Positions 1 through 64,000 of a stretch of 64,000 nucleotides of DNA are shown here, in pieces. Position 1 is the first letter of the stretch. Every line of letters starts with the position of its first letter. A program made the translations under genes and the position numbers. Under the pieces are notes generated by a model, which was not told the origin of the DNA, ran no database searches, and saw only the letters and a list, made by a program, of their open reading frames with translations. The DNA is from Paramagnetospirillum magnetotacticum MS-1 (GTDB lineage: Bacteria; Pseudomonadota; Alphaproteobacteria; Rhodospirillales; Magnetospirillaceae): assembly GCF_000829825.1 (NCBI RefSeq), contig NZ_JXSL01000027.1, positions 434,001-498,000 on the forward strand. Reading direction: 5' to 3'.

Positions 1-516
1 CTGGCCCTCGCTGATCTCATAGACGAGATCGACGCGGTTCTGCTCGAGCTGGATGATCTTGGGTTCGACCGTCGCGGCGAATCGGCCGCCACGGCGGTAC
101 AGTTCCAGGATGCGCTTGACGTCGGCCTGGACCTTGGAACGAGTGTAGACGGTTCGTGGACGCAGTTGAACCTCGGAGCTCAACTGCTCTTCCTTGATGC
201 GGCTGTTCCCCTCGAAAGCGATCCGGTTGATGATCGGATTTTCCACGACCCGGACCACCAACTGCTCGCCTTCGCGGCGGATGGCCACATCCTGGAACAG
301 TCCAGTATTGAAAAGCGCCTTGAGAGAACGGTTGACGCGGTCGGTGTCATACAGATCGCCTTCGGCGATGGTCATGTAAGACCGGACCGTCTCGACCTCG
401 ATACGCTGAGTGCCAAGAATGGAGACGGAGCGGATACGACCGCCTTCCTGGGCAAGAGCCGGCATAACACCAGCCAGGATGCCCAGCAGCACAGCGGTCC
501 ACAGCACGAAACGCAT
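1..516 (-). CDS. bamA: BamA outer-membrane assembly factor, N-terminal part (runs off left edge)
   Basis: BamA is the central subunit of the BAM machine that folds beta-barrel proteins into the outer membrane. The visible 172 codons begin with MRFVLWTAVLLGILAG, a signal peptide ending near PALAQ, followed by POTRA-like sequence (IRSVSILGTQRIEVETV, then VENPIINRIAFEGNSRIKEE, the repeated POTRA pattern). The barrel lies beyond the window. It sits directly downstream of rseP on the same strand, 44 bases away, in the usual order uppS-cdsA-dxr-rseP-bamA, so it is probably co-transcribed. The start is the ATG before the signal peptide. The family call is very likely right; only completeness is unknown. 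Confidence 0.93.
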   Translation of the reverse strand, partial: MRFVLWTAVLLGILAGVMPALAQEGGRIRSVSILGTQRIEVETVRSYMTIAEGDLYDTDRVNRSLKALFNTGLFQDVAIRREGEQLVVRVVENPIINRIAFEGNSRIKEEQLSSEVQLRPRTVYTRSKVQADVKRILELYRRGGRFAATVEPKIIQLEQNRVDLVYEISEGQ

Positions 517-560
517 CCAGGCCCCCCTTGAGCTTCGTAAATCCGATCCCTTGGACCGGC

Positions 561-1718
561 TCACGAAAACAGCCGCTTCACCATATCCCAGACCGGCAGC
601 GACACAAGGTCGTTGCGGGTGGCAAAGACCATCAAGGCCAATACCAGAAACAACCCGATTCGGAAACCATATTCTTGGGCCTTCTCCCCCAGGGGGCGCC
701 CAAGAATGGCCTCGAACGCATAAAACATTAGATGCCCGCCATCGAGGATAGGAATAGGAAAAAGATTGATCAGGCCAAGATTGAGCGACAGCAGGATCGT
801 ATAGAAGACTACGCTGGCCAGGCCGAGTTGTGCCGCCTCTCCTGCTCCCTTGGCGATTCGGATCGGACCGCCCAGTTCGTCGGTGTCGCGGGTGCCGTTG
901 ATCATCTGGCCGATGCCGATGAATGTGGAACGCACCATGTTCTCCGTCTCGGCCAGGGCCTCACCCAGGGCCGAGACAGGACCGTGACGGACGATTTCAG
1001 TGCTGGCCGGATCGGCGGAAATGCCCAGAACTGGCACTTTCTCCATGTCGCCGAACACGCCCTTGCGCGAGATGATGCGGGGACGCGCCGCCACGTCGAA
1101 GGATTTGTCGCCGCGCCGGACCGAAAGCGACAACTCGCTCTCGATCTCCAGGCGGACCATGCGCTGGATATCCTGGAAACGCTCCACGGCGCGTCCATTG
1201 ATGGCGGTGATACGGTCGCCCGCCTTCAGCCCGGCAGTTTCAGCGGCGGTCCCAGGATGGACCATGCCAATCACCGGCTGGGTCACTGGCTGGCCCAGCA
1301 CCATGAACATGCCAGCCAGACCAAGGATGGCGAACAGAAAATTGGCGGCAGGCCCCGCCACGACGATGGCGGCGCGCTGCCCCACCCGCTTGTGGCAGAA
1401 GGCCTGGGCCTTTTCCTCATCGCTCATGGGCTGGTCGCTGGCCGTGGCCGAGGCCGCATCGGCATCGCCGAACATCTTTACAAAGCCGCCCAGCGGCAGC
1501 AGGCCGATACGCCAGCGTGTGCCGTTGGCGGCGACGCGCCCCCAGACCTCCGGCCCGAAGCCGATGGAGAAGACCTCCACCTTGACCCCGTTCCAGCGGG
1601 CCACCAGGAAATGCCCGAATTCGTGGACAAAGACCACGACGGTCAGGATGACCAGGAAGATGACCAGATAATACCAGACGCCGTGCAGGACGCTGTTGAG
1701 TAGACCGAAAAGATCCAT
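561..1718 (-). CDS. rseP: RseP-type site-2 intramembrane zinc protease
   Basis: Membrane metalloprotease of the M50 family that cleaves transmembrane substrates such as anti-sigma factors in the envelope-stress response. 385 residues. The zinc motif HEFGH is at about 32-36 within the first membrane helix, a single PDZ domain spans roughly 120-205, and the third ligand motif LDGGH is at 325-329 near the C-terminal helices. E. coli RseP is longer and has two PDZ domains; a one-PDZ form is common in alphaproteobacteria. The gene follows dxr with 3 bases between stop and start and precedes bamA, matching the conserved envelope operon. The substrate here cannot be read from the sequence. Confidence 0.95.
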   Translation of the reverse strand: MDLFGLLNSVLHGVWYYLVIFLVILTVVVFVHEFGHFLVARWNGVKVEVFSIGFGPEVWGRVAANGTRWRIGLLPLGGFVKMFGDADAASATASDQPMSDEEKAQAFCHKRVGQRAAIVVAGPAANFLFAILGLAGMFMVLGQPVTQPVIGMVHPGTAAETAGLKAGDRITAINGRAVERFQDIQRMVRLEIESELSLSVRRGDKSFDVAARPRIISRKGVFGDMEKVPVLGISADPASTEIVRHGPVSALGEALAETENMVRSTFIGIGQMINGTRDTDELGGPIRIAKGAGEAAQLGLASVVFYTILLSLNLGLINLFPIPILDGGHLMFYAFEAILGRPLGEKAQEYGFRIGLFLVLALMVFATRNDLVSLPVWDMVKRLFS

Positions 1719-1721
1719 GTG

Positions 1722-2885
1722 TCAGCGGCCACCATCGATGAGGGCAGATGCAAAACGGCGCGCCTCGGCATCTTGGGCCAAAACGTCGTCAATGCTGGTC
1801 AGTTCGCAATGGGTCACGCCAGCCACGGTACGCTCGACGATGGAGGCGATGTCGAGGAAGCCGATGCGCCGCCCCAGGAAGGCGGCCACCGACACTTCGT
1901 TGGCGGCGTTCATCACGGCGGCGGCCGAACCGCCCGCCCGTAAAGCCTCGCGCGCCAGACGCAAAGAGGGGAACCGCACAGGATCGGGGGCCTCGAAGGT
2001 CAGGGTGGCGATGGTGGCCAGATCAAGCCTGGGCACCGGCGCCTCGATACGGTTGGGCCAGCCCAGGGCATAGGCGATGGGGGTGCGCATGTCGGGCGAG
2101 CCCAACTGAGCCAGAACCGAGCCGTCCACATAGGCCACCAACGAATGAATGACCGACTGGGGATGGACGACGATGTCGATCTTGTCCTCGGGCATGTCGA
2201 ACAGGTGATGGGCTTCGATCAGTTCCAGGCCCTTGTTGAACATGGAGGCGGAATCCACCGAGATCTTGGCGCCCATGGACCAGTTGGGATGGGCCACCGC
2301 CTGTTCGGGCGTCACATCGGCCATGAATTCGCGGGTCTTAGTGCGGAACGGACCGCCCGAGGCGGTCAGGATGATCTTTTCGATCCGGTCGTGCTGGTCG
2401 GCTTCGAACACCTGGAAGATGGCGGAATGCTCGGAATCCACGGGCAGAAGGGTGGCGCCGTGCTTTTCCACCTCGGCCATCATCAGCTGACCGGCGCAGA
2501 CCAGACACTCCTTATTGGCCAGGCCGACCACCGCGCCACGGCGCACCGCCGCCAGGGTGGGCGCCAGACCGGCGGCGCCGACGATGGCTGCCATCACCCA
2601 GTCGGCGGGCATCCGGGCGGCGGCAACCACGGCCTCAGGCCCGGCGGCAGCTTCGATGCCGGTTCCGGCCAGAGCCTCCTTCAGAGCGCCATAAGCCCCC
2701 TCATCGGCGACCACGGCGAGCTTAGCCCTCAGGGTCTTGGCCTGCTGGGCCAGGATGTCCACGCGTGAATTGGCCACCAGAGCCTCGACACGATAGAGCT
2801 CGGGGTTTCTCTCGACCAGATCCACCGTGTTGCAACCGATGGACCCCGTCGAGCCCAGAATGGTGACACCCTTGCGCCCGCTCAT
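1722..2885 (-). CDS. dxr: 1-deoxy-D-xylulose 5-phosphate reductoisomerase
   Basis: Second enzyme of the MEP isoprenoid pathway: converts DXP to 2-C-methyl-D-erythritol 4-phosphate with NADPH. 387 residues from the chosen ATG. The nucleotide-binding loop GSTGSIG is at 11-17, the metal and substrate region contains VDSEHSAIFQ, and the flexible loop carries HPNWSMGAKISVDSASM. An open frame extends 22 codons further upstream, but the family N-terminus (RKGVTILGSTGSIG) fits the internal ATG at 2885, so that start was chosen. It lies 10 bases after cdsA and supplies precursors for the undecaprenyl (uppS, same operon) and hopanoid (hpnC/hpnE, elsewhere in the window) routes. Confidence 0.96.
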   Translation of the reverse strand: MSGRKGVTILGSTGSIGCNTVDLVERNPELYRVEALVANSRVDILAQQAKTLRAKLAVVADEGAYGALKEALAGTGIEAAAGPEAVVAAARMPADWVMAAIVGAAGLAPTLAAVRRGAVVGLANKECLVCAGQLMMAEVEKHGATLLPVDSEHSAIFQVFEADQHDRIEKIILTASGGPFRTKTREFMADVTPEQAVAHPNWSMGAKISVDSASMFNKGLELIEAHHLFDMPEDKIDIVVHPQSVIHSLVAYVDGSVLAQLGSPDMRTPIAYALGWPNRIEAPVPRLDLATIATLTFEAPDPVRFPSLRLAREALRAGGSAAAVMNAANEVSVAAFLGRRIGFLDIASIVERTVAGVTHCELTSIDDVLAQDAEARRFASALIDGGR

Positions 2886-2895
2886 GCTTCTTCCT

Positions 2896-3684
2896 TCATT
2901 GCCAGTCCAGGACCGTCTTGCCGGTCGCCAGAGAGAACGCCGCCACGGCAAGGGCGGTGGTCAGCAGGCCATCGACGCGGTCAAGCACACCGCCATGGCC
3001 CGGAATGATATTGCTTGAGTCCTTGACGTTGCAACGCCGCTTGATCCAGGACTCGAACAGATCGCCGATCTGGGCGACCACGGCAACCGCGGCACTGATC
3101 ACGGCCAGCGACGTATTTTCCGATGCACCTGCCCAGAATGCCATCCCCACGCCGGTCAATGCCGCACAAAGCATGCCGCCGATAAGTCCCGCCCAGGTTT
3201 TTTTCGGACTGACGGACGGCAGCAGCTTAGGCCCTCCGATCATCCGGCCAAAGGCATAGGCTCCGATATCCGTCGCCCATACCACCAGCAAAATCCACGC
3301 GATGATCTCGGCGCCGAATTGAGGATGGGCGCGAATCCACACCAAAGCCACCGAGGGCAGTCCGGCATAAAAGACCCCAAAGCCAGCCCAACCCCGCCCC
3401 GACCGGTCGTTGCCCGCCAGTCCGCCCGAAGTCAGCGCGGCCAGCAGCACCATGGCCAATCCGATATCGGGCCGCGCCACGGTCAGCAGCGAGGCCAGAG
3501 CGCACCCCAAAGAGGCAACCCTCCCCGACAGGGCGAAGCCGCCATTCAGCATGCGGTGCCATTCCCAGCACATCAAGGCCGCGGCAAGGGCGATCAGAAC
3601 CGCGAAGGCATAGCCACCGGCCCAGGCGGCAAGCAGGGCGGGCGGAGCCATGACGAGAGCGGACAGGGCGCGGGTTTTCAGCAC
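2896..3684 (-). CDS. cdsA: Phosphatidate cytidylyltransferase
   Basis: Integral membrane enzyme that makes CDP-diacylglycerol from phosphatidate and CTP, the branch point of phospholipid synthesis. 262 residues, with hydrophobic segments from the N-terminus onwards. The C-terminal family signature is present: KRRCNVKDSSNIIPGHGG followed by VLDRVDGL. Located between uppS and dxr in the conserved operon, with 6 and 10 base gaps. Confidence 0.95.
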   Translation of the reverse strand: MLKTRALSALVMAPPALLAAWAGGYAFAVLIALAAALMCWEWHRMLNGGFALSGRVASLGCALASLLTVARPDIGLAMVLLAALTSGGLAGNDRSGRGWAGFGVFYAGLPSVALVWIRAHPQFGAEIIAWILLVVWATDIGAYAFGRMIGGPKLLPSVSPKKTWAGLIGGMLCAALTGVGMAFWAGASENTSLAVISAAVAVVAQIGDLFESWIKRRCNVKDSSNIIPGHGGVLDRVDGLLTTALAVAAFSLATGKTVLDWQ

Positions 3685-3690
3685 GCGCGG

Positions 3691-4422
3691 CTACCTGGCC
3701 GTTCCGAAACGGCGGTCGCGGCCGTGAAAATCACGAATGGCGGACTCCAACTCGCTGCGCCCGAAATCGGGCCACAAGGTATCCATGAACACCAATTCGG
3801 CGTAGGCCCCCTGCCACAGCAGGAAATTGCTGATCCGCTGCTCGCCGCTGGTACGGATGATCATGTCGGGATCGGGAATGCCCGCCGTGGACAGACGGGC
3901 GTTGATGGCATCCTCGTCCACGTCTTCGGCGGCAACTTTTCCGTCGGCAACATCCTGGGCCAAGACCCTGGCCGCCGCGACGATCTCCTGGCGTCCGCCG
4001 TAAGACAGGGCCAGCAGCAGAGTCAGCGCGGTATTGCCAGCGGTCTTGGCCTCAGAATCCTCGATCAGGCGGATGATATCGGCCCCCAGACGGGTCCGGT
4101 CGCCGATCACCTTGAGGCGGATGCCGTTCTTGTGGAGGCTGTTGACCTCATTGCGAAGATAAAGACGCAACAGTCCCATGAGATCGGTGATCTCACCGGC
4201 CGGACGCTTCCAGTTCTCCGAGGAAAAGGCGTAGAGAGTGAGGTAGGAAACACCCATCTCACGCGCCGCCTCGACCGTGCGGCGGACCGCCTCGGCGCCC
4301 CGCTTGTGACCAGCGGTGCGCGGCAGGCCACGCGCCTTGGCCCAGCGCCCGTTACCATCCATGATGATGGCGACATGCGCTGGTGGCGGCGGCTGATCAG
4401 CGTTGGAAAGCATGGGCTCCAT
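3691..4422 (-). CDS. uppS: Undecaprenyl diphosphate synthase (cis-prenyltransferase)
   Basis: Cytosolic cis-prenyltransferase that extends farnesyl diphosphate with isopentenyl diphosphate to the C55 carrier used for peptidoglycan and polysaccharide export. 243 residues. The catalytic motif MDGNGRWA is at 21-28 with the essential Asp at 22; further family blocks are LTLYAFSSENWKRP and the C-terminal SGEQRISNFLLWQGAYAEL. A short proline-rich N-terminal extension precedes the core. Downstream of frr with an 18-base gap, upstream of cdsA. Confidence 0.96.
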   Translation of the reverse strand: MEPMLSNADQPPPPAHVAIIMDGNGRWAKARGLPRTAGHKRGAEAVRRTVEAAREMGVSYLTLYAFSSENWKRPAGEITDLMGLLRLYLRNEVNSLHKNGIRLKVIGDRTRLGADIIRLIEDSEAKTAGNTALTLLLALSYGGRQEIVAAARVLAQDVADGKVAAEDVDEDAINARLSTAGIPDPDMIIRTSGEQRISNFLLWQGAYAELVFMDTLWPDFGRSELESAIRDFHGRDRRFGTAR

Positions 4423-4440
4423 TTTCGGGTCCTCGCCGCC

Positions 4441-5013
4441 TCAAACCTGCATGATTTCCTTTTCCTTATGACCCAGAACCTCGTCGATCTTCTTAATCGT
4501 GTCGTCGGTTACGGTTTGGACCTCTTTTTCGTGCTTCTTGATTTCGTCTTCGGAGATGTGGCCGTCCTTCTCCATCTTCTTCAAGGAGTCCATGCCGTCG
4601 CGGCGCACATTGCGCACCGAGATGCGGGCCTGCTCGGCATATTTGCCCGCCACCTTCTGCAGCTCCTTGCGGCGCTCCTCGTTCAACGCCGGAATCGGCA
4701 CGCGGATCATCTGGCCGTCGGCCTGGGGATTGAGGCCGAGACCGGCATTGGCGATGGCCTTTTCCACGGCCTTGACCTGGGACTTGTCCCACACCTGCAC
4801 GGTCAGCATGCGCGGCTCGGGCACGCCCACGGTGCCGCACTGGCTGAGAGGCATGGTCTGGCCATAGGCCTCGACCACCACCGGGTCCAGCAAGTTGACG
4901 GAGGCGCGGCCCGAACGCAGGCCCGAAAATTCCTTCTTCAGCACCTCGACGGCACTGTCCATGCGCCGGGTGACATCCTTCTTGAGGTCATTCCAGTTAG
5001 TCGGAGCGGACAC
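4441..5013 (-). CDS. frr: Ribosome recycling factor
   Basis: Acts with EF-G to split post-termination ribosomes. 190 residues, close to the usual 185. The three-helix-bundle sequence is clear, with [20 protein letters not shown], the [13 protein letters not shown] block and the C-terminal [20 protein letters not shown]. It directly follows pyrH (22-base gap), as in most bacteria, and starts the run into uppS. Confidence 0.96.
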
Positions 5014-5035
5014 GATCGACTCCCCTTGAGGCTTA

Positions 5036-5758
5036 TTAATCGTTGCTGATGATGGTGAACAGGCCGCGTCCCGCGACCGTTTCGGCGAAGGCGCCAGGCC
5101 GGTGCAGGTCGAATACCACGATAGGAACCTTGTTCTCGCGGCACAAAGCGATGGCGGAAGTATCCATCACACCCAAGTCACGGGCCAGAACCTCGTTGAA
5201 GGTCAAACGGTCATAGCGGACCGCGTCCTTGTCCTTCTTGGGGTCGGCGGTATAGACGCCATCCACCTGGGTGGCCTTCAAGAGAGCGTCACAGCCCATC
5301 TCGACGGCGCGCAGGGCGGCGGCGGTATCGGTGGTGAAGAACGGATTGCCGGTACCTGCGGCAAAAATCACCACCCTGCCCTTTTCCAGATGACGGATGG
5401 CGCGGCGGCGGATGAAAGCCTCGCACACGGTGGGCATGACGATGGCCGACTGGACGCGGGTTTCGACACCGGCCTTTTCCAGGGCATTTTGCACCGACAG
5501 CGCGTTGATGACGGTGGCCAGCATGCCCATGTTGTCGGCCGCCGCCCGTTCCATGCCTGTGGAAGCCCCGGACACGCCGCGGAAGATGTTGCCGCCGCCG
5601 ATGACCACGCAGACTTCGACGCCGAGGTCGCGGACGGACTTCACCTCGCGGGCGATGCGGTCGACGGTCTCGGGATCAAGACCGTACTCCCGCTTTCCCA
5701 TCAGGCCTTCGCCCGAAATCTTGAGGAGAACGCGGCGGAATTTGGCGTCGCTGGCCAT
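5036..5758 (-). CDS. pyrH: Uridylate kinase
   Basis: UMP kinase of the amino-acid-kinase fold, producing UDP for nucleic acid and envelope precursor synthesis. 240 residues from the ATG at 5758. Family motifs: [11 protein letters not shown] near the N-terminus, [10 protein letters not shown], and the C-terminal region [16 protein letters not shown]. The frame is open for 23 more codons upstream, but the family N-terminus and a GAGG five bases before the ATG (ggattcc spacer) favour the internal start. It is the first gene of the pyrH-frr-uppS-cdsA-dxr-rseP-bamA unit, separated from tsf by an intrinsic terminator. Confidence 0.95.
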
Positions 5759-5810
5759 GGAATCCTCGGGCTGAAAAGTCTTGCCAAAATACTTGGCGCG
5801 GGCGGCGGCG

Positions 5811-5816
5811 ATCATA
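5811..5816 (-). promoter_or_regulatory. Possible -10 element upstream of pyrH
   Basis: On the minus strand TATGAT stands about 50 bases upstream of the pyrH start and downstream of the tsf terminator, where a promoter for the pyrH operon would be expected. The base composition 17 bases further upstream gives only a poor -35 (GGAGAC), so this is a weak, position-based suggestion. Confidence 0.25.
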
Positions 5817-5854
5817 CACCATTCCACCAGCCTGTCTCCCCCCCTAATGGGGAG

Positions 5855-5895
5855 AAAAAAGGCCGCCCGCCCCCTGATGAGGGGAGCGGACGGCC
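5855..5895 (-). terminator. Intrinsic terminator after tsf
   Basis: Read on the minus strand, 17 bases past the tsf stop, GGCCGTCCGCTCCCC pairs with GGGGGCGGGCGGCC around a TCAT-type loop and is followed immediately by six T residues. This is a textbook rho-independent terminator ending the rpsB-tsf unit. A second small stem (CTCCCC ... GGGGAG) follows the T run at about 5836-5854. Confidence 0.9.
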
Positions 5896-5911
5896 CGAAC
5901 GACCCGTCCGA

Positions 5912-6838
5912 TCAGCCGCCCAGCTGGGCAGCCACTTCGGCGGCGAAGTCCTTCTCTTCCTTCTCGATGCCCTCGCCCAGCGCGAAGCGGGCGAAACCGG
6001 CCAGCTTGACCGGCGCGCCGATCTCCTTGCCCAGATTCTCGAGCACCTTGGAGATCTTGTTCTCCTGGTCGATGACGAAGATCTGCTCGGACAGGCAGAC
6101 TTCCTCGTAGTACTTGCGGATGCGGCCTTCCACCATCTTCTCGATGACGGCGGCGGGCTTGCCCGAAGCCTGGGCCTGCTCGGTCAGCACGTTGCGCTCG
6201 CGGTCGAGCGCGCTGGTATCGACCACCGACGGGTCCAGGAACAGCGGATTGGCGGCCGCCACATGCATGGCGATCTGCTTGCCCACTTCGTTCAGGCGAT
6301 CGACATTGCCGGTGGACTCGAGAGCCACCAGACAGCCGATCTTGCCCAGGCCGGGAGCAATGGCGGTGTGCACATAGGAGGCGACCACACCGGCCGACAC
6401 TTCCAGGCGAACGGCGCGGCGCAGCGACATGTTCTCGCCGATGGTGGCGATCAGATGGGTCAGCTGGTCGGCGACGTTCTTGTCGGTGCCGGGGCAAGCG
6501 GCGGCCTTGATGGCCTCCACATCGGCGCCCTTGGCCAGTGCCACGGCGGCGACGGAGGCGACGAAGCCCTGGAACTGATCATTGCGGGCAACGAAATCGG
6601 TCTCGGCATTGACTTCGACGGCCACGCCCTTAGGTCCAGCGGCGGCAATGCCGACCAGACCCTCGGCGGCGACGCGGCCAGCCTTCTTGGCGGCGGCGGC
6701 AAGACCCTTCTTGCGCAGCCAGTCGATGGCGGCTTCAACGTCGCCAGCAGTCTCGCCCAGCGCCTTCTTGCAGTCCATCATGCCAGCGCCAGTCTTCTCG
6801 CGCAGCTCCTTGACCAGCGAAGCGGTAATCTCGGCCAT
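5912..6838 (-). CDS. tsf: Translation elongation factor Ts
   Basis: Nucleotide exchange factor for EF-Tu. 308 residues. The N-terminal UBA-like region [20 protein letters not shown] and KKALGET, and the core motif [13 protein letters not shown] that inserts into EF-Tu, are both present. The start is the ATG at 6838; the open frame continues 82 codons upstream but only with arginine-rich sequence unlike the family. It follows rpsB by 89 bases on the same strand, the standard pairing, and ends at a strong terminator. Confidence 0.96.
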
Positions 6839-6927
6839 GGGTATTCCCTCTCGACGAATGATTGGTTGGTTCTCAAGCGAATGGCGGCGACATCGGGTCG
6901 CCGCCATCGCAACAGTCTCTCCGAAGC

Positions 6928-7728
6928 CTAGGCCTGCGGAGCGGCGGCTTCCTCGGCGGCCGCCTCGGCGACCACTTCCGGAATCTGCTCGACCGGAGCC
7001 TCGGCCGAAGCGCCGACGTCGCCGCCGCCACGGGTGATCTCGGCCTGGATGCCGTCCAGAACGGCGCCCGACATCAGATCGCAATAGGTCTGGATGGCGC
7101 GGATGGCGTCGTCATTGCCGGGGATCGGATAGGTGATGCCAGCCGGATCGCAGTTGGAGTCGATGATCGCCACCACCGGAATGCCCAGCTTGTTGGCTTC
7201 CTGAACAGCCAGGGCTTCCTTGTTGGTGTCGATGATGAACAGGATATCGGGCAGGCCGCCCATATCCTTGATGCCGCCGAGCGCGCGGTCCAGCTTCTCC
7301 TTCTCGCGCGACAGGACCAGCTGCTCCTTCTTGGTCAGACCAGCCAGGGCGCCGGAAGCCAGCTGCTCGTCCAGCTCGCGCAGGCGGCGGATGGAGTTGG
7401 AGATGGTCTTCCAGTTGGTCAGCATGCCGCCGAGCCAGCGATGGTTCACGAAGTACTGGCCGCAACGCTTGGCGGATTCGGCTACCACTTCGGAGGCCTG
7501 GTGCTTGGTGCCGACGAACAGAACGCGGCCACCGCCAGCGGTCACGTCGCGCACGGCCTGCATGGCGCGGTGCAGCATGGGCACGCTCTGCTGCAGGTCG
7601 ATGATGTGGATGCCGTTGCGGATGCCGAAGAGGTACGAGGCCATCTTCGGGTTCCAGCGGCGGGTGTTGTGACCGAAATGCACACCGGCTTCGACGAGCT
7701 GGCGCATGGTGAACGTGGGCAGAGCCAT
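6928..7728 (-). CDS. rpsB: 30S ribosomal protein S2
   Basis: Small-subunit protein. 266 residues. Begins [20 protein letters not shown] and contains [13 protein letters not shown] and the family signature region around [18 protein letters not shown]. The C-terminus has an acidic, alanine-rich tail beyond the core ([15 protein letters not shown]), seen in many alphaproteobacteria. The start is the ATG at 7728 preceded by an A/G-rich stretch (aaaggacttatcc). First gene of the rpsB-tsf operon; its leader contains an inverted repeat. Confidence 0.96.
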
Positions 7729-7771
7729 TGGATAAGTCCTTTGCTTCTCCGGTTGAACCTCCGCGGGTGTG

Positions 7772-7789
7772 GCCGGGATATCTCCCGGC
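7772..7789 (-). promoter_or_regulatory. Hairpin in the rpsB leader
   Basis: GCCGGGA and TCCCGGC form a perfect 7-bp stem around a 4-base loop, 43-61 bases upstream of the rpsB start. Ribosomal protein S2 represses its own operon in several bacteria through leader RNA, so this stem is a candidate part of that element. No comparison with known leader structures could be made here. Confidence 0.35.
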
Positions 7790-7884
7790 ACCGGAGCGAA
7801 CGAGCGACAAAGACATGCCGCCGCCGCGATCCCGCGTGCGGATTGGTGGCGGGGTTCTACGCCCTTCCCCTCACCTTTGCAAGC

Positions 7885-8727
7885 CTAACCTTTGCGGGCC
7901 AACCCGGCACAGGCGTCCGGCAGCGGGCGGGACTGGATATGGGGTCGGGACGGAGGCGCGGGCCAAGTGGGCTTGGCCGACCAGGAGTCCAGTTCCTCGC
8001 CGCAGCCGTCACCCTCGGGCATGGGTTTTTGCCGCTCGCAATCGGGGCTGTCGGCGGGACAGGACAGTCTGACGTGGAAATGCTCGTCATGGCCCCACCA
8101 GGGCCGCAATTTGCGCAGCCAATCGCGGTCGCCATTGGCGGAAGTGGCGCGACAGACGGCCTTCTTGATGGCAGGGTTGACGAAGATACGGTCCACCTGG
8201 GGCGCCCGGGCCGCCAGTTCCAACAGACGGGCCTGGGCCGGAGTCCAGGACTCCTCGTCGATCTCCGTACCGTTGACCATGGTGATCGGCTTGGGAGTCT
8301 CGATTTCGGCGCGGCTGAGCGGCTTGGCGGGCAGACGGAACCAGATATCGACATCAAGGCCGTTCTGGTGGCTGCCATGGCCGACGGGCATGGGGCCGCC
8401 CCGGGGCTGCGCCATGTCGCCGATCAGCAATGGTCCGGTGATCCCCTCACCCTTGGCGGCGCGGGCCAGGTCCTGAACAAATCGGATGGTGGCCGGATGG
8501 CCCCAATGACGGTTGCGTGACGGCCGCAGCACCTGAAACGAATGCTCGTCCTCAGCCAGGGATACGGCGCCTTTGAGGCAACCGGCGGCGGGAGAGCCGA
8601 TCACCGAGGCCTGCCCCGAAGCCGGTCCGCCCACCCGCGACCAATCCGACTGGCCAGATTCAGCCCCCATGGCCGCACTGCCCAAGAGCAGGGCGGAAAG
8701 CATCACAAGGCGGGCCGGGAACAGCAT
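7885..8727 (-). CDS. mepA: MepA-type penicillin-insensitive murein endopeptidase
   Basis: Periplasmic zinc peptidase of the LAS family that cleaves D-Ala-meso-DAP cross-links in peptidoglycan. 280 residues. N-terminal signal peptide MLFPARLVMLSALLLGSAAMG. The first metal motif is in GHGSHQNGLDVDIWFRLP (H...D) and the second in WWGHDEHFHVRLSCP (HxH); several cysteines could form the disulfides known in E. coli MepA. The ATG at 8727 overlaps the stop of the HD-GYP gene (TGATG), so the two are translationally coupled. Confidence 0.92.
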   Translation of the reverse strand: MLFPARLVMLSALLLGSAAMGAESGQSDWSRVGGPASGQASVIGSPAAGCLKGAVSLAEDEHSFQVLRPSRNRHWGHPATIRFVQDLARAAKGEGITGPLLIGDMAQPRGGPMPVGHGSHQNGLDVDIWFRLPAKPLSRAEIETPKPITMVNGTEIDEESWTPAQARLLELAARAPQVDRIFVNPAIKKAVCRATSANGDRDWLRKLRPWWGHDEHFHVRLSCPADSPDCERQKPMPEGDGCGEELDSWSAKPTWPAPPSRPHIQSRPLPDACAGLARKG

Positions 8728-9899
8728 CAATCGTAAACCGTCTCGTCGAACTGGCTCTGAATATCGGCGATCAGATCGGCGCTGTCGATCAGGGCAGTGA
8801 CGCAAAGCGAGTCGAATTTCGCGCCCGTCTGAGTTCGCAAAAGGTCGATGGCCGCCTGATTGGTCCAGGCGCCCTTGTAGGGCCGCACCGAGGTCAGTGC
8901 GTCGAAGACGTCGGCCACCGCCGCGATGCGCGCCTCCAGGGGGATCTCCCCCCCGGCCAAGCCGTGGGGATAGCCGCTGCCATCGATGGCCTCGTGGTGA
9001 TAGGCCACCACATTGCGCAGCATGTCGAAATGCGGCAGGGATTGCCGCCCGATATCGCCGACCATCATGTCGACGATCTCCACGCCGCGGGCCACATGGC
9101 CCTTCATGACGTCGTATTCCTCGGTGGTGAGGCGGGCGGGCTTGAGCAAAATATGGTCGGGCACAGAAATCTTGCCCAGATCGTGCAACGGCGCGAACTG
9201 GAACAGATATTCAACATATTCGTCCGACAGCCCCAGTTGCGGCGCCAGACGCGAGGCGATGATCCTGGAATAGCGGGCCATGCGGGCAAGATGGGCGCCG
9301 GTTTCCTCGTCGCGCACCGTGGAGACCTGGCGGATCACCTTCACCGCCGCATGCATCATCCTGACGGTATCCAATTCGCGCATGATGATCTGGGCGATCA
9401 ATTCCGCGTAAGGGCGCAGGCGGTGTATCACCGTCGGCGAGAAGAAATTCACCGCGAAGGAATTGAGGAACAGAAAGCCGTAAAAGACACCCTTGGAATG
9501 GATGGGAACGGTGTAACTGGATCTGTAGCCTGCGGCGAAGAGACGGATGGCATGGTCCTGGCCGCTGGACGCCACCTCTTCCAGATCGTTGATGATCCGC
9601 CGCGCTCCGGTCCAGGCCAGCCGGGACAGCCCCGGAACCTCGGTCAGTTTCGCCGTGGAATGATCCAGGGGACTATCGCCGTCGCTGGAATGGATGAAGG
9701 TCTTGAGAACGTCCGAGGTTTCATCGTAAAGCGCGATGGCGATACGGCTGAGACCACCGAGCGCAACGTCGCCCTTGATCTCGTCGTGAAGACAGATCAG
9801 GCGTTCCGCCAGCCCGCGATGCACCGCCTCCGTGGGTTTCACCCCACCGACATCCAGATTCATCACGCGTGTCTGCTCGCCGGAAATTTTCGTACTCAT
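8727..9899 (-). CDS. GAF-like / HD-GYP cyclic-di-GMP phosphodiesterase
   Basis: Predicted to hydrolyse c-di-GMP. 390 residues from the ATG at 9899. The N-terminal half (about 30-190) resembles a GAF sensor (IAIALYDETSDVLKTFIHSS, then RSSYTVPIHSKGVFYGFLFL). The C-terminal half has the full HD-GYP set: ETGAHLARMARYSR, LHDLGKISVPDHIL, the HVARGVEI helix, and YHHEAIDGSGYPHGL, with the GYP triad intact, so it is likely active. No membrane segment. An open frame runs 41 codons further upstream and would reach the acyl-CoA ligase stop, but the internal ATG gives a more plausible N-terminus. It overlaps mepA by one base, hinting at c-di-GMP-linked wall remodelling. Confidence 0.9.
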   Translation of the reverse strand: MSTKISGEQTRVMNLDVGGVKPTEAVHRGLAERLICLHDEIKGDVALGGLSRIAIALYDETSDVLKTFIHSSDGDSPLDHSTAKLTEVPGLSRLAWTGARRIINDLEEVASSGQDHAIRLFAAGYRSSYTVPIHSKGVFYGFLFLNSFAVNFFSPTVIHRLRPYAELIAQIIMRELDTVRMMHAAVKVIRQVSTVRDEETGAHLARMARYSRIIASRLAPQLGLSDEYVEYLFQFAPLHDLGKISVPDHILLKPARLTTEEYDVMKGHVARGVEIVDMMVGDIGRQSLPHFDMLRNVVAYHHEAIDGSGYPHGLAGGEIPLEARIAAVADVFDALTSVRPYKGAWTNQAAIDLLRTQTGAKFDSLCVTALIDSADLIADIQSQFDETVYD

Positions 9900-10018
9900 G
9901 GAGGGCAGACTATATCCGGGCACGGTCTGACCAGTCAAACCGCCGATGGTGATAAATTGTTTCCGATCCAGTGAATTGGCGAGCGGCAATAAGGTCAATC
10001 CACCGCTCGCCCCTTCAA

Positions 10019-11653
10019 TCAATCATTGAGTTTCTTGGCCATTTCCCGCAGGACGTATTTCTGAACTTTTCCGGTGGATGTCTTGGGCAAGGAAGTGAAG
10101 ACCACGGTGCGCGGGCATTTGTAATGGGCCAGACGCTGGCGGCAGAAGGCCATGATCTCCTCGGCCGTTGCCGCTCCTCCCTCTTTCAGGCCGATGAAGG
10201 CGCAAGGGGTTTCGCCCCATTTCTCGTCGGGACGGGCCACCACGGCCGCCTCGCCCACTGCCGGATGTTGATAGAGAACGCCTTCGACCTCGATGGTCGA
10301 GATATTCTCGCCACCCGAGATAATGATGTCCTTGGAGCGGTCCTTCAGTTCGATGTAGTCGTCGCCGTGCCAAACCCCCAGATCGCCGGTATGAAACCAG
10401 CCACCCGAAAAAGCTTCGTCGGTTGCGGCGGGATTCTTGAGATATCCCTTCATCACCACATTGCCGCGATAGAACACCTCGCCCATGGTGACGCCGTCTT
10501 TGGGCACCGGGACCAGAGTGAGGGGATCGGCGACCATCATCGCCTCCTCGTTGACGTAGCGCACGCCCTGGCGCGACTTCAACCGGGCCCGCTCCTCGGT
10601 GGGCAGCGCATCCCATTCCTCGTGCCAGGCGCACACTGTGGCCGGGCCGTAGACTTCGGTCAGACCGTAGACATGGGTGATCTTGAACCCCTGGGATTCC
10701 AGCCTTTCGATCACCGCGGCGGGCGGCGGCGCGGCGGCGGTCATGAACTCCACCGGGTGGGGCAGCGGACGGCGGTCCTTTTCCGGGGCGTTGATCAACA
10801 TGCCCATGACGATGGGCGCCCCGCACATATGGGTGACCTTGTGCTTCTCGATGGCGGCGAACATATGCCCACCATCCACACGGCGCAGGCAGACATTGGT
10901 TCCGGCCAAGGCCGCCAGGGTCCAGGGAAAACACCAGCCGTTGCAATGGAACATGGGCAGGGTCCACAGATAGACCGGATGCCCCGTCATCCCCCAGTTG
11001 ACGACGTTGCCCAGGGCGTTGATATAGGCGCCGCGATGGTGATAGACCACGCCCTTGGGATTACCGGTGGTGCCCGAGGTGTAGTTCAGCGCGATGGCGT
11101 CCCACTCATCGGCAGGCCAGACCCAGGCGTAATCGGGATCGCCGCCGGCGATGAAGGCTTCGTATTCCATCTCGCCCAGCATCTCGCCCGTGGTGACGGC
11201 GGCATCGTCGATGTCGATGACCAGGGGCTTCTTGTCCAGGAGCGACAGCGCCTTCTTGATGGTGGGCGCGAATTCGCGGTCGGTCAGCAGAACCTTGGCC
11301 TCTCCATGGCTCAGCATGAAGGCGATGGCCTCGGCATCGAGACGGATGTTGAGCGCGCACAGCACACCGCCGGTCATGGGCACGCCGAACGCCGCCTCGT
11401 AGGCGGCCGGAGTATTGGCCGCCATGACCGCCACGGTGTCGCCCACCCCCACTCCCCGCGCCGCCAGGGCCGAGCCCAAACGCCGGGCGCGGTCATAGGT
11501 CTCTTTCCAGGTAAAGCGAAGATCTCCGTGTATGACGGAAACGCGGTTCGGATAAACGGAAGCGGAACGCTCGAGAAAGCCCAACGGCGTCAATGGCACG
11601 TAATTGGCCGGGTTCTTGTCGAGATGCGTATTGTAAGGATTGGTTGCGGACAT
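10019..11653 (-). CDS. AMP-forming acyl-CoA synthetase (ANL superfamily)
   Basis: Activates a carboxylic acid through an acyl-adenylate to the CoA thioester. 544 residues. The AMP-binding P-loop-like motif NYTSGTTGNPKGV is near 190, GLTEVYGP and FHTGDLGVW follow, and the C-terminal catalytic lysine region is SLPKTSTGKVQKYVLRE. The N-terminal sequence YVPLTPLGFLERSASVYPNR is typical of the group that includes medium-chain acyl-CoA ligases and methylmercaptopropionyl-CoA ligase (DmdB); substrate cannot be assigned. Transcribed divergently from a GGDEF gene, with a perfect dyad and a good minus-strand -35 in the space between. Confidence 0.88.
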   Translation of the reverse strand: MSATNPYNTHLDKNPANYVPLTPLGFLERSASVYPNRVSVIHGDLRFTWKETYDRARRLGSALAARGVGVGDTVAVMAANTPAAYEAAFGVPMTGGVLCALNIRLDAEAIAFMLSHGEAKVLLTDREFAPTIKKALSLLDKKPLVIDIDDAAVTTGEMLGEMEYEAFIAGGDPDYAWVWPADEWDAIALNYTSGTTGNPKGVVYHHRGAYINALGNVVNWGMTGHPVYLWTLPMFHCNGWCFPWTLAALAGTNVCLRRVDGGHMFAAIEKHKVTHMCGAPIVMGMLINAPEKDRRPLPHPVEFMTAAAPPPAAVIERLESQGFKITHVYGLTEVYGPATVCAWHEEWDALPTEERARLKSRQGVRYVNEEAMMVADPLTLVPVPKDGVTMGEVFYRGNVVMKGYLKNPAATDEAFSGGWFHTGDLGVWHGDDYIELKDRSKDIIISGGENISTIEVEGVLYQHPAVGEAAVVARPDEKWGETPCAFIGLKEGGAATAEEIMAFCRQRLAHYKCPRTVVFTSLPKTSTGKVQKYVLREMAKKLND

Positions 11654-11752
11654 CTGCGTCTCCCGTTCATCATCCGGATTCGGCCTTTACGGCTCGGTTT
11701 CTTCCGGAAGAATGCGGCTTGAAACCGTGCTTTTCAACCGTGATATGTCATG

Positions 11753-11768
11753 CTTGACCATTGTCAAG
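11753..11768. promoter_or_regulatory. Perfect inverted repeat between acyl-CoA ligase and GGDEF genes
   Basis: CTTGAC-CATT-GTCAAG is a perfect 6-bp dyad. On the minus strand it supplies TTGACA as a -35, with TATCAC as a candidate -10 sixteen bases on, placing the dyad over a promoter for the acyl-CoA ligase. On the plus strand TTGTCA with TACCCT 17 bases on could serve the GGDEF gene. The layout suggests an operator for an unidentified regulator; neither neighbour is a transcription factor. Confidence 0.4.
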
Positions 11769-11837
11769 TTACGGTTTTTCCAATACCCTCCGCCCCGTTC
11801 CGAAGTGCCGGGGCAGGTCAAGAGCAGGAGTTGGGCT

Positions 11838-13073
11838 GTGGACGGATCTGGGCAGATGCAATCCGACCTGATCGACGGCAATTCTGAAAGCCCCAAGGGC
11901 TGGCGATCCTTCGCCTCCCATCTGTTCGCCCCCATCAAGATCACCTGGGGCCAGTTCTTTGATCTTTTGGTGCCCCTCCGCCATTCGGCGCATATCCGCC
12001 GTCACGCGGCCTCGGTGATCATTTCGCGCATTCAGCTGGTCGCCGCCATTTTCGCGGTGATGGTGCCCATGTGGTCCATTATCGACTGGTTCGTCTTTCC
12101 CTGGCCGCAATGGGCGTTGATGACGGTCCTGCGCCTGGGCTCCGGGGTGGTGTTCCTGTTGCTGGCGTGGCCCTGGGACATCGCCAAGTCCCGGCTTCAG
12201 GCCGATTCCATGCTGATGATCCTGCTGCTGGTGCCGCCGGTCTTCTACCTGCTTTCCATCCTGGTGACCGAGGAACTGCACGTCACCGGCGTGGCCCTGC
12301 TGGTCACCAAGCTTTATGCCCTGATGCCTAATATCGTGCTGGCCGGTCTGGCGATCTTTCCGCTGACCGCCTTCGAGGTGGCCCTGTTCTCGGCCCCGGC
12401 TTTCGCCTTCGCGGTGATCGGGCTGTTCATGGGGGGCCAGACCCTCAGCGTGGACGTTCACGGCCCCATGTTCTGGCTGATGGTGCTGGTGATGGGCGTG
12501 GCCATGTTCTCGGGCATGAGCCAGCTTCACTACATCACCGCCCTGGTCAACCGGGCCATGATCGACCCCCTGACCGGCGCCTATACGCGGCGTTCCGGCG
12601 GCGAGGCCCTGGACCTTCAGTTCCGGCTGTCGGCCATGCGCAACACCTCCCTGGCCATCGCCTTCTTCGATCTGGACAAGTTCAAGTCCATCAATGACAG
12701 CTTCGGCCACGAGGAAGGCGACAAGGCCCTGAAGGCCCTGGCCGAGAATCTGCGGCAGGGGCTGCGGCGCGGCGACGTCCTGGTCCGCTGGGGTGGCGAG
12801 GAATTCGTGGCCATTTTGGCCGAAACCAATACCGAGGGCGCCCGCATCCTGATGGAGCGCTTGCGCACCACCGGTTTCGGCCTGCGTCCCGACGGTGCGC
12901 CCATGACCGCGTCCATCGGCGTCGCCGAACGGATGACCGATGGCGCCAATGACTGGCCCGCCCTGATCGAACTGGCCGACCAGCGCATGTACGAAGCCAA
13001 GCGCGGCGGCCGCGACCGGGTCGTCATGCCCGGCGGCGAGACCCTGGTCTTCGGGGACAAGCCCATTTTCTAA
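11838..13073 (+). CDS. Membrane-anchored GGDEF diguanylate cyclase
   Basis: Synthesises c-di-GMP. 411 residues if the GTG at 11838 is used; an ATG at 11856 is the alternative. The GTG is preferred because CAGGAG lies 7 bases before it, whereas the ATG has no clear ribosome site. About six hydrophobic segments fill roughly residues 60-220. The GGDEF domain follows: DPLTGAYTRRSG, FFDLDKFKSINDSFGH, the inhibitory RxxD site (RRGD) and the active-site loop WGGEEF, all intact. No recognised extracytoplasmic sensor. Followed after 38 bases by the lipid kinase gene. Confidence 0.9.
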   Translation: MDGSGQMQSDLIDGNSESPKGWRSFASHLFAPIKITWGQFFDLLVPLRHSAHIRRHAASVIISRIQLVAAIFAVMVPMWSIIDWFVFPWPQWALMTVLRLGSGVVFLLLAWPWDIAKSRLQADSMLMILLLVPPVFYLLSILVTEELHVTGVALLVTKLYALMPNIVLAGLAIFPLTAFEVALFSAPAFAFAVIGLFMGGQTLSVDVHGPMFWLMVLVMGVAMFSGMSQLHYITALVNRAMIDPLTGAYTRRSGGEALDLQFRLSAMRNTSLAIAFFDLDKFKSINDSFGHEEGDKALKALAENLRQGLRRGDVLVRWGGEEFVAILAETNTEGARILMERLRTTGFGLRPDGAPMTASIGVAERMTDGANDWPALIELADQRMYEAKRGGRDRVVMPGGETLVFGDKPIF

Positions 13074-13111
13074 AGCTTGACACCGCTCCTCGGGCGGAGT
13101 GCTGTCGTTTC

Positions 13112-14017
13112 ATGAGACTGGCCCTTCTCATCAACCGGTCCGCCGGAACCTTCCGCCGTCTGCCGCTGGATGCCACGGTAGACTCCATCGTGGCTGCCTT
13201 GGCCGCGGCCGGGCATGAGGTCAGTAGCGAAATCGTCGGACGGCGGGAACTGGCCCGCGCCCTGTCGGCCATGGCCCATGACAATAGCCTGGATGCCGTG
13301 GTCGTTGGCGGCGGCGACGGTACCATCCTGACTGCCATCGTGGCGGGCCTGGGCCGAGACAAGCCTTTGGGAATCCTGCCGCTGGGCACGCTCAATCTCT
13401 TCGCCCGCGATCTCGGCCTGCCCCAGGACCCGGTGGAGGCGGCCCGCATCTTAGGCGGCGCGATCCCCCGCGACATCGATCTGGCCGAGGTCAACGGCCT
13501 GCCCTTCGCCATCTGGGCCTCCATGGGGATGCATCCCTGGGTGGTGCGCCGCAGGGATCACATGCAGCGCGGCGGCATGGGCAAGGGCCGCGCCATGGCT
13601 TTGGCCGCGCTCAGGGCTTTCCGCCGCTTCCCGTTGATCGATGTGACGCTGAACCTGCCCGAGGGCAATATCACCGTCTCGACCCCCATGCTGTTCATCA
13701 CCAACAATCCATGGCGCGAAGAGCCTCTGCCCCTGTCGCGCGAGACATTGGACACCGGCCAGTTGGTGATTCACGTTGCCGCCTGTTCGGGCCGCCTGTC
13801 CTTGCTGTGGCTGTTCTTCGAGGCGTTGCTGGGCCATTGGCGGGCCAGTCCCCGCATCAGAACCTACACCACGGGGGAAGTGCGCGTGACCAGCCGCAAG
13901 CGGCGCATGATGGTCTCGTTGGATGGCGAAGTCACGGTGATGGGCGCGCCGTTGGTGTTCCGCGCCCGGCCCAAGGCTCTGCGCGTTCTGATGCCCGTGC
14001 CGGAGGGTGCGGCATGA
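13112..14017 (+). CDS. Diacylglycerol/sphingosine-kinase-like lipid kinase
   Basis: 301 residues of the DAGK catalytic family, which phosphorylates lipid hydroxyls with ATP. It starts MRLALLINRSAGTFRR, has the nucleotide motif GGGDGT at 66-71 and the downstream block GILPLGTLNLFARDLGLP, and a C-terminal beta-rich half ending in MVSLDGEVTVMG. Substrate unknown; family members act on diacylglycerol, phosphatidylglycerol or sphingoid bases. The stop overlaps the start of the phosphoesterase (ATGA), so the two are coupled and may act on related phospho-compounds (inference). Confidence 0.87.
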   Translation: MRLALLINRSAGTFRRLPLDATVDSIVAALAAAGHEVSSEIVGRRELARALSAMAHDNSLDAVVVGGGDGTILTAIVAGLGRDKPLGILPLGTLNLFARDLGLPQDPVEAARILGGAIPRDIDLAEVNGLPFAIWASMGMHPWVVRRRDHMQRGGMGKGRAMALAALRAFRRFPLIDVTLNLPEGNITVSTPMLFITNNPWREEPLPLSRETLDTGQLVIHVAACSGRLSLLWLFFEALLGHWRASPRIRTYTTGEVRVTSRKRRMMVSLDGEVTVMGAPLVFRARPKALRVLMPVPEGAA

Positions 14018-14811
14018 GGATTGTGGCGCATCTGTCGGATCTGCATTTTGGCCGCACCGATTCCAAGGTGGTTGACGCCCTGCTTCGTGACCTGCAGCAC
14101 CAACGCCCCGATCTGGTGATCGTCTCGGGCGATCTGACCCAGCGGGCCCGCTCGCACCAGTTCGCCGAGGCCAGGAGCTTTCTCTCCCACTGTCCCGCCC
14201 CCGCCCTGGTGGTGCCGGGCAACCACGACCTGGAACCCCTCTACCGCCCCTTGAGGCGCATTTTCCGACCCCGTGCCAAGTTCCATATGCACCTGCCCGG
14301 CCACGAGCCTTTCCCCGCCTGGGTGGACGAGTCCCTGGTGGCCGTGGGTCTGGACAGCACACGGTCGTTGCGCTGGAAGTCTGGCGCGTTGAAAGGCGCT
14401 CATCTCGACCACCTGGAAACCACCCTGGACGGCGCCCCTCCCGAGGCGACCCGGCTGGTCTTCCTGCATCACCCGCCTTCCACCACCTCGGGCGGCCATC
14501 CCTATGAAGTGCTCCTTGATCACGGGATCGATGCCGTGCTCACCGGCCATGTCCACCACGCCCGCGTCGAACTGATCAACGGAGCCAACGGCCATTCCCT
14601 GGTTCTGGTCCAGGCCACCACCGCCTGCTCCACCCGTTTGCGCGAGGATGCCAACGGCTATTGCCTGCTGAGCTTCGACGCCGACCACATGGAGGTGGCC
14701 ATCCGGGGCTGGAGCGGCGAGGTTTTCCATACCATCCGCCATCACTGGTTCGAAAAGAGGGGCGGAACCTGGCGCACCGTTCCTCGCCCTCACCATGTCT
14801 TTCCGGCTTGA
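14014..14811 (+). CDS. Calcineurin-like metallophosphoesterase
   Basis: 265 residues, a two-metal phosphoesterase. All family blocks are visible: HLSDLHFG with D9 and H11, VSGDLTQRAR, VVPGNHDLEP, a conserved His in VFLHHPP, and LTGHVHHARVEL. No signal peptide, so it should be cytosolic. It resembles the Icc/CpdA-like group acting on cyclic nucleotides or phospho-lipids, but the substrate is not determined. The ATG overlaps the lipid kinase stop by four bases. Confidence 0.87.
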   Translation: MRIVAHLSDLHFGRTDSKVVDALLRDLQHQRPDLVIVSGDLTQRARSHQFAEARSFLSHCPAPALVVPGNHDLEPLYRPLRRIFRPRAKFHMHLPGHEPFPAWVDESLVAVGLDSTRSLRWKSGALKGAHLDHLETTLDGAPPEATRLVFLHHPPSTTSGGHPYEVLLDHGIDAVLTGHVHHARVELINGANGHSLVLVQATTACSTRLREDANGYCLLSFDADHMEVAIRGWSGEVFHTIRHHWFEKRGGTWRTVPRPHHVFPA

Positions 14812-14842
14812 TACGTCCCCGTTTTGAGGGCATGGAGAGGTC

Positions 14843-16819
14843 ATGAACATCGATCAAGACATGGCCAAGGCGATCAAGCTGGCTCAGGCGGGCAAGCTGA
14901 AACCCGCCATCGCCATCCTGGACGGTCTGGTCAAGGCCGCGCCCTCGGCCATTCCGGTTCGCTATAATCTGGCGCTGTTTCTGCTGATGGCGGGTCGCCA
15001 TGCCGAGGCATTGCCTCATCTCGACCGTATCCTGGCCGCCCAGCCGGGCCACGCACCCTCGCTGTTTAGCAAGGCCAAGGGCTTGCTGGCGCTGGACCGT
15101 GCCCCCGAGGCCCTGCCTATTCTGGAGCGTCTGGCCGTCGGCAATGACCCGGAAAGCCTCTTGGCGCTCGGCAATGCGCTGCGCCAGCTTCAGCGCATGG
15201 ACGAGGCGGCCCAGGCCTTCCGCCGCCTGACCAAAGTGGCCCCCGCCTTCCCCGGCGGTCACATGAATCTCTGCATCTTGCTGGTGTCGTCCAACAATAA
15301 CGAAGCGGCCTTGAATGCCCTGGACGAGGCCGTGCGCCTTCATCCCAAACTGTCCGAATTGCACGCCATGCGGGGCCAGATGCTGCTACGTCTCGGCCAT
15401 CACGGCGAGGCTATCGCGGCGCTAAAGGCGGCATTGGAGATCAATCCCGCCCTGGCTCCCGCCAAGGGCCGCCTGCTGCGCGCCTATCGCGAGACCGCCG
15501 ATTGGGATTCGGAAGACAGGCTGTTTACCGAGATTCGCGCCGCCATCGCCACGGGCGAGGCCAAGGGGCAATTGCCGCTGACCATTCAGGACGCCCTGTT
15601 CTACCCCTTCACCGGCGAGGAGATGCGCCGCATCGCCGGGTTGGAAGTCGCTTTCCGCGTTCCCGGCCAACCCAGGCCGGTGCTTCGCCCCCAGCCCAAG
15701 GCCACGCCGCCCCTGGTGGTGGGTTATCTCTCGCCCGATTACCGTGAACACGCCACCATGCATCTGGCGGGCGACATCTTCGCCGCCCATGACCGCAGCC
15801 GCGTGCGGCCCCTGGCCTATTCCGTTGGCCCGGATGATGGATCTGGCTGGCGGGAAAGGGTGGAGCGCCATTGCGAGGCCTTCGTCGATCTGTCCTCTTC
15901 AAGCGACCGGGCGGCCGCCGAGCGCATCGCCGCCGACGGGGTTCAAATCCTGGTGGATATGTCGGTGTTCACCCGTCACGCCCGTCCCGGCATCGCCGCG
16001 CTTCGCCCCGCCCCCGTCCAGACCGTCTGGCTGGGCCTTGCCGCAAGTTCCGCTTGCCCCTGGATGGATTACGCCATTGTCGATTCGGTGCTGGTGCCAC
16101 CCGCCCATGGCGGCCATTTTACCGAGAAGCTGATCCGCCTGCCCGACACCTATCAGGCCAATCTTGCTTGGACTCCCCCCGGAGAAAGGCCGTCGCGCGA
16201 AGCGCTGGGCCTGCCCGAGGACCGGCTGGTCCTGTGTTCCTTCAATGGCCACCGCAAGCTGGACCGCGCCAGCTTTGCCCTCTGGCTGGAGATCTTGGCC
16301 GATCTGCCCCAGGCGGTTCTGTGGCAGCTTTCTCCGCCGGACATGGCCAAGAGGCGCCTGGAAGACGCCGCAGCAAAGGCCGGAATCGACCCCGCCCGGC
16401 TGATCTGGGCGCCGTCCCTGCCGAGGGCCGAGCATCTGGCCCGCCTGCCCGCCGCCGATCTGTTCGTCGATGCCCTGGTCTGCGGCGCCCATACCACCGC
16501 GGCCGACAGCCTGCGCATGGGAGTGCCGCTCGTCACCGTGGCGGGAGAGCGGTTGGGTTCGCGGGTCGCGGCTTCGATTCTGAATGCAGTGGGACTGCCG
16601 GAACTGGCCGTGCAAAGCGCCGCCGCCATGAGGGATCTGGTGGTCGCATTGGGCCGCAATCCCTCGCGTCTGGCGGATCTGCGCACCCGGCTGACGGAGC
16701 TTTTGCCCGCCTCGGCCGCCTTCGACCCCGCCCGCTTTGCCCGCCATCTGGAAGCCGGTTACGAAGCCGCCTGGGCGCGTCATGCCGCGGGAAAAAAGCC
16801 GGAAGATATAACGCTCTAA
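14843..16819 (+). CDS. TPR protein with OGT-like (GT41) glycosyltransferase domain
   Basis: 658 residues. The first 230 or so form tandem TPR repeats (for example AIPVRYNLALFLLMAGRHAE and ELHAMRGQMLLRLGHHGEA). The C-terminal part matches the SPINDLY/O-GlcNAc-transferase catalytic region: VVGYLSPDYREHATMHLAGD, LCSFNGHRKLDRASFALWL, DALVCGAHTTAADSLRMG and the nucleotide loop ERLGSRVAASIL. The conserved GYPGTTG-like loop is replaced by GLAASSACPWMDY, so activity or donor may differ. Predicted cytosolic. Downstream of the phosphoesterase by 31 bases; its stop overlaps the stop of the convergent methyltransferase. Confidence 0.85.
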   Translation: MNIDQDMAKAIKLAQAGKLKPAIAILDGLVKAAPSAIPVRYNLALFLLMAGRHAEALPHLDRILAAQPGHAPSLFSKAKGLLALDRAPEALPILERLAVGNDPESLLALGNALRQLQRMDEAAQAFRRLTKVAPAFPGGHMNLCILLVSSNNNEAALNALDEAVRLHPKLSELHAMRGQMLLRLGHHGEAIAALKAALEINPALAPAKGRLLRAYRETADWDSEDRLFTEIRAAIATGEAKGQLPLTIQDALFYPFTGEEMRRIAGLEVAFRVPGQPRPVLRPQPKATPPLVVGYLSPDYREHATMHLAGDIFAAHDRSRVRPLAYSVGPDDGSGWRERVERHCEAFVDLSSSSDRAAAERIAADGVQILVDMSVFTRHARPGIAALRPAPVQTVWLGLAASSACPWMDYAIVDSVLVPPAHGGHFTEKLIRLPDTYQANLAWTPPGERPSREALGLPEDRLVLCSFNGHRKLDRASFALWLEILADLPQAVLWQLSPPDMAKRRLEDAAAKAGIDPARLIWAPSLPRAEHLARLPAADLFVDALVCGAHTTAADSLRMGVPLVTVAGERLGSRVAASILNAVGLPELAVQSAAAMRDLVVALGRNPSRLADLRTRLTELLPASAAFDPARFARHLEAGYEAAWARHAAGKKPEDITL

Positions 16820-17637
16820 CGCCGTTTCTTAATATTCAGCCAGAAAGACGTGCTGGGGGCCGGAAAGGCATTGGTGCCGATGGCCTGCCACAACGGCGCC
16901 AGTTTCGGCGACAAGTGCGGGTCCTGGACCACGGCATAATTGGGAAAGACCGGTTCCAGCCATTTGGCCTCGCCCAGCAGCAGGGCACTGAGCAGATACT
17001 GCTCGTTATACATCAGCCCCTCCGCCGCGGGCGGATAGTCGTAGGGGAGATAGACGTCGTGGACATGGACGATCACGCCGGGCGGCAGTTCCGGCAGAAC
17101 CTCCAGGAACAAGGTGGTGACGTCCGAGTTCTCCAGGCTGCGATGAGACGAATCGATGAACAGAATGTCTCCGGATTTCAGCCGCGAGAACACCGACGGA
17201 TCGACGAATTCGGCGGGTGCGCGGATGACCTCGTCGCACAAGGCGTCCACTTCGGCGCGTGGCTCGGGATCGATGGAGACGATCTTGGTCCGCAAGCGCT
17301 TGGCCGTGATGGCGTGGCGAGCAAATTTGGTGGAATTGCCCGAACCGATCTCGATCAGCAGACGCGGATCGTGGCGCACCAGCATGCCGGTCAGCATGAT
17401 GGCATCCATGGCGCTGAACCACGGATTCATCCAGCGGGGTTCGGGCGAGTCCTCGGGCGCTTCCTGGGCGATGGCGGCGAAGTGATCGGCTAGTCCCAGC
17501 ACCTGATCGATACGGCGGATATACTCCGCCTTGCCACGCCCGATGATCTCGGTCAGGCGCGGATGGGTGGGACGGCCAAAGCCCCAGCGCGGCTGACAGG
17601 TGTAGCCGTAATTGCCGATCTTGATCTTGGCGGTCAA
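16816..17637 (-). CDS. Class I SAM-dependent methyltransferase-like protein
   Basis: 273 residues. The SAM-binding motif is RLLIEIGSGNSTKFARHA, followed by IVSIDPEPR (acidic end of the second strand), GDILFIDSSHRSLENSDV and VIVHVHDVYLPYDYPP. This is the arrangement of the Methyltransf_24 / O-methyltransferase-like group found in polysaccharide and glycan clusters. It is convergent with the OGT-like gene, with the two stop codons overlapping, and co-directional with the cytochrome c gene upstream (25-base gap). Substrate unknown; sugar or glycan methylation is a guess from context. Confidence 0.75.
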   Translation of the reverse strand: MTAKIKIGNYGYTCQPRWGFGRPTHPRLTEIIGRGKAEYIRRIDQVLGLADHFAAIAQEAPEDSPEPRWMNPWFSAMDAIMLTGMLVRHDPRLLIEIGSGNSTKFARHAITAKRLRTKIVSIDPEPRAEVDALCDEVIRAPAEFVDPSVFSRLKSGDILFIDSSHRSLENSDVTTLFLEVLPELPPGVIVHVHDVYLPYDYPPAAEGLMYNEQYLLSALLLGEAKWLEPVFPNYAVVQDPHLSPKLAPLWQAIGTNAFPAPSTSFWLNIKKRR

Positions 17638-17662
17638 TCCCGCACCCCTTCCCCTGATTGGC

Positions 17663-18103
17663 TCAATGCCTCAGCATTTCAGCGCGGCGGTCCAGAATCT
17701 CCTGCGGCCAGGTGGATTCGATATAGGAAAGCACCGCCTTGATTTCGGCGTCGCTCAGCTTGCCCACATAGGGCTGCATGGCCGTCTTGTAGCCGGGCGG
17801 CGCGAAACGGGCCGTGCCATGCTTGATGATGGCGAACAACTGGTCCTCGGGATGATGCCAGGTATGGCCGGACGCGTCATGGGGCGGTGCGGGCAGTTCG
17901 CCATTGGGTTTGCGCGTCTGCCAGTCGGGCTCGCCTTTAAGGTCATGGCCATGACACGAGGCGCAATGGACGTTGTAGAGGTCATAGCCCAAGGCCACCT
18001 GCCGGGCATCTTGCGGATTGATGCCGTAGCCGCGCGGCCACCAGACCCAGGCGGCCACGCCGGTCACTGCCACCACCAACAAAGCGACACCTAAACCGCG
18101 CAT
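17663..18103 (-). CDS. Membrane-anchored c-type cytochrome
   Basis: 146 residues from the ATG at 18103. One N-terminal hydrophobic segment (about 2-22) serves as signal or anchor, then a periplasmic class I cytochrome domain with the haem motif CASCH at 47-51 and the likely axial Met at 109 (TAMQPYVGKLSD). The region GHTWHHPEDQLFAIIKHG is typical of small diheme-oxidase or SoxX-like mono-haem cytochromes. Function as an electron carrier is a family inference. The nearest divergent gene encodes an ACT-domain protein. Confidence 0.85.
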   Translation of the reverse strand: MRGLGVALLVVAVTGVAAWVWWPRGYGINPQDARQVALGYDLYNVHCASCHGHDLKGEPDWQTRKPNGELPAPPHDASGHTWHHPEDQLFAIIKHGTARFAPPGYKTAMQPYVGKLSDAEIKAVLSYIESTWPQEILDRRAEMLRH

Positions 18104-18217
18104 CTGTCCCTCTCCAATTGCCAGGCCATTATAGCCCCATGTCTCGGGGTTAACAAATGCCTGAACCTGACGCATGATATGGAGTTCGCCCATTTACGCT
18201 CTTTGCTAGAGGTCCTC

Positions 18218-18730
18218 ATGGCCACCGTACTCGTTTCCGTATTCTGTTCCGATCGTACCGGGCTGGTGGCAGCCATCACCGGGCGTCTTTTCGATCTGGG
18301 CGCCGATCTCGGCGATACCAGTTTCGCCATGCTGGGCAGTGGCGCCGAGTTCACCTCGGTCTGCGAGTTGCCCCCTTCGGTCTTGGCCCAAGAGGTTGAA
18401 TCCGATCTCGGACGCCTGCCCGTGCTGGAAGGGGCCCGTATCTCGGTGCGGACTTTTGAGATGGACGCCGCCCACGGCCCGGCCGGAACCATCACCCATC
18501 GGGTGGTGGTCTCGGGTGGTGACCGTCCCGGTCTGGTGGCCCGTCTGTCCGAGGTGTTCGGCGAGTTCCAGGCCAATATCGTGCGCATGGACGCCCAGCG
18601 CCTGCCCGACCAGGGGATCTACGTCACCCGCTTTTCCGTGGCCATTCCGTCGCGTGCCGAGGCCTGCCTCACCACCGTCGCCAACACGGCCGGGGAAATG
18701 AACCTGGCCTGTTCCGTCGAGGCGGTGTGA
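18218..18730 (+). CDS. Tandem ACT-domain protein (GcvR-like)
   Basis: 170 residues built from two ACT domains, with starts visible at VLVSVFCSDRTGLVAAITGR and THRVVVSGGDRPGLVARLSE. ACT pairs without a catalytic domain resemble GcvR, which modulates glycine-cleavage regulation in enterobacteria; ligand and partner are unknown here. The ATG at 18218 follows AGAGG with a 5-base spacer, which decides it over an upstream in-frame codon at 18179. Its stop overlaps the next start (TGATG), and putA follows, so amino-acid sensing upstream of proline catabolism is plausible. Confidence 0.85.
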   Translation: MATVLVSVFCSDRTGLVAAITGRLFDLGADLGDTSFAMLGSGAEFTSVCELPPSVLAQEVESDLGRLPVLEGARISVRTFEMDAAHGPAGTITHRVVVSGGDRPGLVARLSEVFGEFQANIVRMDAQRLPDQGIYVTRFSVAIPSRAEACLTTVANTAGEMNLACSVEAV

Positions 18731-18915
18731 TGGACGCCAATATGGGGGCTAAGGACCGGCTGATCCGCGTGGCGGTTGCGCTGGTCATGATGGGACTGGC
18801 CTTGGGCAATCTGATCGGGCCGTGGGGATGGATCGGCATTATTCCGCTGGTCTCGGCGGCGCTGGGCTGGTGCCCCATATACATGCTTGCGGGGCTGTCG
18901 ACCCGCGGGGTTTAG
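18730..18915 (+). CDS. Small DUF2892 inner-membrane protein
   Basis: 61 residues with two hydrophobic segments separated by a short GPWGW turn. The pattern N-x-G-x-KDRLIRVAVAL at the start and WCPIYMLAGLST at the end is that of the DUF2892 (YgaP C-terminal-like) membrane domain, including the conserved WCP. The ATG overlaps the ACT gene stop by one base, and putA begins 40 bases after the stop. Function unknown; related domains are often fused to rhodanese. Confidence 0.8.
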   Translation: MDANMGAKDRLIRVAVALVMMGLALGNLIGPWGWIGIIPLVSAALGWCPIYMLAGLSTRGV

Positions 18916-18955
18916 CCCGGCCGGACCAGAGCGGCGGGGAGAAAGAGACAAAGCC

Positions 18956-21900
18956 ATGATCTTCACCCAGCCCCTTCCCTCTCCCACTGCCGAACGCTTG
19001 GCCATCCACCAAGCCGCCGCCAGGGATGAGGCCGATCTGGTGTCCGGTCTGGCGGCGGCCGTTCCGCTTGAAGACGAAGCGCGCCGCCGTGCGGTCAATC
19101 ATGCCGTCAATCTGGTTGACGGCGCGCGGCAGAACCGCCGATCCCTTGGCCTGGATGGTTTTTTGAACGAGTACCGGCTATCCACCCGCGAAGGCGTGGT
19201 GATGATGTGCCTGGCCGAAGCCTTGCTGCGCATTCCCGATGACCATACCGCCGATCTGCTGATCAAGGACAAGATCGGGTCGGGGGATTGGGACGACCAT
19301 CTCGGCCACTCCCCTTCGCTTTTCGTCAACGCCTCTACCTGGGCCCTGGTGCTGGGCGACAGGCTTTTGCATCTGGAAGAGGACGGCAGGGCAACCTTGG
19401 GCCGGATGGCGGGACGTCTGGGCGAAGCGGTGGTGCGCCGGGCGCTGCGTCAGGCCATGGGTCTGATGGGCCGCCAATTCGTCATGGGACGCAGCATCGC
19501 CGAGGCCCTGGACCATGCCCGCGCCTGGGAGGCCAAGGGTTACCTCCATTCCTTCGACATGCTGGGCGAAGCGGCGCGTTGCGAGGCGACGGCGCTGGAC
19601 TATGTTCGCGCCTATACCACCGCCATCGAGGCTTTGGGCCGCCATGCCACGGGGGACGGCGTCATCGCGGGGCCGGGCATCTCGGTCAAGCTTTCAGCCC
19701 TGCATCCCCGTTTCGAGATGGCCCAGCGTGGTCGGGTCATGGCGGAACTGGTGCCGCGCCTGCGCGATCTCTGCCTCAAGGCCCGCCACGCCGGAATCGG
19801 ACTGACCATCGATGCCGAGGAGGCCGACCGTCTGGAAATCTCCCTGGACGTCATCGAAGCGGCCCTTTCCGACTCTGGTCTGGATGGCTGGAGCGGGTTC
19901 GGCATGGCGATCCAGGCCTATCAGAAGCGGGCCCGGCCGGTCATCGCCTGGGCTGGCGCCCTGGCGGCGCGGCGGCAATGCCGCCTGATGATCCGTCTGG
20001 TCAAGGGCGCCTATTGGGATGGCGAGATCAAACGGGCCCAGGAGCGCGGGCTGCACGGCTTTCCCGTATTCACGGCCAAGGAAGCCACCGACGTCTCCTA
20101 TCTGGCCTGCGCCGCTGATCTATTGGCCCGGCCCGATCTGTTCTATCCCCAGTTTGCCACCCACAACGCCCACACCGTGGCTGCCATCGTGGAAATGACG
20201 GGCGGGCCGGGTGATTGGGAGTTCCAGCGGCTGCATGGCATGGGCGAAGCCCTCTACGCCCAGTTGGTGCCCCAATTCGCCTGCCGGATCTATGCGCCCG
20301 TGGGATCCCATCAGGACCTTCTGCCCTATCTGGTGCGCCGCCTGTTGGAGAACGGCGCCAATTCCTCTTTCGTCAGCCGCCTTGCCGATGAAGACATTCC
20401 CGCCCATGTGGTCGCCGCCGATCCCCTGGCGATCTTGGGCCGCATCACGCCGCAAATGGTGGCTGCGCCTTCCGCCCTGTTCGAACCGCAACGGCGCAAT
20501 TCAAGCGGGCTGGACCTGTCCTCGCCTGCCGTCCTGGCCCAACTGGACCTGGCCTTGGCCGCCGCCGCGACGCCCGAGCGGGCGCATCCGATCATCGATG
20601 GCCAGATGTTGGATACAGACAACGCGACCCCGGTGCTTGATCCCGCCGATCATCGTCGGATCGTGGGAGAGGTCGTGGATGCCCATCCGGCCCAGGTGGC
20701 GGCGGCCCTGGCTTCGGCCCACGCAGCCTTCCCCGCCTGGGACGATCTGGGCGGCGAAGGCCGCGCGGCCATTCTGGACAAGGCCGCCGAAATGCTGGAG
20801 GACCAACGGGCCCGCTTCATGGCCCTGGCCATCCGCGAAGCGGGAAAGACGCTTCCCGACGCCTTGGGCGAAGTGCGCGAAGCGGTGGATTTCCTGCGCT
20901 TTTATGCCGCCGAGGCGCGGACGCGCTTTGCCCATCCCCTACCCCTTCCCGGTCCCGTCGGAGAAAGCAATCATCTGATGCTGGGCGGCCGTGGCGTCTT
21001 CGCCTGTATCTCGCCCTGGAATTTCCCGCTGGCCATCTTCATGGGCCAAGTGGCCGCCGCCCTGGCCGCAGGCAATACGGTCGTGGCCAAGCCCGCGCCT
21101 CAAACGCCGCTGATGGCGGCGGCGGCGGTGCGTCTGCTCCATGCTGCTGGCGTGCCGCCTAAGGTCCTGCATCTGGTGCCCGGCGGGCCCTCGGTGGGCG
21201 AGGCGCTGGTATCGAGCCCCATGTTGGATGGAATCAGCTTTACCGGCTCCACCGCCACGGCACGCCAAATCAACCGGATCCGGGCCGCCATGGATGGACC
21301 GCTGCTGCCCCTGATCGCCGAGACCGGCGGTCTCAACGCCATGATCGTCGATTCTTCGGCCCTGGCCGAACAGGTTGTGGCCGATTGCCAGGAAAGCGCC
21401 TTCCGCTCCGCCGGGCAACGCTGCTCGGCGCTGCGCATCGCCTTCATCCAGCGCGAGGCCTGGACGCGTATCGAACCCTTGCTGGCCGGAGCCATGGCGG
21501 AACTGTCCCTAGGCGACCCGGCCCTGCTGTCGACCGATGTGGGGCCAGTGATCGACGAGGCGGCCCGCCAGCGCCTGTTGGCCCATGGCGGGAAATTGCG
21601 CCACGCGGGCCGCGCCATCGGTCAATCCCCATTTCCCGCCGATTGCCGCTTTGGCACCTTCTTCGCCCCCATGGCTTATGAGCTGGAAAACCTGGACCTG
21701 CTGCGGGCCGAGGTTTTCGGCCCCATCCTGCATGTCATCACCTGGGAATCAGGGCATTTGGACAAGGTCCTGGACGCTGTGGCCGCCACCTCCTACGGGC
21801 TGACGCTTGGCATTCATTCGCGCATCGACGCCACCATCGCCCAGGTGGTGGCGCGCGCCCGCATCGGCAACATCTACGTCAATCGCGCCATGATCGGGGC

Positions 21901-22075
21901 GGTGGTCGGCTCCCAGCCCTTCGGTGGGCTGGGCCTGTCAGGAACCGGCGCCAAGGCTGGCGGGCCCAATACCCTGATCCGTTATGGCGTCGAACGCTGC
22001 CTGTCGGTCAATACCGCCGCGGCCGGAGGCGATGCCGCCCTGATGGCCGGGCCGCAGCGGGGCCACGCCAAATAG
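18956..22075 (+). CDS. putA: Bifunctional proline dehydrogenase / P5C dehydrogenase
   Basis: Oxidises proline to glutamate in two steps at the membrane surface. 1039 residues, a minimal PutA lacking the N-terminal ribbon-helix-helix repressor domain of E. coli PutA. The FAD-binding proline dehydrogenase part has SVKLSALHPRFEMAQRGRVM, LTIDAEEADRLEISLDVI and the substrate block LMIRLVKGAYWDGEIK. The aldehyde dehydrogenase part has ISPWNFPLAIFMGQ, SFTGSTATARQI, AETGGLNAMIV and the catalytic Cys at 823 (SAGQRCSALR). Because it has no DNA-binding domain, any regulation must come from elsewhere. Confidence 0.96.
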   Translation: MIFTQPLPSPTAERLAIHQAAARDEADLVSGLAAAVPLEDEARRRAVNHAVNLVDGARQNRRSLGLDGFLNEYRLSTREGVVMMCLAEALLRIPDDHTADLLIKDKIGSGDWDDHLGHSPSLFVNASTWALVLGDRLLHLEEDGRATLGRMAGRLGEAVVRRALRQAMGLMGRQFVMGRSIAEALDHARAWEAKGYLHSFDMLGEAARCEATALDYVRAYTTAIEALGRHATGDGVIAGPGISVKLSALHPRFEMAQRGRVMAELVPRLRDLCLKARHAGIGLTIDAEEADRLEISLDVIEAALSDSGLDGWSGFGMAIQAYQKRARPVIAWAGALAARRQCRLMIRLVKGAYWDGEIKRAQERGLHGFPVFTAKEATDVSYLACAADLLARPDLFYPQFATHNAHTVAAIVEMTGGPGDWEFQRLHGMGEALYAQLVPQFACRIYAPVGSHQDLLPYLVRRLLENGANSSFVSRLADEDIPAHVVAADPLAILGRITPQMVAAPSALFEPQRRNSSGLDLSSPAVLAQLDLALAAAATPERAHPIIDGQMLDTDNATPVLDPADHRRIVGEVVDAHPAQVAAALASAHAAFPAWDDLGGEGRAAILDKAAEMLEDQRARFMALAIREAGKTLPDALGEVREAVDFLRFYAAEARTRFAHPLPLPGPVGESNHLMLGGRGVFACISPWNFPLAIFMGQVAAALAAGNTVVAKPAPQTPLMAAAAVRLLHAAGVPPKVLHLVPGGPSVGEALVSSPMLDGISFTGSTATARQINRIRAAMDGPLLPLIAETGGLNAMIVDSSALAEQVVADCQESAFRSAGQRCSALRIAFIQREAWTRIEPLLAGAMAELSLGDPALLSTDVGPVIDEAARQRLLAHGGKLRHAGRAIGQSPFPADCRFGTFFAPMAYELENLDLLRAEVFGPILHVITWESGHLDKVLDAVAATSYGLTLGIHSRIDATIAQVVARARIGNIYVNRAMIGAVVGSQPFGGLGLSGTGAKAGGPNTLIRYGVERCLSVNTAAAGGDAALMAGPQRGHAK

Positions 22076-22209
22076 AGTAGTCGTAGCCAACATCTCATAC
22101 TATATTTGCATTATCCAAGTAATCCTTGGATGGGATCCGATTTCATTGCGTTAAGGCAATTTTAAAATTGCGCCATCGCAATGTATTCATTGCGACATGG
22201 AAATATTGC
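22076..22209. repeat. AT-rich cluster of inverted repeats between convergent putA and NDUFAF6-like genes
   Basis: No coding signal. The stretch is markedly AT-rich against GC-rich neighbours and holds three perfect dyads: ATCCAAG-TAATC-CTTGGAT at 22113-22131, the 16-bp palindrome GCAATTTTAAAATTGC at 22156-22171, and CGCAATG-TATT-CATTGCG at 22177-22194. ATTGC/GCAAT occurs repeatedly (22145, 22156, 22167, 22178, 22189, 22204). It may end transcription from both sides or bind a protein; it does not look like a GC-stem/T-tract terminator. Confidence 0.7.
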
Positions 22210-23055
22210 CTAGAATCGCCCCATCAGATGGGCGATAACCAGCCGTATGGGGCGCGGATTGGGACGCGGCACCCGGCTGTCAAAGGGATTCCATCCTGAT
22301 TTTTCAATGACTTGCAGGTATCCATCAGCCAGGATGGCGGGAAGAAGGGCGGCCAGCCCCTGCCGCCCCGCCTTGAACTTCCGCGCCTCGCTTAGATGAT
22401 GACGGGCCCGCTCTCCCATGACTTGGACCGCGGCTGTCAACGCCTCCATTGACGCTCGCCCTGCCAGGACCTCTTCACCTCGGCTGCCGTATTGGCCAAG
22501 CAGGCCCTCAGGCAGCGTCAATTTCCCCATTGACAGGTGATGGCCCAAGGCGCGGAGGTTACCGATCATCCCCCAGGCCGTGCCAACATGATCGCCCGCC
22601 CGGCGGATTTCCTCGGATGTGCCCCCCAAAACCGCCAAAGCCAGTTGCGTCAGGGCGGCGGAACTGCGCTGGACATATCTTTCCGCCTCGGCCATGTCGG
22701 CCGGGGCAAAGCCTTCCAGATCGTCCTGGCGGGCGCTTATGAGATCATCGAAGGCCTGAAGCGGCAGGTCGTGCCTGCGGATCAGCTCTGCCAATGGCCT
22801 TGCTATGGGATGGTTGTCGCAGGTTCCCCCCTCCGCTCCGCTGATCAAGGTGTCGCGCCACCATTGCAGGCGGATCATCCCGGCCATGGGTTCGCGCACG
22901 CTTTCCTGGACCTTGGCAATCTCCAGGTTGAAGGCATAAAGCAGCATCAGGGATTCACGCCTGTCAGGTGGCGCGAACAAGGCGGTGGCAAAGCGGTCGC
23001 GGTCGAATTCAAAGACCTGGCGGGCGGCATGGGACAGGGTGTCGGGGGCGGACAT
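22210..23055 (-). CDS. Squalene/phytoene-synthase-fold protein, NDUFAF6-like
   Basis: 281 residues. The sequence resembles the alphaproteobacterial relatives of NDUFAF6, a mitochondrial complex I assembly factor: LMLLYAFNLEIAKVQESVRE, MIRLQWWRDTLI, HPIARPLAELIRRHDLP and a C-terminal NPFDSRV block. The two Asp-rich prenyl-diphosphate motifs of real synthases are absent (NLEIAKVQESV instead of a DxxxD; GTAWGMIGNLRAL instead of the second), so prenyl transfer is unlikely. The ATG at 23055 was chosen; the open frame goes upstream but without family sequence. Divergent from hpnC, 87 bases apart. Confidence 0.8.
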   Translation of the reverse strand: MSAPDTLSHAARQVFEFDRDRFATALFAPPDRRESLMLLYAFNLEIAKVQESVREPMAGMIRLQWWRDTLISGAEGGTCDNHPIARPLAELIRRHDLPLQAFDDLISARQDDLEGFAPADMAEAERYVQRSSAALTQLALAVLGGTSEEIRRAGDHVGTAWGMIGNLRALGHHLSMGKLTLPEGLLGQYGSRGEEVLAGRASMEALTAAVQVMGERARHHLSEARKFKAGRQGLAALLPAILADGYLQVIEKSGWNPFDSRVPRPNPRPIRLVIAHLMGRF

Positions 23056-23142
23056 GAGACCTCGTTTCAACTGGAGCCCGGCAGGCGAGCGTGGCATATA
23101 TAGCCCTTCCCGCCCCCCGCTCCAATTGGAAGGCCGAACGCC

Positions 23143-23973
23143 TTGTCCCTCCCCGCCGCCAGCAAGACAGCCTCCCAGGAAAACTTCCCGGTGGCCTCGC
23201 TGCTGCTGCCTGCCGCCAGACGCGTCACGATCATGGCCTATTACCACTTCGCACGGCATGCCGACGATATCGGGGATTCGCCCAGCCTTTCCCCAGAGGA
23301 AAAGGTCGCCGGGCTCGACGCCCTGGATCGCGCCCTGCACGGCCAGGAAACAGGTCCTGCCCTGGTCATGGCCGAGGAATATCGCCGCGCGGTGAATGGC
23401 GACGAGACGATGATCGAGCATGCCTCCCAGTTGCTCCATGCCTTTCGCCGCGATTCCGTCCGCGATTACTGCGCCGACTGGGCCGACCTGATGGAATATT
23501 GCCGTTTTTCCGCCGCCCCCGTTGGGCGCTTCCTGCTCGATCTCAGTGGTGAGAACCACGATACCTTCGCGCCCTCCGACGCGCTATGCGCCGCTCTTCA
23601 GGTGCTGAACCACCTCCAGGATTGCGGCAAGGATTATCACGAACTGAAGCGGGTCTATCTCCCCCAGGACTGGATGGCCGCCCAAGGGCTTTCCGTGGAC
23701 GTGCTGGCAGGCAGCAGCAGCCCCGCCGCACTTCGCCGGGTTATCGACCAGACCCTGGACGCCACCGACGGCCTGATCGCCCTGGCCCAGCCCCTGCCCG
23801 GTCTGGTCAAGGATTGGCGCATGCGCCTGCAATCGGCCATCACCGTACGGGTGGCGGAACAGCTTTCGGCCAAACTGCGCCGGGGCGACCCCCTGGCCGA
23901 ACGGGTCAAGCTCAGTAAACTCGACTATGCCGGGGTGTTCCTGGTGGGCCTGTGGCGGGGTCTGACGGCGTGA
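23143..23973 (+). CDS. hpnC: HpnC-type squalene synthase component (hydroxysqualene synthase)
   Basis: Converts presqualene diphosphate to hydroxysqualene in the bacterial three-step squalene route. 276 residues. Asp-rich motifs are intact: FARHADDIGD (about 36-45) and LNHLQDCGKDYHEL. The N-terminal ENFPVASLLLPAARR is typical of HpnC and must be included, and the only start codon available downstream of an in-frame TAG is TTG at 23143; GGAAGG lies 9 bases before it. The stop overlaps the hpnE GTG start. Confidence 0.9.
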   Translation: MSLPAASKTASQENFPVASLLLPAARRVTIMAYYHFARHADDIGDSPSLSPEEKVAGLDALDRALHGQETGPALVMAEEYRRAVNGDETMIEHASQLLHAFRRDSVRDYCADWADLMEYCRFSAAPVGRFLLDLSGENHDTFAPSDALCAALQVLNHLQDCGKDYHELKRVYLPQDWMAAQGLSVDVLAGSSSPAALRRVIDQTLDATDGLIALAQPLPGLVKDWRMRLQSAITVRVAEQLSAKLRRGDPLAERVKLSKLDYAGVFLVGLWRGLTA

Positions 23974-25184
23974 GCAGCGCGGGCACTCTGCATGTGGTGG
24001 GAGCCGGTCTGGCTGGTCTGGCCGCCGCAGTCGCCGCCGCCAAGGCAGGCCAGCGCGTCGTCGTCCACGAGGCGGCGGGCCATGCGGGCGGACGCTGCCG
24101 CTCTTTCATGGATGAGCGCCTGGGCCGGGTCATCGACAATGGCAGCCATCTGGTGCTGGGCGCCAACCGCACGGCACTCGCCTATGCGCGGGCCACGGGC
24201 GGCATCGAGGCCATGGAGGCGGCCCAGCCCGCCTTTCCCTTCATCGATCTGGCTTCGGCCAAATCCTGGACGGTAACGCCGTCTCGTCCGCCTGCCGGAA
24301 TTGGCGAGATCCTCAGGGCCCTGGGCCTGCCCTGGACCGGAAAATCCGAGACCGTGGGAAGTCGTCTGGGTCATACAGCCTCCTTCACCCGTTTCTGGTT
24401 GCCCATGTGCGAGGCGATCATGAACACCGCGCCCCACGAGGCCTCGGCCCGTATGTTCACCTGGACCATGCGCAAGGCGCTGTTGGGCGGCGCCCCGGCC
24501 CTGACTCCCTGGATCTTTCCCGGCGGTCTGTCGGCGGCCCTGGTGGCGCCCGCCTTGGCCACACTGTCGCTGTTCGGAGCCGAGATCCATTTTCGCCGCC
24601 GCCTTAAGGCGGTGAATTCCCAAGCGCTCAGCTTTGATGATACCGAGGTGGCGCTGGGTGCCGCCGACCGGGTCATCCTGGCCCTGCCCCCCTGGGTACT
24701 GGCTCCGCTGCTGCCGGGCACTATTCCCGACATGCCGACCCGGCCCATCGTCAATGCCCATTTCCGTTGCGCCCAGCCCATTGACCTGCCCCATGGCAGC
24801 CATTTCCTCGGTCTGGTCAACGCCTCGGGCCATTGGCTGTTCACCCGTGGCGACGTGCTGTCCGTGACCGTGTCAGCTGCCGGTTCTCTGGTGGATCTGG
24901 ACAACGATTCCATCGCGGAACGGCTGTGGGAGGAAATCCGGAGGGCGCTGAACCTGCCGCCCATCCCGCCGCCGCCCTATCGCATCATGAAGGAAAAGCG
25001 GGCGACCCTGGCCCATGACAACCAGACGACGGCCAGCCGTCCGGGGCCGGTTACCGGAATCGAGGGGATCTTTCTCGCGGGCGACTGGATCGCCTCTCCC
25101 TGGCCCTGTACCATCGAAGCGGCCATTTCCAGCGGGCTGTCCGCGGCGCGTCTTGCGCTATCGAGGCCCGGTTTGACATTTTAA
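23970..25184 (+). CDS. hpnE: HpnE-type FAD-dependent hydroxysqualene dehydroxylase
   Basis: Reduces hydroxysqualene to squalene, feeding hopanoid synthesis. 404 residues. The Rossmann FAD motif LHVVGAGLAGLAAAVAAAKA begins near residue 6, followed by AGGRCRSFMDERLGRVIDNG; the C-terminal FAD block is GIEGIFLAGDWIASPWP. The GTG at 23970 overlaps the hpnC stop (GTGA), so the two are coupled. hpnD, which usually lies between them, is missing here and must be elsewhere in the genome. Confidence 0.9.
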   Translation: MSSAGTLHVVGAGLAGLAAAVAAAKAGQRVVVHEAAGHAGGRCRSFMDERLGRVIDNGSHLVLGANRTALAYARATGGIEAMEAAQPAFPFIDLASAKSWTVTPSRPPAGIGEILRALGLPWTGKSETVGSRLGHTASFTRFWLPMCEAIMNTAPHEASARMFTWTMRKALLGGAPALTPWIFPGGLSAALVAPALATLSLFGAEIHFRRRLKAVNSQALSFDDTEVALGAADRVILALPPWVLAPLLPGTIPDMPTRPIVNAHFRCAQPIDLPHGSHFLGLVNASGHWLFTRGDVLSVTVSAAGSLVDLDNDSIAERLWEEIRRALNLPPIPPPPYRIMKEKRATLAHDNQTTASRPGPVTGIEGIFLAGDWIASPWPCTIEAAISSGLSAARLALSRPGLTF

Positions 25185-25243
25185 CGGGGCAATATCCGAC
25201 AAAGGTGCTTCACAATCGCGCCCGGAGTTCCTATCTTTGGCTC

Positions 25244-25257
25244 ATCGTTTAGACGAT
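25244..25257. promoter_or_regulatory. Small dyad upstream of sodB
   Basis: ATCGT-TTAG-ACGAT is a perfect 5-bp inverted repeat about 45-57 bases before the sodB start. Iron-type superoxide dismutase genes are often controlled by iron or redox regulators, so this could be an operator, but the repeat is short and chance is possible. Confidence 0.25.
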
Positions 25258-25300
25258 TTCCAATTCAATGCAGAACCCCTTGACGAGATAGAGGTGAATT

Positions 25301-25897
25301 ATGGCTTTTGAGCTTCCGCCGCTCCCCTTCGCCAACGACGCGCTGGAGCCCCACATTTCCGCCCGCACCTTCGAATTCCATCACGGCAAGCATCACGCGG
25401 CCTATGTGACCAACCTCAATAACCTGACCAAGGACACCGACCTGGCGTCCAAGTCCCTGGAAGAGGTGATCAAGGTGGCCGCGGCCGATCTGCCTGCCAA
25501 GCAGGGCATTTTCAACAATGCCGCCCAGGTGTGGAACCACACTTTCTTCTGGAACTGCCTGAAGAAGGGTGGCGGCGGCAAGCCTGGGCCTAAGCTGCTG
25601 GCCAAGATCGAGTCCGATCTGGGCGGTTTCGACAAGTTCAAGGAAGACTTCAAGGCCGCCGCCGTTGGCCAGTTCGGCTCGGGCTGGGCCTGGCTGGTGC
25701 TGGACGGGGGCAAGCTGAAGATCACCAAGACCGCCAATGCCGACCTGCCCCTGGCCCATGGTCAGAAGGCCCTGCTCACCGTCGATGTGTGGGAGCACGC
25801 CTATTACCTGGACTGGCAGAACCGCCGCCCCGATTTCGTCCAGTGCTTCCTGGACAATCTGGTGAACTGGGACTTCGTGGAAGCCAATCTGGGCTGA
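25301..25897 (+). CDS. sodB: Superoxide dismutase, iron type
   Basis: Dismutates superoxide in the cytosol. 198 residues. The four metal ligands are H27, H80, D162 and H166 (VDVWEHAYYLD). Iron preference is suggested by Gln76 in FNNAAQVWNHTFFW, the second-sphere residue placed as in FeSOD. A good ribosome site (GAGGTG) precedes the ATG. It is monocistronic, with its own space upstream and an intrinsic terminator after it. Confidence 0.96.
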   Translation: MAFELPPLPFANDALEPHISARTFEFHHGKHHAAYVTNLNNLTKDTDLASKSLEEVIKVAAADLPAKQGIFNNAAQVWNHTFFWNCLKKGGGGKPGPKLLAKIESDLGGFDKFKEDFKAAAVGQFGSGWAWLVLDGGKLKITKTANADLPLAHGQKALLTVDVWEHAYYLDWQNRRPDFVQCFLDNLVNWDFVEANLG

Positions 25898-25914
25898 CAC
25901 GGCAAGGAATAAGG

Positions 25915-25950
25915 AAAAGCCCCCTTCCCTTCGCGGATGGGGGCTTTTTT
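25915..25950 (+). terminator. Intrinsic terminator after sodB
   Basis: GCCCCC at 25919-25924 pairs with GGGGGC at 25939-25944, flanked by AAAA before and six T residues after, 18 bases past the sodB stop. The A and T tracts extend the stem, so it could also work for transcripts arriving on the minus strand. Confidence 0.85.
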
Positions 25951-25965
25951 CATGTCCAATCCATT

Positions 25966-26087
25966 ACGGGGCTCCCGCCCCGCACCCTGGTTGGAGGAAA
26001 ACCTCCAAACCTCCTTTTGCATCTGAAAATAAAATGGGGTTTGGGGCCTATGGCCCCGAGCGGGTGTGGGCGGCGGCCCACTTTCAA
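25966..26087 (+). repeat. Four-hairpin dispersed repeat, copy 1
   Basis: Non-coding, about 120 bp between convergent sodB and the NDUFAF3-like gene. Four stems in order: GGGGC/GCCCC (25968-25981), TTGGAGG/CCTCCAA (25991-26008), GGGGCC/GGCCCC (26043-26057) and GTGGGC/GCCCAC (26066-26081), with an A-rich single-stranded middle. A second copy with the same order and direction is at 49043-49163; the second stem has changed in both arms between copies (TCAGGG/CCCTGA there). Both copies sit between convergent gene ends. Confidence 0.75.
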
Positions 26088-26091
26088 GACA

Positions 26092-26466
26092 TCACACCGC
26101 GATCAGCGCCGCCGCCACGGAGCGGTCTTCCGAGACCAGCACATTGAAGGTGCGGCAGGCGCCGCCCGTATCCATCAGTTCCAGGGTGATGCCAGCAGCC
26201 CGCAAGGCGGCACGCAGGCTGGCGGGAACTGGCGCCATGCGCTTTCCGCAGCCCAACAGCAGAACCCTGGGCTTTTCAGTCAGAGCCAGCAATGGCGATA
26301 GGCTGTCCTCGGTCACGCCGCCCAGATCGGTGACGGACCAGGACTGGGTGCGATCGGGCAGGACCAGGACCGATCCCTCCCAGCGCAGCCCGGCGATGGT
26401 GAAGCCGCCATCGCCGTATCCCTTGACGATCTGCTTGCCGGTGGGGATGAGGGGCGTGATGTCCAT
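26092..26466 (-). CDS. Mth938-domain protein, NDUFAF3-like
   Basis: 124 residues, the whole length of the DUF498/Mth938 family whose mitochondrial member NDUFAF3 helps assemble respiratory complex I. Recognisable blocks are the strand-rich GYGDGGFTIAGLRWEGSVLV, PRVLLLGCGKRMAPVP and the C-terminal MDTGGACRTFNVLVSEDR. It follows secF by 3 bases on the same strand, a common alphaproteobacterial order. The molecular activity is unknown; a role in complex I assembly or membrane protein insertion is inference from homology and neighbours. Confidence 0.85.
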   Translation of the reverse strand: MDITPLIPTGKQIVKGYGDGGFTIAGLRWEGSVLVLPDRTQSWSVTDLGGVTEDSLSPLLALTEKPRVLLLGCGKRMAPVPASLRAALRAAGITLELMDTGGACRTFNVLVSEDRSVAAALIAV

Positions 26467-26469
26467 GGA

Positions 26470-27429
26470 TCAGGGCGTGGCGGGGCCACCCTCTGCGCTT
26501 TCCGCCGTTTCAGCCTCTTCGGCCGCCTTGCCGGTGCGCAGATTGAAGTAGATCAGCATGGGCATGGCCACGTAGATCGACGAGAAGGTGCCGATGATCA
26601 GGCCCCACAACATGGCGATGGAGAAGCCGCGCAGCACCTCGCCGCCCACAAACAGCAGGGCCAACACGGTGACGAAGACGGTGGACACGGTGAGAATGGT
26701 GCGCGCCAGGGTCTCGTTGACCGCCAGATTGAGCAGGTCATAGAGCGACATGCTCTTGAACTTGCGCAGATTCTCGCGCACCCGGTCGTACTCCACCACC
26801 GTGTCGTTCACCGAATAACCGGCGATGGTGAGAATGGCCGCCACGGTGGTCAGGTTGAATTCCAGGCCGGTGATGGAAAACAGGCCGAATGTGGTGATGA
26901 CGTCGTGGAAGGTGGACACCAGGGCGCCCACGCCGAACTGCCATTCGAACCGGAACCAGACATACATGGCGATGGCGGCCAGGGCCAGAACCACCGCCCA
27001 GACGCCGTCGCGCACCAGTTCGCCGCCCACCTTGGGGCCGACGATCTCGACGCGGCGATAGGTATAGCCCTCGCCCAGCGAGGCCTTGACCTTGGTGAGC
27101 GCCGACATCTGCGCCTTTTCATCGCCGTCCTGGCGCTGGACGCGGATCATCACGTCGCGGCCCGTGGTGCCGAATTCCTGCAAGGACACCTCGCCCAGCC
27201 CCAGATGGCCGAGGGTGGCGCGCATGGCATGCAAATCAGCGGGACCGGTGGTGGATTGCGCTTCCACCAGAATGCCGCCCGCGAAATCGATGCCGAAATT
27301 GAAGCCCTTCACCGCGATAGAGGTGAAAGAGCCGAGAATCAGCACCGCAGTGACGCAAAACGCCACCCAGCGATAGCGGATGAAGTCGTAATGGGTGCCG
27401 TGGGGCAGGAAGCGGTCGATCAGCTGCAT
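26470..27429 (-). CDS. secF: Protein translocase subunit SecF
   Basis: With SecD uses the proton motive force to assist preprotein export through SecYEG. 319 residues with six predicted membrane helices: one N-terminal (WVAFCVTAVLILGSFTSIA), a periplasmic loop starting FGIDFAGGILVEAQ, then five more; the motif AGYSVNDTVVEYDRVRE is the SecF family hallmark. A Glu/Ala-rich tail ends the protein. Lies 12 bases after secD. Confidence 0.95.
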   Translation of the reverse strand: MQLIDRFLPHGTHYDFIRYRWVAFCVTAVLILGSFTSIAVKGFNFGIDFAGGILVEAQSTTGPADLHAMRATLGHLGLGEVSLQEFGTTGRDVMIRVQRQDGDEKAQMSALTKVKASLGEGYTYRRVEIVGPKVGGELVRDGVWAVVLALAAIAMYVWFRFEWQFGVGALVSTFHDVITTFGLFSITGLEFNLTTVAAILTIAGYSVNDTVVEYDRVRENLRKFKSMSLYDLLNLAVNETLARTILTVSTVFVTVLALLFVGGEVLRGFSIAMLWGLIIGTFSSIYVAMPMLIYFNLRTGKAAEEAETAESAEGGPATP

Positions 27430-27441
27430 ATCTCTCGCTCC

Positions 27442-29010
27442 TTAAGCCAGCGGCAGGGACTTGAGGCGGCGCCAGCGCACCCAGGACACCACCATGATCC
27501 GGTTGACCAGAACGGCGGTGAACAGCGAGGCCAGAAGGCCCAGCGTCAGGGTGACGGCAAAGCCGCGAATGGGACCGGAGCCGAACTGGAACAATAGCGC
27601 CGCCGCCACCAGGGTGGTGACATGGGCGTCGAAGATGGTGCCGAAGGCGCGGTCATAACCGGCCTGAATGGCCGACATGATGCTTCGCCCGTTGCGCTGT
27701 TCCTCGCGCATACGCTCGTAGATCAGCACATTGGCGTCCACCGCCATGCCCATGGTCAGCACCACGCCGGCGATACCCGGCAGGGTGAGCGTGGCGCCCA
27801 GGGCGGACAGCGAGGCCAGCAGCAGAATCAGGTTCAGCACCATGGCAAGGTCGGCCAAGGCACCCAGCGTGCCATAGACGATGATCATCAGCACCACCAC
27901 CAGGGCAAGGCCCAGCAGACTGGCCACGGCACCCGCCTGAATGGAATCGGCGCCCAGATCGGGACCGACGGTGCGTTCTTCCAGGACCTGGAGCGGCGCG
28001 GGCAACGCACCGGCGCGCAGCAGGAGCGACAGATCCTGGGCCTGCTGCACCGAGAAGCTGCCCGAGATGATGCCGGACCCGCCCAGGATGGGCTCATTGA
28101 TGCGCGGCGCGCTGATCACCTTGTCGTCCAGCACAATGGCCAGGAACTTGCCTGCATTCTCTCGGGTGGCGTCGCCGAACTTCTTGGCGCCCGCCGCATT
28201 GAAGCGGAAGCTGACCACCGGACGGCCTTCGTTATAGGTGGCCTTGGAATCCACCAGCATGTCGCCGCCCACCTCGATGCGCTTTCTGACCACATAGGTC
28301 TCGGGCATGCCGCGTTCCTTCTCGGCGGAGGGAAGCAGCATGGAGCCGGGCGGCACCCTGCCCTTCGCCGCTTCATCGGCCGAGGTGGAATCGTCGAGCA
28401 GGTGGAAGGTCAGCTTGGCGGTCTTGCCCAGCAGGGCCTTGATGCGGTCGGGGTCCTTGACGCCGGGAAGCTGGACCACGATGCGGTCTTCGCCCTGACG
28501 CTGGATGGAGGGTTCGCGCGTGCCCAGTTCGTCGATACGGCGGCGCACGATTTCCAGGGACTGCTCGATGGCGGCGGCCTTGCGAGCCTTGACCGCCACG
28601 TCCGAGTATTTCAGCACCATGGTGCCATCGTCCTTGGCGTCGACGGAGGCGCTGCTGTCGATCTTGCGCAGCAATTCACGGGCCTTGGCACGTTCTTCGG
28701 CCTCGATGATCCGCACGCTGACCAGATCGCCCTTGGCGCCCAGGTCAGAATATTTGACCTTTTCCTTGCGCAATACGGTGCGCACGCCTTCGACCAGCGA
28801 ACTCAGCTGTTCGCGGAAGACATAGGCTGTATCCACTTCCAGCAGCAGGTAGGAGCCGCCTTGCAGGTCCAGACCCAGACTCACCGGTTGAAACCAATGA
28901 GGCATTTGGTCGGCCCGCTCACGCGACAGCATGTTCGGCGAGGCGAAGATCACGCCGAGCATGCTGATGATCGCCACCAACGCGATCTTCCATTTGGGAA
29001 AATGGTTCAT
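27442..29010 (-). CDS. secD: Protein translocase subunit SecD
   Basis: Partner of SecF in preprotein translocation. 522 residues: an N-terminal helix, a large periplasmic P1 region from LGLDLQGGSYLLLEVD onward, and a C-terminal six-helix RND-like half with the conserved GMAVDANVLIYERMREE and GYDRAFGTIFDAHVTTL. Preceded 36 bases upstream by yajC and followed by secF, the standard operon. Confidence 0.96.
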   Translation of the reverse strand: MNHFPKWKIALVAIISMLGVIFASPNMLSRERADQMPHWFQPVSLGLDLQGGSYLLLEVDTAYVFREQLSSLVEGVRTVLRKEKVKYSDLGAKGDLVSVRIIEAEERAKARELLRKIDSSASVDAKDDGTMVLKYSDVAVKARKAAAIEQSLEIVRRRIDELGTREPSIQRQGEDRIVVQLPGVKDPDRIKALLGKTAKLTFHLLDDSTSADEAAKGRVPPGSMLLPSAEKERGMPETYVVRKRIEVGGDMLVDSKATYNEGRPVVSFRFNAAGAKKFGDATRENAGKFLAIVLDDKVISAPRINEPILGGSGIISGSFSVQQAQDLSLLLRAGALPAPLQVLEERTVGPDLGADSIQAGAVASLLGLALVVVLMIIVYGTLGALADLAMVLNLILLLASLSALGATLTLPGIAGVVLTMGMAVDANVLIYERMREEQRNGRSIMSAIQAGYDRAFGTIFDAHVTTLVAAALLFQFGSGPIRGFAVTLTLGLLASLFTAVLVNRIMVVSWVRWRRLKSLPLA

Positions 29011-29046
29011 GTCCCGGCCTGTGCTGGTTGGGAGGAAAGAAAGGTC

Positions 29047-29430
29047 TTACTTGTCGGCGGCGGGTTCGGCGTCGGACTTTTCGTCCTTGGCCTTATCGGC
29101 AGCCACCGGCTCGGTCTTCGACAGCACCTCGGTGATGGTGGCGCGAAGCACGCGCACGCGCACGCCCTCGGCGATCTCCACCGAAACTTCGGTGTCGTTG
29201 ATCAGCTTGTTGACGGTGCCGATGATGCCACCGGCGGTGACCACACGGTCGCCACGGCGAAGCTGGCCCAGCATCTCCTTGTGAAGCTTCATCTTCTTCT
29301 GCTGCGGACGGATCAGCAGGAAGTAGAACACCACGAAGATCAGGATCAGAGGCAGGAACTGTTCCAGGGCGGCAAAGGAACCACCAGCACCGGCGGCGGC
29401 GGCCTGGGCGTAAGCGGGCGACACGAACAT
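29047..29430 (-). CDS. yajC: Preprotein translocase accessory subunit YajC
   Basis: 127 residues. Single membrane helix FLPLILIFVVFYFLLIRPQQ followed by the family block KEMLGQLRRGDRVVTAGGII and a charged Lys/Asp/Glu/Ala tail. The start is the ATG at 29430 giving MFVSPAYAQAAA; upstream in-frame codons lack family sequence. First gene of yajC-secD-secF. Divergent from the DUF815 ATPase gene, 155 bases apart. Confidence 0.93.
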   Translation of the reverse strand: MFVSPAYAQAAAAGAGGSFAALEQFLPLILIFVVFYFLLIRPQQKKMKLHKEMLGQLRRGDRVVTAGGIIGTVNKLINDTEVSVEIAEGVRVRVLRATITEVLSKTEPVAADKAKDEKSDAEPAADK

Positions 29431-29585
29431 CACTGTCTCCTCGGGAAGTCGCGCATAACTGAATGCTGCGGGAATATAGCGGCCAATCGGGCCGATGCAA
29501 ACGCCAAGTGGCGCTTTTTCCGAATTGCTTGCCCCATCAGGCGAAGGTGATACCATCCGCCCCCTGAAACTCGAGGGATCTCGCC

Positions 29586-30440
29586 ATGCCCTATGCCGAA
29601 GCCGTGAAGGCCCTGACCCGTATCGCCGAGGCCCTGGAACGCCTCTCGCCGCCGCCCGCCTCGGGTCTGGATCTGTCCCTAGCCGACGCCTATGTCTGGC
29701 ATGCCGATCCCGACCGCCTGGAACCGGTGCCGAACGTCAACCGGGTGGACATCGCTCTGCTTCAGGGAATCGAGCGCCAGCGCGAGCAGCTTCTCGACAA
29801 TACCAGACGCTTTGCCGCCGGATATCCGGCCAATAACGCGCTTTTGTGGGGCGCGCGCGGCACCGGCAAGAGTTCGCTGGTCAAGGCGGTGCACGCCACC
29901 ATCAACGGGGAAAAGCCCGGCACGCTGCTGCTGGTGGAGATCCACCGCGAGGACATCCCCTCCCTGCCCCGCTGCCTGCGCCTTCTGAAAGACAGCGGCC
30001 GCCATGCCGTGCTTTTCTGCGACGACCTGTCCTTCGACCAGCAAGACGACGCCTATAAATCCCTGAAGGCGGTCCTGGACGGCGGAATCGAGGGGCGGCC
30101 CGACAACGTCATCTTCTACGCCACCTCCAACCGCCGCCACCTGATGGCCCGCGATATGATCGACAACGAACGCTCGACCGCCATCAATCCCGGCGAGGCA
30201 GTGGAGGAGAAAGTGTCGCTCTCCGACCGCTTCGGACTATGGCTGGGCTTCCACCATGTGGGCCAGGACATCTTCTTCGCCATCGTCGAGGGCTATGTGG
30301 CCCATTACGGCCTGCCCATCTCCACCGAGGATTTGCACGCCCAGGCCAATGAATGGTCGGTGACGCGCGGCTCGCGCTCGGGCCGCGTCGCCTGGCAGTT
30401 CATCCAGGATCTGGCCGGACGGCTGGGGAAGAGTCTGTAA
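29586..30440 (+). CDS. DUF815-family P-loop ATPase
   Basis: 284 residues of the AAA-like DUF815 family. Walker A GARGTGKSS at 89-97, Walker B FCDDLSF near 144-150, sensor-like FYATSNRRHLM, and the conserved region around NPGEAVEEKVSLSDRFGLWL. The family is widespread in proteobacteria but its role is not established. It is monocistronic here, followed by a non-coding tract of about 400 bases. Confidence 0.9.
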   Translation: MPYAEAVKALTRIAEALERLSPPPASGLDLSLADAYVWHADPDRLEPVPNVNRVDIALLQGIERQREQLLDNTRRFAAGYPANNALLWGARGTGKSSLVKAVHATINGEKPGTLLLVEIHREDIPSLPRCLRLLKDSGRHAVLFCDDLSFDQQDDAYKSLKAVLDGGIEGRPDNVIFYATSNRRHLMARDMIDNERSTAINPGEAVEEKVSLSDRFGLWLGFHHVGQDIFFAIVEGYVAHYGLPISTEDLHAQANEWSVTRGSRSGRVAWQFIQDLAGRLGKSL

Positions 30441-30482
30441 CGAGTGTCTGTCCGGGTTTGGCTGAAGCAGACTTTCCTTTTC

Positions 30483-30811
30483 GTCACCCCCGGACTTGAT
30501 CCACTGGTGTCCGGTTTAATTTGAGACGGCTGGCGTGGAGTCACGAGACGCGGATAACGCGGATGCGGTGCTTCGCACCTTTCACGGATAAACACGGAAA
30601 TGTGCTCTTTTCCGGCTCCCCATCCGTGCTTGCCCCAGGATGACGACACGGAATTTTTCTTATCCGTGATCATCCGTGTCCATGAACAGTTGGAGCCCGC
30701 ATCGGCTCTGCCATTCGGGCTCCTCGTTGAAATTTAAGCCGGACAGCAGTGGACTTGATCCGTCGGCGTATACGCCAACCATGGATGGCCGGGTCAAGCT
30801 CGGCCATGACG
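30483..30811. repeat. Interrupted long palindrome (host repeat of the insertion)
   Basis: With the 247-bp element and one target copy removed, CGTCACCCCCGGACTTGATC at the left faces GGGTCAAGCTCGGCCATGAC at the right as imperfect inverted arms of about 21 bases around a spacer containing GGCGTATACGCC. Sequences of the type cccgg-cttgacccgg-atgacg are common intergenic palindromes in alphaproteobacteria; only this copy is seen in the window. Confidence 0.55.
30504..30750. mobile_element. MITE-like element with terminal inverted repeats and 11-bp target duplication
   Basis: 247 bp. Left end ACTGGTGTCCGGTTTAA and right end (reverse complement) ACTGCTGTCCGGCTTAA match at 15 of 17 positions. It is flanked by a perfect direct repeat GGACTTGATCC at 30493-30503 and 30751-30761. 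The inside has no gene: repeated ACGGATA motifs in both orientations, the stem GGTGC/GCACC at 30567-30579, and GGAGCCCG/CGGGCTCC at 30692-30723. Duplications of 9-12 bp are known for IS4-type elements, so such an element could be the parent (inference). Confidence 0.7.
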
Positions 30812-30843
30812 GTGAAGGCGATTCCACCTAAGTCTGACAAACT

Positions 30844-33039
30844 CTAAGGCTTGATGGCGAGGCGCACGGCGCCCCAGTGCTTGTCGCGGATAGAGATGGG
30901 GCTGTCGAACTCCTTCAACACCACGAAATTTCCGCCACCCATGTCGCGGGGATAGGTCTGGACGAAGTGAGGCTGGACATTGCGGGCCGCCACCAGCCCG
31001 GCGCGGTCGTCGAAGATGCGTCGGTTGCGGGAATTGGCGGTGTTCCACACCGTCTCGCCCGGCCGCTGGGGCTGGGAATATTTCTTGTTGTGGGTGGCGA
31101 TATAGCCGTTGCGGTCAGCAACACAGCAGATGACGATGCGCTGGTCCTTCTCGAGAACCGTTTCGGTGAACTGATGCACCACGCGATCGGTGAGCATCGC
31201 ATGCTTGGCCAGGAATTGCTGAGGTGAAGTGTCGGCGATGGGCTCGTAATGGGCATCGAACAGATCGGCCTCGGCAATCTCACCGGTCTTCAGCGCCTGC
31301 TCGAAAGCCCCGGTGACCCCAGCGGCGACGCCCTTAACAAGATCGATATAGCTCCGCTCCTCGGCCCGCGCCTTGGCTTGGGCGGCGGCAATCGCAGCAA
31401 GCGCGGCGGCGGCAACCTCGCGGAAACGCACATGCAGGCCAAGAACGCTGGCCCCCACCGCGTCACAGGAAAGCGGCCCGATTCCTTCAAGATCCAGTGT
31501 TCCGCCCTCGCCCACCATGCTGGGATCGTTGAGACCGGCCAGCACCACGCCCTTGGACGCCAGATCGCCGGTATGTCCCTTGACCTCCCTGGTTCCGATG
31601 CGGCCCGTGAAGGCCAGCCCCACGGCGACACGCGGAACCGCCCGGCGATCTCCCGCCGCCGACGAACGCAGAATGATGCCGAGGCGCCGCTGAAGGTCGC
31701 CGACATCGCGGCTGACCACCGTGGAAAGTTCATTGACCTTCTTGGCGGTAAGGCCCGTGCGCTCCGCCTGGCTGAGCACGGACTGCGCATGCCCGTGGAC
31801 GGTCTCGGTATGCTGGGCAGCCTGACCGGCATTTCCCTTGATGTCGGCGGTGGCGGAAAGCTGCATCTCGCTGGCGTGGTTCACTTCCTGGGCGATGGTG
31901 TTGATGTCTTGAATGGACAGCGTCACCTCTTCGACCATGGCCACCGTCTCATCGGTGGCCTGACCGATGGCCTGGGCCTGGGCGTTGACGCCGCGGATGC
32001 CCTCCTCGGTCAGTTTGGCCAGACGCTTGACCTCGTCGGCGACCACGGCGAAGCCCTTGCCCATTTCGCCCGCCCTGGCCGCCTCGATGGTGGCGTTCAG
32101 CGCCAGCATGCGGGTCTGACCGGCGATGGACTGGATGAGGCGCACCACATCGCGGATTCGCCCCGTGGCGTCCTTCAGACCTTCGACCGTGGTGGCGGCG
32201 GTCTCCATCTTCTGTTGGGCGGCATCGGTAAGACGCGATGTGCCGTGAACCTTGGTGGAAATCTGCCGCGACGTCTCCTCCAGCGCCTCGCTGGCCCCGG
32301 CCACGGATTGGACATTATCGCTGGTGACCGATACCGCCTCGGCCACCGACTCGGCCATGGTCTTAAGGGTGGCCGCCACCTGGGCCAGTTCTTGGGCTCC
32401 CTCGATCAGGCGCTTCACCTGCCTTTCGATATCGCCCACGGTCGTCGCCACTTCGCGGTCCACCGTGTCCGAGAGCGCCAGCATCTCGCGCTTCATCTTG
32501 CCGGCCTCGCCATGCTCGATATAGGTCGAGATGGCCAGATCCATATCCAGGAAGGCGGCGCGCAGCACTGCACCCGCCATTTGGGGAAAGCGGGCCTTCT
32601 CGCATTTGGCGTGGAGTTCGGCCATCAGCTTTTCCAGCACGAAGCAATAGCCGCCCAGATACCAGTTCACCTCCAGGCCGATCCGCTCGTGGGCGGCGCC
32701 GATGGCAACGGCACGGGTGAAATAGTCGTCGTCGAAACGCCCCGAGAACAGACTGGCCCAATGGGCCTGCTGGGTCTCTTTCAGATGGCCGATCTTGGCG
32801 CCGCCGCCCAACAGGGCTTTGAGCGCGGGCCATTGCATCAGATGGGCATAAAATCCGTCAGCGATGCCGGGAAGACTGGATTCCACCATCTGGCGAACGG
32901 ATTTGACGGTGGAAATCGCGTCGTCATCCAGGCGCAGAAATCTCAGCCGCTCACGGTTCTTCGACACGGCGTCGTCATCACTAGCCACGCGCCCCTCCTT
33001 GGAAGCCATCCCTCGCGCCGCCCTATACCGAACGGTCAT
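30844..33039 (-). CDS. Soluble globin-coupled chemoreceptor with PilZ domain and C-terminal sensor
   Basis: 731 residues, no membrane helix. Domains in order: globin sensor (about 25-180) with proximal haem His117 in [18 protein letters not shown]; chemoreceptor signalling hairpin (about 220-470) with tip [20 protein letters not shown] and [18 protein letters not shown]; PilZ c-di-GMP domain (about 475-570) with DRRAVPRV and [12 protein letters not shown]-terminal domain (about 590-731) with [20 protein letters not shown] and [17 protein letters not shown], a PAS/Cache-like module common behind signalling domains in this group. It probably links oxygen, c-di-GMP and a third signal to CheA. 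The start is uncertain: ATG 33039 or 33009, neither with a strong ribosome site. Confidence 0.88.
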
Positions 33040-33078
33040 TTGATTATGGAATAAAGTTGGTCCCTTCGAGGAGCGCGG

Positions 33079-34125
33079 TCAATACGCAATCGAGGCAAGA
33101 CGACGCACGTCACCCTCGTCGGCGACCTTGTCCTGAAGATATTCCATGGGGTTGACGGCCTCGGTCCCCCGGCGGATCTCGAAATGCAGCTGCGGCGAGG
33201 CGACCGAGCCGCTGGCGCCCAGTGTGGCAATGGTCTGGCCCCGGCGGACGCGGTCGCCGCGCTTGACCATCAACTGGTCGTTATGGGCATAGGCGGTCAT
33301 CCAGTTATCGGCATGCTTGATCAGCAGCAGATTGCCGAAACCCTTCAATTCATTTCCCACATAGGCCACCACGCCGTTCTCGGCGGCGCGCACCGGCGTA
33401 CCTTTGGGAGCCACGATATTGATGCCGTCGTTATGCTGGCCCTTGCCGGGCAGCGGCCCGAACTCGGCCACCACCTCTCCCTTCACGGGCCACAGGAAGC
33501 CAGACCCGGCACGGGCTGGCGGAGCGGCGGGAAGCGCCGGTGGCGGCGGCGCGGAATGATTGGGCGCCTGGGCATAGACCGGCGGCGCCTCTGCCTTGGC
33601 AGCCGGAGGCCTGGCGGCCGCCCCCGATGCATTGGGAGAGGTCACCACCATGGAGCCGCCCCCCTGAGGTGAAGCCGCGACGGCCTGAGGCGCGCTCGTC
33701 TTCGGCCCCGGAATGGTCAAGCGCTCGCCCACCTGCAGAACATAGGGCGCCCGCTTGCCATTGGTGGCGGCCAGGGAATTGAAGTCCACCTTGAAGCGCC
33801 GGGCCAGCACCGACAAGGTGTCGCCCTTCTGAACCACGTAATCGGAACCGCCGCCGGGCAGGCGCAGCACGGTTCCCGGCTGCAACTGGTAGGGCGGCTG
33901 AAGATTGTTGGCTTCGATGAGATCGCGGACGGCCAGAGAATAGCGCCTTGCGATGGAATAAACCGTATCACCGGCATAGACGGTGACCGCGGCCGGACGC
34001 TGAACATGCAAAGGGCCATCCGAGCCATGCCCGACCGGCACCTTGGAGTCATAGCTAGGCGTACACGCCGAAACCACGACGGCGAGTATGAGAAGAATAA
34101 CCAGATGATGTGGCGCATGCCTCAT
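33079..34125 (-). CDS. nlpD: NlpD-like lipoprotein: LysM repeats and degenerate LytM domain
   Basis: 348 residues. Lipoprotein signal MRHAPHHLVILLILAVVVSA with lipobox Cys. Two LysM modules bind peptidoglycan (VTVYAGDTVYSIARRYSLAV and YVVQKGDTLSVLARRFKVDF), then a Pro/Ala-rich linker and a C-terminal LytM/M23 domain starting at FLWPVKGEVVAEFG. The zinc site is incomplete: HNDGIN in place of HxxxD and LHFEIR in place of HxH, as in E. coli NlpD, which activates the amidase AmiC rather than cutting the wall itself. The surE-pcm-nlpD order agrees. Confidence 0.9.
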   Translation of the reverse strand: MRHAPHHLVILLILAVVVSACTPSYDSKVPVGHGSDGPLHVQRPAAVTVYAGDTVYSIARRYSLAVRDLIEANNLQPPYQLQPGTVLRLPGGGSDYVVQKGDTLSVLARRFKVDFNSLAATNGKRAPYVLQVGERLTIPGPKTSAPQAVAASPQGGGSMVVTSPNASGAAARPPAAKAEAPPVYAQAPNHSAPPPPALPAAPPARAGSGFLWPVKGEVVAEFGPLPGKGQHNDGINIVAPKGTPVRAAENGVVAYVGNELKGFGNLLLIKHADNWMTAYAHNDQLMVKRGDRVRRGQTIATLGASGSVASPQLHFEIRRGTEAVNPMEYLQDKVADEGDVRRLASIAY

Positions 34126-34160
34126 CCCTGCACTATAAGCGCGCAGGATGGACGCGGCAA

Positions 34161-34805
34161 TCATTCCTCCGGCACCCCCTCCACCAGGGGTACGAAGCGC
34201 ACGGGAAGGAAGGGTTGGATATCGATGCCGCGATCGGTCTTGGTGATCCGCACCAATTCCTGATCGACGCCACCCAAATCCCCCAGCGGCAGCACCATGA
34301 TGCCGTCGGGCTTCAGCTGATCCACCAGGGCGGGCGGAATATCGGGGGCGGCCGCCGTGACCATGATGCGGTCGAAGGGCGCCTGTTCCGGCCATCCGCG
34401 CGAACCGTCACCGGCCCGGCAGGTGATGTTATGGATTCGCAGATGTTTGAAACGGGCCTCCGCCTCGGCCAGCAGCGGCTTGTGCCGCTCCACCGAATAG
34501 AGCCGGCGGCAAAGCTTGGCCAGAACCGCCGCCTGATAGCCCGACCCCGTGCCCACTTCAAGGACCTTCATGCGCTCACCCACGTCCAGGGCCTGGCTCA
34601 TCAGGCCGACCACCAGGGGCTGGCTGATGGTCTGGGCGCAGCCGATGGGCAGCGCCGTATTCTCATAGGCCTGATCAAGGAAGGGCTCGGCGACGAAGAG
34701 GGCGCGGGGAATACGCTCGATGGCTGACAGGACGCGGGTGTCGACCACCCCCATCCGCCGCAATTCCATAAGCAGGCGGATGACTTTCGGCTCCGCCTTC
34801 CTCAT
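34161..34805 (-). CDS. pcm: Protein-L-isoaspartate O-methyltransferase
   Basis: Repairs isomerised Asp/Asn residues in aged proteins using SAM. 214 residues. Family blocks: LPIGCAQTISQPLVVGLMSQ, VLEVGTGSGYQAAVLAKLC (SAM motif) and the later DRIMVTAAAPDIPPAL and GIMVLPLGDL. The ATG at 34805 overlaps the last base of the surE stop (TGATG); an in-frame TTG one codon earlier is less likely. Confidence 0.95.
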   Translation of the reverse strand: MRKAEPKVIRLLMELRRMGVVDTRVLSAIERIPRALFVAEPFLDQAYENTALPIGCAQTISQPLVVGLMSQALDVGERMKVLEVGTGSGYQAAVLAKLCRRLYSVERHKPLLAEAEARFKHLRIHNITCRAGDGSRGWPEQAPFDRIMVTAAAPDIPPALVDQLKPDGIMVLPLGDLGGVDQELVRITKTDRGIDIQPFLPVRFVPLVEGVPEE

Positions 34806-35587
34806 CAAAAAACCGTCCCCAGCGCCTTCATGTCACCCGGATGGGTAAGATCGAAGCAGAGCGGCGTAATGGTGATGGCCCCACGGCAGACCGCCTCGAT
34901 ATCGGTGCCGGGGGTGGAGCGGTCCTCGGCCCGCTGAGCGCCGATCCAGACATAGGATTCGCCCCTGGGATCCTCGCGCTCGACGATTTCGTCGCCGATC
35001 TTGCGCTTGCCTTGGCGCGTGATCTCGATTCCGGTCACCGAGGAGGCGATCACGTCGGGAAAGTTGACGTTGATCAGAACGTTACGGCTCCAGCCCTTGG
35101 CCAGCAATTTGCGGATCACGCCCGGCGCCCAATGCTCGGCGGTGCCCCATTTCACCGGATGGGGATGATTGATGAACTGGGACAACGCGATGGAGGGAAT
35201 GCCGAGGATGGTGCCTTCCATGGCCGCCGCCACCGTGCCTGAATAGGTCACGTCCTCGCCCAGATTGGAGCCCCGGTTGATGCCCGACAGCACCAGATGG
35301 GGCTTCTTGCCCTTCAGCACATGATTGACGCCCAACAGCACCGCATCGGTGGGGGTGCCGTCCACGGCGTAACGCCGGGCCGAGACCTTGCGGACCCGAA
35401 GCGGGCGGCGGATGGTCAGCGAGTGGCCTGCAGCGCTTTGTTCGGTCTCGGGCGCCACCACCCAGACATCCTTGGACAGCGTCCGGGCGATGCGCTCCAG
35501 CACCTTGATGCCCGGCGCACTGATGCCGTCATCGTTGGAGATCAGGATGCGCAAGGATGAAGGGTCGTTGATGGCCGGAAAAGTCAT
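34805..35587 (-). CDS. surE: 5'/3'-nucleotidase SurE
   Basis: Metal-dependent nucleoside monophosphate phosphatase linked to stationary-phase survival. 260 residues. The N-terminal catalytic motif ILISNDDGISAPGI with the two adjacent Asp, then VVAPETEQSAAGHSLTI and LVLSGINRGSNLGEDVTYSG are all present. Ten residues precede the usual N-terminus, so a slightly shorter protein is possible. It begins 1 base after the serS stop and overlaps pcm. Confidence 0.95.
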   Translation of the reverse strand: MTFPAINDPSSLRILISNDDGISAPGIKVLERIARTLSKDVWVVAPETEQSAAGHSLTIRRPLRVRKVSARRYAVDGTPTDAVLLGVNHVLKGKKPHLVLSGINRGSNLGEDVTYSGTVAAAMEGTILGIPSIALSQFINHPHPVKWGTAEHWAPGVIRKLLAKGWSRNVLINVNFPDVIASSVTGIEITRQGKRKIGDEIVEREDPRGESYVWIGAQRAEDRSTPGTDIEAVCRGAITITPLCFDLTHPGDMKALGTVF

Positions 35588-35588
35588 C

Positions 35589-36857
35589 TCAGCCGACGAC
35601 CCCCAGCCCGCCCATATAGGGACGCAGGACCTCGGGCACCTCGATGGTGCCGTCTTCGCGCTGATAGTTCTCCATCACCGCGATCAGGGTACGGCCCACG
35701 GCAAGGCCCGACCCGTTCAGCGTATGGACGAAGCGGGTCCCCTTCTCGCCCTCGGGACGGAAGCGGGCCTTCATGCGCCGGGCCTGGAAGTCGCCGCAAT
35801 TCGAGCAGGACGAGATTTCCCGGTAGCGCTGCTGGCCCGGCAGCCAGACCTCAATGTCATAGGTCTTGCGCGAGGAAAAGCCCATATCGCCGGTGCACAG
35901 CACGATGACGCGATAGGCCAGCCCCAAACGCTGCAGCACCGTCTCGGCGCATTTGGTCATGCGTTCGTGCTCTTCGTCGGACTTATCGGGATGGGCGATG
36001 GAGACCATCTCCACCTTGTGGAACTGGTGCTGGCGGATCATGCCGCGCGTATCCTTGCCCGCCGATCCCGCTTCCGAGCGGAAACAAGGGGTCAGCGCCG
36101 TCATGCGCAGCGGCAGGGACTTTTCGTCCAGGATCTCGTCGCTGACCAGATTGGTCAGCGGCACTTCGGCGGTGGGGATCAGCCAATGGCCGGTGTTGGT
36201 CTTGAACAGATCCTCACTGAACTTGGGCAACTGTCCGGTGCCGAAGGCGGCGCCGTCCTTGACCATCAAGGGCGGGTCCATCTCGGTATAGCCGTGCTCG
36301 GTGGTCTGAAGGTCGAGCATGAACTGACCGATGGCACGCTGCAGCCGGGCCAGTTGGCCCTTCAACACCACGAAGCGGGCACCCGACAGCTTGGCGGCGC
36401 CGTCGAAATCCATCAGCCCAAGCTTGGCGCCGATGGCGTCGTGATCCAGGGCGGTAAAGGCGAACTCTTTTGGCGCGCCCCATTTACGAACTTCCACATT
36501 GTGCTCTTCGTCGGGGCCATCGGGCACGTCGGCGGCGGGCAGATTGGGGATGGAGGCCAGAATATCCTCGATCTCGGCGCCCAAGAGCCGGTCCTCCTCC
36601 TCGGAAGCGGGCATGCGCTCCTTCATGCTGGCCACCTCGTCCATCAGGGCAGAGGCATCGCCGCCACTCTTCTTGAGAGCGCCGATCTGCTTGGAGGCTT
36701 CGTTGCGCCGGGCCTGCATCTCCTGAAAGGCGGTCTGGGCCGCGCGGCGCCGCGTGTCCAGATCCAGGATGGCGGCGGCCTTGGGCTCCAGGCCCCGGCG
36801 CGCCAGACCGGCATCGAATCCCTCCGGGTTGTCGCGAATGGACTTCAGGTCATGCAT
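35589..36857 (-). CDS. serS: Seryl-tRNA synthetase
   Basis: Class II synthetase charging tRNA-Ser. 422 residues. N-terminal coiled-coil arm (about 25-105) starts after [20 protein letters not shown]. Class II motif 2 is [20 protein letters not shown] followed by FHKVEMVS, and motif 3 is [19 protein letters not shown]. Located between tatC and surE with short gaps, as in many alphaproteobacteria. Confidence 0.96.
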
Positions 36858-36872
36858 GGTGAAAATTCCGGC

Positions 36873-37697
36873 TTAAGCGTTGAAATCGGTCTCGTCATGG
36901 GCCGTGTCGTCGTCGCCGTCATCGGCCAGGGCGGCTTCGCGCTTCTTCTCCGCCCAGCGGGCCGAGAGGATGGAAATCTCGTAAAGCCCGACCATGGGAA
37001 TGGCCAGCGACAACTGGCTGACCACATCGGGGGGCGTCACCACGGCGGCGAAGACGAAATTGCCGACAATGGCGAAGCGGCGCTTATCGGCCAGACCTTG
37101 GGCGGTGACCAGCCCGACGCGTGCCAGCAGGGTCAGCAGCACCGGCATCTGGAAGGCCAGCCCGAAGGCGAAGATCAGGGTCATGATCAGCGACAGGGAT
37201 TCGTTGACCTTGGCCTCCATCTGGATGGGCAGCGTACTGGGGCCGCCGATCAGATTCTCGAAGCCCAGGAGATAGGTGTAGAGGTTGGGCAGCACCAGGA
37301 AATAGACCATGGCCCCGCCCATGATGAACAGAACCGGCGTGGCGAACAGGAAGGGCAAAAAGGCCTGCTTTTCGTGCTTATAAAGCCCAGGCGCCACGAA
37401 GGCCCACAACTGCCCCGCCCAGACGGGAAAGCACATGGCGGCGGCGGCGAAGGCCGAGACCTTCATGAAGGTAAAGAACGCCTCGGTGGGCGCGGTGTAG
37501 ATCAGGCGGCGGTTTCCGCCCTTGGCCAGAGCCGCCTTGGAATAAGGCTCCAGCAGGAATTCGTAGATCTCGTTGGAGAAGTAATAGCAAATCCCGAAGG
37601 CGATGACGAAGCTGATCGCCGACCAGATCAGCCGCCGGCGCAGCTCGATCAGATGCTCGAGCAGCGGCATGGTCTTGTCGTCGTGGGAATCGCTCAA
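36873..37697 (-). CDS. tatC: Twin-arginine translocase subunit TatC
   Basis: Core receptor of the Tat pathway for folded proteins. 274 residues with six membrane helices. MPLLEHLIELRRRLIWSAIS near the start and FVAPGLYKHEKQAFLPFLFA are conserved family blocks. A TTG at 37697 is the best start: GAGG lies 7 bases upstream and it yields LSDSHDDKTMPLLEHL; the internal ATG ten codons on would remove part of the family N-terminus. 13 bases after tatB. Confidence 0.93.
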   Translation of the reverse strand: MSDSHDDKTMPLLEHLIELRRRLIWSAISFVIAFGICYYFSNEIYEFLLEPYSKAALAKGGNRRLIYTAPTEAFFTFMKVSAFAAAAMCFPVWAGQLWAFVAPGLYKHEKQAFLPFLFATPVLFIMGGAMVYFLVLPNLYTYLLGFENLIGGPSTLPIQMEAKVNESLSLIMTLIFAFGLAFQMPVLLTLLARVGLVTAQGLADKRRFAIVGNFVFAAVVTPPDVVSQLSLAIPMVGLYEISILSARWAEKKREAALADDGDDDTAHDETDFNA

Positions 37698-37710
37698 AAT
37701 AGGTCCTCGT

Positions 37711-38115
37711 TCAAGGTTCCGGCGGCCGGGCGGGCGTCTCGGCGGGCTTGATCTCGTCTGGTGTGGGCTCTGGGATCGCGGCCAGGGCGGGCGGCGCAAC
37801 CTCATGGGCGGCGTTCACGTCCAGGGCGGGAAGCTCCATGGCCTTGGCCATCTCGCCGGTGGGGTCGATGGCCTTGTCCACCTCCTGGCGCAGCAGATTG
37901 ACGTCGGTGGCCTTGGTAACTTGCTTCTTCAGCTCGTCCAGTTCGGATTCGCGCACCATGTCGTCCATGCCGCGATGGAACTCGGACGCCATTTCGCGCG
38001 CCTTGCGGGTCCAACGCCCCATCTGGCGCAGAACCACGGGCAGATCCTTGGGTCCGATGACGATCAGGCTGACCACGGCGATCAGCGCCATCTCGTCCCA
38101 GCCGATGTCGAACAT
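37711..38115 (-). CDS. tatB: Twin-arginine translocase subunit TatB
   Basis: 134 residues. N-terminal membrane helix MFDIGWDEMALIAVVSLIVI followed by the GPKDLP hinge and an amphipathic helix, then a Pro/Ala-rich tail. The GWDE start separates it from TatA. Forms the substrate receptor with TatC. 6 bases after tatA. Confidence 0.94.
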   Translation of the reverse strand: MFDIGWDEMALIAVVSLIVIGPKDLPVVLRQMGRWTRKAREMASEFHRGMDDMVRESELDELKKQVTKATDVNLLRQEVDKAIDPTGEMAKAMELPALDVNAAHEVAPPALAAIPEPTPDEIKPAETPARPPEP

Positions 38116-38121
38116 CGGGCC

Positions 38122-38364
38122 TTAGACCTTGGGAGCGGAATCGGGCGCGGCGGCCGGCTTGGCGGCTTGGGCTTCCGTGACCTGGGGCTGGGCGGCGGCC
38201 TGAGCGGGGGCGGCCTGCGCCTCGTCCTCATCCTTCAGGCCGTGCTTGAAGGCCTTCACGCCCTTGGCCATGTCGCCCATCAGCTTGGGGATCTTGTTGG
38301 CACCGAACAGCAGCAGCACGATGACCAGAACGATGAGCCAATGACCGATACTCATGCTACCCAT
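38122..38364 (-). CDS. tatA: Twin-arginine translocase subunit TatA
   Basis: 80 residues. One membrane helix ([17 protein letters not shown]), the FGxxKxP hinge ([13 protein letters not shown]), amphipathic helix and a low-complexity Ala/Gln/Pro tail. Forms the variable-size pore. The ATG at 38364 has GGGAG 9 bases upstream; a second ATG three codons later is also possible. Confidence 0.93.
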
Positions 38365-38458
38365 GCCCAAACACTCCCTGTCCTCGCCATCCGCACCGTT
38401 TCGGGGCGGAGGCGGATCATCGCAAAAGAAAAGCGACACCGCAATGCCCAGGAGGGGC

Positions 38459-39109
38459 CTACTCCCCGATGCCCAACAGGGTTTCGTCGTCGAGCAGCTC
38501 CAGCTGAGGCTCGTCCTCCTCGGCCATGTCCACCAGACGGGTGTCTTCCGCCGCGCGATTGCCATAGGCGCCAGCGGCGGCCCTGGAATCCAGCAGGCCC
38601 GCAGCTTCCAATTCCTTGACGCCAGGCAAGTCGGACAGGGATTCCAGGCCGAAATGGTCGAGAAAGCCGTCGGTGGTCGCCCAGGTCAGCGGCCTGCCTG
38701 GTGTGCGGCGCCGTCCCTTGGGCCGAATCCAGCCCGCCGAGAACAAGATGTCCATGGTGCCCTTGGACAGGGCCACGCCGCGCACCTCCTCGATCTCGGC
38801 GCGGGTCACCGGCTGGTGATAGGCGATGATGGCCAGGGTCTCGACGGCGGCGCGCGACAGCTTGCGCTCCTGGGAACGCTCCACCTTGAGGGATTCGGCC
38901 AGATCGGCACTGGTGCGAAAGGCCCAGCCGTCGCCACGCCGCACCAGATTGAAGCCGCGTGCCGCGTAATGGGTTTCCAGTTCCGCCAACAGTCCGGCAA
39001 TGTCCGTGCCCTCGGGCAGGCGCTCGGCCATGGCCCGTTCCGGCACCGGCTCGGCCGAGGCGAAGATCAGCGCCTCGACGATGCGCAAATGTTGCGGATC
39101 ACAACTCAC
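38459..39109 (-). CDS. scpB: Segregation and condensation protein B
   Basis: Winged-helix dimer that joins ScpA and SMC in the condensin complex for chromosome folding. 216 residues. [17 protein letters not shown] at the N-terminus and [20 protein letters not shown] with [20 protein letters not shown] are strong family blocks. Starts with GTG at 39109, overlapping the scpA stop (GTGA). Tail is acidic. Confidence 0.94.
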
Positions 39110-39924
39110 TCTTCCCTCCCCTCGCCCAGCCCGGCACGGATATAGATGGGCGAATAGGCGGCGCCGTCCTGGCGCAACACCAACTTGCCCTGCTTGGCCA
39201 GTTCCAGCGCGGCCACGAAAGTGGACGCCATGGCCGACTTCATCTTGAGCGAATCGCCCTCGATGGCAGGCAGATAGGCCATCAGCACCGACCAGTCGGG
39301 CAAGCCGCCGATGCCCAGCATGGCTTCCAGACGCGCCAGGGCGTTCTCCACCGACCACAGATCGGGTGCTTCCACGGTCAGGGTGCGCACAGAATTGCGC
39401 ACCACATGATCGGCATAGGCCTTCAACAGGTCATAGAGATCGAGATCGAAGATGGAACGGCTGACCACCTCCATATCCTCGGGCGCGCCTCGGGCGAAGA
39501 CGTCGCGGTTCAGCAGGCGACGCGCAAACAGCGCCGCACCGGATTTCTGCATGGCTTCCAGCCGCTGCAGCCGGAAGGCCAGGGCGGCGGCCATCTCGGC
39601 GGGCGATAATTCCTCGCCCGGTTCGGGTTCGGGCTCGGGCAGCAGCAACCGCGATTTGAGATAGGCCAGCCACGCGGCCATCACCAGATATTCGGCGGCG
39701 AGGTCGATCTGTTCGCGCCCGACTTTTCTAACGAAATCAAGGTATTGATCGGCTAACTTCAGAATCGAGATCTTGGCCAGATCCACCTTCTGGTCTCGCG
39801 CCAACTGTAACAGAACGTCAAGAGGGCCTTCCCAGCCATCAAGATCGAGCAGCAGGCGTTCGGCGGGGGCACGTCCGGGGCGATCCTGGTCGTCCTCGAA
39901 GGTGAAGGGCAGAGCCCCACTCAC
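39106..39924 (-). CDS. scpA: Segregation and condensation protein A
   Basis: Kleisin subunit bridging SMC heads. 272 residues. LDLDGWEGPLDVLLQLARDQ followed by KVDLAKISILKLADQYLDFV, and AAEYLVMAAWLAYLKSRLLL are diagnostic. GTG start at 39924 overlaps the stop of the M50 protease gene (GTGA), and its own stop overlaps scpB, so three genes are translationally chained. Confidence 0.94.
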   Translation of the reverse strand: MSGALPFTFEDDQDRPGRAPAERLLLDLDGWEGPLDVLLQLARDQKVDLAKISILKLADQYLDFVRKVGREQIDLAAEYLVMAAWLAYLKSRLLLPEPEPEPGEELSPAEMAAALAFRLQRLEAMQKSGAALFARRLLNRDVFARGAPEDMEVVSRSIFDLDLYDLLKAYADHVVRNSVRTLTVEAPDLWSVENALARLEAMLGIGGLPDWSVLMAYLPAIEGDSLKMKSAMASTFVAALELAKQGKLVLRQDGAAYSPIYIRAGLGEGREE

Positions 39925-40607
39925 GGACCCAGCATCCTGACCAGGGCGTTGCCGATGGTGTCCACGGGACCTTGGACCAGCCAGAGGAACACGTCCAGAT
40001 CCACGCCGAACTGATTGCCCAACAGCGGGAACAGGAACAGGGCGGCGATGAGGATCAGCATTCCCGCCTTTTCCATGCGGGCCAGACGCCAGGCCAGGGG
40101 CCGGGGCAGAATACCCACCGCCACCCTGCCCCCATCCAGGGGCGGCAGGGGAATCATGTTGAACACCGCCAGCAGCAGATTGAAGAATATGGCGTTTTCC
40201 AGATTGAGGAAAAACCAGCTGCGCATGGCTTCGGGCACCACCGGGACCAGATGCACCGCCAGTATGGCCAGGATGGCCAGGCCCATATTCATGGCCGGTC
40301 CGGCGGCGGCCACGATCACCATGTCGCGGCGGGGATGGCGCAGACGGCTGAAATTGACCGGAACCGGCTTAGCCCAGCCGAACATCACGCCCCCCATGGC
40401 CAAGAGCAGGCCGGGCAGGATGATGGTGCCGAACGGGTCGATATGGCGCAGGGGATTGAGCGAGATGCGGCCCAGGCGATAGGCCGTATCATCACCACAG
40501 GCATGGGCGGCATAGCCGTGGGCCGCCTCGTGCAGGGTCACGGCGAAAATCAGCGGAATCGCCCAGATGGTGATGCCGAACAGCAGACCACCCAGATCGC
40601 CCATCAT
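39921..40607 (-). CDS. Site-2 protease family (M50) membrane protein
   Basis: 228 residues, mostly membrane helices. Zinc motif HEAAH (VTLHEAAHGYAAHACGD) near residues 25-29 and the third ligand in PLPPLDGGRVAVG. No PDZ domain, which distinguishes it from RseP in this window; it belongs to the YwhC/FlpJ-like short group. Substrate unknown. It is embedded between nagZ and scpA in overlapping reading frames, a frequent proteobacterial order. Confidence 0.9.
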   Translation of the reverse strand: MMGDLGGLLFGITIWAIPLIFAVTLHEAAHGYAAHACGDDTAYRLGRISLNPLRHIDPFGTIILPGLLLAMGGVMFGWAKPVPVNFSRLRHPRRDMVIVAAAGPAMNMGLAILAILAVHLVPVVPEAMRSWFFLNLENAIFFNLLLAVFNMIPLPPLDGGRVAVGILPRPLAWRLARMEKAGMLILIAALFLFPLLGNQFGVDLDVFLWLVQGPVDTIGNALVRMLGP

Positions 40608-41623
40608 GACGATGGCCCGAGCAGGGTCTTCACCCGCTCCTCGGCGGCCTTGCGGTCAAAGGGCTGCCGCGGGCGTTTTTGCGCCAGACCATGGGCCACC
40701 CGAATCTCGGCGGCGGCGCTTAACGGGCGCAGTTCCGAAGCGATGGCGGTCATCTCGGCCATGTCCCCGTTGCAGTGAAGCACCACGTCGCAGCCCGCCT
40801 CAAGACTGGCGCGGGTGCGGTCCTCGAACGTCCCGCCCAGCGCCTTCATGGACAGATCATCGGAGATCAAGAGCCCATCAAAACCGATGGCGCCCCGGAT
40901 CACCCTGTCGATCACCAGTCTGGAGGTGGTGGCGGGATGCGCCGCGTCAAGGGCGGCATAGACCACATGGGCGGTCATGGCCCAGGGGGCATGGCGAAAG
41001 GCGTGGAACGGCGGGAAATCCTGGACCTCCAGCTCGGCCAGGGCGGTCTCCACCACCGGCAGGTCGAGATGGCTGTCCACCATGGCGCGGCCGTGACCGG
41101 GAATGTGCTTTATGACCGGCAGAACGCCCTCGTCCAGCAAGCCGTCGATCACCTCGCCCGCCAGGGAAATCACCGACTGGGCGGTGCGGCCAAAGGCGCG
41201 GTCGCCGATGACGTCATGGGCACCGGGAATGGGCACGTCCAGAACGGGGGCGCAATCCACGTCGATACCCAGATCGGCCAGTTCGGCCCCGATCAGCCGG
41301 TAATTGAGGCGAAGCGCCTCCTTGGCGGCCTCGAGATCGCGCTGGGCCAGGGCGGCGAAGGGCTCGCCCGCAGGCGCCTTGCGCCAATGGGGCGGCCTTA
41401 GGCGCTGCACCCTGCCCCCCTCCTGATCGATCAGGACGGGCGCATCGGCGCGGCCCACGCTCTCGCGCAACGAGGCAACCAGCGCCTTGACCTGAGCGGG
41501 GTCGTCCACATTGCGGGCGAACAGAATGAAGCCCAGCGGATTGACCCGTTGGAAGAAGTCGCGTTCCGCCTGGGTCAGGACCAGGCCGGAACAGCCGAAG
41601 ATGGCGGCGTTAACGGCGGGCAA
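40604..41623 (-). CDS. nagZ: Beta-N-acetylhexosaminidase NagZ
   Basis: GH3 enzyme that removes GlcNAc from anhydro-muropeptides during wall recycling in the cytosol. 339 residues. LIDQEGGRVQRLRPP, the signature KHIPGHGRAMVDSHLDLPVV carrying the catalytic His-containing loop, and LLISDDLSMKAL are present. The start is a TTG at 41623, giving LPAVNAAIFGCSGLVLT; it overlaps the end of the SPOR gene by 14 bases. No ATG or GTG nearer to the family N-terminus exists. Confidence 0.93.
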   Translation of the reverse strand: MPAVNAAIFGCSGLVLTQAERDFFQRVNPLGFILFARNVDDPAQVKALVASLRESVGRADAPVLIDQEGGRVQRLRPPHWRKAPAGEPFAALAQRDLEAAKEALRLNYRLIGAELADLGIDVDCAPVLDVPIPGAHDVIGDRAFGRTAQSVISLAGEVIDGLLDEGVLPVIKHIPGHGRAMVDSHLDLPVVETALAELEVQDFPPFHAFRHAPWAMTAHVVYAALDAAHPATTSRLVIDRVIRGAIGFDGLLISDDLSMKALGGTFEDRTRASLEAGCDVVLHCNGDMAEMTAIASELRPLSAAAEIRVAHGLAQKRPRQPFDRKAAEERVKTLLGPSS

Positions 41624-42569
41624 CGATGCACCCCTGGGAACGGGCGGTGAGCTCGGCGCAAAGCTGGCGGGCGGCCTGCTCGGACAGGGGCGCGGCGCGC
41701 ACCCGCCAGAACGTGCCCTTACCTTCCAGTTCCACACGGACGATGTCGGATTTGAGCGCGCCCAGCAGATCGGCATTGGCCTTCTGGATGCGGGCCCATT
41801 CCTTGTCGGCCTGATCGGCGGCGCGCACCGCGCCCAACTGCACCACGAATTCCCCCGAGGCCGGAGCCTTGGCCGTCACGGCAGGCGCCGGAGCGGGCGG
41901 CGGCGGAGCCACGCGGGGAGCCTGGGCCACCACGGCGGGCGCCATATGCTCGGGCTGCTGGGCCACGGGCGCCGGGGCGCGTTCCTGAACCGGCTGATAG
42001 GCCGGGGGAAGCGGAGCGGCGGCGGGCGGAATGGCGGCGGATTCCATGGGCTGGGCCGCCACCTTGGCCGTGGGCGCAATCTTCGGCATTGGCGGTTCGC
42101 CCGCCTTGGGCGGAATGGGGGCAGTGCGTTGCGCCACGGGAGCGGGCGGCGGCTCGGCCGAGAGCGGCGGTACGGAAATGGTCTTGGGCGGCGCCTTGGC
42201 TGCTTCGGGCTGCGGCATCAGGCGCTCCACCTTGGGTTCGCTGTCTCCGGCCGAATCCATGCGCTCGTAGACCAGCTTGTCCTGGTTGGGCACCTGCATG
42301 CCGCCGCGATCATCGGGGCGGGTCTTGATGGGCCGGTCGTCGGCCTTGATCACCGGCACGCCCAATCCGCCGCCTTTGCGGCCACCGACGAAATGCAGGC
42401 CTGCGGCAACGATGGCACCCACGGCGATGACGGCGCCGCCGATCAGCACCCAACTGCGCAGGCGATGCCCGGCACGGGCCTGACGGGAATCCGCATCGGC
42501 GTCGTTATAGCGCTCGGGAATAATATCCAGCAGATCACGCTCGTAATCATCGCCAGGGCTTTTGGCCAT
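41610..42569 (-). CDS. SPOR-domain membrane protein
   Basis: 319 residues. Short charged cytosolic N-terminus, one membrane helix (SWVLIGGAVIAVGAIVAAGL), a long Pro/Ala-rich periplasmic linker, and a C-terminal SPOR domain from about 240 (FVVQLGAVRAADQADKEWAR ... TFWRVRAAPLSEQAARQLC). SPOR domains bind denuded glycan at division septa. Adjacent to nagZ, a pairing conserved in alphaproteobacteria, fitting a wall-related role. Confidence 0.9.
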   Translation of the reverse strand: MAKSPGDDYERDLLDIIPERYNDADADSRQARAGHRLRSWVLIGGAVIAVGAIVAAGLHFVGGRKGGGLGVPVIKADDRPIKTRPDDRGGMQVPNQDKLVYERMDSAGDSEPKVERLMPQPEAAKAPPKTISVPPLSAEPPPAPVAQRTAPIPPKAGEPPMPKIAPTAKVAAQPMESAAIPPAAAPLPPAYQPVQERAPAPVAQQPEHMAPAVVAQAPRVAPPPPAPAPAVTAKAPASGEFVVQLGAVRAADQADKEWARIQKANADLLGALKSDIVRVELEGKGTFWRVRAAPLSEQAARQLCAELTARSQGCIVARR

Positions 42570-42595
42570 GTCGGAGACTCTCCCCTCTTAAATAC

Positions 42596-42763
42596 CGGCA
42601 AGGCAATATATCGCCTTGCCGTAAGCCCCTCAATCGCCGGGCGCTCGCGCTTGGCTCTCGCGGCATAAGCCGCGGCGGGCGCCCGCGCCTAGGCGCGAAT
42701 TAAATAACGTTGTCGGCAAAGCCGACCGGCCCTTGCCGTCGTCCGATTAAGGATCGGTCGACG
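42596..42763. repeat. Five perfect or near-perfect inverted repeats between argS and the SPOR gene
   Basis: The 197-base gap is packed with stems: CGGCAAGGC/GCCTTGCCG (42596-42621), CGCGGC-ATAA-GCCGCG (42659-42674), palindrome GCGGGCGCCCGC (42675-42686), palindrome CGCGCCTAGGCGCG (42684-42697), GTCGGC-AAA-GCCGAC (42712-42726), and a longer stem at 42737-42763 with one T-T mismatch just after the argS stop. The last may terminate argS. The middle two resemble a module at 57185-57223. Confidence 0.7.
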
Positions 42764-42766
42764 GAA

Positions 42767-44497
42767 TTACCGCATCTCTTCCACGGGAGTGACACCGAAG
42801 ATGCCAAGCCCCGAGGCGATCACTCCCACCACCGCGCGCAGCAGGCCCAGACGGGCCAAGGACACTTCGCGGTCACCCTCGATCAAGAACCGCAGGCTGG
42901 TGTCGTCCTTGCCCTTGTTCCACAGCCCATGGAAGGCGGCAGCCAATTCATAAAGGTAGAACGCGACACGGTGCGGCTCGTGGGCCTCGGCCGCGCTTTC
43001 CACCTGGCGCGGCCATCCGGCCAACAGCCTGATCAAACCAAGCTCGGCCGGGTCGGTCAAGCGGGCCAGCACATCCACGCCGGGAGTATGGCCCACGGAT
43101 TCGGGCCACATGCCAGCGGCATGGCGCATCACCGAGTGGCAGCGGGCATGGGCGTACTGGACATAGAACACCGGATTGTCGCGGCTTTGCTCGAGAACCT
43201 TATCAAGGTCAAAGTCCAGATGGGCGTCGTTCTTGCGGGTCAGCATGATGAAGCGGACCACGTCCTTGCCCACCGCCTCGACAAGATCGCGCAGCGTGAC
43301 GAAGGTGCCCGCCCGCTTGCTCATCTTGTAGGGCTGGCCGCCCTTCAACAGATTGACCATCTGGCAGAGCTTGACGTCGAGATCGCCGCCGCCCTGGCTC
43401 ACCGCCTTGACCGCGGCCTGCATGCGTTTGACATAGCCGCCGTGATCGGCGCCCCACACGTCGATCATGGAGGCGAATCCGCGCCGGTACTTGTCCTGGT
43501 GATAGGCGATGTCGGAGGCGAAATAGGTCCAGGATCCGTCCGACTTCTTCAAGGGACGGTCCACGTCATCGCCGAATCCTGTCGCCTTGAACAGGGTCTG
43601 CGGCCGCGCCTCCCAATCATCGGGCAGCTTGCCCTTGGGGGGCTCGAGGACACCTTCGTAGATCAGGCCCTGGGAATTCAGATAGTCGAGGGACTCCTGG
43701 ACCTTGCCGCCTTCGACCAGACCGCGTTCGGAGACGAAGACGTCGTGACGCACTCCCAGACCGGCCAGATCGTCCTTGATCATGTCCAGCATGGCATCGA
43801 CGGCAAAGCTCCGCAGTTCGGGCAGCCACTCTTCTTCGGACTTGTCCTTCAAGGCCGGGCCGTGTTTTTTCGCCAGGGCCTGGCCCGCGGGCTTGAGATA
43901 TTCGCCGGGATAGAGGCCCTCGGGGATTTCGCCGATCTCCTCGCCCAAGGCTTCGCGGTAGCGCAGGAATGCCGAACGGGCCAGGACGTCCACCTGGGAC
44001 CCGGCATCGTTGACGTAATACTCCCGCGTCACGTCATAGCCCGCCTTGACCAGCAGCGAGGCCAAGGCGTCGCCGAACACGGCGCCACGGGCGTGACCGA
44101 TATGCATGGGACCGGTGGGATTGGCCGAGACGTATTCCACGTTGACCTTGTGGCCCTTGCCCATCTCCGACTGGCCGTAAGTCACCCCGGCGGCCAACAC
44201 TTCGGCCAGACGTTCGTACCAGAAGGAATCGGCAAGACGCAGATTGATGAAGCCGGGACCGGCCACCTCCACCTCGGTCACCGCCGGATGGGCGCGAAGA
44301 CGTTCGGCGATCTTCTCGGCCAGATCGCGGGGTTTCATGCCCGCCGCCTTGGTCAGCACCATGGCGGCATTGGTGGCCACATCGCCGTGGGCAGTCTCGC
44401 GCGGCGGCTCGGCCGTCACCTTGGAGGTATCGAGACCGGGAATGATCGCCTCGACCGACTTGATGATTTCTTCGCGGAAGTATTTGAACAGATTCAT
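42767..44497 (-). CDS. argS: Arginyl-tRNA synthetase
   Basis: Class I synthetase. 576 residues. HIGH-type motif in [25 protein letters not shown]-type motif as [14 protein letters not shown], and the C-terminal anticodon-binding region with a long helix set ending EEMR. N-terminal Add-1 domain recognises the tRNA D-loop. Start at the ATG 44497, with the dgt stop only 5 bases upstream. Confidence 0.96.
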
Positions 44498-44502
44498 TTT
44501 TC

Positions 44503-45696
44503 TCAAGGCTTCTCTTGCAGGTCGAACAGCCGGCGATGCTCGTCGAGGGCAAAGCGATCGGTCATGCCAGCGATGTAATCGGCCACCACGCGGGCGGTCT
44601 TGGCGGTGCCCTTGCCATCGGCCAGACGCCGCCATTCGGGCGGCAGGCATTCAGGCTCGGCAAAAAGCAGGTTGAACAGGTCCTTCACCACCCGCCTGCC
44701 CTTGCTGGTCATGCGGTTGACGCTGAAGTGGCGGTACATGTTGGTAAACAGGAACTGGCGCAGAGCCGCGTCATTGGCACGCATCTCGTCAGAAAAGGCG
44801 GCCAGCGGACGGCCCAGGCCGCGCACATCGTCGGCGCTTTGCGGCTTGAACTCGGCGACACGGCGCCGCGTCTCCTCGGTCAGGTCGAGGATCATGATGC
44901 CGATCATGCGGCGCACCACCTCATGGATATGAAGCGAAGGCTCGGCATCGGGATACTGTTTGGCCACCTTGTGGAACAGCGGCCCGACCAGGGGCACGTC
45001 GGCCAGGTCCTTGATGGTGAACAGCCCGGCCCGCAATCCGTCGTCGATATCATGGTTGTTATAGGCGATATCGTCGGACAGCGCCGCAATCTGGGCTTCC
45101 ATGCCAGCGAAGCTATCCAGACGCAGATCGTGAAGCTGGGCGTATTCGGCGATGGCGCCGGGCAGCACCCGGTCGGGCTTGACCGCAAGCGGCCCGGTCA
45201 GCGGGCCGTTATGCTTGACCAGCCCCTCCAGGGTCTCCCAGGTGAGGTTGAGGCCTTCGAACTCCACATAGCGGCGTTCCAGCTTGGTGACGATGCGCAA
45301 GCTTTGGGCGTTGTGGTCGAAGCCGCCATACTGGGCCAGGACCTCTTGCAACGCGTCCTCGCCCGCATGGCCGAAGGGCGTGTGGCCCAGATCGTGGGCC
45401 AGCGCCAGGGCCTCGGCCAGATCCTCGTCCAGACCCAGCACACGGGCGATGGAGCGCGCTATCTGCGACACTTCCAGCGAATGGGTCAGCCGCGTCCTGA
45501 AATTGTCGCCTTCGTGATAGACGAAGACCTGGGTCTTGTATTGCAGACGGCGGAAGGCGGCGGAATGGATGATGCGGTCGCGGTCGCGCTGGAACGGCGA
45601 GCGGGTCGGGCTGTCGGCCTCGTCATGCAAACGCCCGCGAGAGTCCTCGGGCCGACAGGCATAGGGCGCCAGGGTATGGGAACGGGATTCGGTCAT
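44503..45696 (-). CDS. Deoxyguanosinetriphosphate triphosphohydrolase-like protein (type 2)
   Basis: HD-domain dNTP triphosphohydrolase. 397 residues. Metal site: [19 protein letters not shown] (first His), [19 protein letters not shown] (HD), and a later Asp in [17 protein letters not shown]. The opening block [20 protein letters not shown] is typical of the dgt type 2 family that lies next to argS in alphaproteobacteria. Likely trims dNTP pools. Start chosen at MTESRSHT. Confidence 0.94.
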
Positions 45697-45732
45697 GACC
45701 GGGACACTACCGCCCAAGCCCCGCGAACGCAA

Positions 45733-46926
45733 CTATCCCCCGGCCAGTTCGCAGCGGTTGCGTCCCAAATCCTTGGCCCGGTACAAAGCGGCGTCGGCGC
45801 GCCGGATGATCTCCTCCAGGCCATCGTCTTCAGCCAGTTGGGCGATGCCGACGCTAACCGTCATGGCGAAGGGAAGGCTTGCCGCGCCCGGCACGTCCTG
45901 CCCCGCCTCCTCGGTAAAGATGGTCCGCAGGCGCTCGGCCACCACCAGGGACTGAACGGCTGTGCTGCCCGGCAGCAGGGCCAGGAATTCCTCGCCCCCG
46001 AAGCGGCAGAACAGATCCTCGGTGCGCAGCAACCGCCCAGCCAGGGCGACGAACAGACAAAGGGCGTCGTCGCCGCCACCATGGCCCAGACGGTCGTTGA
46101 CCTGCTTGAAGTGGTCCAGGTCCATCATCAGCACGGACAAGGGCAAACCGCTGCGCCGCGCCCGCGCCAGTTCCTTTTCGGCCAGCCCGGAAAAAGCCCG
46201 CCGGTTCAAGGCCCCGGTCAAGGGATCGCGGCTGGCCTGATGGTTCAGCTCTTCCTGCAGGCGCTCACCCGCCATCAGCACCATGCACAACGTCACCGAG
46301 ATGGTGACACACAGCCACCATAAGGTGGCCAAGGCGGTGATGCCGTAGGACAGCCGCCCCCCCATGAATTCCAGATCCAATCCCACGGACACGCCGCGCA
46401 ATGCAAAGAAGGCCGCGTTCAGGAAATACACCCACCCCGCCAGTCGCATGGCCAGTTGTTTGGGCGGCGCGCGCCACAGCAATTCCCTGGCGACCCCCGC
46501 CGAAATGGCGCAAATAGCCAAGGAGTTGGCAGCAGCCCGAACATGAAGCGAGCCTTGCAAATGGGAGTAGAGGATCAGGGCCAGGGCCACACCTCCCAGG
46601 CCGACATAGACACGAGGTGCGAAGGGCTTACGCCCAAGGAAGCGGCGAAATCCATCCCAGACCAGACAGAATCCCAGAATGACCAGCCCATGGGCCACGG
46701 ACAGGGAGGTGTCGCCGGACATGCCCGCGCCGGTCCCCGCCACGGCAAAGCTCAGCGCCCCGACCACGCTGGCCCAGGCCCAATGCCCCAGGCCATCCAT
46801 TCCGGGATGGAGCTTGTACAAAATGATCCTGGCGATGGCGCAGCAGGTGGTCGCCACGGCGACCGCCACCAGCAGGCTTTGCACTTCAAGAACCAAAACG
46901 GGTCGCCCCCAATAAGATGGAATCAT
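45733..46926 (-). CDS. Membrane GGDEF diguanylate cyclase
   Basis: 397 residues. Six or seven membrane helices fill about 10-215, from LLVAVAVATTCCAIARIILY to LWWLCVTISVTLCMVLM. The GGDEF domain follows: DPLTGALNRRAF, MMDLDHFKQVNDRLGHG, the inhibitory RTED site and FGGEEF, so it should be active and feedback-inhibited. No known sensor in the membrane part. It is head-to-head with erpA; the two promoters appear to overlap. Confidence 0.9.
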   Translation of the reverse strand: MIPSYWGRPVLVLEVQSLLVAVAVATTCCAIARIILYKLHPGMDGLGHWAWASVVGALSFAVAGTGAGMSGDTSLSVAHGLVILGFCLVWDGFRRFLGRKPFAPRVYVGLGGVALALILYSHLQGSLHVRAAANSLAICAISAGVARELLWRAPPKQLAMRLAGWVYFLNAAFFALRGVSVGLDLEFMGGRLSYGITALATLWWLCVTISVTLCMVLMAGERLQEELNHQASRDPLTGALNRRAFSGLAEKELARARRSGLPLSVLMMDLDHFKQVNDRLGHGGGDDALCLFVALAGRLLRTEDLFCRFGGEEFLALLPGSTAVQSLVVAERLRTIFTEEAGQDVPGAASLPFAMTVSVGIAQLAEDDGLEEIIRRADAALYRAKDLGRNRCELAGG

Positions 46927-46935
46927 TCCACCACA

Positions 46936-46964
46936 TTGACACTATAAGCCCTCCCTCATATGCG
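46936..46964 (+). promoter_or_regulatory. Possible promoter P1 for erpA, overlapping a minus-strand promoter
   Basis: TTGACA at 46936-46941 and TATGCG at 46959-46964 are 17 bases apart. On the opposite strand TATAGT (46941-46946), about 15 bases before the GGDEF start, could be its -10 and overlaps this -35. Pattern-based only. Confidence 0.4.
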
Positions 46965-46982
46965 CAACCTACGAAGCATGAC

Positions 46983-47010
46983 TTGAATTCGGTATCAGAA
47001 TACCTAAATT
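46983..47010 (+). promoter_or_regulatory. Possible regulated promoter P2 for erpA with dyad in the spacer
   Basis: TTGAAT (46983-46988) and TAAATT (47005-47010) are 16 bases apart, and the spacer contains the perfect inverted repeat GGTAT-CAGA-ATACC (46991-47004). An operator between -35 and -10 fits repression by an iron-sulfur regulator such as IscR, but the half-site has not been matched to a known motif. Confidence 0.45.
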
Positions 47011-47087
47011 GCGGGAAGGATGCTTCCCTCCAGGGTGGGCAAAGTGCTACCCTTCGAACAATTCCAATCCTTGCCGCAGAGGACAAG

Positions 47088-47441
47088 ATGGCCGAGGTCG
47101 AACACAATTACGCCGCGCGCGTCACCGTCACCGAAAGCGCCGCCGAGCGCGTCCAGACCCTGATCAAGATGGAGGGCAAGCCCAATATGATGCTGCGCCT
47201 GGGCGTCTCGGGCGGCGGCTGTTCCGGCTTTTCCTACGGCATTTCCCTGGATGATCAGGTCAATGACGACGACCGTCTGTTCAACGAGTACGGCATCACC
47301 GTGGTGGTGGACCAGACCTCTTTGGACATGCTGGACGGCTCGGTGGTGGATTTCGTCGAAGACCTTTCCGGCTCGTCCTTCCAGGTCAAGAATCCCAACG
47401 CTACCTCCACCTGCGGCTGCGGCAGTTCGTTTTCGGTGTAG
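47088..47441 (+). CDS. erpA: HesB/IscA-family iron-sulfur insertion protein, ErpA-like
   Basis: A-type carrier that delivers Fe-S clusters to apo-proteins. 117 residues. The three cluster-binding cysteines are in GVSGGGCSGFSYG and TSTCGCGSSFSV at the C-terminus. ATG at 47088 with AGAGGA 5 bases upstream. It is monocistronic, with a long leader from the putative promoters. IscA versus ErpA cannot be settled by sequence alone. Clients in the window could include IlvD. Confidence 0.9.
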   Translation: MAEVEHNYAARVTVTESAAERVQTLIKMEGKPNMMLRLGVSGGGCSGFSYGISLDDQVNDDDRLFNEYGITVVVDQTSLDMLDGSVVDFVEDLSGSSFQVKNPNATSTCGCGSSFSV

Positions 47442-47442
47442 T

Positions 47443-48114
47443 TCACCAACTTGGACACAGGCCGTTGACGCGCCGGTAATTGCCCGGCGTGTCGATGGCC
47501 GCGTTGCGAAGCCTCAACTCGTTGGCATAGGCCTCGAAGGTGGGCTTCAGGGCCGCCGTCAGGCGGTCCTTGAATTCGCCCGTCACCACATCCGGGCTTG
47601 AAGTGGTGATGCGCGGCGGAATTTGGGCCGCGGCGTTACGCAGAACGATCTCCGCCTGGGGCGTCCAATGGCGGAAGGCATCGCGGCTGATGGCCACATG
47701 CTCGTCCTCATGGGTACGGATCACCCGGTACTGGCAGCCGCCGGGCGGATACTCCCTGGCGATATCCACCTTGATCTCGGTGATCTTCCACACGGCCTCG
47801 ACACGGGCCAGCCCCATGCAGCGCCGCCCCTGCCCCAGATCGATCTGCCAGCCCTGGACCCGCAATTCCAGATTGGTCGAGGTCCGGGTCAATCCGGTGG
47901 TGAAGTCCTTGGAATCCGGCCGGGTCAATCCCGACAGGGCGGTGATGCGGGCGCGGGCCTGCTCGCTGCTATAGGTGGGCTCGGCCATCCAGGTGGAAAA
48001 GGTCACGATTCGCTGGGGAACAAAGGCCCCGGCGGGCGGGCAGGCCTGGGCGAAGGCGGATGAGGCGAAGGCCAGCAACACCGGAACCAGCAGCCAAAGC
48101 CTCGATACAGCCAT
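47443..48114 (-). CDS. Secreted DUF922-like putative zincin
   Basis: 223 residues from ATG 48114 (a GTG one codon earlier is equally possible). Signal peptide LWLLVPVLLAFASSAFAQA, mature protein with conserved Trp/Asp-rich strand LRVQGWQIDLGQGRRCMG and the metal-type motif RTHEDEHVAISRDAFRHW (HExxH). Cysteines around QYRV and at the end may pair. This matches the predicted Zn-dependent secreted protease family DUF922; activity is unproven. It converges on erpA with a single base between stops. Confidence 0.78.
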   Translation of the reverse strand: MAVSRLWLLVPVLLAFASSAFAQACPPAGAFVPQRIVTFSTWMAEPTYSSEQARARITALSGLTRPDSKDFTTGLTRTSTNLELRVQGWQIDLGQGRRCMGLARVEAVWKITEIKVDIAREYPPGGCQYRVIRTHEDEHVAISRDAFRHWTPQAEIVLRNAAAQIPPRITTSSPDVVTGEFKDRLTAALKPTFEAYANELRLRNAAIDTPGNYRRVNGLCPSW

Positions 48115-48189
48115 CACGCAACACCTCGCCAGTCATACACGCCCAGAGTATTCCCCGCGCCTTGCCGTCGGGTTAATGCCGGGGTTTCC

Positions 48190-48217
48190 TTGCCGAAACC
48201 GCCCCGTCCTGTATCCT
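48190..48217 (+). promoter_or_regulatory. Possible promoter for the exonuclease III gene
   Basis: TTGCCG at 48190-48195 and TATCCT at 48212-48217 are 16 bases apart and lie 37 bases before the start codon. Reasonable match to a housekeeping promoter, by pattern only. Confidence 0.35.
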
Positions 48218-48253
48218 CGTGGGTCATACACCTCTTGCGGAGCGAAACAAGAT

Positions 48254-49030
48254 ATGGGCCTGCGCATCGCCACCTGGAACGTCAATTCGGTGCGGGCCCG
48301 CCTGGGCAATGTTCTCGATTGGCTGGGCAGTTTCGCGCCCGATGTGGTGTTGTTGCAGGAGATCAAGTGCCAGGACCACGATTTTCCCCGCCTCGAAATC
48401 GAGGCAGCCGGTTATCAAACCGCCGTTCACGGGCAGAAGAGCTATAACGGCGTCGCCATCTTATCGCGCCACGCCATGAGCGATATCAGCCTCCGCCTGC
48501 CCGGTGACGAGAGCGACGAGCAGGCCCGCTATATTGAGGCGACGATCGAAGGCTGGCGCCTCGCCTCCCTTTACCTGCCCAACGGCAATCCGGCGCCGGG
48601 CGACAAATATGACTACAAGCTGGCCTGGATGGCGCGCCTAAGAGCTCATGCCCAGAGCCTTCTTACCCAGGATATCCCCTTCGTCCTGGGCGGCGATTTC
48701 AATATTTGCCCCACCGACGACGATGTCTATGATCCGCCCAACTGGCAAAATGACGCGCTGTGCCGCCCCGACAGCCGCGCCGCCTTCCGCGCCATCGTCA
48801 ACCTTGGGCTGACGGAGGCGTTCCGGGCACTGCATCCAGAGGAAAAGGGCCGTTATTCCTTCTGGGATTATCAGGCGGGCGCATGGCAGAGGGACGAAGG
48901 CCTGCGCATCGACCACTTCCTTCTGTCGCCCCGGGCCGCCGACCATCTGCAAGCTTGCGATATCGACAGGGCCCCCAGGGGTAAGGAAAAGGCCTCGGAC
49001 CATACGCCGGTGTGGATCGAGCTGAGTTGA
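48254..49030 (+). CDS. xth: Exodeoxyribonuclease III
   Basis: AP endonuclease / 3' exonuclease of base-excision repair. 258 residues, the full family length. Catalytic blocks: LRIATWNVNSVRARL, VVLLQEIKCQD with the metal-binding Glu, YNGVAILSR, VLGGDFNICPTDDDVYDP, and DEGLRIDHFLLSP with the final KASDHTPVWIEL. Start is the ATG before GLRIATWNVN; upstream codons in frame lack similarity. Divergent from the DUF922 gene. Confidence 0.95.
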   Translation: MGLRIATWNVNSVRARLGNVLDWLGSFAPDVVLLQEIKCQDHDFPRLEIEAAGYQTAVHGQKSYNGVAILSRHAMSDISLRLPGDESDEQARYIEATIEGWRLASLYLPNGNPAPGDKYDYKLAWMARLRAHAQSLLTQDIPFVLGGDFNICPTDDDVYDPPNWQNDALCRPDSRAAFRAIVNLGLTEAFRALHPEEKGRYSFWDYQAGAWQRDEGLRIDHFLLSPRAADHLQACDIDRAPRGKEKASDHTPVWIELS

Positions 49031-49042
49031 TATCACTTCGTG

Positions 49043-49163
49043 ATGGGGCTTCCGCCCCAACCCGATCAGGGGACCAGCCCTGAAACCCCAGTTCATCTAC
49101 TCATAAAATCTAAGGGGGTCTGGGGCATGAGCCCCAGGCGGGTGTGGGCGGCAGCCCACCAAG
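49043..49163 (+). repeat. Four-hairpin dispersed repeat, copy 2
   Basis: Same order and orientation as the copy at 25966-26087: GGGGC/GCCCC (49045-49058), TCAGGG/CCCTGA (49066-49083), CTGGGGC/GCCCCAG (49120-49137) and GTGGGC/GCCCAC (49144-49159), ending in a shared AAG. The stretch GCGGGTGTGGGCGGC is near-identical between copies. It fills the gap between the convergent ends of the exonuclease III and diiron-protein genes. Confidence 0.75.
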
Positions 49164-49172
49164 ATGTGTTGC

Positions 49173-50309
49173 TTAAAACGGCGTCGCGGTGCTGCAGCTA
49201 TAGGCCTCGCCGCCCACCACCTGGGCGGGGTCTATGCCTTGCCGGGCCTCCAGCAGAGCCAGCTTGATGCGGACATCAGCGACCCGGTGGCGAGGCTCGA
49301 ACTCAGCCAAGGCGCAGTCCTCGCCGAACACATGGCGGTAAAGACCGCTCATCATGGCGAAACGCCCGGCCATCAGCATATTGCAGGCGCCCTTGACCCG
49401 TTCGATGTCGCCCTCCCCCTCCATATGCAGTGAGGTGACCAGCATCACCGAGATGGCGTGGAGCACGTCATAGCGCACATGGGCGATGAAGACTTCGAGA
49501 TGATGGGGCGTAAGGTTCAGGCCGTCGCGTTCCGAGACCTTGATCAGGCCACCCAGCAGCAGACTGAAGAATTCCGGCACACCCCATTCCATGCCAAGCC
49601 CCACCGAGGCCAGGGCCTCCAGCGGGCTGAACGCCCCGTGACCGGCGACAAGACGCTGGATCAGCACATTGTCGGCCACTTCGGCCAGCATGGGAACGTC
49701 CTGATCCTCAAACCCGATCCCCAATCCTTCGAACACCTGCCGGTACATGACGATATGGGTCTTGGCGGCCAGCAGGCGGCCCAGTTCCGGGTAATCGTCG
49801 AGGCCGTGGCTGCCCACGCCATATTCATCGGCCACCAATTGGGCCAGAGCGATCTGGGTCAGCTCGGAACGGCGCTCGCCCACGCTGCCCCGCGCGGTGG
49901 CCGCCAGTCCGTGGAAACGGCCGATGGCCAGGGCGACGCACTGGCGGGTGTTCTTGATCTGATTGAAGTATTGCAGGGCGAAGGTCTTGACCTGGGACGG
50001 CGTGATGCGGCCCTCGAACACCCTGCGGAAAAAGGGGTGCCGCCAAACCGGATGGTCCATCACATGGGTGTGAAGATCCAGGAACATCTCGCCCAGGCGC
50101 GCCGCATCGACCATGCCGCCGTCCATCTGGCGGAAGATACGGTTCAGTTCGGAACCGGGCTCGGCCACCTCAGCGATAACGCGGGTGAAATCGGTACGCT
50201 GGCTGGCGATAAACGAGTCCAGCACCTGATCGGTGGAAAGCTGGAGAAGATCGGGCAAGGGATGGACGCAATCCGGCACGGATCCGTCGGCATGAACCAG
50301 AACGCTCAT
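49173..50309 (-). CDS. Haem-oxygenase-like diiron protein (HDO fold)
   Basis: 378 residues. The core (about 75-300) resembles the iron-containing redox enzyme / Haem_oxygenas_2 family: FALQYFNQIKNTRQCVALAI, LAQLVADEYGVGSHGLDDYP and FIAHVRYDVLHAISVML. The last contains HxxxDxxH (H277, D281, H284), the metal signature of CADD/UndA-like oxygenases; D161/E162, H168 and E241 (GLGMEWGVPEFF) are at compatible positions for the remaining ligands. An 80-residue N-terminal extension is unassigned. Substrate unknown. Its start overlaps the stop of the hemerythrin-receiver gene by four bases, so the two should be made together. Confidence 0.75.
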   Translation of the reverse strand: MSVLVHADGSVPDCVHPLPDLLQLSTDQVLDSFIASQRTDFTRVIAEVAEPGSELNRIFRQMDGGMVDAARLGEMFLDLHTHVMDHPVWRHPFFRRVFEGRITPSQVKTFALQYFNQIKNTRQCVALAIGRFHGLAATARGSVGERRSELTQIALAQLVADEYGVGSHGLDDYPELGRLLAAKTHIVMYRQVFEGLGIGFEDQDVPMLAEVADNVLIQRLVAGHGAFSPLEALASVGLGMEWGVPEFFSLLLGGLIKVSERDGLNLTPHHLEVFIAHVRYDVLHAISVMLVTSLHMEGEGDIERVKGACNMLMAGRFAMMSGLYRHVFGEDCALAEFEPRHRVADVRIKLALLEARQGIDPAQVVGGEAYSCSTATPF

Positions 50310-51154
50310 GCCGCTCTCCCCGCCAGCCGCGCCACGCCCAGGAGCAGATTGCGGGCCGAGATGGGCTTTTCCATGAATTCGTCCGCCCCGGCCAGAAGGG
50401 CAAGGTCACGATTGGCCATGCGCTCGTGCCCCGACAGGACCAGCACTGGCAGGCGGGCTTGATCGGGGGGGCCGCGCCGCACCCAGCGGACCAGATCCAG
50501 CCCGCTTTCCTGGCCCACATGCCAGTCGGACAACAACATATCCAGCGGTTCGTGGGAAATCACCGCCTTGGCCGCCTCCAGATCATGGGCTGCCGAAATC
50601 TTGGTCACGCCGACGCTTTGCAGGATGGTTCGCAGGATTTCCAGGAAATTGACGTTGTCATCCACCAGCAGGATGCGCAGCCGCGCCCAATCCAGGTCCG
50701 CCCCTTTTTGCACCGCCCCGGTCATGGACACCTTCTGGGCAGCAGCCTCGGCTCCCGGATGTCCGATCATCCAGGACCGATAGTTCATGTCCGTGGTGCA
50801 GATATGATCGATCAGCCAGGAATTGAGAAAGGCCAGGCATTCCCGCGCCCGCACGCCGGTCTGGTCCTGGTCGTAGCGGGATTTGAGGCCCAGAACCTTT
50901 TCCGTGAACTGCGCATGGGTTCCGTGGTGGCGCGTTAGCAGCGGATACCGGCAGGCATCCATCATCGCTTCTTCGCGGGCGAAGTGATGGGCTGCGTACT
51001 CTTCCAGGGCCTGCAACACGCTGCCGACGGCAGCGTGTTCCTCGTCATCACCGATGGAACGTTGCAGGTGGTTGATCAGGCCGAGGAGCGTCTTGTGGTC
51101 GGAATCGAGCAGCGGCACGCCGACGCTCATCCGTTCACTCCACGTAAGCCCCAT
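50306..51154 (-). CDS. Bacteriohemerythrin fused to a response-regulator receiver domain
   Basis: 282 residues. Residues 1-130 form a hemerythrin with all seven diiron ligands in place: H20, H57, E61, H76, H80, H117, D122 (HFAREEAMM, HHGTHAQF, DHICTTD). Residues about 158-278 form a receiver: acidic pair D165-D166 (ILLVDDN), phosphorylatable D210 (MLLSDWHVG), a Ser/Gly switch region LVLSGHE and Lys in FMEKPI. No output or DNA-binding domain. Oxygen binding could alter phosphorylation or partner binding. Starts 14 bases after the ilvD stop; overlaps the diiron-protein gene downstream. No histidine kinase in the vicinity. Confidence 0.9.
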   Translation of the reverse strand: MGLTWSERMSVGVPLLDSDHKTLLGLINHLQRSIGDDEEHAAVGSVLQALEEYAAHHFAREEAMMDACRYPLLTRHHGTHAQFTEKVLGLKSRYDQDQTGVRARECLAFLNSWLIDHICTTDMNYRSWMIGHPGAEAAAQKVSMTGAVQKGADLDWARLRILLVDDNVNFLEILRTILQSVGVTKISAAHDLEAAKAVISHEPLDMLLSDWHVGQESGLDLVRWVRRGPPDQARLPVLVLSGHERMANRDLALLAGADEFMEKPISARNLLLGVARLAGRAA

Positions 51155-51168
51155 CGGCCTGTTCCTTC

Positions 51169-53019
51169 TCAGCGGTCCAGTTGCGAGACGTCGCGGACCG
51201 CGCCACGGGCCGCGCTGGTGGTCATGGCGGCATAGGCCTTAAGCGCCGCCGAGACCTGACGGTCGCGATCCACCGGCTTCCAGGCCTTGGCGCCCCGGCC
51301 CTGCATGGCCTGCCTGCGCTTCTCCAATTCGGCATCGGACACCCGAATTGCAATGCTGCGATTAGGAATATGAATATCGATGATATCGCCCGCCTGGATC
51401 AGGCCGATGGCCCCGCCTTCCGCCGCCTCGGGCGAGACGTGGCCGATGGACAGACCCGATGTGCCGCCCGAGAAACGCCCATCTGTGATCAGCGCACATT
51501 CCTTACCCAGGCCCATGCTCTTCAGATAGCTGGTGGGATAAAGCATCTCCTGCATGCCCGGCCCGCCGCGCGGGCCTTCATAGCGCACGATGACCACGTC
51601 GCCGGATTTGACCTGCCCGCCTAGGATCTTGGCCACCGCCTCATCCTGGCTTTCACAGATCACGGCGGGACCGGAGAAGGTCAGGTTCTTGTCGTCAACG
51701 CCCGCCGTCTTAACGATGCAGCCGTCCAAAGCCAGATTGCCGAACAGCACCGCCAGCCCGCCATCCTTGGAAAAGGCACTGTCAACCGAACGAATGACGC
51801 CCTTGGCGCGGTCCTTGTCCACTTCGGCAAAGCGCTTGGACTGGCTGAAAGCCTCGGTGGTGCGCACCCCGCCAGGGGCGGCCTTGTAGAACTCATGCAC
51901 CTTGGGATCGTTGGAGCGCGCGATGTCCCACTTATCCAGACCCTCGGCCATGGTGCGGGAATGGACGGTGCCGCAATCGCGATTGATCAGCCCGCCCCGG
52001 TCCAACTGGCCCAGGATGCCCATGATGCCGCCCGCCCGGTGCACATCCTCGATATGGACGTCGGGCACGTTGGGGGCCACCTTGCACAGGCAGGGCACGC
52101 GGCGCGACAGACGGTCGATGTCGTTCATGCCGAAGGCCACCCCCGCTTCCTGTGCCGCCGCCAGAAGATGAAGCACGGTATTGGTGGAGCCGCCCATGGC
52201 GATATCGAGCGTCATGGCGTTCTCGAAGGCCTGGAAACTGGCGATGGAGCGCGGCAGAACCGAGGAATCATCGCCTTCATAGGCGCGCTTGGCCAGATCG
52301 ACGATGCGCCGCCCGGCCTCCAGGAACAGCTCCTTGCGGTCGGCATGGGTGGCGACCACCGTGCCGTTGCCGGGCAGGCCCAGGCCCAGGGCCTCGATCA
52401 GACAGTTCATGGAATTGGCGGTGAACATGCCTGAACACGAGCCGCAGGTGGGGCAGCTTTCCCGTTCGAAGGCCAGGGCCTCCTCGTCGGAAACATTCTT
52501 GTCGGCGCCCTTGATCATGGCGTCGATCAGATCCACCGCATGGGTCTCGCCCTTATAGGTGACCTTGCCCGCCTCCATGGGCCCGCCCGAAATGAAGATG
52601 GTGGGGATGTTGAGGCGAAGCGACGCCATCAGCATGCCGGGCGTGATCTTGTCGCAATTGGAGATGCAGACCAGGGCGTCGGCGCAATGGGCGTTGACCA
52701 TGTATTCCACGCTGTCGGCGATCAGCTCGCGCGAAGGCAGCGAGTACAGCATGCCCGAATGGCCCATGGCGATGCCGTCATCGATGGCAATGGTGTCGAA
52801 TTCCTTGGCGACGCCGCCCGCCTGCTCGATCTCGCGCGCCACCATCTGGCCCAGATCCTTGAGGTGCACATGGCCGGGCACGAACTGGGTAAAGGAATTG
52901 GCGATGGCGATGATGGGCTTGCCGAAATCGGCATCGGTCATGCCAGTGGCGCGCCAAAGTCCGCGCGCGCCGGACATGTTGCGGCCGTGGGTCGAGGTAC
53001 GGGAACGGTAAGCAGGCAT
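51169..53019 (-). CDS. ilvD: Dihydroxy-acid dehydratase
   Basis: Iron-sulfur dehydratase of valine/isoleucine synthesis. 616 residues. Cluster and active-site cysteines in [16 protein letters not shown] and [19 protein letters not shown]-terminal [20 protein letters not shown] is the family signature. ATG 53019 preferred (GAAGG nine bases upstream) over an in-frame TTG at 53028. Oxygen-sensitive clusters in this enzyme family make its position upstream of two oxygen/diiron proteins notable. Confidence 0.96.
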
Positions 53020-53058
53020 GGCGGTCAACCTTCGTCTGACAAAATAAGGGGGGCCAGA

Positions 53059-53397
53059 TCAGCCCCGGATCTTTTCGGGATTCTGGATGCCCAAGCGCGC
53101 GGCCTCGGTATCGAAGGCCTCGCGATAGAGAGGGAAAGCACGGGTCTTGGAGACGATCTCCCCCGTCCGCGCATGGATATAGTTTTCACGCACCAGCAGA
53201 GGATGCGCGTCCTTGTTGGGGCAGGCGTCACCCTCGGCAATCAGGGCGCGGATCTGGGCGGTCAGCCCGGCGACGTGGCAGGCATCCAGATCGGCTTCCC
53301 CCTGAAGTTCCTCGATCTCGGCCCGCAACTCTTCCAACTCGGCGCGCAGAGCCTCGTTCTCGGCCCGTAATTCTTCCATTTCGTCCAGTTCGCCCAT
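53059..53397 (-). CDS. Small coiled-coil protein of unknown function
   Basis: 112 residues. The first 35 or so are a heptad-rich Glu/Leu coiled coil (MEELRAENEALRAELEELRA), then a region with two cysteines (ADLDACHVAGL, EGDACPNKD) and a basic C-terminal domain with LLVRENYIHARTGEIVSKTR and LGIQNPEKIRG. I do not recognise a named family. The gene starts 3 bases after the HAD dehalogenase stop and is followed 39 bases on by ilvD, so it is probably translated as part of that run. Confidence 0.7.
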   Translation of the reverse strand: MGELDEMEELRAENEALRAELEELRAEIEELQGEADLDACHVAGLTAQIRALIAEGDACPNKDAHPLLVRENYIHARTGEIVSKTRAFPLYREAFDTEAARLGIQNPEKIRG

Positions 53398-53400
53398 GGC

Positions 53401-54078
53401 TCAGCCTCCCAGAATTGCCGGCAACTCGGCCAGACTTGCCACCGTCGCCTTTGTGCCCAGCGGCAATTTCTCCGCCGGAACCTTGTCGCGGTTGATCCAC
53501 ACCACCTGGAAACCGAAAGCGGAGGCACCGCTCACATCCCAGGCATTGGCCGAGACATAGCATACGCTTTCCGGCGCCAAGCCGAAATGGGTGGTAGCCA
53601 GTTGATAAACCAGGGGATCGGGCTTGAAACGCCCCACCGATTGGGCGGACAGAACCGCATCCACCGTGTTTCGAATTCCCGGCATGACCAGCGTGGATTT
53701 CAGCATGGCGAGCGACCCGTTGGATAAAATCGCCATCGGATAGCCCATCTCCCGCAAGCGGTCGAGCGCGCCTTCCGTGTCGGGATAAAGCTCGGGATTG
53801 AGCCATCCCTCCATCAGGCGCAGACGCAAGCCCCGGTCGTCCAGACCGAGCGTGTCCATGGCGAAGTCCAGTGCCTCGTCGGTCAGCCGCCAGAAATCGG
53901 CGTGAACGCCGGGCCGCAACGGCAGCCAGCTCAGTTCCATCTGTCGCTTGCGCCACAACCTCAGCAAGGTATCGGCGCGCTCGCCCAGATCATCGCGCAC
54001 CAATCGGGAAAGACCGTTCAGGTCGAACAGGGTGCCGTAAGCATCGAAGACGCACACCCTGACGGGAGCCAGGGTCAC
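53401..54078 (-). CDS. HAD-superfamily haloacid dehalogenase, type II
   Basis: 225 residues. HAD motifs: VFDAYGTLFD with nucleophile Asp12, AILSNGSLAML (motif II), Lys in VGRFKPDPLVY (motif III) and YVSANAWDVSGASAFG (motif IV, with the Ser/Asn/Asp typical of L-2-haloacid dehalogenases). Hydrolyses carbon-halogen bonds in the family; the natural substrate here is unknown. GTG start at 54078 overlaps the slt stop (GTGA). Confidence 0.88.
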   Translation of the reverse strand: MTLAPVRVCVFDAYGTLFDLNGLSRLVRDDLGERADTLLRLWRKRQMELSWLPLRPGVHADFWRLTDEALDFAMDTLGLDDRGLRLRLMEGWLNPELYPDTEGALDRLREMGYPMAILSNGSLAMLKSTLVMPGIRNTVDAVLSAQSVGRFKPDPLVYQLATTHFGLAPESVCYVSANAWDVSGASAFGFQVVWINRDKVPAEKLPLGTKATVASLAELPAILGG

Positions 54079-56048
54079 GGCTGGGCCTCCGCGGTGCGCC
54101 GTGCCCAGCGCCGCAAATCCGCTTCCAGGGTCGGCCCCGCGGTCTTGCCCAGGCGGCGCCGGTAGACGGCGACGCTTTCCATCACCCTCTGGACATAATT
54201 GCGGGTCTCGCTGAAGGGAATCATTTCCACCCAGTCCACCACATCGGTGCCGTTATCGCGGGGATCGCCATATTCCCTGATCCAGCGGCGCGCCCGGCCC
54301 GGCCCGGCATTGTAGGACGCCAGGGCCAGGATGTAAGACCCCTCGAAATCGTTCACCAGATCACGCAGATAGGCCGAGCCCACCTGCACGTTGAAATTGG
54401 GGTCGTCCAGCTTGTTGACGTGGTATTTCAGGCCGAGCGCCCTGGCCACCTTGGAGGCGGTCGACGGCAGAAGCTGCATCAGTCCCTTGGCCCCGGCCGG
54501 TGATTCGATATCGGCGACGAAGCCGCTTTCCTGGCGGATCAGGGCCAGAACCAAAGCCTTTTCCGGATTGGTCTCGTCGGCATCCAGTTCCGGCACCGGC
54601 CAGCCCGCCTGCACCAGGGTGACGCCCTCGCGATCCGAACGGCGCGCCACGGTCAGCCCCAGATCATGGCGTCCGGTGCGGCTGGCGATCCCCGCCACCA
54701 GGGCACGTTCGCCCGGCGTCTGGACCGTGTCGTTGAGGCGGATCAGGAACGAACGCAGTAATTCGCCCTCTCCCACCTGCATCAGCAAGCGGGCGGCGGC
54801 CACCACATCGCGGCCCTCGAAACGGGCCACATCCTCGGGCGTCGGCTGCGGCTCGTCGGGCAGCGGCCAGTGATGGTCGCCCAGGCGCGAGGCGCCCAGC
54901 TGACCGTAATAGGTGGTGGAATAGCGCGCGGCCCGCGTGTACCAGTCCTTGGCCTTGGCGTCCCCCGAGGCCTCGAAAGCCCGGCCCGCCCAGTAAGCGG
55001 CACGGGCGCGCGAAATGGGATGGCTGGCCCATTCGTGCAACCGGGTGAAGTGATGGATGGCGGTGGTCTTGTCGTCGAGGAAGCGCAAAGCCACCCAACC
55101 GGCCAGGAATTCGGCGTCCACATATTGGGTGCCGCCCTCCAGGCCGTGATCGGCCGCCGCCTGATAGGCCTTGGACACCAAGCCCTTCTGCAGGGCGCGC
55201 CTGGCCAGGATGGCGCGTTCTTGCCACCACAGATCGGGACGGACCTTGTTGCGCGATGGATGGGACAGAAGATCCAGCGCGTCCTCGTCCAGATCCTTCT
55301 GGCGGCGCCAGCGGACGCGCTCGTAGATCAGGCCGGGATCGTCGCGCAAACTGGCGGGGATCGCGTTGATCAGCGGCTCGGGATTGGATTTTCCCGATTG
55401 AAGGGCCAGCCGGGCCTGGGCCACGGCGCGATGGCCCGCATCCACCTTCATGATCATGCGCTGGACCGAGGTTTCCTGACGGTCCCACAGCAGCCGGTCC
55501 AAACGGCGCCAATGGTCCTCGTAGCGCAGATGCTCGCCCAGCAGGTTGAGATACTGCTTTTCCTGAAGCGCCCCGAAACTCTGATTGACCCAGGTGTCGC
55601 GGATGACCTGCACCGCCTGTTCGTCCCGCCCGGCGGCGAACAAAGCGCGGGCGAAGGCCTGCCCGCCATCGGCGGTGGTGGGCGGGTGGCTGTCGAACCA
55701 GGCCAGCACCTGGGCGGTGGGCGTGGCGGCGGTGATGGATTCCTCGGCCCGCTTGGTCATCTGGCTCATCATCGGCCATTCGGGATTGGCATGGATGAAG
55801 GCCGCCAACTGGGCGAAATCGGCTCCCGAGCGTCCCGAGACATAGGCCATCCAGGTCACCAGCCGGGGCAGAACCTTGGACCCTGACTGGCGCGCCAGCC
55901 GGGCTGCTTCGTCGAAATGATCACGCTTGGCCGCCGCGACGGCTTGGCGGGTCAGGGCCATGTCCGCCTCGGCCGAGGCCGGTTGAGGCAGGCCGAGGAC
56001 GATCACAGCGGCGAGGAGGATAGCGGACAGAACCTTCAACGGAGACAT
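54075..56048 (-). CDS. slt: Soluble-type lytic murein transglycosylase
   Basis: Periplasmic enzyme cutting the glycan strand to 1,6-anhydroMurNAc ends. 657 residues: signal peptide to about 27 (LGLPQPASAEA), a long alpha-helical superhelical domain (about 30-480), and a C-terminal SLT domain with catalytic Glu in LALIRQESGFVADIES and PAGAKGLMQLLPSTASKVA, then LASYNAGPGRARRW. Similar in size to E. coli Slt70. First gene of a minus-strand run; divergent from dapA. Confidence 0.94.
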   Translation of the reverse strand: MSPLKVLSAILLAAVIVLGLPQPASAEADMALTRQAVAAAKRDHFDEAARLARQSGSKVLPRLVTWMAYVSGRSGADFAQLAAFIHANPEWPMMSQMTKRAEESITAATPTAQVLAWFDSHPPTTADGGQAFARALFAAGRDEQAVQVIRDTWVNQSFGALQEKQYLNLLGEHLRYEDHWRRLDRLLWDRQETSVQRMIMKVDAGHRAVAQARLALQSGKSNPEPLINAIPASLRDDPGLIYERVRWRRQKDLDEDALDLLSHPSRNKVRPDLWWQERAILARRALQKGLVSKAYQAAADHGLEGGTQYVDAEFLAGWVALRFLDDKTTAIHHFTRLHEWASHPISRARAAYWAGRAFEASGDAKAKDWYTRAARYSTTYYGQLGASRLGDHHWPLPDEPQPTPEDVARFEGRDVVAAARLLMQVGEGELLRSFLIRLNDTVQTPGERALVAGIASRTGRHDLGLTVARRSDREGVTLVQAGWPVPELDADETNPEKALVLALIRQESGFVADIESPAGAKGLMQLLPSTASKVARALGLKYHVNKLDDPNFNVQVGSAYLRDLVNDFEGSYILALASYNAGPGRARRWIREYGDPRDNGTDVVDWVEMIPFSETRNYVQRVMESVAVYRRRLGKTAGPTLEADLRRWARRTAEAQP

Positions 56049-56189
56049 CCAGTGGGATCATTCAATCGGAGGCGCATTCTAGAGGCCTCGCACAAGGCCT
56101 TTCAAGCCGAACCGCTTTCACGGCAATGACGAAGAGAGGGACGACGGGAATCCTACACCCGATTTCCCTGTAATTGGCGCATGGTCGTC

Positions 56190-56218
56190 TTGCTCCGGCT
56201 TGCGGTTGCGGCTAATGT
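56190..56218 (+). promoter_or_regulatory. Possible promoter for dapA
   Basis: TTGCTC at 56190-56195 and TAATGT at 56213-56218 are 17 bases apart, 38 bases before the dapA start. Weak -35, fair -10; pattern only. Confidence 0.3.
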
Positions 56219-56256
56219 CCCAAGCTCTTTCGACCACCCCATTTGGGAAGACTGCC

Positions 56257-57129
56257 ATGTTCAAGGGATCCATCACCGCTCTCATCACCCCCTTCCGCAA
56301 CGGGAGCGTGGACGAGAAAGCGTTCCAGGATCTCGCCGCCTGGCAGATCGCCGAGGGCACCCATGCCCTGGTTCCCTGCGGCACCACCGGCGAGTCCCCC
56401 ACTCTGTCGCATGACGAGCATCATCGCGTGGTGGAACTGTGCATCGAAGTGGCCCGCGGCAAGGTTCCGGTCATTGCCGGTACCGGTTCCAACTCCACGG
56501 ACGAGGCCGTTGCGCTGACCCGTCATGCCAAGAAGGCCGGAGCCGACGCCGCCCTGGTGGTGGCGCCCTATTACAACAAGCCCTCCCAGGAAGGCCTGTT
56601 CCGCCATTTCGAGGCCATCGCCACGTCGGTGGACATCCCGATCATTGTCTACAACATCCCCGGCCGCTCGGTGATCGACATCAGCGTCGAGACCTTCGTG
56701 CGCCTGTCGGCCCTGCCCAATATCGCGGGCATCAAGGACGCCACCGCCGATCTGGCGCGGCCCTTGCGCATCCGCGCCGCCCTGGGCGAGCGGCTTTGCC
56801 AGTTGTCGGGCGAGGACGCCACCGCCATCGCCTTCAACGCCCAGGGCGGCGTGGGCTGCATCTCGGTGACCTCCAATATCGCGCCCAAGCTGTGCTCCCA
56901 GATGCAGAATGCCTGGGCGGCCCGCGACTTCGCCACCTGCGACGCGCTGAACAAGAAGCTCATGCCGCTCCATGACGCCCTGTTCTGCGAGACCAGCCCG
57001 GCTCCGGTGAAATACGCCGCCAGCCTGCTGGGCAAGTCCACCCCCGACGTGCGCCTGCCCCTTGTCCCGGCCAGCGAGAATGCCCGCCACCGGGTCGAGG
57101 CGGCCATGAAGGCCGCTGGCCTGATCTGA
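56257..57129 (+). CDS. dapA: 4-hydroxy-tetrahydrodipicolinate synthase
   Basis: First committed step to diaminopimelate and lysine: condenses pyruvate with aspartate semialdehyde. 290 residues. Pyruvate motif [15 protein letters not shown], catalytic Tyr in [13 protein letters not shown], Schiff-base Lys in [11 protein letters not shown], and Arg of [13 protein letters not shown] region. ATG at 56257 gives the family start [13 protein letters not shown]. Followed by a strong hairpin and then smpB. Confidence 0.96.
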
Positions 57130-57131
57130 AC

Positions 57132-57168
57132 ACCCTGTCCCGATGAGCCTCGCTCATCGGGACAGGGT
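57132..57168 (+). terminator. 16-bp perfect stem after dapA
   Basis: ACCCTGTCCCGATGAG and CTCATCGGGACAGGGT form a perfect 16-bp stem around the loop CCTCG, starting 2 bases after the dapA stop. A second stem GGCCC-AAA-GGGCC follows at 57171-57183. There is no T tract, so factor-dependent termination, attenuation or transcript 3' protection are all possible. Confidence 0.6.
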
Positions 57169-57184
57169 TAGGCCCAAAGGGCCG

Positions 57185-57235
57185 CGCGCCTAATGGCGCG
57201 GGAGGCAAGGGCGCACGGCGCCCGCCCGCCGCCTG
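57185..57235. repeat. GC-rich palindrome module before smpB
   Basis: CGCGCC-TAAT-GGCGCG (57185-57200) then GGGCGC-ACG-GCGCCC (57209-57223) followed by CGCCCGCCGCC. On the other strand of 42675-42697 the same sequence of stems occurs (CGCGCC-TA-type palindrome, then GGGCGCCC, then CGCCGCGG), suggesting two members of one dispersed family. Confidence 0.55.
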
Positions 57236-57261
57236 AGGGACATAGTAGAAAGGATAAAGTC

Positions 57262-57723
57262 ATGGTGCTCCCCGGCCACGTCGCCGCACAGAACCGCCGG
57301 GCACGCCACGAATACTTCATCGTGAGCGAGGTCGAGGCCGGCATCATGCTGGTCGGAACTGAGGTCAAGTCCCTGCGGGTCGGCAAAGGCAACATCAACG
57401 AAGCCTTTGCCGGCCCCATGCAGGGCGAGCTTTACCTGTTCAACGCCTATATTCCCGAATACCAGTCCAAGATGCCCTTCCCGCACGAAACGCGGCGGCC
57501 CAGAAAGCTGCTGCTGCACAAGCGCGAGATGGCCAAGCTGATGAGCGCCATCGCCAAGGACGGCATGACCCTGGTGCCGCTGGACATCCATTTCGCTCAA
57601 AGGGGCATCGCCAAGGTCCAGTTGGGTCTGGCCAAGGGCAAGAAGCTGCATGACAAGCGCGAAGCCATCAAGGAGCGGGATTGGAACCGCGACAAGGCCC
57701 GCCTGATGCGCGACAAGGGCTAA
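57262..57723 (+). CDS. smpB: SsrA-binding protein
   Basis: Binds tmRNA for rescue of stalled ribosomes. 153 residues. [38 protein letters not shown] and the C-terminal tail with [19 protein letters not shown] are characteristic. ATG at 57262 preceded by GAAAGGA. The tmRNA gene itself was not seen in the window. dapA-smpB neighbours are common in alphaproteobacteria. Confidence 0.96.
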
Positions 57724-57760
57724 GCCCCCATCTCTTGGGCATGACGCCCGGAAACAGACC

Positions 57761-58402
57761 ATGACCGATAAAGACAAGCTGACCGCCGCCAAGGAGAAAT
57801 GGGCCCGCGAAGGCCGCGCCCTGACCGGCGAGAAGACCACACCCGCCGCCCGCCGCCTGCCGCCCGGCCAGAGGGAGACCGTCGATTTTCCCGTCCTCGA
57901 CCTGGGCGACCAGCCCAATCTTACGACGCGGGACTGGACTTTGAGCGTCGGCGGCATGGTGGACAATCCCATCCGCTGGGATTGGCAGACCTTCATGGCC
58001 CAGCCCCAGACCGAACTGGTCACCGACATCCATTGCGTCACCACCTGGTCGCGCTACGACAACACATGGGCAGGTGTCTCGGCCAAACATCTTCTCAAGA
58101 TGGTCCGGCCGCGCAAGAACGTGCGCTTCCTGCTGTTGCGCAGCTTCGACGGCTACACCACCAATATTCCCCTGGCGCGCTTCGATGATTCCGACGTGCT
58201 TCTGGCCCATTCCTGGCAGGGCCAGCCCTTGAGCCGCGATCATGGCGGGCCGGTCCGCGCGGTGATCCCCAAGCTGTATTTCTGGAAAAGCGCCAAATGG
58301 CTGCGCCACATCACCTTCTCCGACCACGACACCCCCGGATACTGGGAATTGCGCGGCTATCACGGGGAAGGCGATCCGTGGAAGGAAGAGCGCTACAGCT
58401 GA
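57761..58402 (+). CDS. Sulfite-oxidase-fold molybdopterin oxidoreductase (YuiH-like)
   Basis: 213 residues of the oxidoreductase molybdopterin-binding domain. The cofactor Cys is in VTDIHCVTTWSRYDNTWAG (Cys94 or so), with WTLSVGGMVDNPIRWDW and GGPVRAVIPKLYFWKSAKWL as other family blocks. No signal peptide or Tat motif, unlike MsrP, so it is expected in the cytosol. Substrate not known. 37 bases after smpB. Confidence 0.85.
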   Translation: MTDKDKLTAAKEKWAREGRALTGEKTTPAARRLPPGQRETVDFPVLDLGDQPNLTTRDWTLSVGGMVDNPIRWDWQTFMAQPQTELVTDIHCVTTWSRYDNTWAGVSAKHLLKMVRPRKNVRFLLLRSFDGYTTNIPLARFDDSDVLLAHSWQGQPLSRDHGGPVRAVIPKLYFWKSAKWLRHITFSDHDTPGYWELRGYHGEGDPWKEERYS

Positions 58403-58415
58403 TCGGGCCGGAGCC

Positions 58416-59318
58416 TCAGAGGACGATGCCCGCCTGACCCAGGCGCTCGACCAGTTGGATCTCGGCTTCGGGGGCCAGGGCCACCAAGGGCGGCCGTACC
58501 CGCCGCCAGCCATATTCCCCGGTGCGCCGCGCCGTCAGGGCCTTGAGCGCGGCGATGAGCGGCATGCCCTCCATGATGGCGCGGAACACCCCCAGATCAG
58601 CCTGCAAGCGCTCGGCCTCAGGCTCCTGCCAGCGTCGCCACAGATCCAGCATGGCCGGGCCGTGGATATTGGCGTTGGCGCTGATACAGCCCGCCCCTCC
58701 GGCCCGCATCACCGGCAGGATGAAGCGTTCGGTACCCGAGAACACCTTGAAGCCGGGATAGGCCCGGCACATGGTCTCCATATTGGCCAGATCGCCCGAG
58801 GAATCCTTGATTCCCACCACGGTTGCGGGATAGGCGGCCAGCAGGCGCTCGATCAGCCCATGGGTGATGGGAATCTGGCTCTGCTGCGGGAAATGGTAGA
58901 GATAGAGCCGAAGGCGGTCGTCGCCCACCCGCTCGATAACCTCGGCAAAGGCGGCAAACAGCCCGTCCTCGCTGGGATTCTTGTAATAGAAGGGCGGCAG
59001 CATCAGAACGCCGCCGCAACCCCGCTTGACCGCATGGCTGGTCAAGGCCACGGAATCGCTCAGCGCGCAGCATCCCGTTCCCGGCATGACGCGGCCCATG
59101 TCCAGACCCGCCCCGACCAAGGCATCGAGCAACTCCACCTTTTCCGCCACGCCCAGGGAATTGCCTTCGCTGGTGGTGCCGAACGGCGCCAAGCCCAGTC
59201 CCTGGCCCATCAGATGACGGGCGAGACCGACGAACAGCGGCAGATGAGGCATCAACGTATTGGTGAAGGGGGTGAGGACGGGGGCAAGGACGCCGTCCAG
59301 CGTGCCGGGATTGCTCAT
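58416..59318 (-). CDS. DapA-family aldolase/lyase, not the lysine-pathway enzyme
   Basis: 300 residues of the class I pyruvate aldolase family. Schiff-base Lys in VVGIKDSSGDLANM, Tyr in LYLYHFPQQSQ, and pyruvate loop APFGTTSEGNSLG, where SEG replaces the GES of DapA. This suggests another substrate, for example a 2-keto-3-deoxy sugar acid or 4-hydroxy-2-oxoglutarate. A true dapA lies 1.3 kb away. Divergent from glycerate 2-kinase with 63 bases between, so the two may share a pathway (inference). Confidence 0.82.
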   Translation of the reverse strand: MSNPGTLDGVLAPVLTPFTNTLMPHLPLFVGLARHLMGQGLGLAPFGTTSEGNSLGVAEKVELLDALVGAGLDMGRVMPGTGCCALSDSVALTSHAVKRGCGGVLMLPPFYYKNPSEDGLFAAFAEVIERVGDDRLRLYLYHFPQQSQIPITHGLIERLLAAYPATVVGIKDSSGDLANMETMCRAYPGFKVFSGTERFILPVMRAGGAGCISANANIHGPAMLDLWRRWQEPEAERLQADLGVFRAIMEGMPLIAALKALTARRTGEYGWRRVRPPLVALAPEAEIQLVERLGQAGIVL

Positions 59319-59381
59319 GGGTCGTTTCCGCTGTCTACTGGTGTGACCATTGAGCCCACAAAGAGGGACGGAGTCCAGAAG

Positions 59382-60617
59382 ATGAGCATTCTGCGGCGCA
59401 TGTTCGAAGCGGCGGTCGAGACGGCCAAGCCGTCGCTGTGCCTGCCGCCCGCCCTGCCCGCTCCGCCGCCGGGCCGCACCCTGGTGATCGGCGCGGGCAA
59501 GGCCGCCGCCGCCATGGCCCGCTCCGTGGAAGACAACTGGACCGGCCCGTTGTCCGGTCTGGTGGTCACCCGCTATGGCCATTCGGTGCCGACCCGGCGC
59601 ATCGAGGTGGCCGAAGCCGCCCATCCCGTGCCCGATGCCGCTGGCGCGGCCGCCGCGGCCCGCATGATCGAGATGCTGGGGACAGTGGGACCCGACGATC
59701 TGGTCCTGTGCCTGATCTCGGGCGGCGGTTCGGCACTCCTGGCCTGCCCGGCTCCCGACATCACCCTGACGGAAAAGCAGAGCCTGACCGGAGCGCTGCT
59801 GCGATCGGGCGCGGCCATCGGCGAAATCAATTGCGTGAGAAAGCACCTCTCCGCCGTCAAGGGCGGCCGCCTCGCGGCCCTGGCCGCCCCGGCGCGTCTG
59901 GTGACACTGGCCATCTCCGACGTGCCCGGCGACGATCCTTCGGTGATCGCCTCGGGCCCCACGGTGCCCGATCCCACCACCCTGGACGAGGCGCGGGGCG
60001 TGCTGGCCAAGTACGGTATTACCCCCTCACCGGCCATTGCCGCCCGCCTCATTGATCCGGCGGCGGAAACGCCGAAGACGCTATCCCAGGCCGAATATCA
60101 CCTGATCGCCACGCCCCAGCGCTCGCTGGAGGCCGCTGCCCTAGTGGCGGCGCGGGCCGGATTCATGCCGTTGCTGCTGGGCGACGCCCTGGAAGGCGAG
60201 GCCCGCGAAATGGCCAAGGTCATGGCCGGTATCGTCAGATCCATCCGCGCCCATCAGCAGCCGGTTCCCATGCCTGCGGTGATCCTTTCGGGCGGCGAGG
60301 CCACCGTCACCATCCGGGGCATAGGCAAGGGCGGTCCCAACGCGGAATTCGCCCTGGCCCTGGCCTTGGCCCTCAAGGACACCCAGGGTGTCGACGCCAT
60401 CGCCTGCGATACCGACGGCATCGACGGCACCGAGGATAATGCCGGGGCCCTGATCACACCCGACACCTTGGAGCGGGCGAGATCGCGCGGACTTCATGCG
60501 GAAGATTATCTTCGCGAGAACGATTCTTACGGTTTTTTCAATGCGTTGGGCGATCTTGTTAAGATTGGACCCACGCTGACCAACGTCAACGACTTCAGAG
60601 CGATCCTGGTGCGATGA
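59382..60617 (+). CDS. Glycerate 2-kinase (MOFRL family; TtuD/GckA)
   Basis: Phosphorylates D-glycerate to 2-phosphoglycerate, a step from glyoxylate, tartrate or serine routes. 411 residues. Begins MSILRRMFEAAVETAKPS; contains TLVIGAGKAAAAMARSVED, LCLISGGGSALLACPAPD, the INCVRKHLSAVKGGRLA block and C-terminal MOFRL region ACDTDGIDGTEDNAGAL. Older databases call this hydroxypyruvate reductase. The open frame extends far upstream without similarity; GGAG 8 bases before the ATG supports the start. Overlaps the next gene by ATGA. Confidence 0.92.
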   Translation: MSILRRMFEAAVETAKPSLCLPPALPAPPPGRTLVIGAGKAAAAMARSVEDNWTGPLSGLVVTRYGHSVPTRRIEVAEAAHPVPDAAGAAAAARMIEMLGTVGPDDLVLCLISGGGSALLACPAPDITLTEKQSLTGALLRSGAAIGEINCVRKHLSAVKGGRLAALAAPARLVTLAISDVPGDDPSVIASGPTVPDPTTLDEARGVLAKYGITPSPAIAARLIDPAAETPKTLSQAEYHLIATPQRSLEAAALVAARAGFMPLLLGDALEGEAREMAKVMAGIVRSIRAHQQPVPMPAVILSGGEATVTIRGIGKGGPNAEFALALALALKDTQGVDAIACDTDGIDGTEDNAGALITPDTLERARSRGLHAEDYLRENDSYGFFNALGDLVKIGPTLTNVNDFRAILVR

Positions 60618-61537
60618 TCCTACCCTTCGACACGTCCCTGGCGCTGAAACTGGTGCCGCTTTATCTGCTGATGGGGATCGGCTTTGTGCTGGGACGATTT
60701 GGCGGGGTCAAGGGCCAGGATCTCGGCCGCCTCGCCCTGTTCGTGCTGTCACCCGCCGTGGTGTTCAAGGGTTTCGTCACCGCCGATCTTAGGGGAGCGC
60801 TTCTGGCCCTGCCCTTCGTGGTCTTCGGCCTGTGCTCCGTGGTGGCGCTGCTCACCGCGCCCCTGGCGGGCCGGTTCTGGAAGGACGGGCGCGAGCGCAT
60901 CGCCGCCTTCACCAGCGGTACTGGCAACACCGGCTTCTTCGGCATTCCCGCCTGCCTGGCCCTGGTGGGGCCGGACTCCCTGCCCTATGTGGTGATGGTA
61001 TCGTTCGGCGCCACGGCTTACGAGAATTCAGTGGGCTTTTACACCGTGGCCCGCGCCGAGGCCTCGGTGGGCGGAGCCTTGATGCGGGTGCTGAAATATC
61101 CCGGCCTGCATGCCTGCTGGCTGGGAGCCGCGCTCAATCTGTCGGGCCTCAAGGTGCCCGTCCAGGTGATGCAGGCCGTGGACCTGTTGTCTGGCGGTTT
61201 CGTACCGGTGGGCATGATGATCGTCGGGCTGGGTCTGGCCCAGTTACGCTCGCTCCGCCTGGATTTCGGCTTCACCGCCTTTACCTTCGCGTTGAAATTC
61301 GCCCTATGGCCCGCCTTGGCCCTGGGCTTTGTCTGGCTGGACAAAGGCTGGCTGCATGTCTTCGGGCGGGTCGGGCATCAGGTTCTGCTGATCGAATCCC
61401 TGGTGCCGCTGGCCGCCGTCACGGTGGTGCACGCCAATTTGCGCAACATCCACCCCGACCGCGCCGCCATTGCCGTCGCCGCCAGCACCCTGTTCGCCCT
61501 GGTCTGGCTGCCTGTGGTGTATTCAAGGGCATTCTAG
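60614..61537 (+). CDS. AEC-family transporter
   Basis: 307 residues with about ten membrane helices in the auxin-efflux-carrier fold. Motif GTGNTGFFGIPACLAL in the centre and VPVGMMIVGLGLAQLRSL in the second half are typical; family members move malonate, lactate-type acids or amino acids. Coupling to the glycerate kinase start (ATGA) suggests organic-acid transport. It converges on the mini-chemoreceptor gene, the two overlapping by four bases. Confidence 0.87.
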   Translation: MILPFDTSLALKLVPLYLLMGIGFVLGRFGGVKGQDLGRLALFVLSPAVVFKGFVTADLRGALLALPFVVFGLCSVVALLTAPLAGRFWKDGRERIAAFTSGTGNTGFFGIPACLALVGPDSLPYVVMVSFGATAYENSVGFYTVARAEASVGGALMRVLKYPGLHACWLGAALNLSGLKVPVQVMQAVDLLSGGFVPVGMMIVGLGLAQLRSLRLDFGFTAFTFALKFALWPALALGFVWLDKGWLHVFGRVGHQVLLIESLVPLAAVTVVHANLRNIHPDRAAIAVAASTLFALVWLPVVYSRAF

Positions 61538-62565
61538 ACGCGCTGGACGATCACTCCGTACCAGCCAAGGCCTTCATAGGTCTCATAGCCGGGGGTGCGG
61601 GCATAACCGATCATCACGCCGGTGGGATCAATATAGAAGCCGCGCTCGCCCTGATCGGTGCGCAAAGCGAAGGTCTCGCTCAGCACGCCGGTCCGGTCGG
61701 AGGACGCGATCACCCGATGTCGCGAATCCAGCAGCAGGCAGCGCGACCGCGCCTTGTCCTGGGGGGCGAGCCGCACGCCGTCGACGATGCCCTGGGCCTG
61801 GGCCTCCCAATCAAAGAAGATGCCCAGCGCCCCAATGGGCTTGCCGTCGGCCTCTCCGTTCTCACGGATGGCGGTAGCATAGGTGGCCACCATGGCGTTG
61901 CCGAGGCCGGGCGCCCTGGACACATCCGCTACCGCGAAGTCGCCGCCGCTTTGCGTGGCCATGGCGTCGCGAAACCAGGCTTCGCCGGAAACGTCGGTGC
62001 CCACCACGCCGGGATAGCGCCCATTCCGGCCATTGGCGACGACGCGGCCCTGGGCATCGGCCACCCACAGGTCGAGATAGACGGTGTAGGAATCGAGGAT
62101 CACGCCGAGACGGCGGCATGTATGGTCGGCGACGGCCTTTTCGCCCGGCCGCCCGGCGCAGGCCACCACGGCCGCATCGGTCGCCCACCAGCGCACATCG
62201 CAGGAGCGCTCATAGAGGTTGCGGTCCATCACCTCGATGGTGTTGTGGGCCAGATCGGCCAGACGCTCGCCCCGCACCTGCCGCACCTGAGACGCCAGAC
62301 TTTCGCCAAACCGCGACAATTCGCCCAACCGGCCGCGCAACTCTCCTTGCAAGGAATCGGTCAGCAGGGCGATCTCGTTGGAGATGGCCTTGACCTCATC
62401 GGCCACCACCGCGAAGCCCATCCCCGCCGAGCCGACGCGGTGGGCCTCGATGGTGGCGTTGAGCGCCAGCATCTTGGACCGACGGGTAATCCCGTTGATA
62501 CGCATGATCTTGTCATCGGCCACCGAGGCCACGCCGCCCGTCAACTGAAGCAATTGCTCGATCAT
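61534..62565 (-). CDS. Mini-chemoreceptor: signalling tip followed by Cache-like sensor
   Basis: 343 residues, no membrane helix and no HAMP. Residues about 15-75 match only the tip of a chemoreceptor hairpin ([36 protein letters not shown]); residues about 130-340 are Cache/PDC-like (LDLWVADAQGRVVANGRNGR, GEAWFRDAMATQSGGDFAVA, CLLLDSRHRVIASSDRTG). The order is the reverse of classical receptors. GGGAG 6 bases before the ATG supports a genuine short start, so it is not obviously a truncated fragment. Whether the tip can bind CheA/CheW is unclear. Confidence 0.82.
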   Translation of the reverse strand: MIEQLLQLTGGVASVADDKIMRINGITRRSKMLALNATIEAHRVGSAGMGFAVVADEVKAISNEIALLTDSLQGELRGRLGELSRFGESLASQVRQVRGERLADLAHNTIEVMDRNLYERSCDVRWWATDAAVVACAGRPGEKAVADHTCRRLGVILDSYTVYLDLWVADAQGRVVANGRNGRYPGVVGTDVSGEAWFRDAMATQSGGDFAVADVSRAPGLGNAMVATYATAIRENGEADGKPIGALGIFFDWEAQAQGIVDGVRLAPQDKARSRCLLLDSRHRVIASSDRTGVLSETFALRTDQGERGFYIDPTGVMIGYARTPGYETYEGLGWYGVIVQRV

Positions 62566-62706
62566 TACTCACTCCCGAATCACACCTTCCGGAGCAATCA
62601 ACGCAACCGCCATGCCAGCCCAGGCCACTGTCTTTTCAGCATTTGCACAGGAATTTTGCACCGAACCGGCTCATTAGGCGCTCAAAACTCGGGCAAATAC
62701 GTGGTT

Positions 62707-63498
62707 CTACCGAACCTCGATCAACATCTTTTGCCCGTGGACCGGCAGGCGGTAGACGTCCTTCACCTCCTTGACCTTCAAGGACGCCTCGAACATATGG
62801 GGCGAGCAGGAATTGTCGGCGAACATGTCCCAGTGACACGGGATGGCCTGGGCGGGTCCCACCCGACGGACCAGCTCCGCCGCTTCCCAGTGGGACAGAT
62901 TGGCATAGCCGCCGTTGATGGGCAGGCAAATGGCGTCGGGACTGTGCTTGGCGCCCGCCTCGGCCAGCAGGTCGCACCAGGCGGTATCGCCGGTGATCCA
63001 GACCTTAGGGCCGCCATCGCCCTCGATGACAAAGCCCATATGGGTGAGATCACCCGCATCGGTGGGCAGGGCGAAGGTTCCGGTGACGGTCAGGTCGCCC
63101 AGCGCGATCTGATGGTTGGGCCAGGTCAGAATCCGGTCGCTTTCCGCGACACTGGCCGCGGCCAGCACCGCCTGGGTATCGCCCGGCCCGGCGAAGGCCT
63201 TGACCCTTCCGCTGCGGGCGCAGCCGCACAGGGTGTCGGGATCGGCATGGTCCTTGTGGGAATGGCTGCACAGCAGCAGATCGGCCCGCAACTCCTCGGG
63301 CGCGACCAATACCGGCACCCGCCGGTCAAGGTCGAGGCCGCGCCGCGACGGATGGCAGGAATTGGAAAGATAAGGATCGACGGCCAGGACATGTCCCGCC
63401 GGAGACTTGATCATCCAGCCGTTCTGGCCCAGGAACCACAGGGCGAGGGAGCCCTTCTCCACGCGGGTCGTGGCGATTTCGCCCATCAAGCCGGTCAT
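62707..63498 (-). CDS. MBL-fold metallohydrolase, UlaG-like
   Basis: 263 residues. WFLGQNGWMIKSPAGHVLAV, DPYLSNSCHPSRRG, the metal motif LLLCSHSHKDHADP (HxHxDH) and WITGDTAWCDLL are those of the UlaG/L-ascorbate-6-phosphate lactonase-like group of beta-lactamase-fold hydrolases. Substrate unknown. ATG at 63498; the further open frame upstream has no similarity. Divergent from the response regulator, 94 bases apart. Confidence 0.85.
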   Translation of the reverse strand: MTGLMGEIATTRVEKGSLALWFLGQNGWMIKSPAGHVLAVDPYLSNSCHPSRRGLDLDRRVPVLVAPEELRADLLLCSHSHKDHADPDTLCGCARSGRVKAFAGPGDTQAVLAAASVAESDRILTWPNHQIALGDLTVTGTFALPTDAGDLTHMGFVIEGDGGPKVWITGDTAWCDLLAEAGAKHSPDAICLPINGGYANLSHWEAAELVRRVGPAQAIPCHWDMFADNSCSPHMFEASLKVKEVKDVYRLPVHGQKMLIEVR

Positions 63499-63592
63499 GA
63501 TCCATCCACGCTGGTAAAGAGTTGACCACTGCGGGCCGTCAGCCCAAGAATAGCGCACCTTAAGCCCTTCTGACCACTGGAGCCCCGCCTCA

Positions 63593-64000
63593 ATGACCAG
63601 CCTGCCGATCATTCTGGTGGTGGACGATGAAAAGCAGTCGCAGGAGGCACTGCGCCGGGTCTTGGCCGACGAGTTCCAGGTGCTGACCGCCTCCACCGCT
63701 CAAGAAGCCGAGGGCTTGCTGGAGCAGGAAATGGTCCACGCCATCTTGTGCGATCAGCGCATGCCGGGCATCCAGGGCGTGGACTTCCTCAAGGCCGTCC
63801 GCGACCGCTGGCCCGATCCGGTGCGCATGATCATTTCCGGCTATTCCGAGGCCGAGGACATTATCGCCGGTGTCAACGAGGCCGGGATCTACCGTTACAT
63901 AACCAAGCCGTGGGAACCCGATGAGCTGGTTCATACCCTGCACGGCGCCCTGAAGCTTTACGCCCTGCAACGTGAAAACGCCCAGGCCAGCCTGGACCTC
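63593..64000 (+). CDS. Response regulator, HupR/HoxA-like receiver (runs off right edge)
   Basis: 136 codons visible. Receiver with VVDDEKQSQEALRRVL, phosphorylatable Asp in ILCDQRMPGIQGVDFL, the switch region MIISGYSEAEDIIAGVNEAG and Lys in YITKPWEPDELV. The SGYSEAEDIIAG and GIYRYITKPW blocks are typical of HupR/HoxA-type NtrC-family hydrogenase regulators and of related RpfG-like proteins, so the missing C-terminus decides: sigma-54 ATPase plus HTH, or HD-GYP. Confidence 0.75.
   Translation, partial: MTSLPIILVVDDEKQSQEALRRVLADEFQVLTASTAQEAEGLLEQEMVHAILCDQRMPGIQGVDFLKAVRDRWPDPVRMIISGYSEAEDIIAGVNEAGIYRYITKPWEPDELVHTLHGALKLYALQRENAQASLDL

Follow-up and report, generated by a model that had tools for sequence, protein, structure and literature searches.

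What might a hemerythrin-receiver protein and a putative diiron enzyme, encoded by overlapping genes, have to do with each other, and what ties them to the gene that precedes them? The question arises from a 64,000-nucleotide stretch of DNA from Paramagnetospirillum magnetotacticum MS-1, called the window below, in which two genes, one for a signalling protein predicted to bind oxygen and one for a predicted oxygen-using diiron enzyme, directly follow the gene for an iron-sulfur enzyme from the branched-chain amino-acid pathway; the same trio is found in relatives of magnetic bacteria.

The gene pair follows ilvD

Two overlapping open reading frames had been described in an earlier note made from the sequence, and both are found on the minus strand: that of the hemerythrin-receiver protein (P0002, 282 aa) runs from 51154 to 50306 and that of the HDO-family protein (P0001, 378 aa) from 50309 to 49173, sharing the four bases ATGA. 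The gene ilvD, encoding dihydroxy-acid dehydratase (51169..53028, minus strand), precedes the hemerythrin-receiver gene, 14 bases separating the two. Its product scores above the cut-offs of NF009103 (1158.5 bits, cut-off 710) and TIGR00110 (813.9 bits, cut-off 618.15), and the gene is single-copy, being the sole match within the window's genome. The adjacency of the pair, as read earlier, stands; that reading had overlooked ilvD, the constant neighbour that both genes have most often. From spacing and conservation, we infer an operon made up of ilvD and the genes of the hemerythrin-receiver and the HDO protein. The four-base overlap had been taken to predict stoichiometric production; it suggests translational coupling instead, and recurs in 10 of 21 adjacent pairs when starts are chosen heuristically. 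Scans of positions 49000-53450 gave no excess of sigma-70 promoters (1, against 1.0 in shuffles) or of terminators (2 stems, against 2.6 in shuffles).

A hemerythrin joined to a receiver without an output domain

The first protein of the pair comprises a hemerythrin domain (residues 3-129; 50768..51148, minus strand) and a receiver domain (residues 159-276, with Asp210 and Lys263; 50327..50680, minus strand). Both are above their Pfam cut-offs (Hemerythrin, 58.1 bits against 25.3; Response_reg, 67.6 against 30.2), while no further Pfam family, and no output domain, was found above cut-off. In NCBIfam, NF033749 (116.9 bits, cut-off 84) and TIGR02481 (114.8 bits, cut-off 51.75) pass, and the remaining 23 among the matches listed (25 of 85) all fall below their cut-offs. 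The diiron ligands H20, H57, E61, H76, H80, H117 and D122 are invariant in 43/43 aligned homologues, giving the five His, one Glu and one Asp that, together with a score above the family cut-off, mark a bacteriohemerythrin. The receiver likewise has a phospho-acceptor Asp, an acidic pocket and a conserved Lys: D210, K263 and P264 are invariant in all 43 homologues, and D165 and D166 are kept in at least 90% of them. An AlphaFold2 model was obtained with pLDDT 88.4 and pTM 0.74, in which residues 147-151 fall below 50 pLDDT. These data agree with the earlier description of seven hemerythrin ligands and a complete receiver lacking an output domain. Judged from its sequence, the protein joins hemerythrin and receiver, each of them intact, and has predicted oxygen binding and putative phosphotransfer.

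A ligand-bearing hemerythrin joined to a signalling domain is also seen in DcrH, Bhr-DGC, Bhr-HD-GYP and the hemerythrin-CheY-like chimeras. Four such chimeras are counted in the portion of a 2008 survey available to us (PMC2556348), and the hemerythrin sensors named as characterised in the corresponding portion of a 2022 review (PMC9388753) belong to the MCP, c-di-GMP and P-type ATPase proteins. The window protein differs in that its signalling part is a receiver without output, encoded behind ilvD.

The second protein has a predicted HDO fold

The earlier proposal of an HDO fold for the second protein is borne out by structure prediction. The AlphaFold2 model (pLDDT 87, pTM 0.88) is a haem-oxygenase-like bundle, for which the best Foldseek match in the PDB is CtCADD (E 7e-6, TM 0.86-0.88 of target), with PqqC, HrmI and UndA also at E < 0.001. 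Pfam Haem_oxygenas_2 scores the protein at 24.6 bits, under a cut-off of 28.9 that is a naming threshold and not a biochemical feature; the same family is matched by 26 of 28 aligned HDO members at E <= 0.01 (best 5.9e-8).

The residues H277, D281 and H284, noted previously along with further acidic and His positions, belong to a set of candidate metal ligands without exception among the homologues compared. E162, which lies in an invariant D161-E162-Y163-G164 segment and whose assignment as a ligand is tentative (49824..49826), H185 (49755..49757), E241 and E246 of the GMEWGVPEFF segment, either of which could be the expected core Glu ligand (49572..49589), and the H277-x3-D281-x2-H284 motif of the HDO core helix (49458..49481), all on the minus strand, are invariant in 28/28 aligned members and in 20/20 rows of a second set, which has 16 rows in common with the first. 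A broken copy in G054 and a fragment in G077 are absent from both alignments. In HMMER stretches that are themselves non-significant, the H-x3-D-x2-H of 9pj4 and 3dde aligns to H277/D281/H284, and H185 is paired with a His-Ile-x-Leu segment of CtCADD, the His of which we take to be the CADD ligand H88. By sequence, these residues fit a three-His, three-carboxylate (3H/3C) candidate ligand set; together with the modelled fold, this points to a predicted oxygen-using diiron enzyme.

As CtCADD is the best structural match, the protein might be a CADD-type self-sacrificing p-aminobenzoate synthase. It shares a predicted fold and a similar HPF segment with CtCADD and NePabS, its ligand segments resemble those of CtCADD within the non-significant HMMER stretches, and its N-terminal segment weakly matches TIGR04305, at 20 bits where the cut-off is 200. 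However, Tyr27 of CtCADD, given as the residue consumed in the available parts of two papers (PMC11965152, PMC13108848), aligns by HMMER with Phe94, and Phe occupies this position in 28/28 and 20/20 rows. Both the sacrificial Tyr and a TIGR04305 score above cut-off are missing from the HDO protein, which is moreover 15-17% identical to CtCADD, some 150 residues longer than 1rcw, and encoded mostly behind ilvD. We reject this reading, which we consider highly improbable, on the Phe at the sacrificial tyrosine position in every aligned member.

UndA, HrmI, BesC, PolF and FlcD, which are of the 3H/3C type (PMC13108848), match the model at a Foldseek probability of 1.00, but are 10-16% identical to the protein among the matches listed. 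The consulted part of a 2026 review describes HDOs as a large enzyme class with about a dozen functionally validated members; there, the characterised HDOs serve in making natural products or alkenes, and are presented as requiring no protein effector, although MboA has a redox partner (PMC13108848). DtpC of Acinetobacter baumannii, which we compared by description and not by sequence, is an HDO tied to oxidative stress instead of biosynthesis, and no receiver or hemerythrin partner is described for it in the available text (PMC13232832). The window protein apparently represents a narrowly distributed, well-delimited and undescribed HDO subfamily, and adds to the class one with a clear genomic context.

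Distribution of the genes and their order

The HDO gene was found in 32 of 297 genomes of the order Rhodospirillales and in 28 of 99 relatives. Draws of 385 genomes from the class (E <= 1e-8) and 398 from the phylum (E <= 1e-6) each gave one match, the window's own genome; these draws are thin, and a further scan, for close relatives only, still found the gene in a Rhodoblastus and in a gamma MAG. A widespread HDO family was not seen in the class and phylum draws, and a plasmid-borne module was rejected after 72,556 plasmid records had been searched at E <= 1e-5 and gave no match. A profile search of the 385 class genomes for the hemerythrin-receiver protein found it full-length, among the matches listed, in the window's genome and G024 only, the rest being a hemerythrin part or a receiver part alone.

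Co-occurrence of the pair across the order had been put forward as a check. Of the 32 genomes with an HDO gene, 21 have the two genes side by side; 20 of these come from one family and one (G1033) from another. This rules out a strain-specific oddity or chance neighbours. The full trio also occurs in G008, whose genome is a single contig of 4,967,148 bases. Among 52 loci inspected, 46 have ilvD as the gene directly before the hemerythrin-receiver gene, with a spacing of -1 to 36 bases in 36 of the 42 computed. The link persists in loci that lack further genes of the block (G006, G063, G089:C18). Six of the 52 loci have no ilvD match upstream, two of which (G062, G043) end within a few hundred bases; the count covers loci other than those of weaker paralogues such as, among the matches listed, G001:C265, G031:C7, G035:C21, G036:C177 and G043:C77.

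Where it could be read, ilvD heads the run containing the HDO gene in 24 of 31 genomes. Between the two lies a hemerythrin-receiver gene in 20, a bare receiver gene in two (G028, G036) and neither domain in two (G030, G077). In the other seven of the 31 the HDO gene is away from ilvD, four times behind a malic-enzyme-type gene; HDO genes at other sites come from G029, G037, G057, G089, G840, G862, G873, the Rhodoblastus and the gamma MAG. In all contexts, including the malic-enzyme, amidotransferase and Rhodoblastus sites, full-length homologues share 55-85% identity with the window protein. Overall, 11 of the 32 HDO-bearing genomes lack an adjacent hemerythrin-receiver gene, and in 23 genomes a hemerythrin-receiver gene follows ilvD while the genome has no HDO match.

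These counts weaken the earlier suggestion that the HDO enzyme receives oxygen or iron from hemerythrin. Diiron-centre residues in both proteins and the overlap of their genes speak for such a transfer, but the HDO gene is retained with no hemerythrin domain on site in G028, G036, G030 and G077, as well as at seven other sites, and we regard the transfer as improbable. Obligatory oxygen delivery from hemerythrin to HDO is unlikely because each partner persists without the other. The four named genomes do carry other hemerythrin matches elsewhere, and a general hemerythrin supply of oxygen or iron may operate in them.

Direct gating of the HDO enzyme by the receiver, phosphorylated by a cellular kinase and with hemerythrin adding an oxygen input, develops an idea of the earlier note and has in its favour the tight spacing, the overlap in 10 of 21 pairs, the lack of an output domain and the bare receiver that adjoins HDO in two genomes. 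Against this, no receiver is seen beside HDO in nine of 32 genomes, of which G030 and G077 end at a contig edge, and we judge direct gating to be unlikely.

Trees and the bare receiver

The bare receiver of G028 and G036 was compared with the window genome as a candidate orthologue of the window receiver, which ranks third of its 104 matches there. A receiver tree was built from 70 rows (44 hemerythrin-receivers, the 24 window-genome receivers best matching the bare receiver, and the two bare receivers) over 126 columns, which are few, and with long branches. In it, the bare receivers join the receiver domains of the hemerythrin-receivers at an SH-aLRT of 88, which is not starred; the nearest starred branch (99) splits the 36 closest hemerythrin-receivers from all else.

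A single origin of HDO was considered on an ilvD tree of 43 of 47 rows, the short ones being excluded. Presence of HDO in the ilvD operon requires 10 changes on it, against a shuffled mean of 14.5, with 6 of 500 shuffles as low as 10. The HDO tree (34 of 36 rows, with the broken or cut G054 and G077 copies left out, and with two identical pairs that represent the same contigs) matches the ilvD tree by eye inside the family. This agreement fits vertical descent with repeated loss of HDO, on data in which gain and loss are indistinguishable.

A possible link to branched-chain amino-acid synthesis

The link between hemerythrin-receiver and ilvD across families of the order raises the question of whether oxygen sensing acts on branched-chain synthesis. 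The mechanism that we tentatively prefer is an oxygen-responsive accessory module of this pathway, which would tune synthesis to oxygen. The hemerythrin domain would sense or buffer oxygen or redox state, and the phosphorylated receiver would work through protein contact, with HDO its likely target where present. The HDO enzyme could spend oxygen on a branched-chain metabolite, either the product of IlvD or one formed later in the pathway, or could simply clear oxygen or peroxide from around this Fe-S dehydratase, which is oxygen-labile. The conserved gene order, which ties both genes to single-copy ilvD, supports this mechanism, as do the predicted fold and conserved residues of the two proteins and the grouping of the bare receivers with the hemerythrin-receivers in the tree. 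It is opposed by the retention of each partner without the other (23 genomes; 11/32), by the HDO genes away from ilvD (7/31) and the six of 52 loci without it, by the third rank of the bare receiver and the few columns and long branches of its tree, and by the lack of any hemerythrin-receiver residue that marks the presence of HDO alongside (20 against 23 rows; best contrast 0.55).

Shared operon position alone could explain the ilvD link. The two proteins may have separate jobs and no more than an operon in common, HDO as a substrate-specific oxygenase or oxidase and the hemerythrin-receiver in signalling or oxygen buffering, as suggested by the independent presence of each gene, the similar identity of HDO proteins whatever their context and the absence of a discriminating residue. 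However, a receiver lies between ilvD and HDO in 22 of 24 genomes from more than one family, and a bare receiver is retained at the site in G028 and G036. We hold separate functions to be possible, if short of probable, and rate them slightly above the accessory module.

For the accessory module, YtfE/RIC offers a likeness, although to our knowledge it has no receiver. In the part of the source available, this hemerythrin-like diiron protein had been proposed to aid Fe-S cluster repair in dehydratases, dihydroxy-acid dehydratase included, a role disputed in the same paper (PMC9052748). From similarly partial sources, an Acinetobacter HDO limits peroxide (PMC13232832) and there is precedent for a single-domain response regulator acting on an enzyme (PMC12802240). 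A more specific form, in which the receiver is a protein effector of HDO, and hemerythrin-bound oxygen and receiver phosphorylation jointly switch this dimetal oxygenase, whose role would be to act on a branched-chain metabolite or to protect IlvD, seems quite unlikely. If true, it would mean that an HDO has a protein partner that regulates it, and that valine/isoleucine synthesis has a side branch under oxygen control in bacteria of oxic-anoxic boundaries. The earlier note knew of no system of this make-up, and in the portions of the literature that our searches covered we likewise found no description of the hemerythrin-receiver and HDO pair or of the trio with ilvD.

Genes upstream of ilvD

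Two possible earlier operon members lie upstream of ilvD on the minus strand: a gene for a small coiled-coil-like protein (53059..53397), with no Pfam family above cut-off, and a HAD hydrolase gene (53401..54078; Pfam Hydrolase, 73.9 bits). One of the two terminator-like stems from the scan (53066-53050, minus strand) falls between the coiled-coil gene and ilvD; if real, it would cut ilvD off from the genes upstream. The HAD gene is overlapped by a gene (54075..56048, minus strand) whose product was named as lytic-transglycosylase-like from its sequence, and which is a frequent neighbour in the compared loci.

Gene order around ilvD

The trio occupies window positions 53028-49173 on the minus strand and opens with ilvD (51169-53028(-)), the only match to this gene in the 4.52 Mb genome, which passes the dihydroxy-acid dehydratase equivalog cut-offs. 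After a 14-base gap comes the gene for the 282-residue hemerythrin-receiver protein (50306-51154(-)), which overlaps by four bases the gene for a 378-residue predicted haem-oxygenase-like dimetal oxidase/oxygenase (HDO; 49173-50309(-)). Three more genes precede ilvD on the same strand, none separated from the next by more than about 30 bases: one for a small coiled-coil-like protein, one for a HAD hydrolase and one for a putative lytic transglycosylase, the last so labelled from a reading of the sequence. Given these small gaps, a longer operon may end with the trio. Counting against this is a terminator-like stem at 53066-53050, but the scan for such stems gave no excess over shuffled sequence. 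No description of the trio was found in the accessible parts of a mainly open-access literature on hemerythrin, receivers, Magnetospirillum, HDO proteins and dihydroxy-acid dehydratase, nor in the available text of PMC5459824, PMC13401364, PMC9388753, PMC2556348, PMC4919030, PMC9549626 and PMC12442639.

Elsewhere in the window, 30844-33039(-) encodes a Protoglobin domain and a chemotaxis signalling domain in one protein, a candidate oxygen-taxis receptor. In the ORF at 61534-62565(-), residues 20-66 form part of an MCP signalling domain and stand ahead of a sub-cut-off Cache stretch (157-257), an unusual order that may reflect a truncated gene or wrong start.

Domains and predicted structures

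Both domains of the hemerythrin-receiver score above Pfam cut-offs, the hemerythrin part also above those of NCBIfam, and D210, K263 and all seven hemerythrin ligands are conserved without exception in 43 aligned homologues. In its AlphaFold2 model (pLDDT 88.4, pTM 0.74) a loose linker joins a bundle of helices to a receiver in which strands and helices alternate; residues 147-151 have pLDDT below 50. No output domain was detected, as no Pfam family beyond these two scored above cut-off. The architecture is not new in itself, as four CheY-like/hemerythrin fusions were counted in a 2008 survey (PMC2556348), which also reports 31 hemerythrins for M. magnetotacticum.

The predicted relationship of the HDO is barely detected by sequence searches: it scores 24.6 bits against Pfam Haem_oxygenas_2, below the cut-off of 28.9, and its best PDB profile match is p-aminobenzoate synthase (E 0.028). 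The structure model is confident (pLDDT 87, pTM 0.88), and its best Foldseek match in the PDB is CtCADD, a self-sacrificing p-aminobenzoate synthase (TM 0.86-0.88 of the target), followed by PqqC, HrmI and UndA (E < 0.001); PolF, BesC and FlcD match more weakly, yet with probability 1.00. A candidate 3H/3C set comprises E162, H185, E241 or E246, H277, D281 and H284, invariant in 28 of 28 aligned members and 20 of 20 in a second set that shares 16 rows with the first. In non-significant HMMER stretches, H185 aligned to the His-Ile-x-Leu segment of CtCADD and H277/D281/H284 to the H-x3-D-x2-H of 9pj4 and 3dde. H168 is closer to E162 than H185 but varies, being Arg in the Rhodoblastus locus L036, which favours H185 as the candidate His ligand. 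Roles have been described for the sacrificial Tyr27 and for Lys152 of CADD (PMC11965152, PMC13108848); the position aligned to this tyrosine is an invariant Phe94 in the HDO, so a CADD-type synthase was rejected.

Distribution and gene context of the HDO

Among 99 relatives, 28 carry the HDO, from 11 of 53 genera; all of them are included in the 32 HDO-bearing genomes among 297 sampled from the order, which cover 12 of 111 genera. Draws of 385 class and 398 phylum genomes held none outside the window genome. A close-relative scan added two records from outside these sets, a gamma MAG and Rhodoblastus sp. 17X3; judged by length and coordinates, the remaining ten loci lie on contigs already among the compared genomes. 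By HDO similarity, the closest named records come from Paramagnetospirillum strains and two MAGs, one of Phaeospirillum and one of Magnetospirillum. Identity to the window HDO is 55-85% for full-length members and 45-52% for a fragment in G077, where the contig end cuts the gene. At G054:C8:787101-788275 (L079:5902-7076) the HDO is split over two frames, by a frameshift or an assembly error, and at L036:4102-6176 of Rhodoblastus an Rrf2-type regulator gene is divergent to the HDO gene.

A hemerythrin-receiver adjoins the HDO in 21 of the 32 genomes (G000, G003, G007, G008, G012, G013, G014, G018, G020, G021, G025, G033, G038, G041, G044, G047, G049, G050, G051, G054, G1033), and ilvD precedes it in 20 of these; the contig of G025 stops before any ilvD could show, leaving 31 genomes readable for ilvD. 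Two genomes have the order ilvD, bare receiver (without a hemerythrin domain), HDO (G028, Response_reg 84.6 bits; G036, with a 97% identical receiver), and two have ilvD directly before the HDO (G030, 2-base gap; G077, 31 bases). A receiver of either kind thus adjoins the HDO in 23/32 genomes, and ilvD heads the HDO run in 24/31. This gene order and the bare-receiver cases suggest that the receiver might contact and directly gate the HDO, as the earlier note had considered, but the HDO is also found with no receiver nearby, and we regard direct gating as unlikely. The companion idea, that hemerythrin hands oxygen or iron to the HDO, appears more improbable still.

The HDO sits at other sites in seven genomes. 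Four of them, from one genus of another family (G840, L106:3831-7705; G057, L068; G862, L107; G873, L108), have the HDO behind a malic-enzyme-type gene and ahead of a MerR-type regulator gene (by Pfam in G840, by clustering in the other three), which is a second conserved context of the same HDO family. The malic-enzyme-type gene carries Pfam malic and PTA_PTB in G057, scores 1172 bits against NF009501 in G840, slightly below the cut-off of 1178, and overlaps the HDO by four bases as read in G840 and G862. In G037 and G029 (L063:5103-7046, L064:4450-6422) a class-I glutamine amidotransferase gene, assigned by Pfam on the G037 contig and by clustering in G029, follows 9 or 29 bases after the HDO; in G089 the HDO adjoins a signal-peptidase gene. 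Both G037 and G029 also carry an ilvD and hemerythrin-receiver pair elsewhere, apart from the HDO.

Linkage of the hemerythrin-receiver to ilvD

On the same strand, ilvD lies directly upstream of the hemerythrin-receiver in 46 of 52 loci examined, namely 20/20 fetched loci, 19/19 relatives-set loci beside an HDO whose contig reaches far enough, G029, G037 and G1033, and 4/10 further loci. The six hemerythrin-receivers with no ilvD upstream (G062, G089:C20, G055, G075:C89, G043, G028:C539) are remote, at 28-35% identity, and in two of them, G062 and G043, the contig extends only a few hundred bases above the gene. The spacing is -1 to 36 bases in 36 of 42 cases and 69 to 339 in most of the remainder. 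Downstream of ilvD in G095 (L061:5007-7108) is a tandem pair of hemerythrin-receiver genes, and the 1503 bases recorded there are measured to the second copy. As the link is kept where other block genes are absent (G006, G063, G089:C18), it exceeds frozen synteny.

On an ilvD tree of 43 rows, presence of the HDO behind ilvD needs 10 changes, and within the family the HDO tree resembles the ilvD tree by eye. Most simply, the HDO was lost repeatedly from a single site, and gains may also have occurred. Bare receivers group with hemerythrin-receivers (branch support 88, unstarred); when a bare receiver was compared directly with the window genome, the window receiver came only third of 104. We hold with moderate confidence that bare receivers arose by loss of the hemerythrin domain, the receiver being kept.

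Possible function

The strongest fact is that both genes are linked to ilvD. The dihydroxy-acid dehydratase of E. coli has an oxygen-labile Fe-S cluster, and we tentatively propose, as the preferred mechanism, an oxygen-responsive ilvD module. In 23 genomes the hemerythrin-receiver stands behind ilvD with zero HDO matches genome-wide. That the two proteins have separate functions is a somewhat better prospect, which ranks slightly ahead of the oxygen-responsive module but supplies no mechanism.

By analogy, two precedents would be consistent with a role in handling oxygen. One is DtpC, an HDO that limits peroxide when Acinetobacter dries and apparently gives no protection from acute peroxide stress (PMC13232832); the other is the hemerythrin-like YtfE, proposed as a helper in the repair of such dehydratases, a role later disputed (PMC9052748). 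Since PolF, also an HDO, acts on isoleucine (PMC13108848; PDB titles), a branched-chain substrate for the HDO would be a fair alternative to oxygen handling.
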